Under the pieces are notes generated by a model. That model saw nothing but the letters and a program-made list of their open reading frames with translations. It did no database searches and was not told the origin of the DNA. A stretch of DNA of 47,585 nt from an uncultured bacterium (GTDB taxonomy: Bacteria; Patescibacteriota; Andersenbacteria; UBA10190; CAIZMI01): contig CAIZMI010000045.1 of the NCBI GenBank assembly GCA_903934015.1, positions 1 to 47,585 on the forward strand, in the 5' to 3' direction. The translations under genes and the position numbers were made by a program. Below are positions 1 through 47,585 of this stretch, in pieces (the stretch's first letter is position 1; each line of letters begins with the position of its first letter).

Positions 1-137
1 AACCATTCCATCCTTAATTTGGCTTCTTTGGACACCTTCAGGATATCAGCCACTTTTCGCCATCTGACGTATTTATTAAGCAATACGATCTCTCTTGGTA
101 TTAGGTAATATCCGAAGGTTTTGAGCATGGTTTTCAT
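1..137 (-). CDS. Transposase/integrase-like protein, N-terminal fragment running off the window
   Basis: Reverse strand from ATG at 137: MKTMLKTFGYYLIPREIVLLNKYVRWRKVADILKVSKEAKLRMEW..., open to the window edge; the 'SKEAKLRMEW' segment resembles the N-terminal HTH start of IS481/rve-type transposases. Only ~45 codons are visible. Confidence 0.4.
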   Translation of the reverse strand, partial: MKTMLKTFGYYLIPREIVLLNKYVRWRKVADILKVSKEAKLRMEW

Positions 138-157
138 ATGATTAATAAAGTTATCTC

Positions 158-239
158 GATGAGATACATGGGTTACACTTTTTTAGCAACTGAAATACGA
201 CGAAAAACGCCTTCCGGAGTGTTACCTATGTATCTCATC
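158..239. repeat. Imperfect inverted repeat (21-nt arms, 2 mismatches)
   Basis: GATGAGATACATGGGTTACAC (158-178) versus GTGTTACCTATGTATCTCATC (219-239). Confidence 0.7.
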
Positions 240-319
240 TTTACCAGTTGGTTGTCGTTGATTGTCTTTTTGAATCAGTAGACTATTGAATATAATTTCC
301 CTGATGGACTATAATTAAA

Positions 320-1003
320 ATGTCCTTTTTCACAATTTGGATTCCAAATGGTCAAACAAAAGGAGTATGTGTGATTTGTCTTGCTGGTTCTGTTGCGTTA
401 GATACTCGTTTCGAAAATGGCCACAGAAAAGAAGGGAGGCAAATAACAACTCATCATGTTTACTGTCAAGAACTCTTCGGGTCGTTACGTGACTTTGAGT
501 GGAATCAAATTCCTTGCTCAAGAGGTTCGCATGTCCTTCTCCACCGGATATTTGGGAACCGAACACCAGGCGAATCAATTTCATTGTTAAGGTGTTTCAA
601 TTCCCTTGTACAAAATCGACCCAGGCAACAAGCAATTGAATACCTTGAACAGACCTTTTGGCGCTGTCTTCTCACTGGAGATGACCCTGCTTGTATTTGG
701 CCTGGACAGTGGCGAACGCACCTTCGTGGACATCCAAAAAGGAAAGAGTTGGTCGCCGTGTTCGATAAGATTCCTCCATGGAAGATTGTTCGCTGGGTGA
801 ATAACTTGGATGCTCTTGTTGGCGATCGAGATTGTGAGGAAGCAGTCTCATTTCTTTCAGAATTTTTCTGGAATGGTTTTTTATCGGACGAGTGGGCGAT
901 GAGTATCTGGAATTCAGTTCGTCGACCTCGAAAAAAGCGGACCAGAACGTATCATGCACCTCAAACGTTTCATCGACCACGATTTCGGTTACGAACTGCC
1001 TAG
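320..1003 (+). CDS. Hypothetical protein, monocistronic, no family recognised
   Basis: 227-aa ORF followed directly by a plus-strand intrinsic terminator. Exact start uncertain: a TATAAT-like box sits only 5 nt upstream of the annotated ATG. Confidence 0.55.
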   Translation: MSFFTIWIPNGQTKGVCVICLAGSVALDTRFENGHRKEGRQITTHHVYCQELFGSLRDFEWNQIPCSRGSHVLLHRIFGNRTPGESISLLRCFNSLVQNRPRQQAIEYLEQTFWRCLLTGDDPACIWPGQWRTHLRGHPKRKELVAVFDKIPPWKIVRWVNNLDALVGDRDCEEAVSFLSEFFWNGFLSDEWAMSIWNSVRRPRKKRTRTYHAPQTFHRPRFRLRTA

Positions 1004-1011
1004 GTTCAGCC

Positions 1012-1034
1012 TTCCCTTGAGGAAGGTTTTTTTT
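1012..1034 (+). terminator. Rho-independent terminator
   Basis: CCTTCC-CTTGA-GGAAGG followed by a run of T, directly downstream of the ORF ending at 1003. Confidence 0.75.
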
Positions 1035-1035
1035 A

Positions 1036-1058
1036 TTGCACTTCCAAAAGAAGTGCAA
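1036..1058. repeat. Perfect 9-bp hairpin TTGCACTTC-CAAAA-GAAGTGCAA
   Basis: Direct reading of the sequence. Confidence 0.7.
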
Positions 1059-1059
1059 T

Positions 1060-1187
1060 AACCGCGTGGGGCGTGAGCGCGTAGCGCTTTTACGTCCTTT
1101 ACGCGGAATCCTTCGTTACTTTAGGGGTAACCCCTGTAGTGGCTCGAAAACTGTTTACCGTGTGGTCGCTTCAGCGACTTTACGCGG
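1060..1187. repeat. Cluster of nested GC-rich hairpins
   Basis: Contains CCGCGT...ACGCGG, AGGGGTAACCCCT, GTCGCTTCAGCGAC and two occurrences of TTTACGCGG; starts immediately 3' of the TAG stop of the 1188..1721 minus-strand ORF. Confidence 0.55.
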
Positions 1188-1721
1188 CTATTCAATACAG
1201 CAGTCGATTGCTTTTTTTACCAATCCGCCCAATTTGCCCATAAAACCGGTTTTTTCTTGATCGTGTTTGTTAACGGCTTGTTCGTCGATCTTTTTAACAT
1301 CGCCGACACTAATGACGTTCAAATTGATGCCCCAGAAAAGGGAATAAAGATTGTAGGATTTACGAAACAGATCGTAGGCGTCTTCTTTTTTACCCATTGA
1401 TTGTTGTTTGGTGCCAACTTCAAAAAGACGCATTGAAGCCGCCAATAAGTGTTTGCTGATGCACCACGTTTCGCCTTCGGGGTTTTTTACAATTTTCTTT
1501 AACAATTCTTTGCGCATCTCGCGAACTTCGTTAATCATATCGAAATATTCTGTTTTTTCGGTTTTATTGCCCGAGAACAGCAGATGCTCTTCAATGCTGA
1601 CGAGATTCATAATCGCGATACTCAAATCCTGATCGGACGAAAGGTCCATCTTTTCTTGCTTCTTCATATTGTCCACTTTTTCAATGAACGCGTTGATTTT
1701 TTCTTGGTTATTTTGGTCCAT
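1188..1721 (-). CDS. Conserved hypothetical protein (helical, 177 aa)
   Basis: Full ORF 'MDQNNQEKINAFIEKVDNMKK...'; the ETWCISKHLLAASMRLFEVG segment looks like a small conserved CPR-type protein of unknown function. Confidence 0.7.
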   Translation of the reverse strand: MDQNNQEKINAFIEKVDNMKKQEKMDLSSDQDLSIAIMNLVSIEEHLLFSGNKTEKTEYFDMINEVREMRKELLKKIVKNPEGETWCISKHLLAASMRLFEVGTKQQSMGKKEDAYDLFRKSYNLYSLFWGINLNVISVGDVKKIDEQAVNKHDQEKTGFMGKLGGLVKKAIDCCIE

Positions 1722-1730
1722 GGTGATTAA

Positions 1731-2381
1731 TTATTTAGTAATGATATAAAAGACAAGACTAACTATCAGTAGAGAAGCAATCGGCATCACTACTTTCTGG
1801 AAAGGAAAATAGGAGTGACCGTTGTTCTTGTTTTTCAGATAAGTATAATAAAAATTTCCTAGCGCGAAAAAAATTGTGCCGATTGTCATTCCAAGTAATA
1901 TTTTATCCATCCCCCAGAGCTTGTTGATGGGGTGACCGATAAAATTACTCCAGCGGAGAGAAACCAGAATTAAAACGTAATAGGCTAAAAAAGTCAGAAT
2001 ATTTCTCGATGGGAATTTAATATTTTTTCTTTGAAACCAATTAATGTTCCATATAATAATAGATAATGTCAGGCCACCGATCCAAATGCCCGTGATTGAG
2101 TCGTCAATGCCTAGCCAACGTGAAAAACCAACTCCGGCACCTACCGCAACAACGCAAACAGGGCAGACGGCGTAGGTGGAAAGTGGGACGAGAAACAAAG
2201 CTAAAGAAATGGGTGAAATTGCCAATAAGAACTTCTGTAGTTCACGTCTTTGCGAGGAGCTGAAGCGACGAAGCAATCCCTCGAAAAATAGTACGCGGAG
2301 ATTGCTTTGTCTCGACAATTTTAATAATTGTCGTTGGCTCGCAAAGACAGCGCTTTTGATAATTTTAGTAGGTGTTTTCAC
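1731..2381 (-). CDS. Polytopic membrane protein with CPVC motif, paired with a thioredoxin-like protein
   Basis: 216-aa ORF with several hydrophobic segments and 'TYAVCPVCVVAVGAGVGFSRWLGIDD'; its start lies just after the stop of the 2384..2767 ORF. The N-terminal region is encoded by an inserted palindromic repeat. Confidence 0.75.
   Translation of the reverse strand: MKTPTKIIKSAVFASQRQLLKLSRQSNLRVLFFEGLLRRFSSSQRRELQKFLLAISPISLALFLVPLSTYAVCPVCVVAVGAGVGFSRWLGIDDSITGIWIGGLTLSIIIWNINWFQRKNIKFPSRNILTFLAYYVLILVSLRWSNFIGHPINKLWGMDKILLGMTIGTIFFALGNFYYTYLKNKNNGHSYFPFQKVVMPIASLLIVSLVFYIITK
2246..2348. repeat. Palindromic interspersed repeat, copy 1 (inside an ORF)
   Basis: Perfect 11-bp ends GTCTTTGCGAG (2246-2256) and CTCGCAAAGAC (2338-2348); internal GAAGCAATC.../GATTGCTTT and hairpin CGACAATT-TTAAT-AATTGTCG (2313-2333). 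Confidence 0.85.
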
Positions 2382-2383
2382 GG

Positions 2384-2767
2384 TTATTTAATCCCCGCTT
2401 TATCTTTAAAAAAGTTTATTGCTTGATCTTGGCCCTCAAGACATTTACTTCCATCCCAGAGGAACGGAACGCCGATTGCGTCAGTCGCTAGCCCGCATTT
2501 TTTGGCAACAGCCGAAAGTTCTTTGGCATTGGCTTGATTGTTGTACACTTCTTTTTCCTGGAAGTTAACTTTTTCCTTTATTTTATTATCTTCAATAAAT
2601 TGCGCGACAACTTTACAGTGTGGACAAGTGTCACCGAAATACAAAACTATTCCGGTGGGAATTATTGGTTCCGGCGTGGTTGTATTTGTTTGGTTTGTTT
2701 TCCACCACATTGATCCGCCGATAATTAATACTGCTATTACAATGATCCATAACGTTGGGTTTTTCAT
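2384..2767 (-). CDS. Membrane-anchored thioredoxin-like protein (CPHC motif)
   Basis: N-terminal TM segment, then IVLYFGDTCPHCKVVAQFIEDNKI... and GVPFLWDGSKCLEGQDQAINFF. Confidence 0.8.
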   Translation of the reverse strand: MKNPTLWIIVIAVLIIGGSMWWKTNQTNTTTPEPIIPTGIVLYFGDTCPHCKVVAQFIEDNKIKEKVNFQEKEVYNNQANAKELSAVAKKCGLATDAIGVPFLWDGSKCLEGQDQAINFFKDKAGIK

Positions 2768-2785
2768 GATAATTTCATTTAAATA

Positions 2786-4030
2786 TTATTCGTAACGCAA
2801 GGCTTCGATGGGGTCTTTTTGGGCCGCTTTTCGAGCCGGATATAGTCCAAAACCAAGTCCCACCACTCCAGCCATGCCTACCCCCAGTATGATAGCAGAT
2901 AATGGTAATTGGAAAGGCCACGCTAAATTGAACTGCGCTTTTAGTACAACAGAAGTAATGAAGGCTAAACTGATTCCCAGAATTGTTCCAGTGGCACCTC
3001 CGCTGACGGTGAGGATTACCGCCTCCAAAAGAAATTGTCTTAAAATGTCGCGATTTGTAGCACCCAGTGCTTTACGGAGACCAATTTCTCGTGTTCTTTC
3101 AGTGACGGAAACCAGCATAATATTCATAATTCCAATACCGCCCACAACTAAAGAAATTGAAGCAATCATTGCCAAAAAGATTGTTAATGCTTGAGTGATT
3201 GTGCTTAGACGGTCCACGATGTCTTTTTGGGTCATTGCAAAGAAGTCGTCTTTTTCAGGGTCAGTGATATTGTGTAAATCACGCAGGGTTGCCTTAATGT
3301 CGCTTGCTACTAAATCCACATCGGCTCCGTCTTTTGCGCGAATAAAAATTTCGTTGAAATAGTTGATACCAAGAATATCTTTTTGGGCGGTGGAGTGAGG
3401 CAGTAGTACCATGTCGTCGATATTGAATGCGGAAACTTGTCCGCGACTTGGTAAAATACCCAAAATTCGAATATTTTGTCCGCGAATCTTTATGTATTCA
3501 CCTAAGGCATCGGAAGAGCCGAATAATTTTTCGCGAACCTTAGAACCGATTATGGCCACTTTGCTTCGCTGAAGAATATCATCATCGGAAAACAAGGTTC
3601 CTTCTGATGGGGAAATTTGGAACATTTGCACAAGCGCATCCGCTGTCCAGCCGAGAATCATTGGTCGATAAGTGTTTTCTTGATATTGAACGGGGCCGGT
3701 AACTAATACGGCGGGGTCAACGGATTCAATGTCCGGAACATTGATTGGGTTATTTAAGGCGTCTATTTCACGTTGTTTTATCGAGTCGGAAAGTATTGTT
3801 TCCGCCGCGGAATCGGGGCCGGTAGGTTGTCGTCCCGGGCGTAAAATTATTGTGTTCGCGCCAACACCCTTAACTTGATCTAGAATTAAACCTTGAGCAC
3901 CTTGTCCAAGAGCGACAACAAGCACAATGGCCATAACGCCAATGACGATGCCGAGGATCGTGAGTAAAGAACGTGCCAGATTGGTACGAAGGCTATGAAA
4001 CGCAGTTTTAGTGATTGTGAGGAGGTCCAT
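2786..4030 (-). CDS. ABC transporter permease, MacB/FtsX-like
   Basis: MacB-type N-terminus 'TAFHSLRTNLARSLLTILGIVIGVMAIVLVVALGQG', C-terminal 'TREIGLRKALGATNRDILRQFLLEAVIL' and 'YPARKAAQKDPIEALRYE'. Confidence 0.93.
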   Translation of the reverse strand: MDLLTITKTAFHSLRTNLARSLLTILGIVIGVMAIVLVVALGQGAQGLILDQVKGVGANTIILRPGRQPTGPDSAAETILSDSIKQREIDALNNPINVPDIESVDPAVLVTGPVQYQENTYRPMILGWTADALVQMFQISPSEGTLFSDDDILQRSKVAIIGSKVREKLFGSSDALGEYIKIRGQNIRILGILPSRGQVSAFNIDDMVLLPHSTAQKDILGINYFNEIFIRAKDGADVDLVASDIKATLRDLHNITDPEKDDFFAMTQKDIVDRLSTITQALTIFLAMIASISLVVGGIGIMNIMLVSVTERTREIGLRKALGATNRDILRQFLLEAVILTVSGGATGTILGISLAFITSVVLKAQFNLAWPFQLPLSAIILGVGMAGVVGLGFGLYPARKAAQKDPIEALRYE

Positions 4031-4034
4031 TTTA

Positions 4035-4135
4035 GTATGCGGTATTAAGTATGTTGTATGCTGTATTTTCGTGTTTTCGCGGGTGTTGGTTCGGGATCAT
4101 CGTATACAACATACTGCATACTAAATACAACATAC
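4035..4135. repeat. GTATNNN-heptad inverted-repeat element, copy A (short core)
   Basis: Left arm GTATGCG GTATTAA GTATGTT GTATGCT GTATTTT; right arm on reverse strand GTATGTT GTATTTA GTATGCA GTATGTT GTATACG. Lies between the ABC ATPase stop (4135) and the permease start (4030). Confidence 0.85.
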
Positions 4136-4851
4136 TATTTCTCATATCCATTGTGACCATGAACACCTTCACTGTCTTGATCCGCAACAATCACCCCGTC
4201 TTGGACACGAATAATGCGCTGGGCGTAACGAGCTGCCGGTGTTTCGTGTGTGATAACCAGAATTGTGTGTCCTTGTTCATGGAGAGCATCAAGAGTTTCC
4301 ATGACGTTTTTTCCGGATTGCGAATCAAGGTTTCCCGTTGGTTCATCTGCCATCAAAACCTTTGGATTATTTACCAAAGAACGAGCAATTGCCACACGCT
4401 GTTTTTCGCCACCCGATAATTGGGATGGTCGGTGTTTGAGTCGATGCAACATATTTACTTTTTCCAGTACTGTTAATGCTCGTTTTTCATGTTGATTTTT
4501 TGGAATAGATGAATATTGAAGAGGTAATAATACGTTTTCCATTACCGTAGAGCGCGCAAGAAGATGAAAAGCTTGAAAAATGAACCCAATTTGCTCATTG
4601 CGAAAATGCGCAGCGAAAGGTTCATCGAATTTTGTGGTGTCGTGACCATCAAAAAAATATTTTCCTTCTGATGGTTTATCAAGCAAGCCAAGAATATGAA
4701 GCAGTGTTGATTTTCCGGAACCGGAAGGCCCCATAATCGAAACGAACTCACCTTTGTTAATACTAAAACTCACACCACCCAAAGCGAGCGTATTCACACC
4801 GTCACCTTGATATGATTTTTTGATGTCTCGAAGCTCAATGAGCGGAGCCAT
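4135..4851 (-). CDS. ABC transporter ATP-binding protein, MacB/LolD type
   Basis: Walker A GPSGSGKST, signature LSGGEKQRVAIARSL, Walker B VLMADEPTGNLD. Confidence 0.95.
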   Translation of the reverse strand: MAPLIELRDIKKSYQGDGVNTLALGGVSFSINKGEFVSIMGPSGSGKSTLLHILGLLDKPSEGKYFFDGHDTTKFDEPFAAHFRNEQIGFIFQAFHLLARSTVMENVLLPLQYSSIPKNQHEKRALTVLEKVNMLHRLKHRPSQLSGGEKQRVAIARSLVNNPKVLMADEPTGNLDSQSGKNVMETLDALHEQGHTILVITHETPAARYAQRIIRVQDGVIVADQDSEGVHGHNGYEK

Positions 4852-4861
4852 TTTTTTTGCG

Positions 4862-6148
4862 TTATTTTACCGTCGAAACAATAACTTTATCGCCGGAGTT
4901 TAATCCGCTAATAACTTCAATTGTTCCGTTTGAGCCTAAAAGACCTGTGGTAACTTCGCGTTCCGTTTCTGTATTTTTGGCATCAACAATTTTTACATAT
5001 TGTTTTTCACCGCGCGTTATGATTGCTCGACGTTGAATACCGATTACACTTTCTTTTTTTGCGGCGTGTACGATAACGTTTGCGGTAATACCGGCTTTAA
5101 TTTTTTCACTTAAGTTGTCGATTTTTAGGCGAACTTCAAAAGTTGGCACGCCACCAATGACTTTTGCGGCCGGGGCGACGCGTGACACAGTTGCTGAATA
5201 TTGTTCGGTTGATGGGAAAGCGTCAAAAGTAATTGTCGCTTTTTGGTCGACTTTAAGTTTCATGGCGTCGGTTTCCGGTACGTTGGCTGTTACTTCCAGT
5301 ATCCCATATCCTTGAATGCTTAATACCGGTTTTACAGCGCTGGCTAATTCTCCTTCGTTTATTTCACGGGAAGAAATAATACCGTCAAAAGGGGCTACTA
5401 ATGTACTTTTTGCTAACGCAAGGGCGGCTAAGTTTTCGCCCGCTTGAAGCGAGGATAATCCCGGCGTGTTTAAAGAGGCTTGAACCGACCCCTGATATTG
5501 AGCGCGCGCCAATTCAGCCGTTTTTTGGGCGTCGTAGGTGTTATTGGTTAAAGAGTCTTTTTGTTCAGAATAGTATTTTTGAGCGGTACGGTAGGCGGAT
5601 TCCGCGGTTAAAACAGAAGAATATTTTGTCTTTGCTGTTGAGGAACCTTCTCCATATTCATCTCTGGTGGCGTTATAAGCGTCGCTGGTTTGTTCAAATG
5701 CCGCTTTCGCGTCCACAACTGCTACTCGATATTTCGCGATTATTTTTTCGTTAACTTTTTTTACTGTTGCGTAATCTTGGTCGGCTTTTTGTGACGCGAT
5801 AAGGGCTTGGTCTTGGGCCGAGGCGCGTTGCGCTCTTGCTTGAGCAAGTTGTAATTGGGCGGATCGGACATCAATTTGGGCCAATTTTTGCCCCTTTTTA
5901 ACAACATCTCCGCTATCTACAAAAATATTCTTTACAGTACCGGCTAGTTCGAATGATAGATCGGAAGAAAAGGGTGATTCGATGTTTCCCGAAAAACTTA
6001 CGTCTTGCACCACATCACCACGTTCGGCGGTAACTGTGCGGTTGGCGTTTGCCGTTGTTTTGTTTCCGCGTCCAAAAACGACATAGCCGATTATCGATAA
6101 TACAACAACAATCGCGACCCCTATATAAACTTTTGTAGATTTTTTCAT
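4862..6148 (-). CDS. Efflux periplasmic adaptor subunit (HlyD/MacA-like)
   Basis: N-terminal TM, 'RGDVVQDVSFSGNIESP', 'VKNIFVDSGDVVKKGQKLAQID', 'APFDGIISSREINEGELA'. Confidence 0.9.
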   Translation of the reverse strand: MKKSTKVYIGVAIVVVLSIIGYVVFGRGNKTTANANRTVTAERGDVVQDVSFSGNIESPFSSDLSFELAGTVKNIFVDSGDVVKKGQKLAQIDVRSAQLQLAQARAQRASAQDQALIASQKADQDYATVKKVNEKIIAKYRVAVVDAKAAFEQTSDAYNATRDEYGEGSSTAKTKYSSVLTAESAYRTAQKYYSEQKDSLTNNTYDAQKTAELARAQYQGSVQASLNTPGLSSLQAGENLAALALAKSTLVAPFDGIISSREINEGELASAVKPVLSIQGYGILEVTANVPETDAMKLKVDQKATITFDAFPSTEQYSATVSRVAPAAKVIGGVPTFEVRLKIDNLSEKIKAGITANVIVHAAKKESVIGIQRRAIITRGEKQYVKIVDAKNTETEREVTTGLLGSNGTIEVISGLNSGDKVIVSTVK

Positions 6149-6284
6149 AAAATTATGATTGAAGTATAGAGCTAGATAATGTTTTTGCCAAGAAGAATAA
6201 ACAATGTGGTGAGCTTGCGGATAAACGTAATTGTCTTTAAATTATAATAATTTACTCATAATGTCAGTTCACTTCAAATAATTG

Positions 6285-6313
6285 TTGTCAATAGGGTCAT
6301 GTTTCCGTATTAT
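6285..6313 (+). promoter_or_regulatory. Putative sigma70-like promoter of the metal-uptake operon
   Basis: TTGTCA (6285-6290), 17-nt spacer, TATTAT (6308-6313), 15 nt before the ATG at 6329. Confidence 0.6.
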
Positions 6314-6328
6314 GGTATTAATTAGCAT

Positions 6329-7258
6329 ATGAAAAAAATAGTTTCCTTTTTTATTGTCGCACTAGTGCTAAGTTTTTTGTTGGTTATTTTCGCGGCATCA
6401 AAAAGTAAACCAGTGCCGAAGGTTGAGTCTGGAAAAATTATTGTTGCGACAAGTTTTTATCCTCTCGCGGAGTTTGCCAAGCGTATTGGCGGTGATTATG
6501 TCGACGTCGTGAATATAACTCCGGCGGGCGTGGAAGCGCATGATTATGAACCGACCCCGCGCGATATTACTTCTATTCGTGTTTCGAAGATTTTTTTATA
6601 CCAGGGTGCCGGGTTTGATCCGTGGGCGGAACGGGTGGCGCAAGATTTGATTGGTACGGATATTAAGGTGATGAATATTACTAATCAATTTGATCTTAGG
6701 TCTATTGCCAGTGACGGAACTTCTGCAAAGGATCCGCATGTATGGCTGGATCCGGTGTTGGCACAAAAAGAGGTAAAGATTATTCGTGATGCGTTAATAA
6801 GTGTTTTTCCGCAACATTCTGACACCTTTAATCAAAACGCGGATGCTTTTAATGTGAAATTGGCGGAATTGGACGTTTTTATCGGTAAATCCTTAACGGG
6901 TTGCGCACTTTCCGATATTATTGTTTCTCATCAAGCATTTAGCTATTTTTCAAGTCGTTATGGAATTAATGAAACGGCGATTTCCGGAATTTCTCCAGAA
7001 GAAGAGCCGTCCGCGCAAAGATTGGGAGAGGTGGCACAGTTGGCAAAAGAAAAAAATATTAAAACTATTTTCTTCGAGACATTGGCAAGCCCAAAACTTG
7101 CCGAAACGGTTGCGAGGGAAGCGGGATTAACTACATCGGTTTTAAATCCGCTGGAGGGTTTAACGTTGGAAGAAATCAGAGCGGGTAAGGACTACTTGTC
7201 GGTAATGACAGATAACGTGCATAATTTACAACAAGCCCTTCAATGCCAGAACAAATAA
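6329..7258 (+). CDS. znuA: Metal (zinc/manganese) ABC transporter substrate-binding protein
   Basis: 'IIVATSFYPLAEFAKRIGGDYVDVVNITPAGVEAHDYEPTPRDI', 'DPHVWLDPVLAQKEV', 'VSHQAFSYFSSRYGI'; family SBP9/ZnuA. Metal specificity not determinable. Confidence 0.9.
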   Translation: MKKIVSFFIVALVLSFLLVIFAASKSKPVPKVESGKIIVATSFYPLAEFAKRIGGDYVDVVNITPAGVEAHDYEPTPRDITSIRVSKIFLYQGAGFDPWAERVAQDLIGTDIKVMNITNQFDLRSIASDGTSAKDPHVWLDPVLAQKEVKIIRDALISVFPQHSDTFNQNADAFNVKLAELDVFIGKSLTGCALSDIIVSHQAFSYFSSRYGINETAISGISPEEEPSAQRLGEVAQLAKEKNIKTIFFETLASPKLAETVAREAGLTTSVLNPLEGLTLEEIRAGKDYLSVMTDNVHNLQQALQCQNK

Positions 7259-8004
7259 TCAAAGTTCAAAAATTAAATTTCCAGTATCTTGGGGAGCAGG
7301 TTTTGAGAAACTTGTCTTTTTCTGTTGACGCAGGTGAATATTTGGGGATTATTGGTCCAAACGGGGGAGGCAAAACGACCTTAGTAAAAATTCTTTTGGG
7401 TTTGCAGAAACCAACTTCCGGGGAAGTGGTGATGTTTGATGAGTCGCTGGAAACATTTCACGATTTTAATCGTTTGGGTTATGTGCCCCAAAGAATTTCT
7501 CATACCGATAGTGGTTTTCCGGCAACGGTGAACGAAATTGTTTTTAGTGGGCGCACGGCGGATAAGTATCCGTTTTATCGTGTTACCGCTGAAGACAAAA
7601 GAGTTGTTGATGAAGTTATGAAAGTAACGGAAATATCAGGGCTTAGTCATCGTTTAATTGGAAACTTATCCGGAGGAGAAAGACAGCGTGTATTCATCGC
7701 GCGCGCTTTGGCTTCAGATCCTGAGATATTGATATTGGACGAACCAACTGTTGGCGTAGACGCGTTGGCGCAAAAACAATTTTATTCGTTTCTAAAAGTG
7801 CTTAATAAGACCAAGGGAATTACAATTCTGTTTATTACGCATGATTTGGAAATGATTGCCCGTGAAGCCACAAAAGTACTTTGTTTAAACCATAATTTAG
7901 TTTGTTATGGCGATCCCTCAAAAGCTCTTGATGACAAAGTTTTACTCGATATGTATCAAACAGACATGAAACACGTTCACGAACATTCACACGAAAACAT
8001 TTAA
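7243..8004 (+). CDS. znuC: Metal ABC transporter ATP-binding protein
   Basis: Walker A GPNGGGKTT, signature LSGGERQRVFIARAL, Walker B ILILDEPTVGVD; overlaps the end of the upstream gene; His-rich C-terminus MKHVHEHSHENI. Confidence 0.92.
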   Translation: MPEQIIKVQKLNFQYLGEQVLRNLSFSVDAGEYLGIIGPNGGGKTTLVKILLGLQKPTSGEVVMFDESLETFHDFNRLGYVPQRISHTDSGFPATVNEIVFSGRTADKYPFYRVTAEDKRVVDEVMKVTEISGLSHRLIGNLSGGERQRVFIARALASDPEILILDEPTVGVDALAQKQFYSFLKVLNKTKGITILFITHDLEMIAREATKVLCLNHNLVCYGDPSKALDDKVLLDMYQTDMKHVHEHSHENI

Positions 8005-8005
8005 T

Positions 8006-8806
8006 ATGTTTGATATTTTCCAATACGACTTCATGATTCGTGCCTTTATTGCCGGAATAGCCGTGGCTTTGGTGGCACCTACAATCGGAATGTTTCTTGT
8101 TGTTCGGCGTTATTCATTAATGGCTGATACGCTTGCGCATGTTTCATTGGTTGGTGTGGCGATTGGTTTAGTCACTAAAATTCAGCCCGTATTAATTGCG
8201 ATTATTGCCGCCATAATTGCGGCGATTGGGATTGAAAAATTGCGTGGTACAAAAAGAGTGTTCGGTGAATCAATATTAGCTTTGTTTTTATCGGGAAGCC
8301 TTGCGATCGCGAGTGTGATTATCAGCGCGGCGGGTGGTTTTAACATGAGTTTATTGAATTTTCTTTTTGGAAGTATCACCACCGTCACACAATCGGATGT
8401 GTTTATAATTGTCGCCATGAGTCTTGTTGTTTTGGTAACAATTTTTGTCTTTTTTAATAAATTCTTTCTGGTTTCTTTTGATGAGGAATTAGCGCGCACC
8501 GATGGCATTCGCGCTAAGTTTTACAGCACGCTTCTTGTGGTATTGGCAGCGATAACGGTGGCATTGTCGATGCGTATTGTCGGCGTTTTGCTTATTGGCG
8601 CTTTAATGGTTATACCCGTGATTACGGCGATCCAGTTTAGTCGCGGTTTTCGCGCTACAATCTTGTTGAGTATTGCCATATCGCTCATGTCGGTTGTTGT
8701 GGGATTGTTTACTTCGTATTATTTCAGCCTTGCCAGCGGTGGGACGATTGTCGTTGTCGCTTTGCTTCTTTTTTTACTAAGTATTGTGTTTAATAAAAAA
8801 TCGTAA
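8006..8806 (+). CDS. znuB: Metal ABC transporter permease
   Basis: ABC-3 family hallmarks 'GMFLVVRRYSLMADTLAHVSLVGVAIG' and 'RIVGVLLIGALMVIPVITAIQ'. Confidence 0.92.
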   Translation: MFDIFQYDFMIRAFIAGIAVALVAPTIGMFLVVRRYSLMADTLAHVSLVGVAIGLVTKIQPVLIAIIAAIIAAIGIEKLRGTKRVFGESILALFLSGSLAIASVIISAAGGFNMSLLNFLFGSITTVTQSDVFIIVAMSLVVLVTIFVFFNKFFLVSFDEELARTDGIRAKFYSTLLVVLAAITVALSMRIVGVLLIGALMVIPVITAIQFSRGFRATILLSIAISLMSVVVGLFTSYYFSLASGGTIVVVALLLFLLSIVFNKKS

Positions 8807-8817
8807 TTTATTTAGTT

Positions 8818-9987
8818 ATGCAATTAAACAATTTGTTGCGATGCGGAGGAATTATTCTGACGACAGTATGTTTATTTTGTTTTCCGTTTTATTTTGTTTC
8901 GGCCGCCAGTCCCTTATTGGATGAAGTTACTGTCGGTACGGCGCAGATTAAAAAACAAATGACGAAAAATTTCATTTTGGATGCCGATGGTAAAAAATTT
9001 ACCGTACCGGTAAAAATATTAAAAAATTTTGTTTCGTTGGTTGAAGAAGGAGATAGAACAATAATAAAACTTAAAGCTTGGCATATTTATGATTATTTGA
9101 ATGTGTATGTTTCTCCAAATGTCAATGATGAGGGTGCAAACGCGCGTTTTGTGATGAAAAATGGAGTATGGGTTTTTAGCGCGCCGGGGCGAGAGGGGAA
9201 AATTGTTGATGGTATAAAAACATCATTGGCGATTCGCAGTGCGCTGGCATCGGGACAAGGTGTGGCTAAAATTTCGATGAAAAAATATTTGCCACCCGTT
9301 ACAAGTGAAAAAGAATTTAAAAAACTAGGACTAAGTACGGTTATTGCGGAGGGAACAACAAATTTTTCCGGCAGTCCCGCGAATCGGATAAAAAATATCA
9401 CGGTTGGACGAGATAAATTGCAGGGAGTGTTAATTGCTCCGAACGCTGAATTTTCCTTGATAAAAACGCTTGGTTCAATTACGAAAGAAACAGGTTTTTT
9501 TCCGGAATTGGTTATTAAGGAAAATGTTACTGTTCCGGAATATGGTGGTGGGCTGTGTCAGATTTCCACGACTCTTTTTCGTGCTGTGGTTGCCGGGGGG
9601 TTAAACGTAACGGAAAGGCATAACCATGCTTATCCTGTAAAATATTATGGAACACCGGGGTTTGATGCAACCATTTATTCGCCACGTCCGGATTTGCGGT
9701 TTATTAATAATACGGGAAATTGGTTGCTTTTGCAGGGTGTGATTTCTGGAAGTAAATTAACTTTTCAAATTTATGGTAAATCGGATGGTCGCAATGTAAA
9801 AATCGATGGGCCTCACATAATTGAAAAGAAACCGGACGGTTCGATTAAGACACTGTTGCGTGAAGTTGTGGCTGACAAAAATGGAAAAGAAATTCTAAAC
9901 AAACTTTTCCCGAGTTCATATAAATCTCCCGACCTTTTTCCAATTACGAGGAAGGAAAATGGAGAAAGTGGTACAATTAATCCATGA
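8818..9987 (+). CDS. VanW family protein
   Basis: 'APNAEFSLIKTLGSITKETGFFPELVIKENVTVPEYGGGLCQISTTLFRAVVAGGLNVTERHNHAYPVKYYG' is a VanW signature. Confidence 0.9.
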   Translation: MQLNNLLRCGGIILTTVCLFCFPFYFVSAASPLLDEVTVGTAQIKKQMTKNFILDADGKKFTVPVKILKNFVSLVEEGDRTIIKLKAWHIYDYLNVYVSPNVNDEGANARFVMKNGVWVFSAPGREGKIVDGIKTSLAIRSALASGQGVAKISMKKYLPPVTSEKEFKKLGLSTVIAEGTTNFSGSPANRIKNITVGRDKLQGVLIAPNAEFSLIKTLGSITKETGFFPELVIKENVTVPEYGGGLCQISTTLFRAVVAGGLNVTERHNHAYPVKYYGTPGFDATIYSPRPDLRFINNTGNWLLLQGVISGSKLTFQIYGKSDGRNVKIDGPHIIEKKPDGSIKTLLREVVADKNGKEILNKLFPSSYKSPDLFPITRKENGESGTINP

Positions 9988-10868
9988 AAAAAATTCTCTC
10001 AGTAGTTGTTGCGGTAGTGGTAATCATTGCTTGCGCGGTATTTTTATATACAAAAAGGTTAACACCGGAAGAACGGCTACAAACCGCCTTTGTTGATTTA
10101 GTTAATGCGCCTAGCGGGCATATGCAGGCGACTATTACAACTAATACCGACCCAGTCGCTTCTGCGTCTACGCTCTCTGAATTCAAAATTGAAACCGATG
10201 GTAATTTTCAAAAGGGGGCGGTAGGAAATTTGGATGTAGATAGTAATGTCGTGGTAACAGGTTCAATGACCGGCGCTTCTGTCGTTGGAAAAGGAGCAAT
10301 TAGAATTGTCGATGGAAAGTTATTTTATAAATTTGATGAATTACCTGAAATATTGGCCGATATATCAACTATTCGTGGCAAATGGCTTGCCGGTTCAGGG
10401 GTAGTCGATTTATTGTCGGATACGACGCGTGCGAACATGGCGGTTACATTTAAAAATCCTCAGCTATTCACATCTATCAAAAAAATCGGTAATGAAAAAA
10501 TAGGCGGTTTTAATACTACGCATTTTCAGACGGTATTTTCGGCAAGCGGTTATGCAAGTTTTGTGGAGGAGTTTTCCAAATTATCGGGAAACGCGGGAGT
10601 AAATAAAGTAGATTTGGAAAATAGCGTGAAGGCGCTAAATAATGTGCCTTTTAATTTTTGGATTGATTCAAGAAATAAATTACGCAAAGTGGCTGTTGCT
10701 TATGTAAATCCCCAAAATAAGGCGAATGTGAGTATCAAAATATTACTTACAAATTATATTGGTAAAGACAAAATTGCCGATCCGGCACTGGCTGAACAAA
10801 TCGTTATGCCTACCGCAGCGCCAGTCGCGTCCGGTGTGACACCTGTGGCCATTCCGATTAAGAAATAA
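9984..10868 (+). CDS. Hypothetical secreted/anchored protein
   Basis: 294-aa ORF, N-terminal hydrophobic segment, overlaps the vanW-like stop by 4 nt. Confidence 0.7.
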   Translation: MKKILSVVVAVVVIIACAVFLYTKRLTPEERLQTAFVDLVNAPSGHMQATITTNTDPVASASTLSEFKIETDGNFQKGAVGNLDVDSNVVVTGSMTGASVVGKGAIRIVDGKLFYKFDELPEILADISTIRGKWLAGSGVVDLLSDTTRANMAVTFKNPQLFTSIKKIGNEKIGGFNTTHFQTVFSASGYASFVEEFSKLSGNAGVNKVDLENSVKALNNVPFNFWIDSRNKLRKVAVAYVNPQNKANVSIKILLTNYIGKDKIADPALAEQIVMPTAAPVASGVTPVAIPIKK

Positions 10869-10928
10869 CAACCTTAATATTAATCAAAGGTTTGGGACGG
10901 TCTTTTAAAATTGCGCTATAATGTTTAA

Positions 10929-11939
10929 ATGGATATAAATATAATTATTGGAATTGTTATTGGCGCTTTAGTGGGGGCAGTGGTAATGCTTCTATTGTCG
11001 CGTAAAAAAGGTAATGTTCGGACTGCCGAACAAAATCTGATGGACCGGTTTGATAAGTTTCAACGTAATGTAGAAGCGCGCCTAGATTCTTCGAAAGAAT
11101 TTCTATCAGAGCGGGTGAGTGCGACGGAGCGAACGGCGCGCGAACTTTCTCAGCACTTTGGTCACTTGCGTGAAGCATCACAGCACATTTTACGAACGAA
11201 TACGGAAATTTTGGATTTTCAAAAAATGCTGGCTTCTCCTTCGGCACGCGGTGGTTTTGGCGAAATGCTTTTAGAGTCTTTGTTGAGGGATATTCTTCCG
11301 CAAGACCGTTATGAATTACAATACACGCTTTCGTCCGGCGATCGTGCCGATGCGGTGTTGAAGTTGCAAGATGGGTACATTGTTGCTGTGGATGCAAAGT
11401 TTCCGCTTGCTTGGTACGAACCGTTAGTACACGCATCAGATGAGCAAGAACATTTAGAGGCTTATCGTGCTTTTTCGGCAGACGTGAAAAAACATGCCAA
11501 AGATATTGCCAATAAGTATATTCACGAACAGGATCGCACGCTTTCATTTGCGTTTATGTATATTCCAACCGAAGGTGTTTATTACGAAATTGTTCGTAAT
11601 CCGGAACTTTGGAATGCAATTACGGCTCTCAAGGTTTATCCCGTTTCGCCCAACTCTTTTGTGCCTTATATGTATACCGTTTTAGTTGGTTTAAAGGGGA
11701 TGCAAATCGAGAAAGAAGCAAAACATATTTTGGAATTACTTGGAAAGTTACAGAAAGATTTTACACGTGTGGATACGGAATTTGGTAAAGTTGGTGCGCA
11801 TTTGGAACAAGCACTGCATCGACACGAAGATGCTGAAAAAATATTTGCACGCCTGAAAGGGAAGGTTGAAGGATTAAGCACTGGTTCACAGGCAGAAGTA
11901 TTGGATTCAGGCGAAGAAATAAAACAGGAAGAACAATAA
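10929..11939 (+). CDS. rmuC: RmuC family DNA recombination protein
   Basis: N-terminal TM plus coiled coil, then 'ASPSARGGFGEMLLESLLRDILPQDRYELQYTLSSGDRADAVLKLQDGYIVAVDAKFPL'. Confidence 0.92.
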   Translation: MDINIIIGIVIGALVGAVVMLLLSRKKGNVRTAEQNLMDRFDKFQRNVEARLDSSKEFLSERVSATERTARELSQHFGHLREASQHILRTNTEILDFQKMLASPSARGGFGEMLLESLLRDILPQDRYELQYTLSSGDRADAVLKLQDGYIVAVDAKFPLAWYEPLVHASDEQEHLEAYRAFSADVKKHAKDIANKYIHEQDRTLSFAFMYIPTEGVYYEIVRNPELWNAITALKVYPVSPNSFVPYMYTVLVGLKGMQIEKEAKHILELLGKLQKDFTRVDTEFGKVGAHLEQALHRHEDAEKIFARLKGKVEGLSTGSQAEVLDSGEEIKQEEQ

Positions 11940-11960
11940 AAAAACCGCTCACGTGAGCGG
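11939..11960 (-). terminator. Rho-independent terminator for the 11966..12358 minus-strand gene
   Basis: CCGCTCACGTGAGCGG (11945-11960); on the minus strand it is followed by a T run. Confidence 0.75.
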
Positions 11961-11965
11961 AGGCC

Positions 11966-12358
11966 CTAGGTGGCCAGAACTTTGTGAGACTGACTTCGTC
12001 GATAGACCATGTACCATCTCTGATCGTACGTTGTCAGTGCGTTGTCAGTTAGGCGGTAGGCAGTGACACGGAGTCTGGAAAACTTCTCGTGTTTCTGGCT
12101 TATGCGCTTTACATATCCAGCGACGATCAAGGAATTCAGAATCTGCTGGAGTTTATCCTTGCGAAGAAGATAATTAGATCGTCGAAATTCATTGATCAGT
12201 TCGCCGATTGAAAGGCATGTTCCTCGTGGGGAGAGTTTCTCGATGATATACTTCTCGATTGAAAAATAGGTGAGAAAATTTCTTCTGATCCGGTCGAAGA
12301 TCAGCGTTACAACGGAAACGAGCACAAAGGTTGCGCAAAACACTTGCAGGTTTGACAT
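11966..12358 (-). CDS. Hypothetical protein: N-terminal TM plus winged-helix-like domain
   Basis: ORF followed by a strong terminator; 'LSIGELINEFRRSNYLLRKDKLQQILNSLIVAGYVKRISQ...YRLTDNALTTYDQ' reads like a wHTH domain. Confidence 0.65.
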   Translation of the reverse strand: MSNLQVFCATFVLVSVVTLIFDRIRRNFLTYFSIEKYIIEKLSPRGTCLSIGELINEFRRSNYLLRKDKLQQILNSLIVAGYVKRISQKHEKFSRLRVTAYRLTDNALTTYDQRWYMVYRRSQSHKVLAT

Positions 12359-12492
12359 GATCAGGTCCTTTGTCAGAAACGAGAAAAGTGGGGAAGAAAG
12401 AACAAAGATCTATTATACTCAAGATTGGGTAAGAGTCCAGATTATGTGCTTACCTATTGCCTTAACAATGACTTTTCTTTACATTCAGCCTT

Positions 12493-13284
12493 ATGCAACT
12501 AACAGGTAGGGCAAGAGAAGTTATTGAAAGTTTGGACCACACTCGCGGTCTCTATTACAATGTTGGTCGGCCAACCGCAGAGTTACTATACATATTTACG
12601 CGCCTGTTACGGCCGAAGCACGTTGTTGAGGTTGGTACCGCGAATGGTTATTCGGCGATTATTCTTGGATCGGCAGTCAAGGATTTTGGCGGATCGGTAA
12701 TTACTATGGAGCGAAACGGTAACTGTGCGGAAAACGCACAAAAAAATATTTTGGCAGCCGGATTGCAGGATGTCGTAACAGTGCTTCCCGGCAGTGCGTA
12801 TAAGATTTTGGATCGTTTGCCGGGACCGTTTGATATGGTTTTTTTGGACGCAACTAAACAGGAATATCTTGGTTATTTTGAACGCGTAAAAAGTAAACTT
12901 TCACCCGCCGGCTTGTTGATTGCGGATAACATAATATCGCACGAACAAGAGTTGGGTGATTTTATGCGGATTGTTTGTGGTGATATTCATTTTTCTTCTA
13001 CCGTATTGCAGGTTGGTAGTGGTTTATTGGTGGCAACAATGAATCCCGTAAAAGAATCAGTCGAAGATAAACATATTTCCGATATGGGTGAACTTGTAAA
13101 GAAAATGGGTCCTAGAATTTTTCAGGGAACGGCGCGTGATGTGCAAAACGGCAAAATATTCTTAAAAAATTTGTACGACAAAACCAAAGACGATGTTCAT
13201 TTGCAGAATGAAGCAATCAGTGATTTGGATGGTTATGAGCGATCGTTGTTTGAGGAGGAAATGCGATTGCCCGATCTGGCTTAG
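12493..13284 (+). CDS. O-methyltransferase family protein (SAM-dependent)
   Basis: 'RPKHVVEVGTANGYSAIILGSAV', 'GPFDMVFLDATKQEYLGYFERVKSKLSPAGLLIADNI'. Confidence 0.88.
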   Translation: MQLTGRAREVIESLDHTRGLYYNVGRPTAELLYIFTRLLRPKHVVEVGTANGYSAIILGSAVKDFGGSVITMERNGNCAENAQKNILAAGLQDVVTVLPGSAYKILDRLPGPFDMVFLDATKQEYLGYFERVKSKLSPAGLLIADNIISHEQELGDFMRIVCGDIHFSSTVLQVGSGLLVATMNPVKESVEDKHISDMGELVKKMGPRIFQGTARDVQNGKIFLKNLYDKTKDDVHLQNEAISDLDGYERSLFEEEMRLPDLA

Positions 13285-13285
13285 T

Positions 13286-14350
13286 TTATGTATTGACTAT
13301 TCCGGTAATATTTTCAAAAACAGTTTTCACGTCTAGGGAGAGTAGGGTTTCATCTGCTTCATGTTTTTTTCTAATTTCTTGCAATTTTGTAACGTCATAA
13401 GTTGGCGTTGTTCCTTTGGCGCGAATAACATGTCCATATTTTCCCCATGGTGCCGTTCTTCCTTCGTCTGTGGGTCCAAATAAACCAAAAGTAGGAATTT
13501 TTTGAGAGACGGCAATATGCATTAAGCCGGAATCATTGCTTACAAAAAAACTACATTTACTCATCAGTGCGGCCGTATCTCGCAATGAGAGAGCAATATT
13601 GTGGGGTTTATGGCGCATATGTTTCGCTACTTCCTCTTTGAGCTTGTTTTCATCGGGACCGCCAAAGATTAATACTTCTGCCTTAAATTGGTCTATCAGT
13701 CCATCGGCAAGTTTAGCCCATCGTTCAATCGGCCAACGTTTATAGATCATATCTATGTTTGTTCCAGGGTGTAGACCGATAATTTTTTTTTCGTTGATAT
13801 TGTTTTGTGAAAGAAAAGATTCAGCGCTCGTTTGTTCAGTGGTAGTAAGTGGAAAATCATATTCTGTATTTGAGGAATTTGTATCAATGTCTAGACCTTG
13901 AAGCAGATTAAGATTTTGTTGAACATCATGCACTTGTCGCAATGGAAATGATTTTGTAAAAAAAAGGCCACTATTTTTTAAAAAATAATAATTGTACTTA
14001 TGGCCAATGCGGGCAGAAATATTACCGAAAAAAAGGAGAGAACTGCTATTTGTTAATTGTCCCGGAAAAGCAACGATGCCGATATCAAATTTCTCATTAT
14101 ATACGGTTTTAATTATTTCTATGCGTTGCTTAAGTGTTGGTTTTGGATATCCAATAATCACTCTTTTTATATTATTGTTGTGTAGCAGTACATCTTTTGT
14201 TCCGCGAGGGGCAACCATCACTGAAATTTCCGCGGTTGGGTTAGTTTCTTTTAGTTCTTTTATTAGTGGGGTTTGCATTAGCAAGTTGCCGATGCCGGAC
14301 ATCGCCACGATTAAAACACGCGGTTGTTTAATTTCCTTATAGTTATGCAT
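13286..14350 (-). CDS. Glycosyltransferase family 9 (heptosyltransferase-like)
   Basis: 'RVLIVAMSGIGNLLMQTPLIKEL', 'IIGLHPGTNIDMIYKRWPIERWAKLADGL', 'FFVSNDSGLMHIAVSQKIPTFGLFGPTDEGRTAPWG'. Confidence 0.92.
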   Translation of the reverse strand: MHNYKEIKQPRVLIVAMSGIGNLLMQTPLIKELKETNPTAEISVMVAPRGTKDVLLHNNNIKRVIIGYPKPTLKQRIEIIKTVYNEKFDIGIVAFPGQLTNSSSLLFFGNISARIGHKYNYYFLKNSGLFFTKSFPLRQVHDVQQNLNLLQGLDIDTNSSNTEYDFPLTTTEQTSAESFLSQNNINEKKIIGLHPGTNIDMIYKRWPIERWAKLADGLIDQFKAEVLIFGGPDENKLKEEVAKHMRHKPHNIALSLRDTAALMSKCSFFVSNDSGLMHIAVSQKIPTFGLFGPTDEGRTAPWGKYGHVIRAKGTTPTYDVTKLQEIRKKHEADETLLSLDVKTVFENITGIVNT

Positions 14351-15497
14351 GTCTATTTTTTAGCAGATCGGTATAAAGTTGTCGAAGTTTTGCTACGCTT
14401 TGATCCCAAGCAAATTCGGTGAGCGCGCGATAGCGAGCAGTTTCCGCCATTTCTTGTGCCGTATTTCGATTTGTTAAAAGTGAAATAGTTTTGCTGGCTA
14501 AATCCGCGGTATTTTCAGGTTCAAAAAGTAAACCCGTTTTGTCAGGGTGAACAATGTAGGGGATGGCACTCCCATTCGTGGCGACGATTGGGCATCCGGA
14601 GGCACCGGCCTCAAGTAAAACAATACCAAAGGCTTCAAAACGGCTTGGAAAAACAAAAGCACTTGCGTTTTGATATGCGCCAATGAGCTGTTCTCGTGTT
14701 GTTTTTCCGGTCCAGGTAATAAATTTTTCCATTCCAAGCTTTTTTGCTTGTTCTTCGCACTGTTTTCGAAAGCCAAAGTCTTCACCAATAATCACAAGAT
14801 GTGTGTCTGGAACTCGTTTTATGACTTCTGGTAGTGAATCAATTAATAAATCAACGCCCTTGGCGCGCGCAATTCTTCCTGCGAAAAGTAAGATATTTTT
14901 CGCAGTTACATTCCAAGCCGGAAATGGATTATCCTTTTTGGTTGAAAATGTTTCGGCTTCAATTCCGGGAGGAATTAGTTCTACGCGATCTAACATAAAT
15001 CCGTCTTTTTTGAGCATTTCATGTTCGTAAGGTGAAATAACCACCACAGCATCGGCGGCGGCCACCGTTGATCGTCCGTAAAGAATCCGGTAGAGTTGCC
15101 ATTTCATTGATCGACGGTTGTCGGTGTTGTAGTAATAAGTATTTAGAACAAAAGGGATATTCCGTTTTTTTGCGACGCGCGCGGCAATGTCGGCCGGAGC
15201 ATACCAAAAAGCATGGGCATGTAAAATATCCATCTCCATTTCAGTTAATTCTTCTTTCAGGTTTGCCGGTATTGGGTAACCAACCGAATCAAAAGTGTGT
15301 GCATCGTGGCGGTGGATATATGGCGGATCAATCGGTAGCGGGTTGAGCTGAGTTGGCGGATGATGTATTTTTAAATTAGTTGTTTCAACGCGAACGTCGT
15401 CATTTCCGGCACGTAATCGTTCCACTAGTTCTTTTGTATAATCTTCAACACCACCGGTGGCGGGAGGGTAACGAAGAAGTGTGTGAACAATTTTCAT
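14343..15497 (-). CDS. Glycosyltransferase family 4
   Basis: 'YPPATGGVEDYTKEL', 'ILLFAGRIARAKGVDLLIDSLPEV', 'FVFPSRFEAFGIVLLEAGASGCPIVAT'. Confidence 0.93.
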   Translation of the reverse strand: MKIVHTLLRYPPATGGVEDYTKELVERLRAGNDDVRVETTNLKIHHPPTQLNPLPIDPPYIHRHDAHTFDSVGYPIPANLKEELTEMEMDILHAHAFWYAPADIAARVAKKRNIPFVLNTYYYNTDNRRSMKWQLYRILYGRSTVAAADAVVVISPYEHEMLKKDGFMLDRVELIPPGIEAETFSTKKDNPFPAWNVTAKNILLFAGRIARAKGVDLLIDSLPEVIKRVPDTHLVIIGEDFGFRKQCEEQAKKLGMEKFITWTGKTTREQLIGAYQNASAFVFPSRFEAFGIVLLEAGASGCPIVATNGSAIPYIVHPDKTGLLFEPENTADLASKTISLLTNRNTAQEMAETARYRALTEFAWDQSVAKLRQLYTDLLKNRHA

Positions 15498-15512
15498 TAA
15501 TTTATATCCATG

Positions 15513-15586
15513 ATAAAACCCACAATCAATATTGAAACTGCATTGTCTGCGGAAGATGCAGTTTTAATATCAATTGTGGGTTTTAT
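15513..15586. repeat. Long stem-loop (31-nt arms, 3 mismatches) with loop TGTCTGCGGAAG
   Basis: ATAAAACCCACAATCAATATTGAAACTGCAT / ATGCAGTTTTAATATCAATTGTGGGTTTTAT; loop shared with 20391-20401. Confidence 0.85.
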
Positions 15587-15597
15587 TTGTGGCATGT

Positions 15598-16413
15598 TTA
15601 GGTTTTTCTTAAAAGTGCAAGATATTTTTTGCACATCTTATATTCATATTGTGCGCTGAAGTAGCACCAAAGCCAACCTTGCCAACCGTCCAAAATTCCT
15701 CGTTGTTTTAAAAGTCGTCTAATAAATTGCTTAATTGCACGTTCAGAGAGAAAGCGCAGTCGCGAGAGCAGGTTGCGTGGATTTACATTCACAATTTTAC
15801 CCATTCGGTCATGTCCGGTTTTAAGTAGTTCTTCTGCATCGGCAGATGAGTATTTTTCTTGTCTTTCTAGGTAACCGGCAATCGTTTGGTAGTGGCTATG
15901 GTGCATTAGATAATTTTTTGTGTGACCGGTATCTGGTGCATCAAATTTAATTATTGATTTATCGGTGCGTCTGATTACCTGTTCGTGGACCTCTTTGTTA
16001 TTCCACTCAGCGTCCGTTCTGCTAAAGAGACGCATATTATTTCCGGCTAAATGTTTCAGTGGTTTATTCAAAAACACGGTAATAAGTCGTAACCAATAAT
16101 ATTTAAATTTAGGATTCGCGAGAATTGCGTTGATTTCACTCACTAGTTCGTCAGTAATTTCTTCATCGGCGTCCATGTGAAGAATATAGTCGCAAGCGGT
16201 TTTGCTTACGGCAAAATTTTTCTGTGGTCCGTAACCAAGCCAGTCTTGCTGAAAAACCTTGTCCGTGTATTTTTTTGCAATTTCCACTGTGTTGTCGGTG
16301 CTTCCACTGTCGACAACAATAATCTCGGTCGCGATTTTCTTTGCACTCGCAAGCGCTGTTGCTAAGTATTTTTCTTCATTTTTAACAATACAAACTACGG
16401 CAAGTGTTTTCAT
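15598..16413 (-). CDS. Glycosyltransferase family 2 (WaaE/KdtX-like)
   Basis: 'LAVVCIVKNEEKYLATALASAKKIATEIIVVDSGSTDNTVEIAKKY', 'HMDADEEITDEL'. Confidence 0.9.
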   Translation of the reverse strand: MKTLAVVCIVKNEEKYLATALASAKKIATEIIVVDSGSTDNTVEIAKKYTDKVFQQDWLGYGPQKNFAVSKTACDYILHMDADEEITDELVSEINAILANPKFKYYWLRLITVFLNKPLKHLAGNNMRLFSRTDAEWNNKEVHEQVIRRTDKSIIKFDAPDTGHTKNYLMHHSHYQTIAGYLERQEKYSSADAEELLKTGHDRMGKIVNVNPRNLLSRLRFLSERAIKQFIRRLLKQRGILDGWQGWLWCYFSAQYEYKMCKKYLALLRKT

Positions 16414-17072
16414 TGGGCAACTTTGTTTTCCGAGATAACTTGTCCGATTGTTGCGATGCGAATAGGTAATTGATTGATGAATTTTATGTGAGCTTCAAGT
16501 TCCGTTAATTGAACGGAATGAATTTTATCAGGGTGATTAACGTGGTGAAATGTTTCTATAAGCCATTTATTTTCAACCATGGCGCGGAGTGCCCAAAAAT
16601 TCCATTTCCATGGTGCAAAGTTTTTTTGAGTGGCGTTGAAGGTGCACAGCTCATATTTGTCTTTTGGTGGAAAAGTTTCAAAACCACGCTTCGTTGTTCG
16701 GGCAGATGAAAAATATTCGGTCGCAATTCTTTTTACGCGCGGATCGAATGCGCCCCCTGGATAGATAAGGGAACTTGCGTTTGTTGCTGTCTTGCTTTCG
16801 CTTAAATCCTGCCTGATTTGTTCTTCGGATAAGGTTGAAAGAGGTGAGTGGTTTTTTCCATGGGCCCCCAGCTCATGTCCTTTTTTAAAACAATATTCTT
16901 TCCAGCTTGAAAGAGAAGAGACGTTTGAGTTTTCAGTCTTCGCGACTTTTTCTGTTTCAATCGGTACGGCAATTGTTGCTTTGATTTTGTATTTTTCAAG
17001 CAAAGGTAAAGCATCCGACATTATTTCGGAATACCCATCATCAAAAACAAAAGAAATTATTCCGCGAGTCAT
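16410..17072 (-). CDS. Polysaccharide deacetylase family protein
   Basis: Start chosen at MTRGIISFVFDDGYSEI (internal to the 17198 ORF); 'ELGAHGKNHSPLSTLSEEQIRQDL', 'SLIYPGGAFDPRV' NodB-like motifs. Confidence 0.88.
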   Translation of the reverse strand: MTRGIISFVFDDGYSEIMSDALPLLEKYKIKATIAVPIETEKVAKTENSNVSSLSSWKEYCFKKGHELGAHGKNHSPLSTLSEEQIRQDLSESKTATNASSLIYPGGAFDPRVKRIATEYFSSARTTKRGFETFPPKDKYELCTFNATQKNFAPWKWNFWALRAMVENKWLIETFHHVNHPDKIHSVQLTELEAHIKFINQLPIRIATIGQVISENKVAQ

Positions 17073-17254
17073 AAGGTCATATAAAGGCGTCAGACTTCCG
17101 GTTTTGGCTAAACAAGAGGAACCCGCTGTATGTAGATATCGAATTAGCGAGCATTGGTTTACTAGTGAAGGATAACGCCAAAATGAGCGTGTTGACAATA
17201 TGAACGAAATGAAAAAAGTGCAAAATGTTATTCAAAATACTGTATACTGCATTT

Positions 17255-18379
17255 ATGACTAAAATTGCTTTTGTAACCAATGCCCCTCCGTTTTCAGGGA
17301 TGGGAAAGCCTGCAAGAGAGGTCTTTTCCCGTCTTAGAGAAAACAATATCGATTCCGATTTTTTTTATCTAGACGCTAGTCATGGGGAGATATTAAAAAA
17401 CGACGAAAAGATCGTTGGGTTAAGAGATTTGCCAAGACCATTGGGCGTGAAACCTGTTCAATGGTGGCGTCTTGCGCGAAAATTACCAAAGCAAGGGTAC
17501 GATTTTTGGCATATTGGAAACCAAACATTGTCTTTTATTCCTCGACAGAATTTTCTACTTACAGTTTATGATCTGATTGAGTTGGTGGATCCGCAGGAAA
17601 TGTTTGGTAGTTTTGTCGCGAAATATTTGTATAAAGGTATTTCAAGGGCTAAACATATTATTTGTGTTTCCGAATATACCAAAAAAGTTTTGCAAAAGGT
17701 CTACCATATTCCTGGTGAAAAAATAACGGTGATCCCCTTGGCGGTGGGTGAGCACTTCAAGCCACTCGAAAATATTCGTCAAAGTATCGGTTATCAAGAA
17801 TTTTTATCGCTAAACAATTTACCCAATAATGCAAAAATTATTTTGCACGTGGGGTCCGATCATCCAAGAAAGAATTTAAATTTATTAGCCGAGATTCTTG
17901 CGAGAGTAAAAAAGTCTGTGCCGAATGTTTACCTGATTAAGGTTGGTGCGCCGGGGCTGAAGGCGGGTCGTCTTGAATTTCAAAACAAATTAAGTGATCT
18001 AAAAGTTAGTGATGCGGTGCGGTTTATTGATAACACTACCGATGAAAAATTAGCGATGATTTATGCCATGGCCGACGTGTTCATTTTTCCTTCCTTGTAT
18101 GAAGGTTTTGGGGTCCCACCGCTCGAAGCGATGGCTTGTGGTTGTCCCGTCGTGGCTTCGAATGCTACCAGTATCCCGGAAGTTATTGGTGATGCTAGTC
18201 CAATGCACGATCCGACGGATATCGTCGGTTTTACTGCATCGGTTCAAAGGGTGTTAAATGATGCAAATTATGCCGCAGAATTAAAGCAAAAAGGTATTGA
18301 GAGAACCAAATTTTTCTCCTGGGATGAGATTGCGAAAAAGACGGCAGAAGTGTACGAAAGTATGCTGTATGCTGTATGA
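17255..18379 (+). CDS. Glycosyltransferase family 4
   Basis: Start at [24 protein letters not shown]; '[23 protein letters not shown]', '[35 protein letters not shown]'. The C-terminal residues SMLYAV are encoded by a heptad-repeat arm. Confidence 0.93.
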
Positions 18380-18436
18380 AGAATGCTGTATATGTTCGCG
18401 TTCGATACCGCATACAACATACTCAATACAGCATAC
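18360..18436. repeat. GTATNNN-heptad inverted-repeat element, copy B (short core)
   Basis: Left arm GTATGCT GTATGCT GTATGAA GAATGCT GTATATG; right arm on reverse strand GTATGCT GTATTGA GTATGTT GTATGCG GTATC. Confidence 0.82.
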
Positions 18437-18478
18437 TATGGTTGACATAATCAAAATACAATATTACATTATACAGTC

Positions 18479-20359
18479 ATGATTGAGAGAAAATTAACTA
18501 TCGGTAACCGCCTTATTGGATCAGGAGAACCATGCTTTATTATCGCGGAAGCAGGGGTAAATCATAATGGCAGCATGGTTCGGGCCAAACAATTGATTGA
18601 TGCGGCAGCCATGGCCGGTGCGGATGCAGTCAAATTTCAAAAGAGAAATCTCGAAGAAATTTATCAGAAAAAAGTATTGGATAATCCGAATGATTCTGAA
18701 CAAAAATATCAATTTTTGATCCCGATGCTCAAAGAGTTTGAATTAAGCAATGATCAATTCAAGGAGTTGGAAAAATATGCCAAGGAAAAAGGGATTATGT
18801 TTTTGGTTAATCCCTGGGATATTAAGAGTGCCGACAAACTTGAAGAACTTTTTGATATTCCTTTTTATAAAATAGGATCTCCCGATTTAACCAATTCGGA
18901 GCTTCTTTCACATGTCGCAGATTTTGGAAAGCCGATGGTTTTGTCGACAGGAATGAGTACGACTGAGGAAATTAAAGAAACAGTCAAACTGTTGGAAGAG
19001 AATAAAGTAAACTTTGCCCTATTGCATTGCAATAGTACATATCCGGCACCGTTCGACAAAATCAATTTGAAATTTATGGAAAAGTTGCGCGAGTTTGGCG
19101 TACCGGTTGGTTATTCCGGCCACGAGCGTGGCATTACTGTTGCCATGGGAGCTGTTGCGATGGGCGCGTCGATCATAGAGCGTCACTTAACGACCGATAA
19201 AAATTTGGAAGGAACAGATCATAAGGCCAGTTTATTGCCGGAAGAATTTAAGCAAATGGTGCAAGGAATTCGCGAAGTGGAAATGTCCCTGGGTAAAGCA
19301 GAGCGAATTTTGTCGCAAGGTGAAATGATGAATCGGGAAATTTTGGGAAAGAGTATTATTGTTGGAAAATTTATTCCTGACGGTACGATTATTACTCGCG
19401 AGATGTTGGAAATTAAGAGTCCCGCCAAGGGTTTATCGCCACAGCGTCTCAAGGATGTTGTGGGTGTTACGGCTCAACGCGATATTTTTGCAGGTGAGTT
19501 TATTACGGAAGATGATTTAAAGGATGATAGCTTGATGCGCAATTTTAGGAGTGATGATATTAAGTGGCAATGGGGTATCGTTGTTCGTTTTCATGATTTT
19601 CAAAAGTATTTGCCATACGAGCCGAAATTATTTGAATTTCATCTGAGCGATAAGGATCTGGAGATGAGTTTGCCTGACGGAAATTTTAAGCAAGAGTTGA
19701 TTGTTCATGCTCCTGAGTATAGTTATCGCACTTACTTGAATTTGGTTTCGGTAAATAAAGAAGAACGGGAACTCGCTTTGAAAAATTTGCAAAAGAGTTT
19801 GGACTTAACGAAAAAGCTAGGGGAAAAATTTACCGGTAAACCCAAATTTGTATTTCACTCCGGGGGTGTTACCTTGGCGCCATATGATAAACCACAAGAA
19901 TTGGTACAAATCCTCGTAGATATGATTGGTCGACTAAAGGGGGATGGGGTGGAGATCTTGCCGGAAAATTTGCCGGCTCGGAATTGGATTTTCGGCGGTG
20001 AATATGTAACAAACATTTTTATGTTTGCCGACGAAATTAAAAAGATTTTGGATCAAACTGGGCTTAAAATGTGCTTTGATACTTCGCATTCAATGTTGGC
20101 TTGTAACATGCATAATATTGATATTTACGAAGAAATTAAAAAGTTGCGACCATATATTAGTCACATGCATATCTCAGACGGTGCGGGTGTGGGGGAAGAG
20201 GGTCTTCAAGTTGGTAAAGGTGAAATTGATTGGGCGAAACTAATGGGGGTGATGGATGGTTATCAAAATACAATGGTGCCGGAAATTTGGCAGGGTCATT
20301 TGCATAACGGGCGTGGCTTTTTTCAGGCACTAACGCACTTGAAGGGGTATATGAAATGA
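18479..20359 (+). CDS. N-acetylneuraminate/nonulosonate synthase-like protein (NeuB family, SAF domain) fused to a C-terminal sugar isomerase/AP-endonuclease-2-like TIM barrel
   Basis: 'CFIIAEAGVNHNGSMVRAKQLIDAAAMAGADAVKFQK', 'GYSGHERGITVAMGAVAMGASIIERHLTTDKNLEGTDHKASL', SAF-like 'AKGLSPQRLKDVVGVTAQRDIFAGEFITEDDL'; C-terminal 'EILPENLPARNW...GLKMCFDTSHSMLACN...YISHMHISDGAG...GKGEIDW'. Confidence 0.9.
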   Translation: MIERKLTIGNRLIGSGEPCFIIAEAGVNHNGSMVRAKQLIDAAAMAGADAVKFQKRNLEEIYQKKVLDNPNDSEQKYQFLIPMLKEFELSNDQFKELEKYAKEKGIMFLVNPWDIKSADKLEELFDIPFYKIGSPDLTNSELLSHVADFGKPMVLSTGMSTTEEIKETVKLLEENKVNFALLHCNSTYPAPFDKINLKFMEKLREFGVPVGYSGHERGITVAMGAVAMGASIIERHLTTDKNLEGTDHKASLLPEEFKQMVQGIREVEMSLGKAERILSQGEMMNREILGKSIIVGKFIPDGTIITREMLEIKSPAKGLSPQRLKDVVGVTAQRDIFAGEFITEDDLKDDSLMRNFRSDDIKWQWGIVVRFHDFQKYLPYEPKLFEFHLSDKDLEMSLPDGNFKQELIVHAPEYSYRTYLNLVSVNKEERELALKNLQKSLDLTKKLGEKFTGKPKFVFHSGGVTLAPYDKPQELVQILVDMIGRLKGDGVEILPENLPARNWIFGGEYVTNIFMFADEIKKILDQTGLKMCFDTSHSMLACNMHNIDIYEEIKKLRPYISHMHISDGAGVGEEGLQVGKGEIDWAKLMGVMDGYQNTMVPEIWQGHLHNGRGFFQALTHLKGYMK

Positions 20360-20362
20360 ACA

Positions 20363-20430
20363 TTTTTACAACAAAACATCAAAATAGTTCTGTCTGCGGA
20401 ATGAACAATTTTGATGTTTTGTTGTAAAAA
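20363..20430. repeat. Long stem-loop (28-nt arms, 1 mismatch) with loop TGTCTGCGGAAT
   Basis: TTTTTACAACAAAACATCAAAATAGTTC / GAACAATTTTGATGTTTTGTTGTAAAAA; starts 3 nt after the TGA ending at 20359. Confidence 0.88.
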
Positions 20431-20450
20431 GCAGATTATTAATTTGAAAT

Positions 20451-21242
20451 ATGTATAAACTTGAAAAGTTCTATCCCAAAGGTTTTGACCCGGCTCGTTA
20501 CTGGGAAGATCGTTATGCGCAAGAGCATGCGGCGGGAAAAAGCAGTGAAGAATACGCCAAGCAAGAGTTTTGGCCATTAATGGAGAAATATCTTTCTAAA
20601 GAAAAACTCTATCTAGATGCCGGTTGCGGGATTGGTGGTTGGATTATTTTCTTGAAGGAGCAGGGTTATAACGTGGAAGGGATTGATTTTGCGGCACGAA
20701 CTTTGCGGGCACTGATTGAGTATGACCCTGATTTGAAACTTAAAATGGCAACAATGACGGGGATTCCGTATGCCGATAGTTCGTTGGACGGATTGCTGTC
20801 TATCGGGACATTGGAATATGTAAAAGACAAAGTTCCGATGGCTTTGAAAGAAGTCAATCGTGTCCTTAAAAAAGATGCCGTATTTTTTATGGAAGTACCG
20901 ATTGCCAACACGTTGCGTAACTTAATCTATATCCCCCTTAAAAAAATCGAGCGGATGATTAAAGTGGCGCAAGGCCTGCAACCGACTTTTAGTAATTATC
21001 TTTTTGAAAAGGAAAATTTTCTGACACTGCTTAAAGAAAATGGTTTTGAAGTTTTAGAAGTGAAACCTCATGAATTGCCGGACAAGAATAGTCATTATTG
21101 CTTGTACGTGGATTATCCATTTTTACGTGGCAATGAGCCCTACAAATTAAATATTTTGGGTAAGTTAATCAAAAAAGTAGCAAACGCAATTTCGCCATGG
21201 ATTGCATCGACCGGTATGGTAGTAGTGGCAAAAAAACTTTAG
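20451..21242 (+). CDS. Class I SAM-dependent methyltransferase
   Basis: 'YLDAGCGIGGWIIFLKEQGYNVEGIDFAARTLRAL', 'LDGLLSIGTLEYVKDKVPMALKEVNRVLKKDAVFFMEVP'. Confidence 0.9.
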   Translation: MYKLEKFYPKGFDPARYWEDRYAQEHAAGKSSEEYAKQEFWPLMEKYLSKEKLYLDAGCGIGGWIIFLKEQGYNVEGIDFAARTLRALIEYDPDLKLKMATMTGIPYADSSLDGLLSIGTLEYVKDKVPMALKEVNRVLKKDAVFFMEVPIANTLRNLIYIPLKKIERMIKVAQGLQPTFSNYLFEKENFLTLLKENGFEVLEVKPHELPDKNSHYCLYVDYPFLRGNEPYKLNILGKLIKKVANAISPWIASTGMVVVAKKL

Positions 21243-21280
21243 GGTGTATCTTTAAAGTATCGACTTTAAGGATACTCCCT
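21241..21280. repeat. 18-bp stem-loop overlapping the stop codon (2 mismatches)
   Basis: AGGGTGTATCTTTAAAGT-ATCG-ACTTTAAGGATACTCCCT; the TAG stop occupies 21240-21242. A second nested inverted repeat ACTCC...GGAGT follows. Confidence 0.75.
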
Positions 21281-21331
21281 AAAGTCTGGAGTAGTCTCCG
21301 AGTAATTATTCATAATTCATCATTCATATCC

Positions 21332-22138
21332 ATGAACGACCTAACAAAGTTTGAACTAAAAGGGAAAACTGTATTGGTAACCGGTGGAGCTGGTTTCCTT
21401 GGACAGCTTTTTGGAAAATCGTTGGCAGATGCTGGTGCCAATGTAGTTTTAGCAGATTTGAATTTGGAAGCGTCTGAAAAAGCGGCGAGCGAGATTTCTG
21501 CGCAAACCGGCGGAACAGTTATCGGTGTCGCTATGGATGTTACCAACAAAGAAAATATCACCACGACAATCGAAATGATTGTCAGTAAGTTTGGCAGTCT
21601 CGACGTGGCAGTAAATAATGCGGGGCTTGATCCAAAGTTTGACGCGACTGTCCCGACCAACGACAAACAATTCGAAAATTATCCGGAAGAATTTATTCGT
21701 AAAAGTTTGGAAGTAAATTTATTGGGCGCAACCTTGGTTGCCCAAGCGTCGGTAAGGCAGATGCTGAAGCAGGGAAACGGCAACATTGTAAACATTTCTT
21801 CTTTGTATGGTATTAATGGCCCTGATCAAAAAATCTATCCGGAAGGCACGCAGAAACCGGTGGATTATTCCATTTCAAAAGGTGGATTAGTGATGCTGAC
21901 AAAGTGGTTGGCAACTTCTTATGCCAGCAAAGGAATTCGTACTAACACAATGACTCTTGGTGGAGTGATTCGTAATCATCCGGAAGATTTTCAAAAGAAA
22001 TACGGCGCGAAAGTGCCGGACGGAAAAATGGTCGGACAAGATGAAATCGGCGCACCATTGGTTTTCCTTGCTTCCCAAGCATCATCTGGTGTGAACGGTT
22101 GTAACTTGATAGTAGACCACGGCTTCTCGGCGTATTGA
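21332..22138 (+). CDS. Short-chain dehydrogenase/reductase (SDR) family oxidoreductase
   Basis: Start at MNDLTKFELKGKTVLVTGGAGFLG; 'LDVAVNNAGLD', 'NIVNISSLYGINGPDQ', 'YSISKGGLVMLTKWLA'. Confidence 0.92.
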   Translation: MNDLTKFELKGKTVLVTGGAGFLGQLFGKSLADAGANVVLADLNLEASEKAASEISAQTGGTVIGVAMDVTNKENITTTIEMIVSKFGSLDVAVNNAGLDPKFDATVPTNDKQFENYPEEFIRKSLEVNLLGATLVAQASVRQMLKQGNGNIVNISSLYGINGPDQKIYPEGTQKPVDYSISKGGLVMLTKWLATSYASKGIRTNTMTLGGVIRNHPEDFQKKYGAKVPDGKMVGQDEIGAPLVFLASQASSGVNGCNLIVDHGFSAY

Positions 22139-22163
22139 CAAAAGATTGGAAAAATAGTACAGT
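22135..22163 (+). promoter_or_regulatory. Putative sigma70-like promoter for the 22269 gene
   Basis: TTGACA (22135-22140), 17-nt spacer, TACAGT (22158-22163); downstream 5' leader carries hairpins TTGGC-GCTGT-GCCAA and CAAGCC...GGCTTG. Confidence 0.6.
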
Positions 22164-22268
22164 TTCGTGTTATTTGGCGCTGTGCCAAGTAGACCAAGCC
22201 AGTCGGTTGGGCTTGTTAAACATTCAACCACCCTGTTCGTTCAGAACCTGTAGTTTGGAGGGGTTTCA

Positions 22269-22637
22269 ATGGCCCTGCGTATTGGTCCCACGGTAAATTC
22301 CAACTCTCGTTCCTTAACGCTCTTGTGGGCGGAAAGAACCACTGTCACGGTGATGCTTCAGTGTAAACAGGAGAAGGAGGAGGTTGGGCTCGGCGAGTTT
22401 CTGTTGGAGGAATTGGTACAGTGTGAAATCTGGAACCTCCGGCTGACTTACCCGGCTGAAGAACAAAGCATGGAACGGAAGAACGATGACTGCCATGTCA
22501 ATGTTATTTTCCAACTGGACGAATCCGTGATGCATCCGTTCAAGTTCATGCGCGCCCTTAATCGTCGACTTTTTGTGGCGGTTGAAAATGCGCGAAGAAG
22601 AGCTCGGGGTGCCTACGAAAAAACCACTGAGAAGTAG
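22269..22637 (+). CDS. Hypothetical protein, monocistronic
   Basis: GGAGGGG Shine-Dalgarno-like sequence upstream, 122-aa ORF, terminator downstream. Confidence 0.65.
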   Translation: MALRIGPTVNSNSRSLTLLWAERTTVTVMLQCKQEKEEVGLGEFLLEELVQCEIWNLRLTYPAEEQSMERKNDDCHVNVIFQLDESVMHPFKFMRALNRRLFVAVENARRRARGAYEKTTEK

Positions 22638-22690
22638 CGGCGAGTGTTCTCGGTCGTCACGTGGTGCGTTGAATACTGTTTCTTGAATAT

Positions 22691-22719
22691 CCGGCGCTCT
22701 TCCGCCGGATTTTTTTTTG
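22691..22719 (+). terminator. Rho-independent terminator
   Basis: TCCGGCG-CTCTTC-CGCCGGA followed by TTTTTTTT. Confidence 0.8.
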
Positions 22720-22744
22720 CTTGCGTAAAACAGATTAACCACGT

Positions 22745-22786
22745 CCGTTCACGGAACGGAGCAAGATTGCTCCGTTCCGTGAACGG
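22745..22786. repeat. Perfect 20-bp inverted repeat with 2-nt loop
   Basis: CCGTTCACGGAACGGAGCAA-GA-TTGCTCCGTTCCGTGAACGG in a convergent intergenic region. Confidence 0.9.
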
Positions 22787-22801
22787 TGCAGGGTTTCGGC
22801 C

Positions 22802-23746
22802 TTAGACCGCCGGCCACTTGGCCGGATCTACTTGCATGGGATCTTCTATTGCTAATTCACGGAGTCTGACCAAAACATCGTCCGGTAATGGTCCCGCAGA
22901 TACGGCCGAGACCATACCAGCAATTCGTTCCGGTTTTGTTGTTCCCATTAAAGCTGTTGAAACGGCCGGGTTACTAATCACAAAGCGCATCGCGAGTGTT
23001 GGTAAATCCATTCCGAGTTCCGTTGCAATCTTCTCTGCTTGTCGGGAATTTTCTTTTAAGACAGAAAGTTGTTCCGGTAATTGCTCCCGGCGTGTTGGCG
23101 TGAGTGATCCCTTAAGTAAAACGGAACGATTGATAACGCCAACATCATTTTTCATCGCTTCGGTCATCACCTGCGCAACCATGCGTTGGTCCATGATACT
23201 GTGTGCAAGTTGCAGGGTTTTAAAGAAGTTAGTTTTGATGGCGGCAAGTGGTGCCTCTTCGCCGCGCGTTGAAATGCCAACATGTTGCACTTTTCCAGTA
23301 CTAACCAATTCGCGAAGAATGTCTGCAATTTCTCCTCGTTCAATTTGCTCTGGTGTTGCGTAGTGAAGTTGGAGTAGTTGTAATGAATCGGTTTGTAGTT
23401 TTCTGAGGCTTTCTTCCACATCGCCGACAATTAGTTGTTTCAACTCATCGCCATGAGGATCAATCCCTTTTTCCAGGGGCATCCCGCATTTTGTACCAAT
23501 GACGATACCTGGCATTTTTACGATACCGGATTTTCCGATGCGTTCCTCTGATAACCCATACCCGCGGGCGGTATCGATGTATGTTATACCTGAATCAACC
23601 GCCGTTTTTAAAATTGTGATCGCTACCTGCTCACTCGGCACTTCTTTCTTGCCAATTCCATATTCAAGTCCTAATTCCACTGTTCCCAATCCCAACACAG
23701 ATACTTCTAAACCTGTGCTGCCTAATTTTTTCATTTGTATTGTCAT
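22802..23746 (-). CDS. Aldo/keto reductase family protein
   Basis: 'MKKLGSTGLEVSVLGLGTVELG', 'GITYIDTARGYGLSEERIGKS', 'LQLLQLHYATPEQIERGEIADILRELVSTGKVQHVGISTRG'. Confidence 0.9.
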   Translation of the reverse strand: MTIQMKKLGSTGLEVSVLGLGTVELGLEYGIGKKEVPSEQVAITILKTAVDSGITYIDTARGYGLSEERIGKSGIVKMPGIVIGTKCGMPLEKGIDPHGDELKQLIVGDVEESLRKLQTDSLQLLQLHYATPEQIERGEIADILRELVSTGKVQHVGISTRGEEAPLAAIKTNFFKTLQLAHSIMDQRMVAQVMTEAMKNDVGVINRSVLLKGSLTPTRREQLPEQLSVLKENSRQAEKIATELGMDLPTLAMRFVISNPAVSTALMGTTKPERIAGMVSAVSAGPLPDDVLVRLRELAIEDPMQVDPAKWPAV

Positions 23747-23803
23747 AATGTTATGTTACGAGGGAACAAGGAATAGTCAACCTTATTGCTGTATAATAAA
23801 AGC

Positions 23804-24274
23804 ATGCAATTTGGGAAATTGAGCGATGAAACAACTTATTCGGTTTTGATGAAGCAGGATGTGTGGTTGGAGGTGTTCGAATGGCTTCGTGGTATTTCTG
23901 TAAATACGACAGTCGGTATTCACGAGATACGCGGAAGAGAAATTTATGCCAACATCATGGATGAGCCAACATTAAAAAGGGAGGACGCTGTTTTTGAAGT
24001 GCATCAAAAATATGTAGATTTACATTTCTGCATTTCTGGAGACGAATTAATTGAATATGCCGATCCAAGTATTCTCGATAAAAAGATTGAATTTGATTTG
24101 GAAAAAGATGTCCAACTTTTTGCGATGGGCGGAATTGAAAGGAAAAACATTAAATTATTAGCCGGTGAATTAGCGATTTTTTACACTGGGGAAGCACACG
24201 CACCTCGGATTAGGTTTGTAAGTGAAAGAATTAAAAAAGTAGTTGTAAAAATAGATAAAAAATTATTAAGCTAG
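23804..24274 (+). CDS. YhcH/YjgK/YiaL (NanQ-like) family protein
   Basis: Start at MQFGKLSDETTYS; 'EIRGREIYANIMDEPTLKREDAVFEVHQKYVDLHFCISGDELIEYA', 'LLAGELAIFYTGEAHAPRI'. Confidence 0.85.
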   Translation: MQFGKLSDETTYSVLMKQDVWLEVFEWLRGISVNTTVGIHEIRGREIYANIMDEPTLKREDAVFEVHQKYVDLHFCISGDELIEYADPSILDKKIEFDLEKDVQLFAMGGIERKNIKLLAGELAIFYTGEAHAPRIRFVSERIKKVVVKIDKKLLS

Positions 24275-24349
24275 GCATCTAAAAGATGTGTTTGGTGTGT
24301 GTTTTTATTAGACTGGAAAATTAATGGAAAAGGTGGTAAAAAATAACAC

Positions 24350-25165
24350 ATGCCTAAAAACAATAAAATCGTTAATCCAAAGCGAGAACCAGTTAATGTT
24401 ATTGCTCTAATTCCTGCCAGGGGCGGACAGCAGAGTATAAAGTACAAGAATCTTTCCATGCTTGGTAAAAAATCACTTTTGCAATGGGCGATTGAAACGG
24501 CGCACGCATCAAAAAAAATTGATGCAGTGATTGTTTCTACAGAGGATAAAAAAATCGCCAGAGAAGCAAAAAAATTTGGTGCTTTAGTTGCGCCTCGGCC
24601 AGTCGAGTTTGCCCAACCGACCAGTGGTGACGCCGGTTTTTATACGCACGCTGTGCAGTGGATAGAGCAAGAATTTGGCTGGAAACCGGAATATATTGTT
24701 AATTTGCGTCCAACAACTCCTCTGCGTTTTGCTGAAGATGTTGATGCAATGATTGAATATATCCAGAAAAGTGGTGCGGATGGGATCAAAAGTGTGATGC
24801 ATACTCCGGTACATACCTACAAAATGTGGACGTTTGCCGGCAATGCGAATAAGAAAATTGGTGAAGCCGGGCAAATGAGCCCCATTCTAAACGATGACTA
24901 TCGAAAATTGCACGGCCCGGATCAGCCACGCCAAAGAATTTCGGAAATGTATCCGCAGTATTGGCAAGACGGTCAGGTGGATATTACGCGCCGGAAATTT
25001 ATTTTGCGTCCGGAGTGCTTGAAATATGAAAATGTTTTTGGACCGAATTTGCACGGTTATGTTTTAGATGGCCGTTTGATTGCCGATATTGATAGCGAGA
25101 AGGATTTGATTCGCGCGGAAAAACTTTACAAGCAGTATCTCAAGGAAAAGAAGGCGCAAAAGTAG
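24350..25165 (+). CDS. Acylneuraminate cytidylyltransferase-like protein (NeuA family)
   Basis: 'NVIALIPARGGQQSIKYKNLSMLGKKSLLQWAIETAHASKKIDAVIVSTEDKKIAREAKKFGA', 'EYIVNLRPTTPLRFAEDVDAMIEY'. Confidence 0.9.
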   Translation: MPKNNKIVNPKREPVNVIALIPARGGQQSIKYKNLSMLGKKSLLQWAIETAHASKKIDAVIVSTEDKKIAREAKKFGALVAPRPVEFAQPTSGDAGFYTHAVQWIEQEFGWKPEYIVNLRPTTPLRFAEDVDAMIEYIQKSGADGIKSVMHTPVHTYKMWTFAGNANKKIGEAGQMSPILNDDYRKLHGPDQPRQRISEMYPQYWQDGQVDITRRKFILRPECLKYENVFGPNLHGYVLDGRLIADIDSEKDLIRAEKLYKQYLKEKKAQK

Positions 25166-25168
25166 ACG

Positions 25169-25276
25169 CGTCTTTGCGAGCCATCGACCATTCGTGAGAA
25201 TGGGCGAGGCGCGGCAATCTAGTCGAAATTAGTGACGCTTGAGATTGCTTCGGCACTGAAGTGTCTCGCAAAGACG
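25169..25276. repeat. Palindromic interspersed repeat, copy 2 (intergenic, convergent genes)
   Basis: Perfect 12-bp ends CGTCTTTGCGAG (25169-25180) and CTCGCAAAGACG (25265-25276); internal GGCAATCT...AGATTGCTTCGGC, same family as 2246-2348. Confidence 0.85.
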
Positions 25277-25284
25277 ACTGAACC

Positions 25285-26487
25285 TTAAACCAATTTCTGA
25301 ATTTCTTCCATTGTCCTGTGACAAGATGAACCGTCCAAAAAGGAAATAATATTTTTGCAGCTTTGCACACGGCCGTCACGGTCTTTTTCAGGGTGCTCCA
25401 AATAATCATTGATGGCAGGAATTAAGTCGGGACGTTTTTTGATGACGCGCACGCCACCGCCGGAAACAATGTCGCGATAATGTTCCTTAAAATCTTTTAC
25501 CACCATCGATTTCCTCCAGTTCCACCAATCGAGTGGTTTTCCGTATAATACGCAAATTGTTGGTCGATCACCGAGCATTGATTCCACGGCGGCAGATGAA
25601 GAGAAATTCACCATCACATCTGTGTATTTCCAGAGAGCTACAAGCATATACATCTCACGCATTGTCGGATTGAAATTGAAATCTTTGTGTGGGGAATTGT
25701 CGCGGCGACCAAACGAATAACGTAAGGTGTAATTATATTTATCGGCCCAATGTTGATGCATGGAAGGTTTTCCGCTTCCAGGGTGCATTGATGCGTAAAG
25801 CTGTAAGTCTTCGGGCAAACTGCCGTCTTGTTTGGCGATACCAATTTGTTCCGCAACGTTGGACATGTCATAAAGTTCAACTGTTGCAATGTGTAATAGT
25901 CGTTTGCTTGGGTCTAAACCTAGGTACTCAAATAGTTCTTCGCGTGAAGGAATTCTGTTTGTGTGAGAAAAAAGGTCAAAACGCGGGGCGCCGGTAACGG
26001 CGACTTGTTCTTCGTTGACTTCTGGAAATTCACGTAGAAGATGATCTTTCATGATTTGGTTCCAGACAATAATTTTATCGGGAATAACTTGTTCTTTTCG
26101 AAGTCGCGCCATTTTCCAAATATTGTCCCAGGATTCAATAAAGGTGCATGTTTTTAAACCAAGTTTTTTGGCAACGCGAAGAATTGGTCGATCAACAACA
26201 TCTCGGCCTGTTGTTGTTGTTAGAACCAAATCCGGCTGATATTTTTTGTAAATGACTTCTAAGTTTGCTTCCGTTTCCGGTTTGTCCCAGGCTTCTGATT
26301 TAATTTCTTCAAAACTAAAACGGTGGCGAGGATATTCTGAATGGGGGAAGAACTCATCTGCCCACGGCGCGCCGGGCGTGATTATTACGTAGTTCCAGGT
26401 GTACTTGTTAATCAAGAGCTCCCGCATTGGTTGGAGTAGGGCGCGGTGGTGGGATCCGGATGGGACTGAAATTGCAATGGTAGGCAT
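25285..26487 (-). CDS. GT-B-like surface carbohydrate biosynthesis protein
   Basis: 400-aa ORF: 'MPTIAISVPSGSHHRALLQPMRELL', 'KIIVWNQIMKDHLLREFPEVNEEQVAVTGAPRFDLF', 'VMVNFSSSAAVESMLGDRPTICVLYGKPLDW'. Confidence 0.75.
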   Translation of the reverse strand: MPTIAISVPSGSHHRALLQPMRELLINKYTWNYVIITPGAPWADEFFPHSEYPRHRFSFEEIKSEAWDKPETEANLEVIYKKYQPDLVLTTTTGRDVVDRPILRVAKKLGLKTCTFIESWDNIWKMARLRKEQVIPDKIIVWNQIMKDHLLREFPEVNEEQVAVTGAPRFDLFSHTNRIPSREELFEYLGLDPSKRLLHIATVELYDMSNVAEQIGIAKQDGSLPEDLQLYASMHPGSGKPSMHQHWADKYNYTLRYSFGRRDNSPHKDFNFNPTMREMYMLVALWKYTDVMVNFSSSAAVESMLGDRPTICVLYGKPLDWWNWRKSMVVKDFKEHYRDIVSGGGVRVIKKRPDLIPAINDYLEHPEKDRDGRVQSCKNIISFLDGSSCHRTMEEIQKLV

Positions 26488-26501
26488 GTTATATTTATAG
26501 C

Positions 26502-27767
26502 ATGGATAAAATGAACAAAAAAGACAATAAATTGCAGGCTAAATCTAATTTTGCCAAATTTAGTTTGTCGAGTTTCTTCAGGCTTGTGGGAAAGATTAGA
26601 ATAAAAAGTCGGGGTGAAAATCAGGTCGACAATAAAATCGATGGCAAAAATGTAATGGTTGTTGCCGGTGATTTGGGCGGTTGGCATGCAACAGTAGTTG
26701 TTTTGGAGCAATTGGCAGATAGGGGAGCGAATGTATCTGTGGTTTTTTCCGGCCCAAGCCGGCGTGCGTTTTTGGAAAAGATTCTAGATTTAGATTCAAG
26801 ATTTATAATACACACTGGCGACACAGACGCTGTAGGGGCAATTCATGAATTGCCCCTATGTGAGTGCTACGATGTCGTTGTTGTTGCCCCGTCACAGTCT
26901 AAGGATGGTAATGATGAGACATTAAAAATTGTAAATGAATTTAAAGACAGTGTTCCTGTTTGCGTAATCGAAGACATGTGGGGAAGTGCAGTGCATTTTT
27001 TAATAAAAATAAAACCTCAAGTATTTGAAAGAGTGTCTGTTTTCGTGGTTGATCAGTTTGCAAAGAAGATGCTGATTGAAAGTACTGGTATTAAAGCGAG
27101 GCAAGTATTTGTGACCGGTGGTCCGCAATTTGATCGTGTATTGGAATTGAAAAAAGATTGGGATAAACAACGTAAACTGATTAGAGAAAATTTGTCGGAT
27201 GACTGCTTGGTTTATTTGGTTGCGGGTGGAGTGAATGGTACCGGTGAAATATTGGATTTGGTTAAATCGATATTGCGACCGCAAGATGTAATAATTTTCC
27301 GACAGCATTCACGTTCAACTGAAAAAGATAAAAAAAGAACAGAAGATGTTATTGAAAAAATAATGCAGGCGGGTGGAAAATTCCTAGAGATTGATAAAAA
27401 AATCGCCCCATATGCAGAATCACTTTTGGCAGGAGCGGATTTTGTGCTGTCTGGATTCAGTACCACAAATCGGTATGCAATTTTGCTTGGCATCGCAGGT
27501 ACGATTTATGTTGGCACAAAATCATTTAGAAAAGATTTGTGGGCGGAGAAGAAATTGAAACTACCACCCGAAGTAGAATTTGGTGCAGGGTGGTATGTGA
27601 GAAATATCAAAGAGATGAAGATGGTTGTCGAAGAAGTTTCGGCATCTGTAGCGGGGAAACGAAGAAAGGAAATAATAAAGAAACAACAAAAAATAGCGCA
27701 GTTTTGCGACGGAAAAGCGACGCAGCGAGTTATAGGGGTGATTGGAAGTTTACGGTCCGAATGCTAA
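26502..27767 (+). CDS. GT-B-like hypothetical protein with an internal palindromic repeat
   Basis: 421-aa ORF: 'VMVVAGDLGGWHATVVVLEQLADRGANVSVVFSG', 'VFVTGGPQFDRVLEL', 'VLSGFSTTNRYAILLGIAGTIYVG'. Start codon uncertain. Confidence 0.7.
   Translation: MDKMNKKDNKLQAKSNFAKFSLSSFFRLVGKIRIKSRGENQVDNKIDGKNVMVVAGDLGGWHATVVVLEQLADRGANVSVVFSGPSRRAFLEKILDLDSRFIIHTGDTDAVGAIHELPLCECYDVVVVAPSQSKDGNDETLKIVNEFKDSVPVCVIEDMWGSAVHFLIKIKPQVFERVSVFVVDQFAKKMLIESTGIKARQVFVTGGPQFDRVLELKKDWDKQRKLIRENLSDDCLVYLVAGGVNGTGEILDLVKSILRPQDVIIFRQHSRSTEKDKKRTEDVIEKIMQAGGKFLEIDKKIAPYAESLLAGADFVLSGFSTTNRYAILLGIAGTIYVGTKSFRKDLWAEKKLKLPPEVEFGAGWYVRNIKEMKMVVEEVSASVAGKRRKEIIKKQQKIAQFCDGKATQRVIGVIGSLRSEC
26833..26858. repeat. Perfect 26-bp palindrome inside a coding region
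   Basis: TAGGGGCAATTCATGAATTGCCCCTA; translated in frame as part of 'AVGAIHELPLCE'. Confidence 0.9.
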
Positions 27768-27903
27768 GGGGTTAGATATTAATATTATATGGAATACCAT
27801 CGTTTAATTGACCATTATATGAATAAACATTATAGTATAAATTCGTTGTATTGGTTTTTTGTGGACTAAATCAAGTACCTTTCACATCTGAAGAGGGGGT
27901 ATT

Positions 27904-29121
27904 ATGTGTGACCAACGTATAATTCGGTTTCTTGGCGTCGGTGTTCATGATGGCAACGTTTTGAACGGTCCGGGGCCGGTTTGGGTGGAACTGAAACGAC
28001 GCGGGTACGAAGTTACCGTTTGTTTGCAGAAAGGGTATTCTGCCGCCGATTCCTACCGTAACAAAAGTTCTGTTCATCGGCTATTGGGAAGTCTCGACGT
28101 ACGTTGTTTCGAACGTTTCCCCGAAGCCGGTTTTTTGAGCTGCTACAATGCCGTAGTTTCCGCGATGTCGCCCCTGTCTTACAGCATGGAGACAAACGTT
28201 GCAGGATTCTGTAACGGTTATGCGCGCTATTCGAAAAGGCCACTTTTTGTCGTTGAGGATACTGTCAGTGCGCGTCGGAATGGTTCTTGGTCAGATTTTG
28301 TGAGCGATCATGATCGAGTGAAGGCACTTTACGCGCCAGTCTCCGCAAACGGTCATGTGGGATGTCGCGAAGTCGTGGTTGGCCCCATGGTCATGAACCG
28401 CTGGCGAGGTGTGAACGTTGAAGAACTCGCGCGAACGGCCCGGCAAAAACTTGGCATCAGTGACGCGCCGGTGCTGTATTTCTCTCCGTCGCCGGAAAAA
28501 GAGGGGGGAGAGGCGTTCGTTAAGCTTGCCACGTTAATCAAGGACGACAGGGGAACTAAGGTTCCAGACAACGCGGTGTTTTTATTGAATCGTCATCGGC
28601 GGGAGCTCACACAGCCAGTCGAAGGAAATGGTCAGCGCTATGCTTGGGGTCAGCGTATTTTGATGCAGGCGGGATTTCGGGTGATCGACAATAGTCCGGA
28701 GTTTGGAGATATCGGACAAGGCGATATCCGGTGCATAATGCCGGAGTGCCGACCCCCTGATTTTTTGACCTATCCGGAAATGCTGGTGGTGACGCACGGA
28801 AACGGGGTCGCTGTATCGTTTTTCAGCACGGATGTTCTGATGGTTGCGCCACATCTTCCTGGAATTGCGCCTGTTCTGTGGTTGGATGAGGAATTGGGTG
28901 GCGCCGTGCTGTTGCGCGAAAAACACATGAAGTGTTTTGCGGATCTGCATGCCGTCATACAACCGACAAGAAATGAGTCGTTGATGTCTGCGATTGGGAT
29001 CGGTTTTGGAAGAACCGGTGCTCGTTCGGTCTACTGCACAGCCCTATCGAAGGCATTTCCTTTTCCAACGTCTGATCCTGTCCAGACAATCTGCGATGAC
29101 ATCCTTCGCCAAATGGATTGA
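27904..29121 (+). CDS. Hypothetical protein, possibly a divergent GT-B-like protein, monocistronic
   Basis: 405-aa ORF with GAGGGGG Shine-Dalgarno-like sequence and strong downstream terminator; visibly GC-richer codon choice than neighbours. Confidence 0.75.
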   Translation: MCDQRIIRFLGVGVHDGNVLNGPGPVWVELKRRGYEVTVCLQKGYSAADSYRNKSSVHRLLGSLDVRCFERFPEAGFLSCYNAVVSAMSPLSYSMETNVAGFCNGYARYSKRPLFVVEDTVSARRNGSWSDFVSDHDRVKALYAPVSANGHVGCREVVVGPMVMNRWRGVNVEELARTARQKLGISDAPVLYFSPSPEKEGGEAFVKLATLIKDDRGTKVPDNAVFLLNRHRRELTQPVEGNGQRYAWGQRILMQAGFRVIDNSPEFGDIGQGDIRCIMPECRPPDFLTYPEMLVVTHGNGVAVSFFSTDVLMVAPHLPGIAPVLWLDEELGGAVLLREKHMKCFADLHAVIQPTRNESLMSAIGIGFGRTGARSVYCTALSKAFPFPTSDPVQTICDDILRQMD

Positions 29122-29151
29122 ACGAGGGAGAGTTGAGAGGAAGTTATCTTG

Positions 29152-29177
29152 CCGACACATGTGTGTCGGTTTTTTTT
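29152..29177 (+). terminator. Rho-independent terminator
   Basis: CCGACACAT-GTGTGTCGG followed by a T run. Confidence 0.85.
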
Positions 29178-29226
29178 ATGAAAATCTAAGCTGGCAGAAA
29201 AAATTAAAAAGCGTATAACTAAGAAC

Positions 29227-30543
29227 ATGACTACAAAAATATCTCCCCTAGAATCGTTTCGCACAACATTAAAAGAAGTTGGCGGTAAAATGAATTTACG
29301 CAAAGACGTGATCGAAATTTTAAGTTATCCGCAACGCGTAATCGATGCCTATATTCCGGTCGAAATGGATAATGGTTCGATGCGAATTTTTCATGGTTAT
29401 CGCGCTCAACATCAAAATGCCCGTGGGCCGTACAAAGGTGGAATTCGTTTCCACCCCGATGTTGATGAACAAGAAGTACAAGCACTTGCGGCTTTGATGA
29501 CAATGAAAACTGCGGTCGTAGATATTCCTTTTGGTGGTGCTAAGGGTGGCGTGGCGTTGAATCCCATGGAATTATCCGATAAAGAATTGCAACGACTTAC
29601 GCGGGCATTTGTGCAGACATTGGGTGAAGCAATTGGACCAAACATTGATGTTCCGGCTCCGGATGTGAATACAAATGGGCAGATTATGGCATGGGCCGCC
29701 GATGAGTATAGTCGTTTGCATCAGGGTGCCCCGCACGTTGAAGCGACTTTTACCGGCAAGCCAGTTTCGGTTGGAGGCAGTTTGGGCAGGGAAGAAGCAA
29801 CCGGTTATGGGGGGATATTGGTTCTGTTGAACTACCTCAGACGTAAAAATATCGCTAAGGACGGTTTGAAAGTGGCGGTGCAGGGTTTTGGCAATGTTGG
29901 TTCTCATTTCGCTCGTTTTGCCGATAAAAATGGTATGCACGTGGTGGCGGTTTCGGATTCTCGAGGTGGTGTGTTTAATGCCGATGGGCATGATATTGAA
30001 GCGCTTTATGGTGGGCAAAAAAAAGCCGGTCATTTAGAGCAAAACGTTTGTTATCCACGAATTGGTGTAGCGGAAGCCGGACAAAAAGCAAGTGAATGTT
30101 TACCGTTAACTAATGCCGAATTGCTTGAATTGCCAGTGGATATTTTAGTGCCGGCCGCGCTGGAAAATCAAATTACTGCCGAAAACGCGGAAAAAATTCA
30201 AGCAAAAATTATTATCGAAATGGCCAATGGACCGATCACTCCGGAAGCGGATGCGATATTGGCAAAACGCGGAATTGTTGTCATTCCGGATATTCTCGCC
30301 AATGCTGGTGGTGTTACCGTCAGTTATTATGAATGGGTGCAAAATTTGCAAAACCTCTATTGGACCAAAGAAGAGGTTAATAGCCGGCTCGAACAAAAAA
30401 TGGCCAAGTCCGCGGGTGACGTTTTCGATATTGCTGAAAAAGAAAATGTAACAAACAGGGAAGCAGCCTACCGGATTGCGTTGGCACGCGTGCAGGAAGC
30501 GATGGTACTCAAGGGCTGGGTACCGGCGCAAGTGAAGGCGTAG
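29227..30543 (+). CDS. gdhA: Glutamate (Glu/Leu/Phe/Val family) dehydrogenase
   Basis: 'GYRAQHQNARGPYKGGIRFHPDVDEQEVQALAALMTMKTAVVDIPFGGAKGGV', 'VAVQGFGNVGSHFARF', 'VIPDILANAGGVTVSYYEWVQNLQ'. Confidence 0.95.
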   Translation: MTTKISPLESFRTTLKEVGGKMNLRKDVIEILSYPQRVIDAYIPVEMDNGSMRIFHGYRAQHQNARGPYKGGIRFHPDVDEQEVQALAALMTMKTAVVDIPFGGAKGGVALNPMELSDKELQRLTRAFVQTLGEAIGPNIDVPAPDVNTNGQIMAWAADEYSRLHQGAPHVEATFTGKPVSVGGSLGREEATGYGGILVLLNYLRRKNIAKDGLKVAVQGFGNVGSHFARFADKNGMHVVAVSDSRGGVFNADGHDIEALYGGQKKAGHLEQNVCYPRIGVAEAGQKASECLPLTNAELLELPVDILVPAALENQITAENAEKIQAKIIIEMANGPITPEADAILAKRGIVVIPDILANAGGVTVSYYEWVQNLQNLYWTKEEVNSRLEQKMAKSAGDVFDIAEKENVTNREAAYRIALARVQEAMVLKGWVPAQVKA

Positions 30544-30549
30544 CACGAA

Positions 30550-30641
30550 GTATGCTGTATTTAGTATGCTGTATGTTGTATCAAAACGAAGCGCGGGACG
30601 TCATGCAATATACCGCATACAACATACCGCATACTGCATAC
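30550..30641. repeat. GTATNNN-heptad inverted-repeat element, copy C (short core)
   Basis: Left arm GTATGCT GTATTTA GTATGCT GTATGTT GTATCAA; right arm on reverse strand GTATGCA GTATGCG GTATGTT GTATGCG GTATATT. Confidence 0.85.
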
Positions 30642-31348
30642 TAAGCATGCCTGCTAAACCGTATTGCCCACACCAGCCACAACGCTTCCCAGACTATCGA
30701 CTTGCTAATTTTTGATTTACCAACCCTTCGGTCGATAAAAACAATTGGCATTTCGGCGATGTTTGCATGGAGCTTATGGGCGCGGGAGTTCATTTCGATC
30801 TGAAAACCATAGCCATCTGCACGGACGCTTTTTAGGTCTATCTTTTTTAGTAGTTCCGCTTTCCAACATTTAAAGCCACCGGTTAGATCTGAAATCGGTA
30901 CGCCCGTTACCAAACGAGCATAAATATTCGCCCATTGGCTTAATAGACGACGATTTGTCGCCCAGTCGGATACTTTTCCGCCCTGCATATAGCGCGAACC
31001 GATGACCAAATCAGCTTTCTGAATTTTATTAACAAAGCGAAGAATATCATGCGGATCGTGAGAAAAATCCGCATCCATTTGGATAATTGCTTCGGCGTTA
31101 CGGTTTATAGCTTCTTGAAAACCAGCCAAGTATGCACGGCCGAGGCCTTCTTTCTTCGCGCGCGTAAACAATGAAACTTGTGGGTATTTTTGGGAATAAT
31201 CAGAAACAATTTTCCCCGTTCCGTCAGGAGAAGAGTCGTCTACAACAAGGATCGATAGGTCCGGAACCTGAAGACCAATAATTGTTTCGATTAAATTTCC
31301 AATATTCTCCTTCTCGTTATATGTAGGGATAACAACAGTTGTTTTCAT
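30641..31348 (-). CDS. Polyprenol monophosphomannose synthase-like glycosyltransferase (GT2)
   Basis: 'MKTTVVIPTYNEKENIGNLIETIIGL', 'ILVVDDSSPDGTGKIV', 'IIQMDADFSHDPHDILRFV', 'DLVIGSRYMQGGKVSDW'. Confidence 0.93.
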   Translation of the reverse strand: MKTTVVIPTYNEKENIGNLIETIIGLQVPDLSILVVDDSSPDGTGKIVSDYSQKYPQVSLFTRAKKEGLGRAYLAGFQEAINRNAEAIIQMDADFSHDPHDILRFVNKIQKADLVIGSRYMQGGKVSDWATNRRLLSQWANIYARLVTGVPISDLTGGFKCWKAELLKKIDLKSVRADGYGFQIEMNSRAHKLHANIAEMPIVFIDRRVGKSKISKSIVWEALWLVWAIRFSRHA

Positions 31349-31357
31349 TGGTTTTTA

Positions 31358-31852
31358 GTATGCTGTATTAAGTATGCGGTATGTTGTATGCGATTACGAA
31401 CGATTCATTGAACTATAGATGAGTCCATAAATTAACTTACTAACCAAAACTGTCTGCTTTGCAATATCATCAAACTCTTTAGTTGTTATGTATTTAAGAT
31501 CTCTACTAACAATAAATTGATTTTGTAGTTCCGTTAAGGAGCCTTTTGCAATGCCATAGAATTGTTGTTTTTCGCCTTTTGTGTTTCGACTAAATCCTTC
31601 GGCGATATTTGATGAAATTGATATCGCAGATCGTCGCATCTGACTGATTATTCCAAACAGTTCATCTTTTGGAAATTTTTTGGTTAATCCATAGGTCATT
31701 AAAACAATTTTATGGCTTTCTTGCCACGCCTTTAGTTGTGTAAATGAAGAAATTTTTGAATTAAATTGTACATTCATAATTTTTAATTGGTGTATTGTTT
31801 GTGATTTTGTCGTTTTGTGGATACAGCATACAACATACCGCATACTAAATAC
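31358..31852. mobile_element. Candidate mobile unit: four-helix-bundle gene bracketed by inverted GTATNNN-heptad arms (copy D)
   Basis: Left arm GTATGCT GTATTAA GTATGCG GTATGTT GTATGCG (31358-31392); right arm on reverse strand GTATTTA GTATGCG GTATGTT GTATGCT GTATCCA (31852-31818); ORF between them. Mobility is inferred. Confidence 0.6.
31394..31777 (-). CDS. Four helix bundle protein (S23 / 23S rRNA-intervening-sequence protein family)
   Basis: Start at MNVQFNSKISSFTQLKAWQESHKIVLMTYGLTKKFPKDELFGIISQMRRSAISISSNIAEGFSRNTKGEKQQFYGIAKGSLTELQNQF, classic family pattern. The longer ORF start at 31843 lies inside the repeat arm. Confidence 0.9.
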   Translation of the reverse strand: MNVQFNSKISSFTQLKAWQESHKIVLMTYGLTKKFPKDELFGIISQMRRSAISISSNIAEGFSRNTKGEKQQFYGIAKGSLTELQNQFIVSRDLKYITTKEFDDIAKQTVLVSKLIYGLIYSSMNRS

Positions 31853-31861
31853 CAGTCATCA

Positions 31862-32956
31862 TTAGATCAATCCTCTAGTTTTCAAAGCACTTACTAATTC
31901 AGCAAAAACCAGATCTACCGCTATTGTTGCAACGCAACTTTTATCCGATTGTCTGCCCGGTTCTTGCCAGGAGCGAAACTTAGCTGATTTGGCTTCAGTG
32001 GGAGATAGGTTTTTGCAAGGTTTTTCGCGCTTGAGAAAGCACGGCACATTACAAGTCGGACCATCAATCGTGATGTGGTATTTTTTTGGATCAGAAATAT
32101 GGGGGTTTAAAAAGAAACTTGGCGCGGCGCGGTGTAAGGGTTGTCCTCCGTAGAGACAAATTGTTTGTAATCCAGCTGCCGCTGCAAAATGAAGTGGACC
32201 GCTCATAACGCCAATGCCGATGTCGCAGGAACCGGCAAAAGCGATGTTTTCACGGAGTGTAAGTCCTCGGCCATCAAATGTCTTAGGATATTTTGCGCCG
32301 AACCAAATCGGGGTAATACCTAAATCAGTTTTAATTTTGTTTTCTAATTGTATAGTTTTTTCTGGATCCCAGCCGCGCATTGTTTGGCCATTAATACTTT
32401 CCAAAAATACGATCCGTGGACCAGGGAATTGTTCGGCAACACTTTTACCAACTTTCCAATCATTTTCGGATCCGTAAAATGGATAATTGCCATTGACAAT
32501 ATTTTTTAGACCCAATTGTTCAAAAACTTTTTCTACCGGATTATCGAATATTCCTAGACCAAAATCGAGTTCCGCGACAAGGTCGTAATCTTTTTTAACC
32601 GATTCATAGTGTTTTTTATTCCAGGTGGGATAAGACTTGCCACCTTCATGACAAATTTCCCCTTCCAAGGATAATATTTTATCGTGCCAATGGACTAAAT
32701 GATCAATATGCGGGTTTTCTTGCATAAGAGAAATACAAAATCCATCTTGGTTTCTTTCACCCCAATGTCCCTTGTGATCTTTGTAGCCCCAAGCAGTGAC
32801 GAGAGTAATTTCAGTTTGTGGGTATTGTTGTGATAAAACCTCAAGAGCCGGTCCAACCAAAAAAAGATGGTCGCCCATATTACCGACGTGTTTTAAGAGA
32901 ATTTTTTTGGGTTGATTCACGGGTGTAGAATAGTTATTTTTATAATAGTACATCAT
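31862..32956 (-). CDS. Glycosyltransferase family 9-like protein
   Basis: 'KKILLKHVGNMGDHLFLVGPALEVLSQQYPQTEITLVTAWGYKDH', 'ENIAFAGSCDIGIGVMSGPLHFAAAAGLQTICLYGG'. Confidence 0.85.
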   Translation of the reverse strand: MMYYYKNNYSTPVNQPKKILLKHVGNMGDHLFLVGPALEVLSQQYPQTEITLVTAWGYKDHKGHWGERNQDGFCISLMQENPHIDHLVHWHDKILSLEGEICHEGGKSYPTWNKKHYESVKKDYDLVAELDFGLGIFDNPVEKVFEQLGLKNIVNGNYPFYGSENDWKVGKSVAEQFPGPRIVFLESINGQTMRGWDPEKTIQLENKIKTDLGITPIWFGAKYPKTFDGRGLTLRENIAFAGSCDIGIGVMSGPLHFAAAAGLQTICLYGGQPLHRAAPSFFLNPHISDPKKYHITIDGPTCNVPCFLKREKPCKNLSPTEAKSAKFRSWQEPGRQSDKSCVATIAVDLVFAELVSALKTRGLI

Positions 32957-34097
32957 TTACCCAATTGAACTCAGGGAAGTTTCGTACTTCATCTTTTTTA
33001 ATTAAATCAACAAGTTTTGTAAAACGTTGGACGGTATGCTCAAAATTGTAAGAGAGAATGCGGTGTTTGGCGCGTTCTGTTACCTCGGTATAGAAAGAAT
33101 TATCTCCCAGTAAGTGAACGCCTAATTTAATAGCCGTTTCAAAATCTTCTACATCACGAACTAAAAGTTCCGGAAAAAGTTCGGTTTGCGCGTCGCTTGG
33201 ACCACCAATCGAGGCTGTTCCAACAGCGGCACAGTCCGCTTGTACTCGACCGCGTGTCCACCACGTGTCCATGTTTAACACAATTTTTACACCGGCTAAG
33301 TATGGGAGATATTGTCGCCATGGGCGAAATGGTACCAGTTCGTGAAGGGTGTCGCGGAGTAATTGAGTATTCAGTGGGGAATTTGGCGTATCGGTGACAT
33401 GAATGATACTGTTGGCAAACTGTTTTTGGATTTCCTTGGCTGCCAGATGACCAGCCAGAATATCCGGTCGTGAAGTTTCTCCGGCAATAAAAATTACGGA
33501 TTCCTTGTCGGACGGCTCTCGCCAAGATTTTTGGGCGTATTCGGCGGGATAAGGTTGAGGAATATATACCACCGGTGTTTTAGTAAGTGATTGTTGGTAG
33601 GGGACAGTTGCGCGAACTATTGATAAAACAGCATGACATGAATCATAAAATTCTATTAATGAAGAAAGATGTTCTTCGCCAGCGCGCCACTGATCACGCA
33701 ACTGACCAAAAGGTTGGGTTGGAACACCAACAATTATCATTTTTGGGTATTTTACGCGCAAGCGTTTCACAAACTTCGCGAGCTCGCTACCGCGTTTCCA
33801 GTCGTACACAACCAATAACGTGTCAAAATTTTTAAAATAATCAAGAGAATAATTTCCCCATGTGCCGAGAAGTCGCCATCGCAAGCGTTGGTATAAACCC
33901 TGTAAAACATTGCCGTCGAGTTGCCCTAAAATTGCACCGGTGAGGGGAATGTGTTGTCCGTTAAAAGCGGTTGTGTAAGAACCAAAAGAAGTAGGGTCAA
34001 TTTCTGATAATGGATCGCAAAGAAAGTTGGGGTGTTCTTCTGAAGGAATCCAAACTTTATGAGTTTTTGTCGTATATTCGACGCAGGCAAATTTCAT
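32940..34097 (-). CDS. Glycosyltransferase-like protein
   Basis: Start chosen at MKFACVEYTTKTHKVWIPSEEHPNF (the ORF start at 34121 lies in an inverted repeat); 'LVVYDWKRGSELAKFVKRLRVKYPKMIIVGVP', 'VQADCAAVGTASIGGPSDAQTELFPELLVRD'. Confidence 0.75.
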   Translation of the reverse strand: MKFACVEYTTKTHKVWIPSEEHPNFLCDPLSEIDPTSFGSYTTAFNGQHIPLTGAILGQLDGNVLQGLYQRLRWRLLGTWGNYSLDYFKNFDTLLVVYDWKRGSELAKFVKRLRVKYPKMIIVGVPTQPFGQLRDQWRAGEEHLSSLIEFYDSCHAVLSIVRATVPYQQSLTKTPVVYIPQPYPAEYAQKSWREPSDKESVIFIAGETSRPDILAGHLAAKEIQKQFANSIIHVTDTPNSPLNTQLLRDTLHELVPFRPWRQYLPYLAGVKIVLNMDTWWTRGRVQADCAAVGTASIGGPSDAQTELFPELLVRDVEDFETAIKLGVHLLGDNSFYTEVTERAKHRILSYNFEHTVQRFTKLVDLIKKDEVRNFPEFNWVNDVLL

Positions 34098-34098
34098 A

Positions 34099-34277
34099 AG
34101 GGCTTGGTAATAAATAAACACTTCAAATTTTGTTCAATACGCCTCAAATACGGCCGCTTTGATTGAACAAAATCTTGAGACGTACTGTACGTACGTTGAA
34201 AGATTTTTGATTGAGAAGTGGTTGTAGTTGAGGATGTAGTGGACATAAGATGAAGTGTTTATTTATTACCAAGCCCT
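34099..34277. repeat. 179-bp element with perfect 27-bp terminal inverted repeats and an inner hairpin
   Basis: AGGGCTTGGTAATAAATAAACACTTCA (34099-34125) and TGAAGTGTTTATTTATTACCAAGCCCT (34251-34277); inner ATTTTGTTCAAT (34127-34138)/ATTGAACAAAAT (34162-34173). Confidence 0.9.
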
Positions 34278-34298
34278 AGTGATACGTTGATGGTTGAA

Positions 34299-36005
34299 TT
34301 ATGATTTCTTTCTTTTGATAGCATAATACATGATTTCCTTAATCATGCTGAACTCGGGAACGCGTAAGGCGTACGCGGAAAACAAATAGGCCGTTAAACC
34401 AAAAGCGGTACTGCCAATAATTGTTACGATATCGTTTGTAATTCCATGAGTAATTCCACCAAAAATTTGGCGACCAAAATATGTGCCCGCAAAAAGAGCA
34501 ATACCGCTAATTAATATTTTATACAGGCTGATGTCGGCAAAAATCGTCCAAAGGCGAGGAACACGTTTCGAGAGCCAAATTGCATAGAGAGTGGTAAGAA
34601 TAAACGGTGAGATTGCGGAACCAAGCGCGAGGCCCTTAACGCCTAATTGTGGGGCGAGTAAGTAAAAAAGAGCTGACGTCAGGATTTGCGTAATAATGGT
34701 AACGATGACTGAAACACGCGTCACTTTCATTGCCAATGCCAAATGTCCCAAAAGTGAACTTAATCCATTAGCCAAAAGTCCAAGAAGTAAAATTCCCAAC
34801 ACGGCCGACGTCATTCCTGTATCAATGGCGGTAAACGAGCCACGTTCATAGAGTAGACGAATAACATTGGTGCGAAGCAAAACGATCCCGATCGTAAGCG
34901 GGATGCCAAAAAACACCATAAGCCTAAAGGCTTGCTTTGTTGTTTTTACAATTTCACTTTCCAGCCCCGTCGCAACCGCGCGCGAAAAAGCGGGGAAGGA
35001 AACAACGACAATATTGGCAAGAAAAAGACTGTTAGTCATCTGAGCGATTTTGTCACCAAATTTTAAGGCAGATAGGGAGCCTTCAGGAAAATGGGAAACT
35101 AAAATTCGGTAAATAATTCCCGCGCCCTGGGCCGCTAGAATGCTTAAAATGAACGGGGAAACTAACACCAAGACACGAATGAGGTCTGGGTCGGTAAAAG
35201 AAAGTGTTGGACGATATGGAACACCTTCGCGGTAGAGTGCCCACAAAATTAATGTTAGTTGCAATAAACCGCCGATTAGTGCGCCAAAAGCAAGAACGAT
35301 AATACCGTAGCGATCGGACAAAAAGACAACCAAGAAAAAAGAAAGAAGCGGTGAAATCAGGCGTGCCGCGGCCGGAAGTCCAAAGATACGTAACGAATTG
35401 AGCATTGAGGCGCCTAAGTCCAGTAGCATGGTAAAAAAGAAGGCGGGCAACATGACGCGTAAAATTTCTACCGTTACGTGGTGTGTTTCGGCAGAAAAAC
35501 CGGGAGCAATAAAAGAAACAATGGGGTTTATAAATAATTCTAAAATAACTAAGGCGATCGTAAAAATAATCGCGGAGACGTTAAATAAATTATTCGCCAG
35601 TTTCCAGGCCCGATCTTGTTGACCACCGGTGAGATATTCAACGAAAATCGGTAAGAAGACGGAGGTGATTGATCCGCCTAAAAGGATCTTCGCGAGCAGT
35701 TCTGATGTGCCCTGCGCCATGAAATAAGCATCCGTGCTCCCAGAGGCACCAAACTTATAGGCGATTGCGAGTTGTAATAAAAATCCGGAAATTAAAGCGG
35801 CAATCGTGGAAACCCCAATAGCGCTTCCAGCACGCGCAGCCTTAAAAAAAGGAGGTGGTTTTATGGATATTTCCGATGTGAGTGAATCCATGAGTAACTG
35901 TTGTCCAGAATAGCCCAAAACAGCCTCAAAGTCTATCGAAATATCGGCAATCGATCCCGGTTTGAAGTTCATCAGGGACCGTCCCTGGCGCGCAGGGTCG
36001 GTCAC
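34299..36005 (-). CDS. murJ: MurJ/MviN-type lipid II flippase
   Basis: Multi-TM protein: 'ISGFLLQLAIAYKFGASGSTDAYFMAQGTSELLAKILLGGSITSVFLPIFVEYL', 'GMTSAVLGILLLGLLANGLSSLLGHLALAMKVTRV'. True start may be MDSLTSEISIKPPPF (35891). Confidence 0.9.
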   Translation of the reverse strand: MTDPARQGRSLMNFKPGSIADISIDFEAVLGYSGQQLLMDSLTSEISIKPPPFFKAARAGSAIGVSTIAALISGFLLQLAIAYKFGASGSTDAYFMAQGTSELLAKILLGGSITSVFLPIFVEYLTGGQQDRAWKLANNLFNVSAIIFTIALVILELFINPIVSFIAPGFSAETHHVTVEILRVMLPAFFFTMLLDLGASMLNSLRIFGLPAAARLISPLLSFFLVVFLSDRYGIIVLAFGALIGGLLQLTLILWALYREGVPYRPTLSFTDPDLIRVLVLVSPFILSILAAQGAGIIYRILVSHFPEGSLSALKFGDKIAQMTNSLFLANIVVVSFPAFSRAVATGLESEIVKTTKQAFRLMVFFGIPLTIGIVLLRTNVIRLLYERGSFTAIDTGMTSAVLGILLLGLLANGLSSLLGHLALAMKVTRVSVIVTIITQILTSALFYLLAPQLGVKGLALGSAISPFILTTLYAIWLSKRVPRLWTIFADISLYKILISGIALFAGTYFGRQIFGGITHGITNDIVTIIGSTAFGLTAYLFSAYALRVPEFSMIKEIMYYAIKRKKS

Positions 36006-36017
36006 TGATGAATAAAA

Positions 36018-38591
36018 TTATGGAGTATTGTTTATGTTTTTGAGTCGTCTGTTTTGGTTATGAGCAAAGAACAGTAGACCAAAAAATACCACAATTGAAA
36101 CAACTTCAATCACAATCGCCGTTTTTATCCAGTCCGGTTTATATTCAAATAATACTGTATGATTTCTCGCCGGCACGAGTACACCGCGGAAAATGCTATC
36201 CGTGCGATAAATTTTTGTTGGTTTTCCGTCAATTGTCGCTTGCCAACCCTTTAGATAAACATCACGCAATACAAGAAAACCCTCAGAGCTGTTTTCGGTT
36301 TTAATTTCTATCTCTGTCCGTGCGTCTTTGATAAAATTCGCTTTTGCATCACCGGTGTCAAAAGAAAGATCATTTTCAATGTCGGCGATAACCGTGTTCT
36401 GATTCTGTTGAGAAAGATTTTTTAATCGATATGATTGTTCATCCTTGCTTTGGGTAGAAATTGCATTTTGTACAAAATTCATACGCGGAAAAGCCTCATT
36501 ATTTTTGTACAAGCGAATAAACTGGTCATTAAATGGGGCGGAATTTATTAATGAAAAGGATTTATTATTCAGAAAACGCTGCTGTGGAAAAATACCCAAT
36601 AAATAGTTAGAGGCAAAACGGTTCAGGCGCCAAAGGTTATTGGTTTCAATTGATTCTGTTTCGATGGGCGATAGAAAAGTCGAAACGTTTAGTATTGGTA
36701 ATGCACCGATCCAAAAAGTGGAACCAAGTTTATTGCCAGCCGGCACGTGCCCGGATAGTGTTTCAAAACCGATTGCTTTAGGGTCTTTTTCGGGGATAAT
36801 TTTATAGTCGATATCAGCAATTTTTTTCGGAGTGACGGGGACACATTTGTCATTAGCGCAAGCAGAAAGTTCTCCGTTGGGATCATATTGTTCATCAGGG
36901 TTGTTGTGAATATACAAAAGGGGTGCTTGGTCGTTAGGCATATCGGAGGTGATCTCAAAATAATATTTCCTACTTTCTGAATTAATCACCGGTTCAAAAT
37001 TGAAGTTATTCCAGTCATCCGCAATAAAGTTTGTGGCGAAAATGGAACTATTGCGTAGAATTTGTCCGTCTTCAGAAAATATTTTTAGGGATAATTTTCC
37101 ATACCCGGAACGCGGGACGGAAAGTTTTATCGCAATACCTCTAAATTGTGAATATGGAGATTGAAAAGTCTGGCGAAAAACAGAGGTTGAAGATATCGGC
37201 TTCCATATTTTTAACCCAAAATCATTATTTAAAGAGGGATCAATTTGGTTTATGTTGGAAATGGATGCAAGGCGAACATTAGAGTATTTGTTTGGTATAA
37301 ACCGGAGGATTTTTGGCGTAAAAGAATTTTTCCACGGTATATTTGTGGTCCAGGAATAACTAACTAACAATGCCGGAATCGTCGCCATGGCGATCAATGT
37401 AAACGAAATAATTCGAAAGTGCGGGATTGTTTTTGAGTTAAATTTAAAAAGTAAGTAGTCGACACCGAAAGTCGATAGGAGTACCAGTCCAATGTGGGTG
37501 AAAAAATATAATCGTGCCGGGCTGCCAAAATAATTCCATCCGTGATTAATTAACCATCGGTAAATAGGGGATAACTCACCCAGCCCAATCGCGAGTCCCG
37601 TAAGAATGAAAATAATGGAAGTGAAATATAATAATCTAAATTTTTTACGTGCCGTGAATAATCCAATAATTGAAAAAATGAACGCAAAAGGACCAAGGTA
37701 AGATGCCAGTTCGGACTCATTTTTTGGGCCCTTATATGTTTCGTCTTGTCCGAATGGGTGGGCGATAATTATGCCGACCAAAGACGAGGGGGTAAGTTGA
37801 AACTCGTATGGGTTATCAGTGCTTCCATTTGCGCGATCTGTGTTTGGGAGATTGCCGATAATTGGTAGTAAAGAAAAGGCAGAAAGTCCGATGGCGATCA
37901 AGATGCAGATTCCGGCTAAGATAATTTTTGTCCATCTCTTTGGGGTGCAGAAGAAAAGACAGCCGATGAAAAGTAATTCGGCGATAAGCACATAAAAGGT
38001 CATCTGCGGATGGCCCACGAGAATGCACATGATATTTGCGACGATCAATAATATAATGTTCTTTGTTGTTGGATTTTCTACACAAAGTTGAATTAATAAT
38101 AAAATTAATGGTAGCCAGGTAAATGGTAGGACCAAATTGAGCATTTCATATCTGGCGACAAAAACCGGGCTTAACGAAAATAAAATGGAAGCGACAGTCG
38201 CCGCAGTATTTCCAACTTTATTATGTTTGAGAAAAAATAAGACTCCGAGGGCGGCTAGAAGAGTGTGTAATAAAAGCGAAATATTTAGAGTGATTACTGC
38301 CGGAAAAAACTGACGCAGTATCATGTGGGGTGGGTACCAATAACCCAATTGTCCGATAGCAAGTAGTGGGTAGCCACCAGCCAATTCCGGCGCCCAAAGC
38401 GGAGATTGCCCCGAACGTTGAATGTTGCCATATAGATTTTCCAGTGGAATGGTAATTAGTGCAGAATCGTTTTTGAAATATGGCCCTTCTAGGGTCCATT
38501 TCGCTGTGAAAAAAATAAGAATTATCAGAACGACAACAAGTCCGCTTTGTCCGAGATTTTTGTGGATTTTATTAATGAGTGCTCCAAACAT
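36018..38591 (-). CDS. Large YfhO-like / GT-C-type membrane protein
   Basis: 857 aa, many TM segments, 'SPLWAPELAGGYPLLAIGQLGYWYPPH', C-terminal 'LVLRDVYLKGWQATIDGKPTKIYRTDSIFRGVLVPARNHTVLFEYKPDW'. Confidence 0.85.
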   Translation of the reverse strand: MFGALINKIHKNLGQSGLVVVLIILIFFTAKWTLEGPYFKNDSALITIPLENLYGNIQRSGQSPLWAPELAGGYPLLAIGQLGYWYPPHMILRQFFPAVITLNISLLLHTLLAALGVLFFLKHNKVGNTAATVASILFSLSPVFVARYEMLNLVLPFTWLPLILLLIQLCVENPTTKNIILLIVANIMCILVGHPQMTFYVLIAELLFIGCLFFCTPKRWTKIILAGICILIAIGLSAFSLLPIIGNLPNTDRANGSTDNPYEFQLTPSSLVGIIIAHPFGQDETYKGPKNESELASYLGPFAFIFSIIGLFTARKKFRLLYFTSIIFILTGLAIGLGELSPIYRWLINHGWNYFGSPARLYFFTHIGLVLLSTFGVDYLLFKFNSKTIPHFRIISFTLIAMATIPALLVSYSWTTNIPWKNSFTPKILRFIPNKYSNVRLASISNINQIDPSLNNDFGLKIWKPISSTSVFRQTFQSPYSQFRGIAIKLSVPRSGYGKLSLKIFSEDGQILRNSSIFATNFIADDWNNFNFEPVINSESRKYYFEITSDMPNDQAPLLYIHNNPDEQYDPNGELSACANDKCVPVTPKKIADIDYKIIPEKDPKAIGFETLSGHVPAGNKLGSTFWIGALPILNVSTFLSPIETESIETNNLWRLNRFASNYLLGIFPQQRFLNNKSFSLINSAPFNDQFIRLYKNNEAFPRMNFVQNAISTQSKDEQSYRLKNLSQQNQNTVIADIENDLSFDTGDAKANFIKDARTEIEIKTENSSEGFLVLRDVYLKGWQATIDGKPTKIYRTDSIFRGVLVPARNHTVLFEYKPDWIKTAIVIEVVSIVVFFGLLFFAHNQNRRLKNINNTP

Positions 38592-38620
38592 TGATTATGA
38601 TTGCGCCGATGATTAAATGA

Positions 38621-41020
38621 TCATATGCTTTTGCGCTTAAAGAGGAAAAATAGACTTCCTGCCCAAGCACAAAAAGAAATCAATATGGCGCCATGTGCGG
38701 TTTTGTTTTGATATTTAACAACAACATCCTTGTCTTGATTTGTGACGGCGATGGTTATTGTACCTTCCTTGGTGCCTACTTCCGGTAATACTATTCCATT
38801 TTCAATTTGCGCCAATGGTGAGTCGGCCGTAAAAACAGTGATGATGTCGGTGTGTGGAGCCGTGACGCGGATTTCATTTGGCGAAAGTGATGTGGATATT
38901 TTATTTCCTTTACTGTCTATTGCGCTTATATTTACGCTACCAAATATTTTTTGAGTAAATAACGGTGGGGAATTGAAATCAGAGCACATTCCGGGTGAGA
39001 CTTGGCCTTGGGTTGCCATATAAATAGGTTTTTGTTGTTCGATGACTTTTTGCATCGGAATTCTCTCAATGCTAAAAATCTTATTCCATGAATATATACC
39101 AAGATCCAAAACGGCAATAAATACGAGCGTAATTGCTATGATTTTTATGGCACGATTTTTGTTGTTGAAAAGTTTTGAAATCATAAAACCACCACTGATG
39201 ACGATCATCCAAATTGCAACAATAAAAAGTCGTGAGGGTAGGCGCAAGATTGAACCAACCAAGGGGATGTTTCGCAAATAGCTTTCGTAAAATGAGCCCT
39301 CGCCGATAATGAGAAAGATAGCCAGGGGAGTAATCAAAAGCCACCTAATTTTTCGCGGACAAACTATTAGTCCTATTATTCCGATTGCAACAACCAAAAA
39401 CCCTGTATACATACCAATGTTGTCCCAGCCTTCCATTGCCCCGTGCAAGGGTTGAATGAAAGCAACGGGATAGCTTCGGCCAAAAAAAACGTTGGATAAC
39501 ATTCCTCGCGATATTAGTGGAACAACGAGCTTAGGTAGATCTGTGCCACGAAAATGTTGTGGAGCCTCGAGAGAAGGTAAAAGTTTTCCGAAACTCAATA
39601 GTATAAATAGAGAGATTATTAAGGAGAGTAACAAAACGGGGCGCAAGGAGCGATTTTGTATGGACCAAATTATTGACCAAACAAAAAGGAGTATCAGGGT
39701 ATAAAATAATATGTGAGTATCACCCAGACCGAGCATTGCTGATAGGGTAAGGCTGGAAATAATTCCCATACGTAAAGTTTTTTGTCCCATCCAAAAGCCA
39801 ATGAGAACCCAGGGGGCGAGCGCCATCCCGCCGATGAACATTGTGTGTCCCAAGAAGATGCGGTTGGAGACAAAGCTGCTGAGGGGTAACAATAGTCCCG
39901 CATATAGTGAACCAAGCGAATTGAGTCCCAATAAGCGACCGAGAATATAAAAACCTACTCCCATAAATAGCACCTCCAACCAAAGAGCAATCCTTAGGGC
40001 CGATTGTGAACCAAAGACTAATGATATTGGAATGGCGATACTTTCCGTGTTGGATTCGATATTGCCGAGGAGTGGTTGGCCGCCACAAGTGAAATGGTGC
40101 CAATATGGAATTCGAAAGTTTAATAAGGCGAGTCTGGCAGATTCGATATATAAAATATCTTTTGATGTATCTCCGGCTTCAAGGACCTTATTGTGGGAGG
40201 CAACCCAAAAAGAACCAAAGACACCACCAACAACAATCAAAATGATCAGTAGGAAGTGCCGGTCTTGTTTGTTCCAATTTTCAATGTAAGGTTGTTTTTG
40301 TGTGGTTGTGTTATTGCGCCAAAAAAATAATTGTAATACCGCAAGCAATAATGTGATTATTGTTAGAGGGATGATATGCAAATTAACAGAAGCAATTGCC
40401 CGTTGTTGGTATTGGATTCTAAAAGAGATTGTCCCCTTAATTTCTTTTTCTGTTCCCAAAAGGGGGAACAGGCGCGTTAATTTTCCTTTTTTGTATTTAT
40501 ATGAATCGATTTCATATCTTAAAAAAGTTTTTTCATTGGTATTGACTGTGGTGATTTTTAATTCAACACTTGAGCCGACATCTACTTTTGTTGGCGGAAT
40601 AGGTACAAACAAATCACCTCGCGATGTTGCGGAAGAAAATTTTGCTGTTCCGCGACCCAATATTTTTTTTGCCGTGATAATTTCCACATTTATTTCACCT
40701 GTTGTTGGAGTGGGGGATTCAAGCGATAATAAAACGCCGGAGATTTGTCTATCTTCCGCTTGAATTATTTGCCGATAACCAATCTTATGAGAAAGTGGCA
40801 AGGGGGTCTGATTTTTACTGTAATTGTGATATTCGCCCCAGTTTGGGTAGCGAGGTTGCCACAAAATTGCAAGCCCGATGATGACTCCGCTCAACAATAT
40901 AAAAGCGACGATTGAGTTTACCCGCAAGATTTTGAGAACGGGTATTTTCAAGATTGTTGTTTTTGTCCCGTAATTTGCGAGAAAACCTGCATAGTTTTTG
41001 TCAGTCGGGCAGAGGTTCAA
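38621..41020 (-). CDS. Large GT-C/YfhO-like membrane protein
   Basis: 799 aa, many TM segments, 'IPYWHHFTCGGQPLLGNIESNTESIAIPISLVFG'. Confidence 0.8.
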   Translation of the reverse strand: MNLCPTDKNYAGFLANYGTKTTILKIPVLKILRVNSIVAFILLSGVIIGLAILWQPRYPNWGEYHNYSKNQTPLPLSHKIGYRQIIQAEDRQISGVLLSLESPTPTTGEINVEIITAKKILGRGTAKFSSATSRGDLFVPIPPTKVDVGSSVELKITTVNTNEKTFLRYEIDSYKYKKGKLTRLFPLLGTEKEIKGTISFRIQYQQRAIASVNLHIIPLTIITLLLAVLQLFFWRNNTTTQKQPYIENWNKQDRHFLLIILIVVGGVFGSFWVASHNKVLEAGDTSKDILYIESARLALLNFRIPYWHHFTCGGQPLLGNIESNTESIAIPISLVFGSQSALRIALWLEVLFMGVGFYILGRLLGLNSLGSLYAGLLLPLSSFVSNRIFLGHTMFIGGMALAPWVLIGFWMGQKTLRMGIISSLTLSAMLGLGDTHILFYTLILLFVWSIIWSIQNRSLRPVLLLSLIISLFILLSFGKLLPSLEAPQHFRGTDLPKLVVPLISRGMLSNVFFGRSYPVAFIQPLHGAMEGWDNIGMYTGFLVVAIGIIGLIVCPRKIRWLLITPLAIFLIIGEGSFYESYLRNIPLVGSILRLPSRLFIVAIWMIVISGGFMISKLFNNKNRAIKIIAITLVFIAVLDLGIYSWNKIFSIERIPMQKVIEQQKPIYMATQGQVSPGMCSDFNSPPLFTQKIFGSVNISAIDSKGNKISTSLSPNEIRVTAPHTDIITVFTADSPLAQIENGIVLPEVGTKEGTITIAVTNQDKDVVVKYQNKTAHGAILISFCAWAGSLFFLFKRKSI

Positions 41021-42500
41021 GTCGTTTTGTAACGATGTAGTTTTTTACAGAAGGACATAGTTCGTTTTCTTTTCGAGAATTGTTTATGCGGTACTCGACA
41101 AAAACTTGGCCTCGCTGTTTTTTATTTGCCAAGCGCAAGTAGGGGTTGCTGCGTCCAAAATACTGCAACATGTTTATTGTGTCTCCGCTGTCGGACCAAA
41201 TAAAACCTTTGTTTTTTAGACAAGACACCAAATCATCTGTTGATGATAACGCCTCGCTTACGCTAATGCCTTCTCCGTAAGCAAAGATGTTTGCACCACC
41301 GCCGGAATGGAGGAACGGGATCATTATTAATCTGGTACTTATAAAAAGCAGAAATATCGTGAAGACAAGAACAGAAATCAAATAAATTTTTTTAGACACA
41401 TGAAGACTTCTTGCAATTGCGTCTATACCCGTTCCGGCTAAAAGCCAAAAAATAAGAACGGCTGGTTCGAAATAGCGCAACGTTATTCTTCCAATAATGT
41501 AATTTAATAGTATTAAATGAATAAAAAGCGCTAATAAGGTGACGCCGACCATCAGTCTGTTTCCTCTGATGAAGGAGATTGCGATCAATATACACATGAC
41601 CAAAAGGATTCCCCACATTATTTGACTTGAGAATTCTTTACCCGTGAAGACGGCCACAAACGATGAGCCCGTAAAAAAGTGTTGAAATACATCTGGCAAG
41701 GCAGATAGTCTTTGAAAAAACGATGGTAAGGTGCGTTGTAGACGATCTTGGTCGTCACGGAATAAGGAAATAAAGGTAAATTGCATGATAAAACTGGCCA
41801 TGAAGCCGAGAATAAACACCCACCAGGTTAACAGAATTTTAAATTTTAAACGTGTCTTTATTAATATCGCCGAAACGATGAAGGGGAGTAGTGCAAGAAA
41901 AATTACATGTATGGATGCGCCTATGCCGGCCACAAATCCACTAAGCACTTTTGGCGCAAATAAATCTTGTTTGGAATTTTCGTCCTGCGCGGAGATTAAA
42001 TATAGAGTAAGAAATAAAAATAAAGGGAGCAGTGAAATTGCCCAACCCAAGCGCTGATAACCCAAAAAAATCGGAGAAAAAATACACGCCGTGAGGGCAA
42101 AAAGATAGTAGTTTTGGAAGATCCTTTTTAGTAGCAACCAGAGCGTCCAGAAAAGTACAAGTGATGCAAGGAAGGTGGGCAACCGCAAACCAAGTGTGCT
42201 GAAACCAAAAAAATGAATGGATGGAATGCGAAGGTATTCGGCAAAAGGGCCGATGTAGCTGGTGGCTGCCCCACGTAACGGTAGTTTGCCGCTACGCTGA
42301 ATCTCGAAAACGTTTATTCCTTCAAGGCCTTCGTCACCCAGTAAGCCGGGAACACGATCTAAATATATAATGTTTGCAATGGCAAACATGATAAAAAGAA
42401 GGACACTAAATTTTTCTCTGCTAAGCCAAAGCGTAGCTTTTAGTGAGTATTTCTTTATGTTATAAAATATTGTTTGAGCTGGATTTGGAAGGCTGAGCAT
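41001..42500 (-). CDS. GT39/ArnT-like glycosyltransferase family membrane protein
   Basis: 499 aa; 'VPGLLGDEGLEGINVFEIQRSGKLPLRG...PFAEYLRIPSIHFFGFSTLGLRLPTFLASLV' PMT/ArnT-like arrangement. Confidence 0.82.
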   Translation of the reverse strand: MLSLPNPAQTIFYNIKKYSLKATLWLSREKFSVLLFIMFAIANIIYLDRVPGLLGDEGLEGINVFEIQRSGKLPLRGAATSYIGPFAEYLRIPSIHFFGFSTLGLRLPTFLASLVLFWTLWLLLKRIFQNYYLFALTACIFSPIFLGYQRLGWAISLLPLFLFLTLYLISAQDENSKQDLFAPKVLSGFVAGIGASIHVIFLALLPFIVSAILIKTRLKFKILLTWWVFILGFMASFIMQFTFISLFRDDQDRLQRTLPSFFQRLSALPDVFQHFFTGSSFVAVFTGKEFSSQIMWGILLVMCILIAISFIRGNRLMVGVTLLALFIHLILLNYIIGRITLRYFEPAVLIFWLLAGTGIDAIARSLHVSKKIYLISVLVFTIFLLFISTRLIMIPFLHSGGGANIFAYGEGISVSEALSSTDDLVSCLKNKGFIWSDSGDTINMLQYFGRSNPYLRLANKKQRGQVFVEYRINNSRKENELCPSVKNYIVTKRLEPLPD

Positions 42501-42529
42501 TAATATGGTTTAGTGTTAGTATTATCGAT

Positions 42530-45034
42530 ATGTTGTTAAATTGGCAATATCGGCTTAGAGAAAATAGCCACTGGTTTTGGGTAATAGTCGTGTCGACCGT
42601 CCTGTTGCTTGGCGCAATTTTGATAATGCAAACACGTGAATCGCTTATTAATAAACCGGTCATGACCGTGGGGATTGCTAGAATTCCGACTGAGCCAAAC
42701 AAAGGGATCAATTTGGGTGACGGCAGAGAATTAATACAGGAGTTCTTTGCGACTGAAAACGAAGCGACAGGCCTGGAAATTGGAATATACAATCTAAGGG
42801 GTGCAGACCCGGCAGCATCCGTAATGATAAGCGTAAACGACACGGATGGAAAACGCTTGGCGAGAAGTTCGCTTCTGGTTGGAAAGTTGCGTAATGATGA
42901 TTACACAAAAATCGAGTTTCCGATTAGGCTGTTTAAGGGAAATAAGTATAATGTTTCGTTATCTACGCTTGGGGTAGCATACGGAAAGGAGCTGACAGTT
43001 TTTCATGAACCGGAGATTAACTCATTGCCGGGGGTTGAACTTTTTGGAATTTTTGGAAATGACTCCGCAAGGCATAAACTGGTGGGGCATCTTGGGTTTA
43101 AAATAATAAGAGAGCCTTCATTGGCTGTTTTATATAGTGTTATGGCGCATAGTATAAAAACATATCTATTTATAGGGTGTGTATTTGCGGTGTTGATTTT
43201 TATGACTATCAAGCCATTACGAAATTGGATAAAACGTGAATTGCAAAGAACAATATTATTTGATGGCCGGTCTGTGGTGTGGCGAGAAAAAATTATTGCA
43301 CTCATTCTCGGTTTGATATTGGCTCTAATTTGTACATTTCCTTTTTACTTGAACATTAACAAGATGGATACGATGGGGGATGTTCAGCGAAATTTGCTTT
43401 TCCGCGCACTAGGGCGTGAGTCGCTATTAAAAGAAGGAATGATTGCGCAGTGGGATCCGTACACTTGCGGTGGTGTGCCGTTGTTGGCCAATATTGAGTC
43501 AGCACACACTGATCCGTATTTTTTTCTATCCTTTGTATTTGGTGAAAATTTAGGGTTGCGTTTGTCGGTTACGTTAACTCTTGCTATTGGGTTTATTGGT
43601 ACATATCTATTGGCGCGTAGATTCTTTGGAGTAAATATTGGGTCAGCTATTTTAGCCGGTGCAATTTATTCTTTTTCCGGTTTTCAGATGCTAGCATTTT
43701 CCACTGGTGTTTTTGCATGGATTCCGGTTGGGTTGATTCCATTCTTTATTTACTTCTATTTGCGAAGTTTGGAAAGAAACATTTATATAATTCCCACTGC
43801 GGGAATGCTTATGTGGATATTTTTTGGGGGAGGTCCTCATATGCCGGTATTTACGGCCATTTTGGTAACTCTCCTTGCTATTGGATATTCTGTTGTTTTT
43901 CGATCCTTACGGCCGCTATTGCTGTTGTTTGCTGTTTTTTGTGCGGCTTCATTGCTGTCCACTATGAAGTTGTTGCCAACGACGGAATTAGTGGTTATTT
44001 TTGACGCGTTTAACCGAGTGCCGTCGTTTATTGCGCCTCTTGGTTGGATTCCAAAAATGTTTCTCGATCGCCACCAGGATGCTTCATTTGCTTGGAATTT
44101 CGCGTTAACGGGAGAAAATTATCGTTGGTCGGAATTTGGCAGTTATGTTGGTTTGGTGCCGGCGTTGCTATTAATTTGTAGTTTGCCTTTTATCTGGAGA
44201 AAGAAAATTGCGATAATTTGGTTGCTGGTTGGTATCATCATTCTCGCAATGATGTTTGGTTTTTTCCCATGGACGTTGATTCAACAGATACCGGTCCTTA
44301 GGGAAATTGTACGAAATCCGCAACGTCTACGCAGTATTTTATTTTTGCCGTTGGGGCTTCTCGCGGCATATGGTTTGTCGGTAATTTCTGAAAAGTTTAT
44401 TAAGAATAACATATTGAGAAATATTGCTGTGGGGTTGGTTGTGTTGTTTGTTGTTGTGGATTTATTGTCGGTTGGTGCTCCAAATTTTAATAATTTATTT
44501 AATTTAGATTGGCCAAAACTGGAACGGAGTGAAAAATTTGTTCGTTTGAATGCTGGCTATGCCGACGAAGATGCCGGTTATTATAAGGCGGGATATCTAA
44601 GTTATTTGGCAAACCAAGGGACAATGGATTTATGTGTTCCTAATATGGCTGTAAACCGACCAATGATGGCCTCAGGAAATGGAACGACCAGCGCAGAGAA
44701 GCCGTATTGGGGTGAAGCATATATTCTCGGGACAGATAAAAAAGCCGAAATAACTTATCTTTCGCCAACAAAGATTATTGTCAAAATTGAAAATCTCCAG
44801 CAAGACGGCTGGCTTGTTTTGAATCAAAATTTTTATCCGGGTTGGAGTACTGTTCCAGCCAGAGAGGTGGCGCAAAAAAAAGGATTAGTGGCGACACGTG
44901 TCAAAGCCGGAGACACCATGATTACGTTCAAGTATTTGCCACTTTCTTTTATTGTGGGATTTTGGGTGTCGCTAACGAGTATTATTGTTTGTTGTTTTGT
45001 TGTTGCAAGGTCATGGGTTTTAAGGAAGCGATAA
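42530..45034 (+). CDS. Large YfhO-like / GT-C-type membrane protein
   Basis: 834 aa; 'MIAQWDPYTCGGVPLLANIESAHTDPYFFLSFVFG', C-terminal 'LVLNQNFYPGWSTVPAREVAQKKGLVATRVKAGDTMITFKYLPLS'. Confidence 0.85.
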   Translation: MLLNWQYRLRENSHWFWVIVVSTVLLLGAILIMQTRESLINKPVMTVGIARIPTEPNKGINLGDGRELIQEFFATENEATGLEIGIYNLRGADPAASVMISVNDTDGKRLARSSLLVGKLRNDDYTKIEFPIRLFKGNKYNVSLSTLGVAYGKELTVFHEPEINSLPGVELFGIFGNDSARHKLVGHLGFKIIREPSLAVLYSVMAHSIKTYLFIGCVFAVLIFMTIKPLRNWIKRELQRTILFDGRSVVWREKIIALILGLILALICTFPFYLNINKMDTMGDVQRNLLFRALGRESLLKEGMIAQWDPYTCGGVPLLANIESAHTDPYFFLSFVFGENLGLRLSVTLTLAIGFIGTYLLARRFFGVNIGSAILAGAIYSFSGFQMLAFSTGVFAWIPVGLIPFFIYFYLRSLERNIYIIPTAGMLMWIFFGGGPHMPVFTAILVTLLAIGYSVVFRSLRPLLLLFAVFCAASLLSTMKLLPTTELVVIFDAFNRVPSFIAPLGWIPKMFLDRHQDASFAWNFALTGENYRWSEFGSYVGLVPALLLICSLPFIWRKKIAIIWLLVGIIILAMMFGFFPWTLIQQIPVLREIVRNPQRLRSILFLPLGLLAAYGLSVISEKFIKNNILRNIAVGLVVLFVVVDLLSVGAPNFNNLFNLDWPKLERSEKFVRLNAGYADEDAGYYKAGYLSYLANQGTMDLCVPNMAVNRPMMASGNGTTSAEKPYWGEAYILGTDKKAEITYLSPTKIIVKIENLQQDGWLVLNQNFYPGWSTVPAREVAQKKGLVATRVKAGDTMITFKYLPLSFIVGFWVSLTSIIVCCFVVARSWVLRKR

Positions 45035-45070
45035 CCGGGGAAATAAGTACATAGTTTCCGTCTATACAAC

Positions 45071-47377
45071 ATGCTTGGTTCAAGTTATGGTGATTGTATT
45101 AAAATGTTCCAAAAGTGTAGTTTAGAGAAAATTATATTGTTGTCTGGGGTGGCAATTATTGCCTTTTCCAGTCTCTTTGTGGTCAAATTTGCTCCCTTAA
45201 ACGCGCAGGAAAAATTTGTCGTGCGCGTGAAGGACGGGTCGGTTAAGACGGTTTTAAAACCGACCGGTGAATTACGTCAGGAATTTACAGGTAACGGGGA
45301 GTTGGTTAAGGGGATTAAATTTTATTTTGATAAAATCAGGGGCGTTGGAGGACTAAAGTTTGAAATTACAGATAAAGACGGTCATGTTGTTGCAAAAAAC
45401 GGCCAAGCCGGTTACGCCTATTCCGACGCACGAACCGATGCAAATTTTTCGCTGGCTCGATTTAGGCTTAATAAGGACGAAAAATACAATCTGGTTCTAA
45501 AAAATGACGGTCGTGATGATATTTCTTTTTGGGCACGCGATCTTTCGGCTGGGCGTCGGTTAATTGCCTTTTCGTTGTCCGTGCCTCAAGCCATTGGTTT
45601 TAGGAGCGCCTGGGGAATCGGGGCCGGAGTACTGTTTCTGATTGGACTGACGGCCATTCAATTTATGTCCGATAAGTGGAAAACCATTACCGTGATTTGT
45701 CTGTTGGTAGTTGTGACCCCAATGGCGCTTGCCGGGTTTTGGAAGATGGATAAATTTGGTATTTCCGATTGGGATTATTACATGTCGACGCATAGCGCGT
45801 ATCGTCAAGCGATTCTTGTTAATCATGTTTTTCCTTTTTGGGAACCGTATACGGCGGGAGGCACGGCGGGTTTGGCTGACCCGGAATTTCCGGTATTCTC
45901 CCCACTTTTTATTCCTGAATTATTATTCGGAATTCCGATTGGTATGCGATTGGCTGTAATGTTTTCGGTGTTAGGCGGTGGATTGGGCATGCTGGCGTTG
46001 TCGCGAAGCTTAAAATTGTCTATCGAGGCTAGTACTCTTACGGCGATAGCTTTTATGTTTGGCAGTGTTAATCTTTTGGAAATTGTAGAAGGGCACACGA
46101 ATATTTATATGGCGATGTGGATTCCATGGATATTTTGGGCGTGGCTAGAAATGTTACATGGAAAAAGAAAACCAATTGTTTGTGGTATTTTTCTCGCTCT
46201 AACTTTTTATGGTGGCGGTATTTATCTTCTGATGTATACGGCAATTGCTTTTGTCGGTTTGGGTTTGTTTACAAAAAAAAGAGTCAGGACGCTTTGGCTA
46301 ACTATTCAGGCGGGTTTGTGGGCACTTGGGCTTTCAGCTCTTAAATTGATTCCCGTATTTTTGTGGCTCAAGCAATATCCGGATACCATGTATGCGAGTT
46401 CGGTAAATATCTTACCTTGGTTAAAACAAATATTCTTAGAGCGGATTCCGCATGGGGTTCAAGCTATCTATGGTCAAGGGGGTGGTTGGCATGAATACGG
46501 GGCCTATCTTGGATATTTTGTATTGCTAATGTCGACTATTGGTTTAATGGGAATAAGAAAAAACAAAATTATCAGATTGTTATTTTTGGCGACAATTGTG
46601 GCAACCCTTCTTTCTTCCAGTGGGCCGTTGGTTAAATCGTTTTTTGACGTTTTTCCGTATATGCCGCGTTCTAATGTGTCCCGCTTTATTTTGTTTGCCG
46701 TAATTCCGTTGGTTTTGTTGGCGGGATTTGGTGTGGATTTTATTAAAACAAAAATTAAGTTTGGAAATTTTGTGACGATATTAATCATTGGATGTGTTGC
46801 AATTGACCTGATGATTTTTTCCTTCCAACTTTCCTCTCAGGCTTTTGTTTTACAACCGTTTAGTCTCACAATGAAAGCTGCTTACCCACTTGAATTTACT
46901 GCAGATAAATACGTCGCCACTTCTGTGGATAAAAATGGCAATGACGTTCCATATTCACGCTCCTACGCCGCTTTTTTGGCTGGGTACGGGTCGACAGCCT
47001 TTCCTTCGGTTTTGGGGCCGGATGCGCGCGTAAAAACAATTCAGGATGAAAAACATCTCTATGTCGAGCTGGAAAATAATCGGGGTAGTGCAAAACTTCT
47101 TACGTGGAACCCAAACAAAGTGGCAGTGACGGTTGATGCGAAAGAAGCGGACTTGTTGATTATTAATACCAATTACGCAACTGGTTGGTATGCCAATGGC
47201 GCAAAAGCAGTGGAGGTAGCTGGAAGAGTGGCGACGCGAGTTGGTCCTGGACCACAAACGGTGACGTTTCAGTACAAAACTCCGGGATTGTGGCCGGGCG
47301 TTATCATTTCATTTGGCACATTGATTATGGCGCTATTTTTCTGGAGAAGAAACGGATCATACGCAATAACGGGATAA
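45071..47377 (+). CDS. Large YfhO-like / GT-C-type membrane protein
   Basis: 768 aa; 'VFPFWEPYTAGGTAGLADPEFPVFSPLFIPELLFG', C-terminal 'LIINTNYATGWYANGAKAVEVAGRVATRVGPGPQTVTFQYKTPG'. Confidence 0.85.
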   Translation: MLGSSYGDCIKMFQKCSLEKIILLSGVAIIAFSSLFVVKFAPLNAQEKFVVRVKDGSVKTVLKPTGELRQEFTGNGELVKGIKFYFDKIRGVGGLKFEITDKDGHVVAKNGQAGYAYSDARTDANFSLARFRLNKDEKYNLVLKNDGRDDISFWARDLSAGRRLIAFSLSVPQAIGFRSAWGIGAGVLFLIGLTAIQFMSDKWKTITVICLLVVVTPMALAGFWKMDKFGISDWDYYMSTHSAYRQAILVNHVFPFWEPYTAGGTAGLADPEFPVFSPLFIPELLFGIPIGMRLAVMFSVLGGGLGMLALSRSLKLSIEASTLTAIAFMFGSVNLLEIVEGHTNIYMAMWIPWIFWAWLEMLHGKRKPIVCGIFLALTFYGGGIYLLMYTAIAFVGLGLFTKKRVRTLWLTIQAGLWALGLSALKLIPVFLWLKQYPDTMYASSVNILPWLKQIFLERIPHGVQAIYGQGGGWHEYGAYLGYFVLLMSTIGLMGIRKNKIIRLLFLATIVATLLSSSGPLVKSFFDVFPYMPRSNVSRFILFAVIPLVLLAGFGVDFIKTKIKFGNFVTILIIGCVAIDLMIFSFQLSSQAFVLQPFSLTMKAAYPLEFTADKYVATSVDKNGNDVPYSRSYAAFLAGYGSTAFPSVLGPDARVKTIQDEKHLYVELENNRGSAKLLTWNPNKVAVTVDAKEADLLIINTNYATGWYANGAKAVEVAGRVATRVGPGPQTVTFQYKTPGLWPGVIISFGTLIMALFFWRRNGSYAITG

Positions 47378-47394
47378 TAATAATCAAAATTATT

Positions 47395-47477
47395 TACGGT
47401 CCACGATCCACTTAGGTTCATTGTAGTTGTCGCTCCTGCCAGTGAGCAGGAGCCCGTCGTAGTAATCGGGGACCGTA
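47395..47477. repeat. Nested inverted repeats in intergenic DNA
   Basis: Outer TACGGTCC (47395-47402)/GGACCGTA (47470-47477); inner GCTCCTGC (47432-47439)/GCAGGAGC (47446-47453). Confidence 0.7.
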
Positions 47478-47520
47478 CACTAAATTGTGTCTAGCGCATT
47501 AATAATTAATCGCTAACATA

Positions 47521-47585
47521 ATGATCATGCCAACACACAACAAAGTATTAGAAGCCAGTTTGAAAAATTTAAGAAGTTCGTTAAC
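47521..47585 (+). CDS. N-terminus of a further gene, running off the window
   Basis: ATGATCATGCCAACACACAACAAAGTATTAGAAGCCAGT... = MIMPTHNKVLEASLKNLRSSL, open to the edge. Family not identifiable. Confidence 0.45.
   Translation, partial: MIMPTHNKVLEASLKNLRSSL

What the first reader, a model, noticed from the sequence alone, without database searches (positions are those of the whole stretch)
31358..31852. Four-helix-bundle gene inside a compact unit bounded by inverted GTATNNN heptad arrays: candidate undescribed mobile element
Seen directly: five GTATNNN heptads at 31358-31392 and five in inverted orientation at 31818-31852. The S23/23S-IVS-type four-helix-bundle gene (31394-31777, minus) fits tightly between them; its stop codon is 1 nt from one arm. 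AGTATGCGGTATGTTGTATGC occurs in both arms as inverted copies. The protein family is known from intervening sequences in 23S rRNA genes, but here it sits between two glycosyltransferase genes. Inference: gene plus arms is one transposable or IVS-like unit, and the ORF-less copies elsewhere are its derivatives.
Basis: partly seen in the sequence, partly recalled or inferred. Interest (0 to 1): 0.85.

Follow-up and report, generated by a model that had tools for sequence, protein, structure and literature searches.

The report
S23 mobile element with heptad-array ends
A tiny mobile element made of one four-helix-bundle gene (S23) between two inverted arrays of 7-base repeats sits in this bacterial genome; the same layout surrounds most S23 genes examined across many phyla, which suggests where widespread 7-base bacterial repeats and the long-puzzling 23S rRNA intervening sequences come from.

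Summary
Five GTATNNN units (31358-31392) and five inverted units (31818-31852) enclose a PF05635/S23 gene (31394-31777, minus).

The unit is a genuine insertion. The GT9-like/GT2 junction that holds it is compact and empty in six other genomes of the order and carries a one-arm remnant in the congener. Cyanobacterial plasmids give empty, full, one-arm and ORF-less versions of the same sites, one with a clean GTAAT direct repeat.

The architecture is general. Among 118 S23 loci from many phyla, 82% have period-7 arrays upstream, 77% downstream, 72% both; control flanks 5.6%. Where both arms are clear, 68 of 71 are inverted. The heptad (GTAT, GAAT, GTAG, GATT, GGGT...) follows the S23 protein, not the genome. 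Arms are mostly 4-5 units. Elements lie at upstream stop codons, in sense orientation (92 sense, 6 antisense).

Best reading: a promoterless, operon-embedded mobile element of the 23S-IVS kind, living mostly outside rRNA, whose S23 homopentamer recognises heptad arms. ORF-less pairs are its miniature derivatives. Mobility is shown by comparison; the chemistry is unknown. Neither reverse transcriptase nor Y1 transposase is an obligatory partner.

The parts
31358..31852 (-). complete S23 element (two inverted heptad arms plus S23 gene)
   Evidence: junction empty in six order-mates and reduced to a one-arm remnant in G001
31358..31392 (+). left arm: five GTATNNN heptads (downstream arm of the S23 gene)
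   Evidence: read directly
31818..31852 (-). right arm: five GTATNNN heptads on the minus strand (upstream arm of the S23 gene)
   Evidence: read directly
31394..31777 (-). S23 / 23S_rRNA_IVP four-helix-bundle gene, 127 aa (alternative ATG inside the arm would give 149 aa, to 31843)
   Evidence: PF05635 E=1.4e-35; TIGR02436 E=1.6e-32; AlphaFold pLDDT 94
30550..30641 (.). ORF-less arm pair; the orthologous junction in G001 holds a complete S23 element
4035..4135 (.). ORF-less arm pair; G001 has an ORF-less pair at the same junction
18360..18436 (.). ORF-less arm pair; G001 has an ORF-less pair at the same junction
30641..31348 (-). flanking gene, family 2 glycosyltransferase (next gene of the interrupted operon)
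   Evidence: PF00535 E=1.1e-30
31862..32956 (-). flanking gene, weakly GT9/heptosyltransferase-like (preceding gene of the operon)
   Evidence: conserved next to GT2 across the order

Best explanation
The 495-bp unit is a mobile element: one S23 gene bounded by two inverted arrays of 4-5 heptads. It is the generic form of the '23S rRNA intervening sequence' (IVS), living mostly outside rRNA. How it most likely works: (1) shown by comparison - it inserts as a unit at gene junctions, usually at the stop codon of the upstream gene and in sense orientation; (2) inferred - having no evident promoter, it is expressed from the host operon, the S23 start codon lying at the edge of the upstream array; (3) inferred - S23 forms a homopentameric ring, as the crystallised Xanthomonas homologue does, and binds the arrays, roughly one heptad per subunit, so that each family knows its own ends; (4) inferred - binding both arms pairs the ends, in DNA or in RNA, and lets the unit move, the catalytic step being done by S23 itself or by general host enzymes; (5) inferred - in the transcript the arms form a hairpin that RNase III can cut out, as shown for the rRNA form, which limits harm to the operon; (6) shown in part - internal deletions leave ORF-less arm pairs that persist or spread as miniature elements.
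For: Own locus: empty junction in six order-mates, remnant in G001, S23 element at the neighbouring junction in G001. Full/empty/remnant states with near-identical flanks in cyanobacterial plasmids, one with GTAAT on both sides. Two unrelated S23 elements with different heptads at one orthologous junction of G000 and G001. 118 S23 loci: arrays up 82%, down 77%, both 72%, control 5.6%; 68 of 71 inverted. Heptad type correlates with S23 sequence (Mantel r 0.44, permutation maximum 0.15). Three S23 genes with three heptads in one genome. Near-constant unit number per genome and 4-5 units in 117 of 162 arms overall. Solved homologues 2gsc and 2rld each with five chains; Xanthomonas S23 a toroidal homopentamer (PMC4990558). 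Sense bias 92:6; array starts a median 1 nt from the upstream stop codon. Coxiella 23S IVS has GACAGAT heptamers before its S23 ORF. Strong hairpins.
Against: No movement has been watched; no catalytic site is known in S23. A target duplication is clear at one site only; a second candidate (TTCTA) may be array sequence, and none is visible in the window's genus. About 13% of S23 loci show no array on either side by this test. S23 does not bind anything known; pentamer/heptad stoichiometry is an analogy. The sense and stop-codon bias may be selection only. In G010 the dispersed GTAT arrays do not match the heptads of its two S23 genes.
Confidence: 0.72

Rival explanations
1. The arms are the mobile thing and are moved in trans by a known kind of enzyme (IS200/IS605-type Y1 transposase as for REP elements, or a reverse transcriptase as for Avd in diversity-generating retroelements); S23 is an accessory or passenger.
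For: S23 is a distant relative of Avd, the partner of DGR reverse transcriptase (phrog_3206 E=5.5e-11; NF033474 E=1.7e-4; Foldseek hits to Avd and DGR RNP chains). Own genome has four RVT_1 matches and five Y1 matches. Sense-strand bias would suit an RNA intermediate.
Against: RVT_1 not found in S23-bearing G001, G017, G031, G037 and G039, among them complete genomes; Y1 not found in S23-bearing, complete G033 and G037. The heptad follows the S23 protein across phyla.
Confidence: 0.18
2. S23 is an ordinary RNA-binding regulator and the arrays are its operators in the 5' UTR and terminator; there is no mobile element.
For: The array lies immediately before the start codon, strong hairpins form, the protein is basic (median pI 9.3).
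Against: Empty sites, a one-arm remnant, ORF-less derivatives, and different S23 elements at one junction.
Confidence: 0.06
3. Heptad arrays are slippage-generated simple repeats, unrelated to S23, which happens to lie beside them.
For: Heptanucleotide repeats are over-represented in many bacteria and polymerase slippage has been proposed (PMC4679880; PMC4692102). Unit number varies among Coxiella strains (PMC4990558).
Against: Unit number is nearly constant within a genome; arrays come as inverted pairs; 72% of S23 genes are bracketed on both sides against 5.6% of control windows with an array.
Confidence: 0.02

Closest known systems
23S rRNA intervening sequence (IVS) with S23 ORF (e.g. Leptospira, Coxiella; PMC4990558)
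   Same: Same protein family (PF05635), inverted ends forming a long stem, sense orientation in the host transcript, small size (428 nt against 495), and heptamers before the ORF in the Coxiella IVS
   Different: Lies in a protein-gene operon, not in rRNA; both arms are defined heptad arrays; many ORF-less relatives in the genome; RNase III excision untested
Heptanucleotide repeats: cyanobacterial STRR and tRNA-Leu intron P6b repeats, Xanthomonas GGGAATC, Beggiatoaceae TAACTGA
   Same: Period 7, intergenic, often paired as convergent inverted arrays (70 pairs in X. campestris; PMC4692102); P6b repeats fold as a hairpin (PMC3488679)
   Different: No protein or element had been assigned to them; the link to S23 is shown here for other heptads but not tested for these
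MITEs / REP-RAYT systems
   Same: Small dispersed inverted pairs, apparently internally deleted derivatives of a gene-bearing form
   Different: Ends are tandem heptad arrays; the gene lies inside the unit; no Y1 or DDE transposase in it
Avd of diversity-generating retroelements
   Same: Homologous basic four-helix bundle
   Different: No reverse transcriptase, template repeat or variable repeat seen with the S23 elements

Membership tests
23S rRNA IVS | encodes an S23/23S_rRNA_IVP protein (ORF-bearing class) | tested here: met
   PF05635 E=1.4e-35
23S rRNA IVS | inverted ends forming a stem | tested here: met
   arms pair in the fold, z=-4.6
23S rRNA IVS | located inside an rRNA gene | tested here: not met
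   between glycosyltransferase-type genes; no Rfam match in the window
23S rRNA IVS | excised by RNase III | not testable with these tools
   needs RNA work
Classical insertion sequence | encodes a DDE, Y1 or serine transposase | tested here: not met
   only S23 lies between the arms
Classical insertion sequence | target-site duplication of fixed length | tested here: inconclusive
   GTAAT at one cyanobacterial site; ambiguous or absent elsewhere
MITE-like derivatives of an autonomous element | ORF-less copies sharing the ends of a gene-bearing copy | tested here: met
   G001 pairs share GTATATGGAWTTAT with the S23 element; shared junctions L208/L224 and L207/L229
Diversity-generating retroelement | reverse transcriptase with template and variable repeats next to Avd | tested here: not met
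   none in the element; RVT_1 not found in several S23 carriers. Template/variable repeats themselves were not searched for
REP/RAYT system | Y1 (IS200/IS605-type) transposase in carriers | tested here: not met
   Y1 not found in S23-positive complete G033 and G037, though present in G000 and G001

The most novel reading that the evidence does not exclude
A categorically new class of mobile element: its only protein is a pentameric four-helix-bundle ring that reads tandem heptad arrays (about one heptad per subunit) and moves the unit without any known transposase, recombinase or reverse transcriptase; most dispersed heptanucleotide repeats of bacteria (STRR, GGGAATC, TAACTGA types) and ORF-bearing 23S IVSs are its relics or members.
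Probability: 0.35. Interest if true: 0.95.

Novelty: new variant of a known kind. Interest (0 to 1): 0.86.

Why it matters
S23 proteins are annotated across bacteria with no function, IVSs have had no explained origin since 1990, and heptanucleotide repeats have been described repeatedly as orphans (a repeat-binding protein was explicitly wanted in PMC4679880). Tying the three together gives S23 a testable role, gives the repeats a likely source, and points to an element family that may move by an undescribed route. It also supplies defined protein/array pairs for direct binding and mobility tests.

Tried and rejected
Hairpin conserved by arm-arm covariation: rejected, since NNN agreement of partner arms (0.55 and 0.82) is no higher than between arms of different loci (0.63 and 0.82), so each arm seems maintained separately. 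Target duplication in the window's genus: none above background. TTCTA as a second 5-bp duplication: withdrawn as ambiguous, because the right arm itself can end in TTCTA. Phage carriage: no tblastn match in 50,697 phage records. RT or Y1 as obligatory partner: rejected. Known RNA family: none in the window. Defence system: no PADLOC hit. Literature searches for a paper joining S23 and heptads found none in the open-access library; subscription papers were not searchable.

Full report
OBSERVATION. Three consecutive GTATNNN units (up to one mismatch) are expected 0.11 times in the window and occur 27 times. The genome (1.34 Mb, 64 contigs) has 59 four-unit matches against 2 for the reversed-pattern control. 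In the stretches fetched they form 14 inverted pairs and 7 single arms; only the window pair encloses an S23 gene. Unit number is nearly fixed: 21 of 28 paired arms have five units here, and 20 of 22 in the congener G001 have four. The polarity is constant: GTAT reads inward from both ends.

THE UNIT IS AN INSERTION AT ITS OWN LOCUS. The window is syntenic with G001 contig 8. In G001 the complete S23 element lies between the Glu-dehydrogenase and GT2 genes, where the window has an ORF-less pair. At the window's S23 site (GT9-like to GT2), G001 has only GTATATAGTATTTAGTATATAGTATATGGAATTATTAACC, an arm followed by a remnant that resembles the S23 start. In six more distant members of the order the two genes directly follow each other, with 14-94 nt between matched ends and no S23. 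Some G001 junctions have ORF-less pairs where the window has none (window 20359-20447 and 25153-25285).

EMPTY SITES AT HIGH IDENTITY. Cyanobacterial plasmids give the cleanest evidence. L208/L215 (full) and L217/L218 (empty, 97.6-98.1% identical flanks) differ by the element, with GTAAT on both sides of it. The same junction holds a one-arm remnant with an S23 fragment in L219 and an ORF-less pair in L224. L207 (full), L229 (ORF-less pair) and L233 (empty) show a similar series. L209/L227 versus L221/L222/L225/L226, and PCC 7003 (L206, inside the cmr operon) versus PCC 7002 (L220), are further full/empty pairs. At one further junction G000 and G001, with flanks 81-84% identical, carry two different S23 elements: the proteins are not similar by BLAST (E=0.45) and the heptads differ (CAATTTT versus GGGTACA).

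GENERALITY. From a genome-contig scan, 59 related genomes and plasmids I assembled 120 S23 loci, 118 with usable flanks on both sides. The best 28-column lag-7 score reaches 17 upstream in 82%, downstream in 77%, both in 72%, either in 87%; in flanks 0.7-1.2 kb away it does so in 5.6%. Lags 5, 6, 8 and 9 stay low (at most 12% on either side), while lag 14, the multiple of 7, is high. Of 71 loci with two clear arms, 68 are inverted. Consensus heptads include GTATNNN, GAATNNN, GTAGNNN, GATTNNN, GTTGATC, GAGTCAN, GGGTNNN, GGGAACA and GGTGACA. Heptad similarity rises with S23 identity (Mantel r=0.44, maximum of 1000 permutations 0.15); this shows joint inheritance of gene and arms and does not by itself prove recognition. 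G001 has three S23 genes with three heptads (GTATNNN, GAATNAT-like, GGGTACA), so the repeat belongs to the element, not to the genome. All eight of the 59 genomes with any four-unit GTAT array also have S23 (25 of 59 do overall).

PLACEMENT. The upstream array begins a median of 1 nt from the stop codon of the preceding same-strand gene (77 loci). S23 is co-oriented with both neighbours in 92 of 111 loci and antisense to both in 6. Start and stop codons lie a median of 4 and -4 nt from the arrays. Elements therefore sit in operons, in sense, apparently without a promoter of their own. Selection for expression or a mechanism tied to transcription could both cause this.

PROTEIN. S23 is a confident four-helix bundle (pLDDT 94). 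Its solved relatives 2gsc and 2rld each have five chains, and the Xanthomonas one is described as a toroidal homopentamer (PMC4990558). Eleven columns are invariant in 63 sequences: Y29 Q46 R49 S53 N57 A59 E60 G61 F73 S80 E83. So many invariant polar residues would suit an active site or a specific binding surface; this is inference. It is a distant relative of Avd. The protein is basic (median pI 9.3).

MECHANISM. A five-fold ring facing arms of four to five heptads suggests one heptad per subunit, as the TRAP ring binds repeated RNA triplets (analogy from own knowledge; inference). The arms do not covary in their NNN positions, so each arm is probably read by itself rather than kept for pairing, although they do form strong hairpins in RNA. 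Reverse transcriptase and Y1 transposase are each missing from some complete S23-bearing genomes, so neither is an obligatory partner. What breaks and joins the strands is unknown.

RELATION TO WHAT IS KNOWN. ORF-bearing 23S IVSs encode the same family, have inverted ends, are sense-oriented and are cut by RNase III; the Coxiella IVS has GACAGAT heptamers beside its S23 ORF, and IVSs were suggested long ago to be transposition remnants or mobile elements. CPR rRNA insertions with 23S_rRNA_IVP are also recorded (PMC11270868). The window element fails the location criterion of an IVS but appears to work like one. Orphan heptad repeats in Xanthomonas, Nostoc and Beggiatoaceae were described without a protein; their link to S23 is a prediction here.

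CONFIDENCE BY STEP (my estimates). Unit inserted as a whole: 0.93. ORF-less pairs derive from S23 elements: 0.85. S23 specifically recognises its heptads: 0.75. Pentamer/five-heptad stoichiometry: 0.4. RNase III processing of non-rRNA copies: 0.5. Movement through RNA: 0.3.

Noticed in passing
window 34098-34278: About 180-bp inverted-repeat MITE-like element (AGGGCTTGGTAATAAATAAACACTTC... ends) with many copies in G001, absent at the orthologous G001 junction, which is a clean empty site.
   Followed up: partly
window 26822-26860: Short palindrome-like repeat with at least ten matches in both orientations in G001.
   Followed up: no
window 15520-15590 and 20370-20440: Two intergenic hairpins sharing the loop TGTCTGCGGAA, the only two copies in the genome; no counterpart at the orthologous G001 junctions.
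   Followed up: partly
G000 C37:10435-10665 and G001 C6:10967-11299: Different S23 subfamilies with different heptads at the same orthologous gene junction, suggesting a hot spot or replacement.
   Followed up: yes
L206, L210, L212: S23 elements lie inside CRISPR-Cas operons of cyanobacterial plasmids (between cas10 and cmr3; between cas6 and cas4), which may explain IVP genes listed as CRISPR-linked.
   Followed up: partly
L206 (Picosynechococcus PCC 7003): Arms appear to use roughly 8-bp units (GGAGATAA-like) instead of heptads.
   Followed up: no
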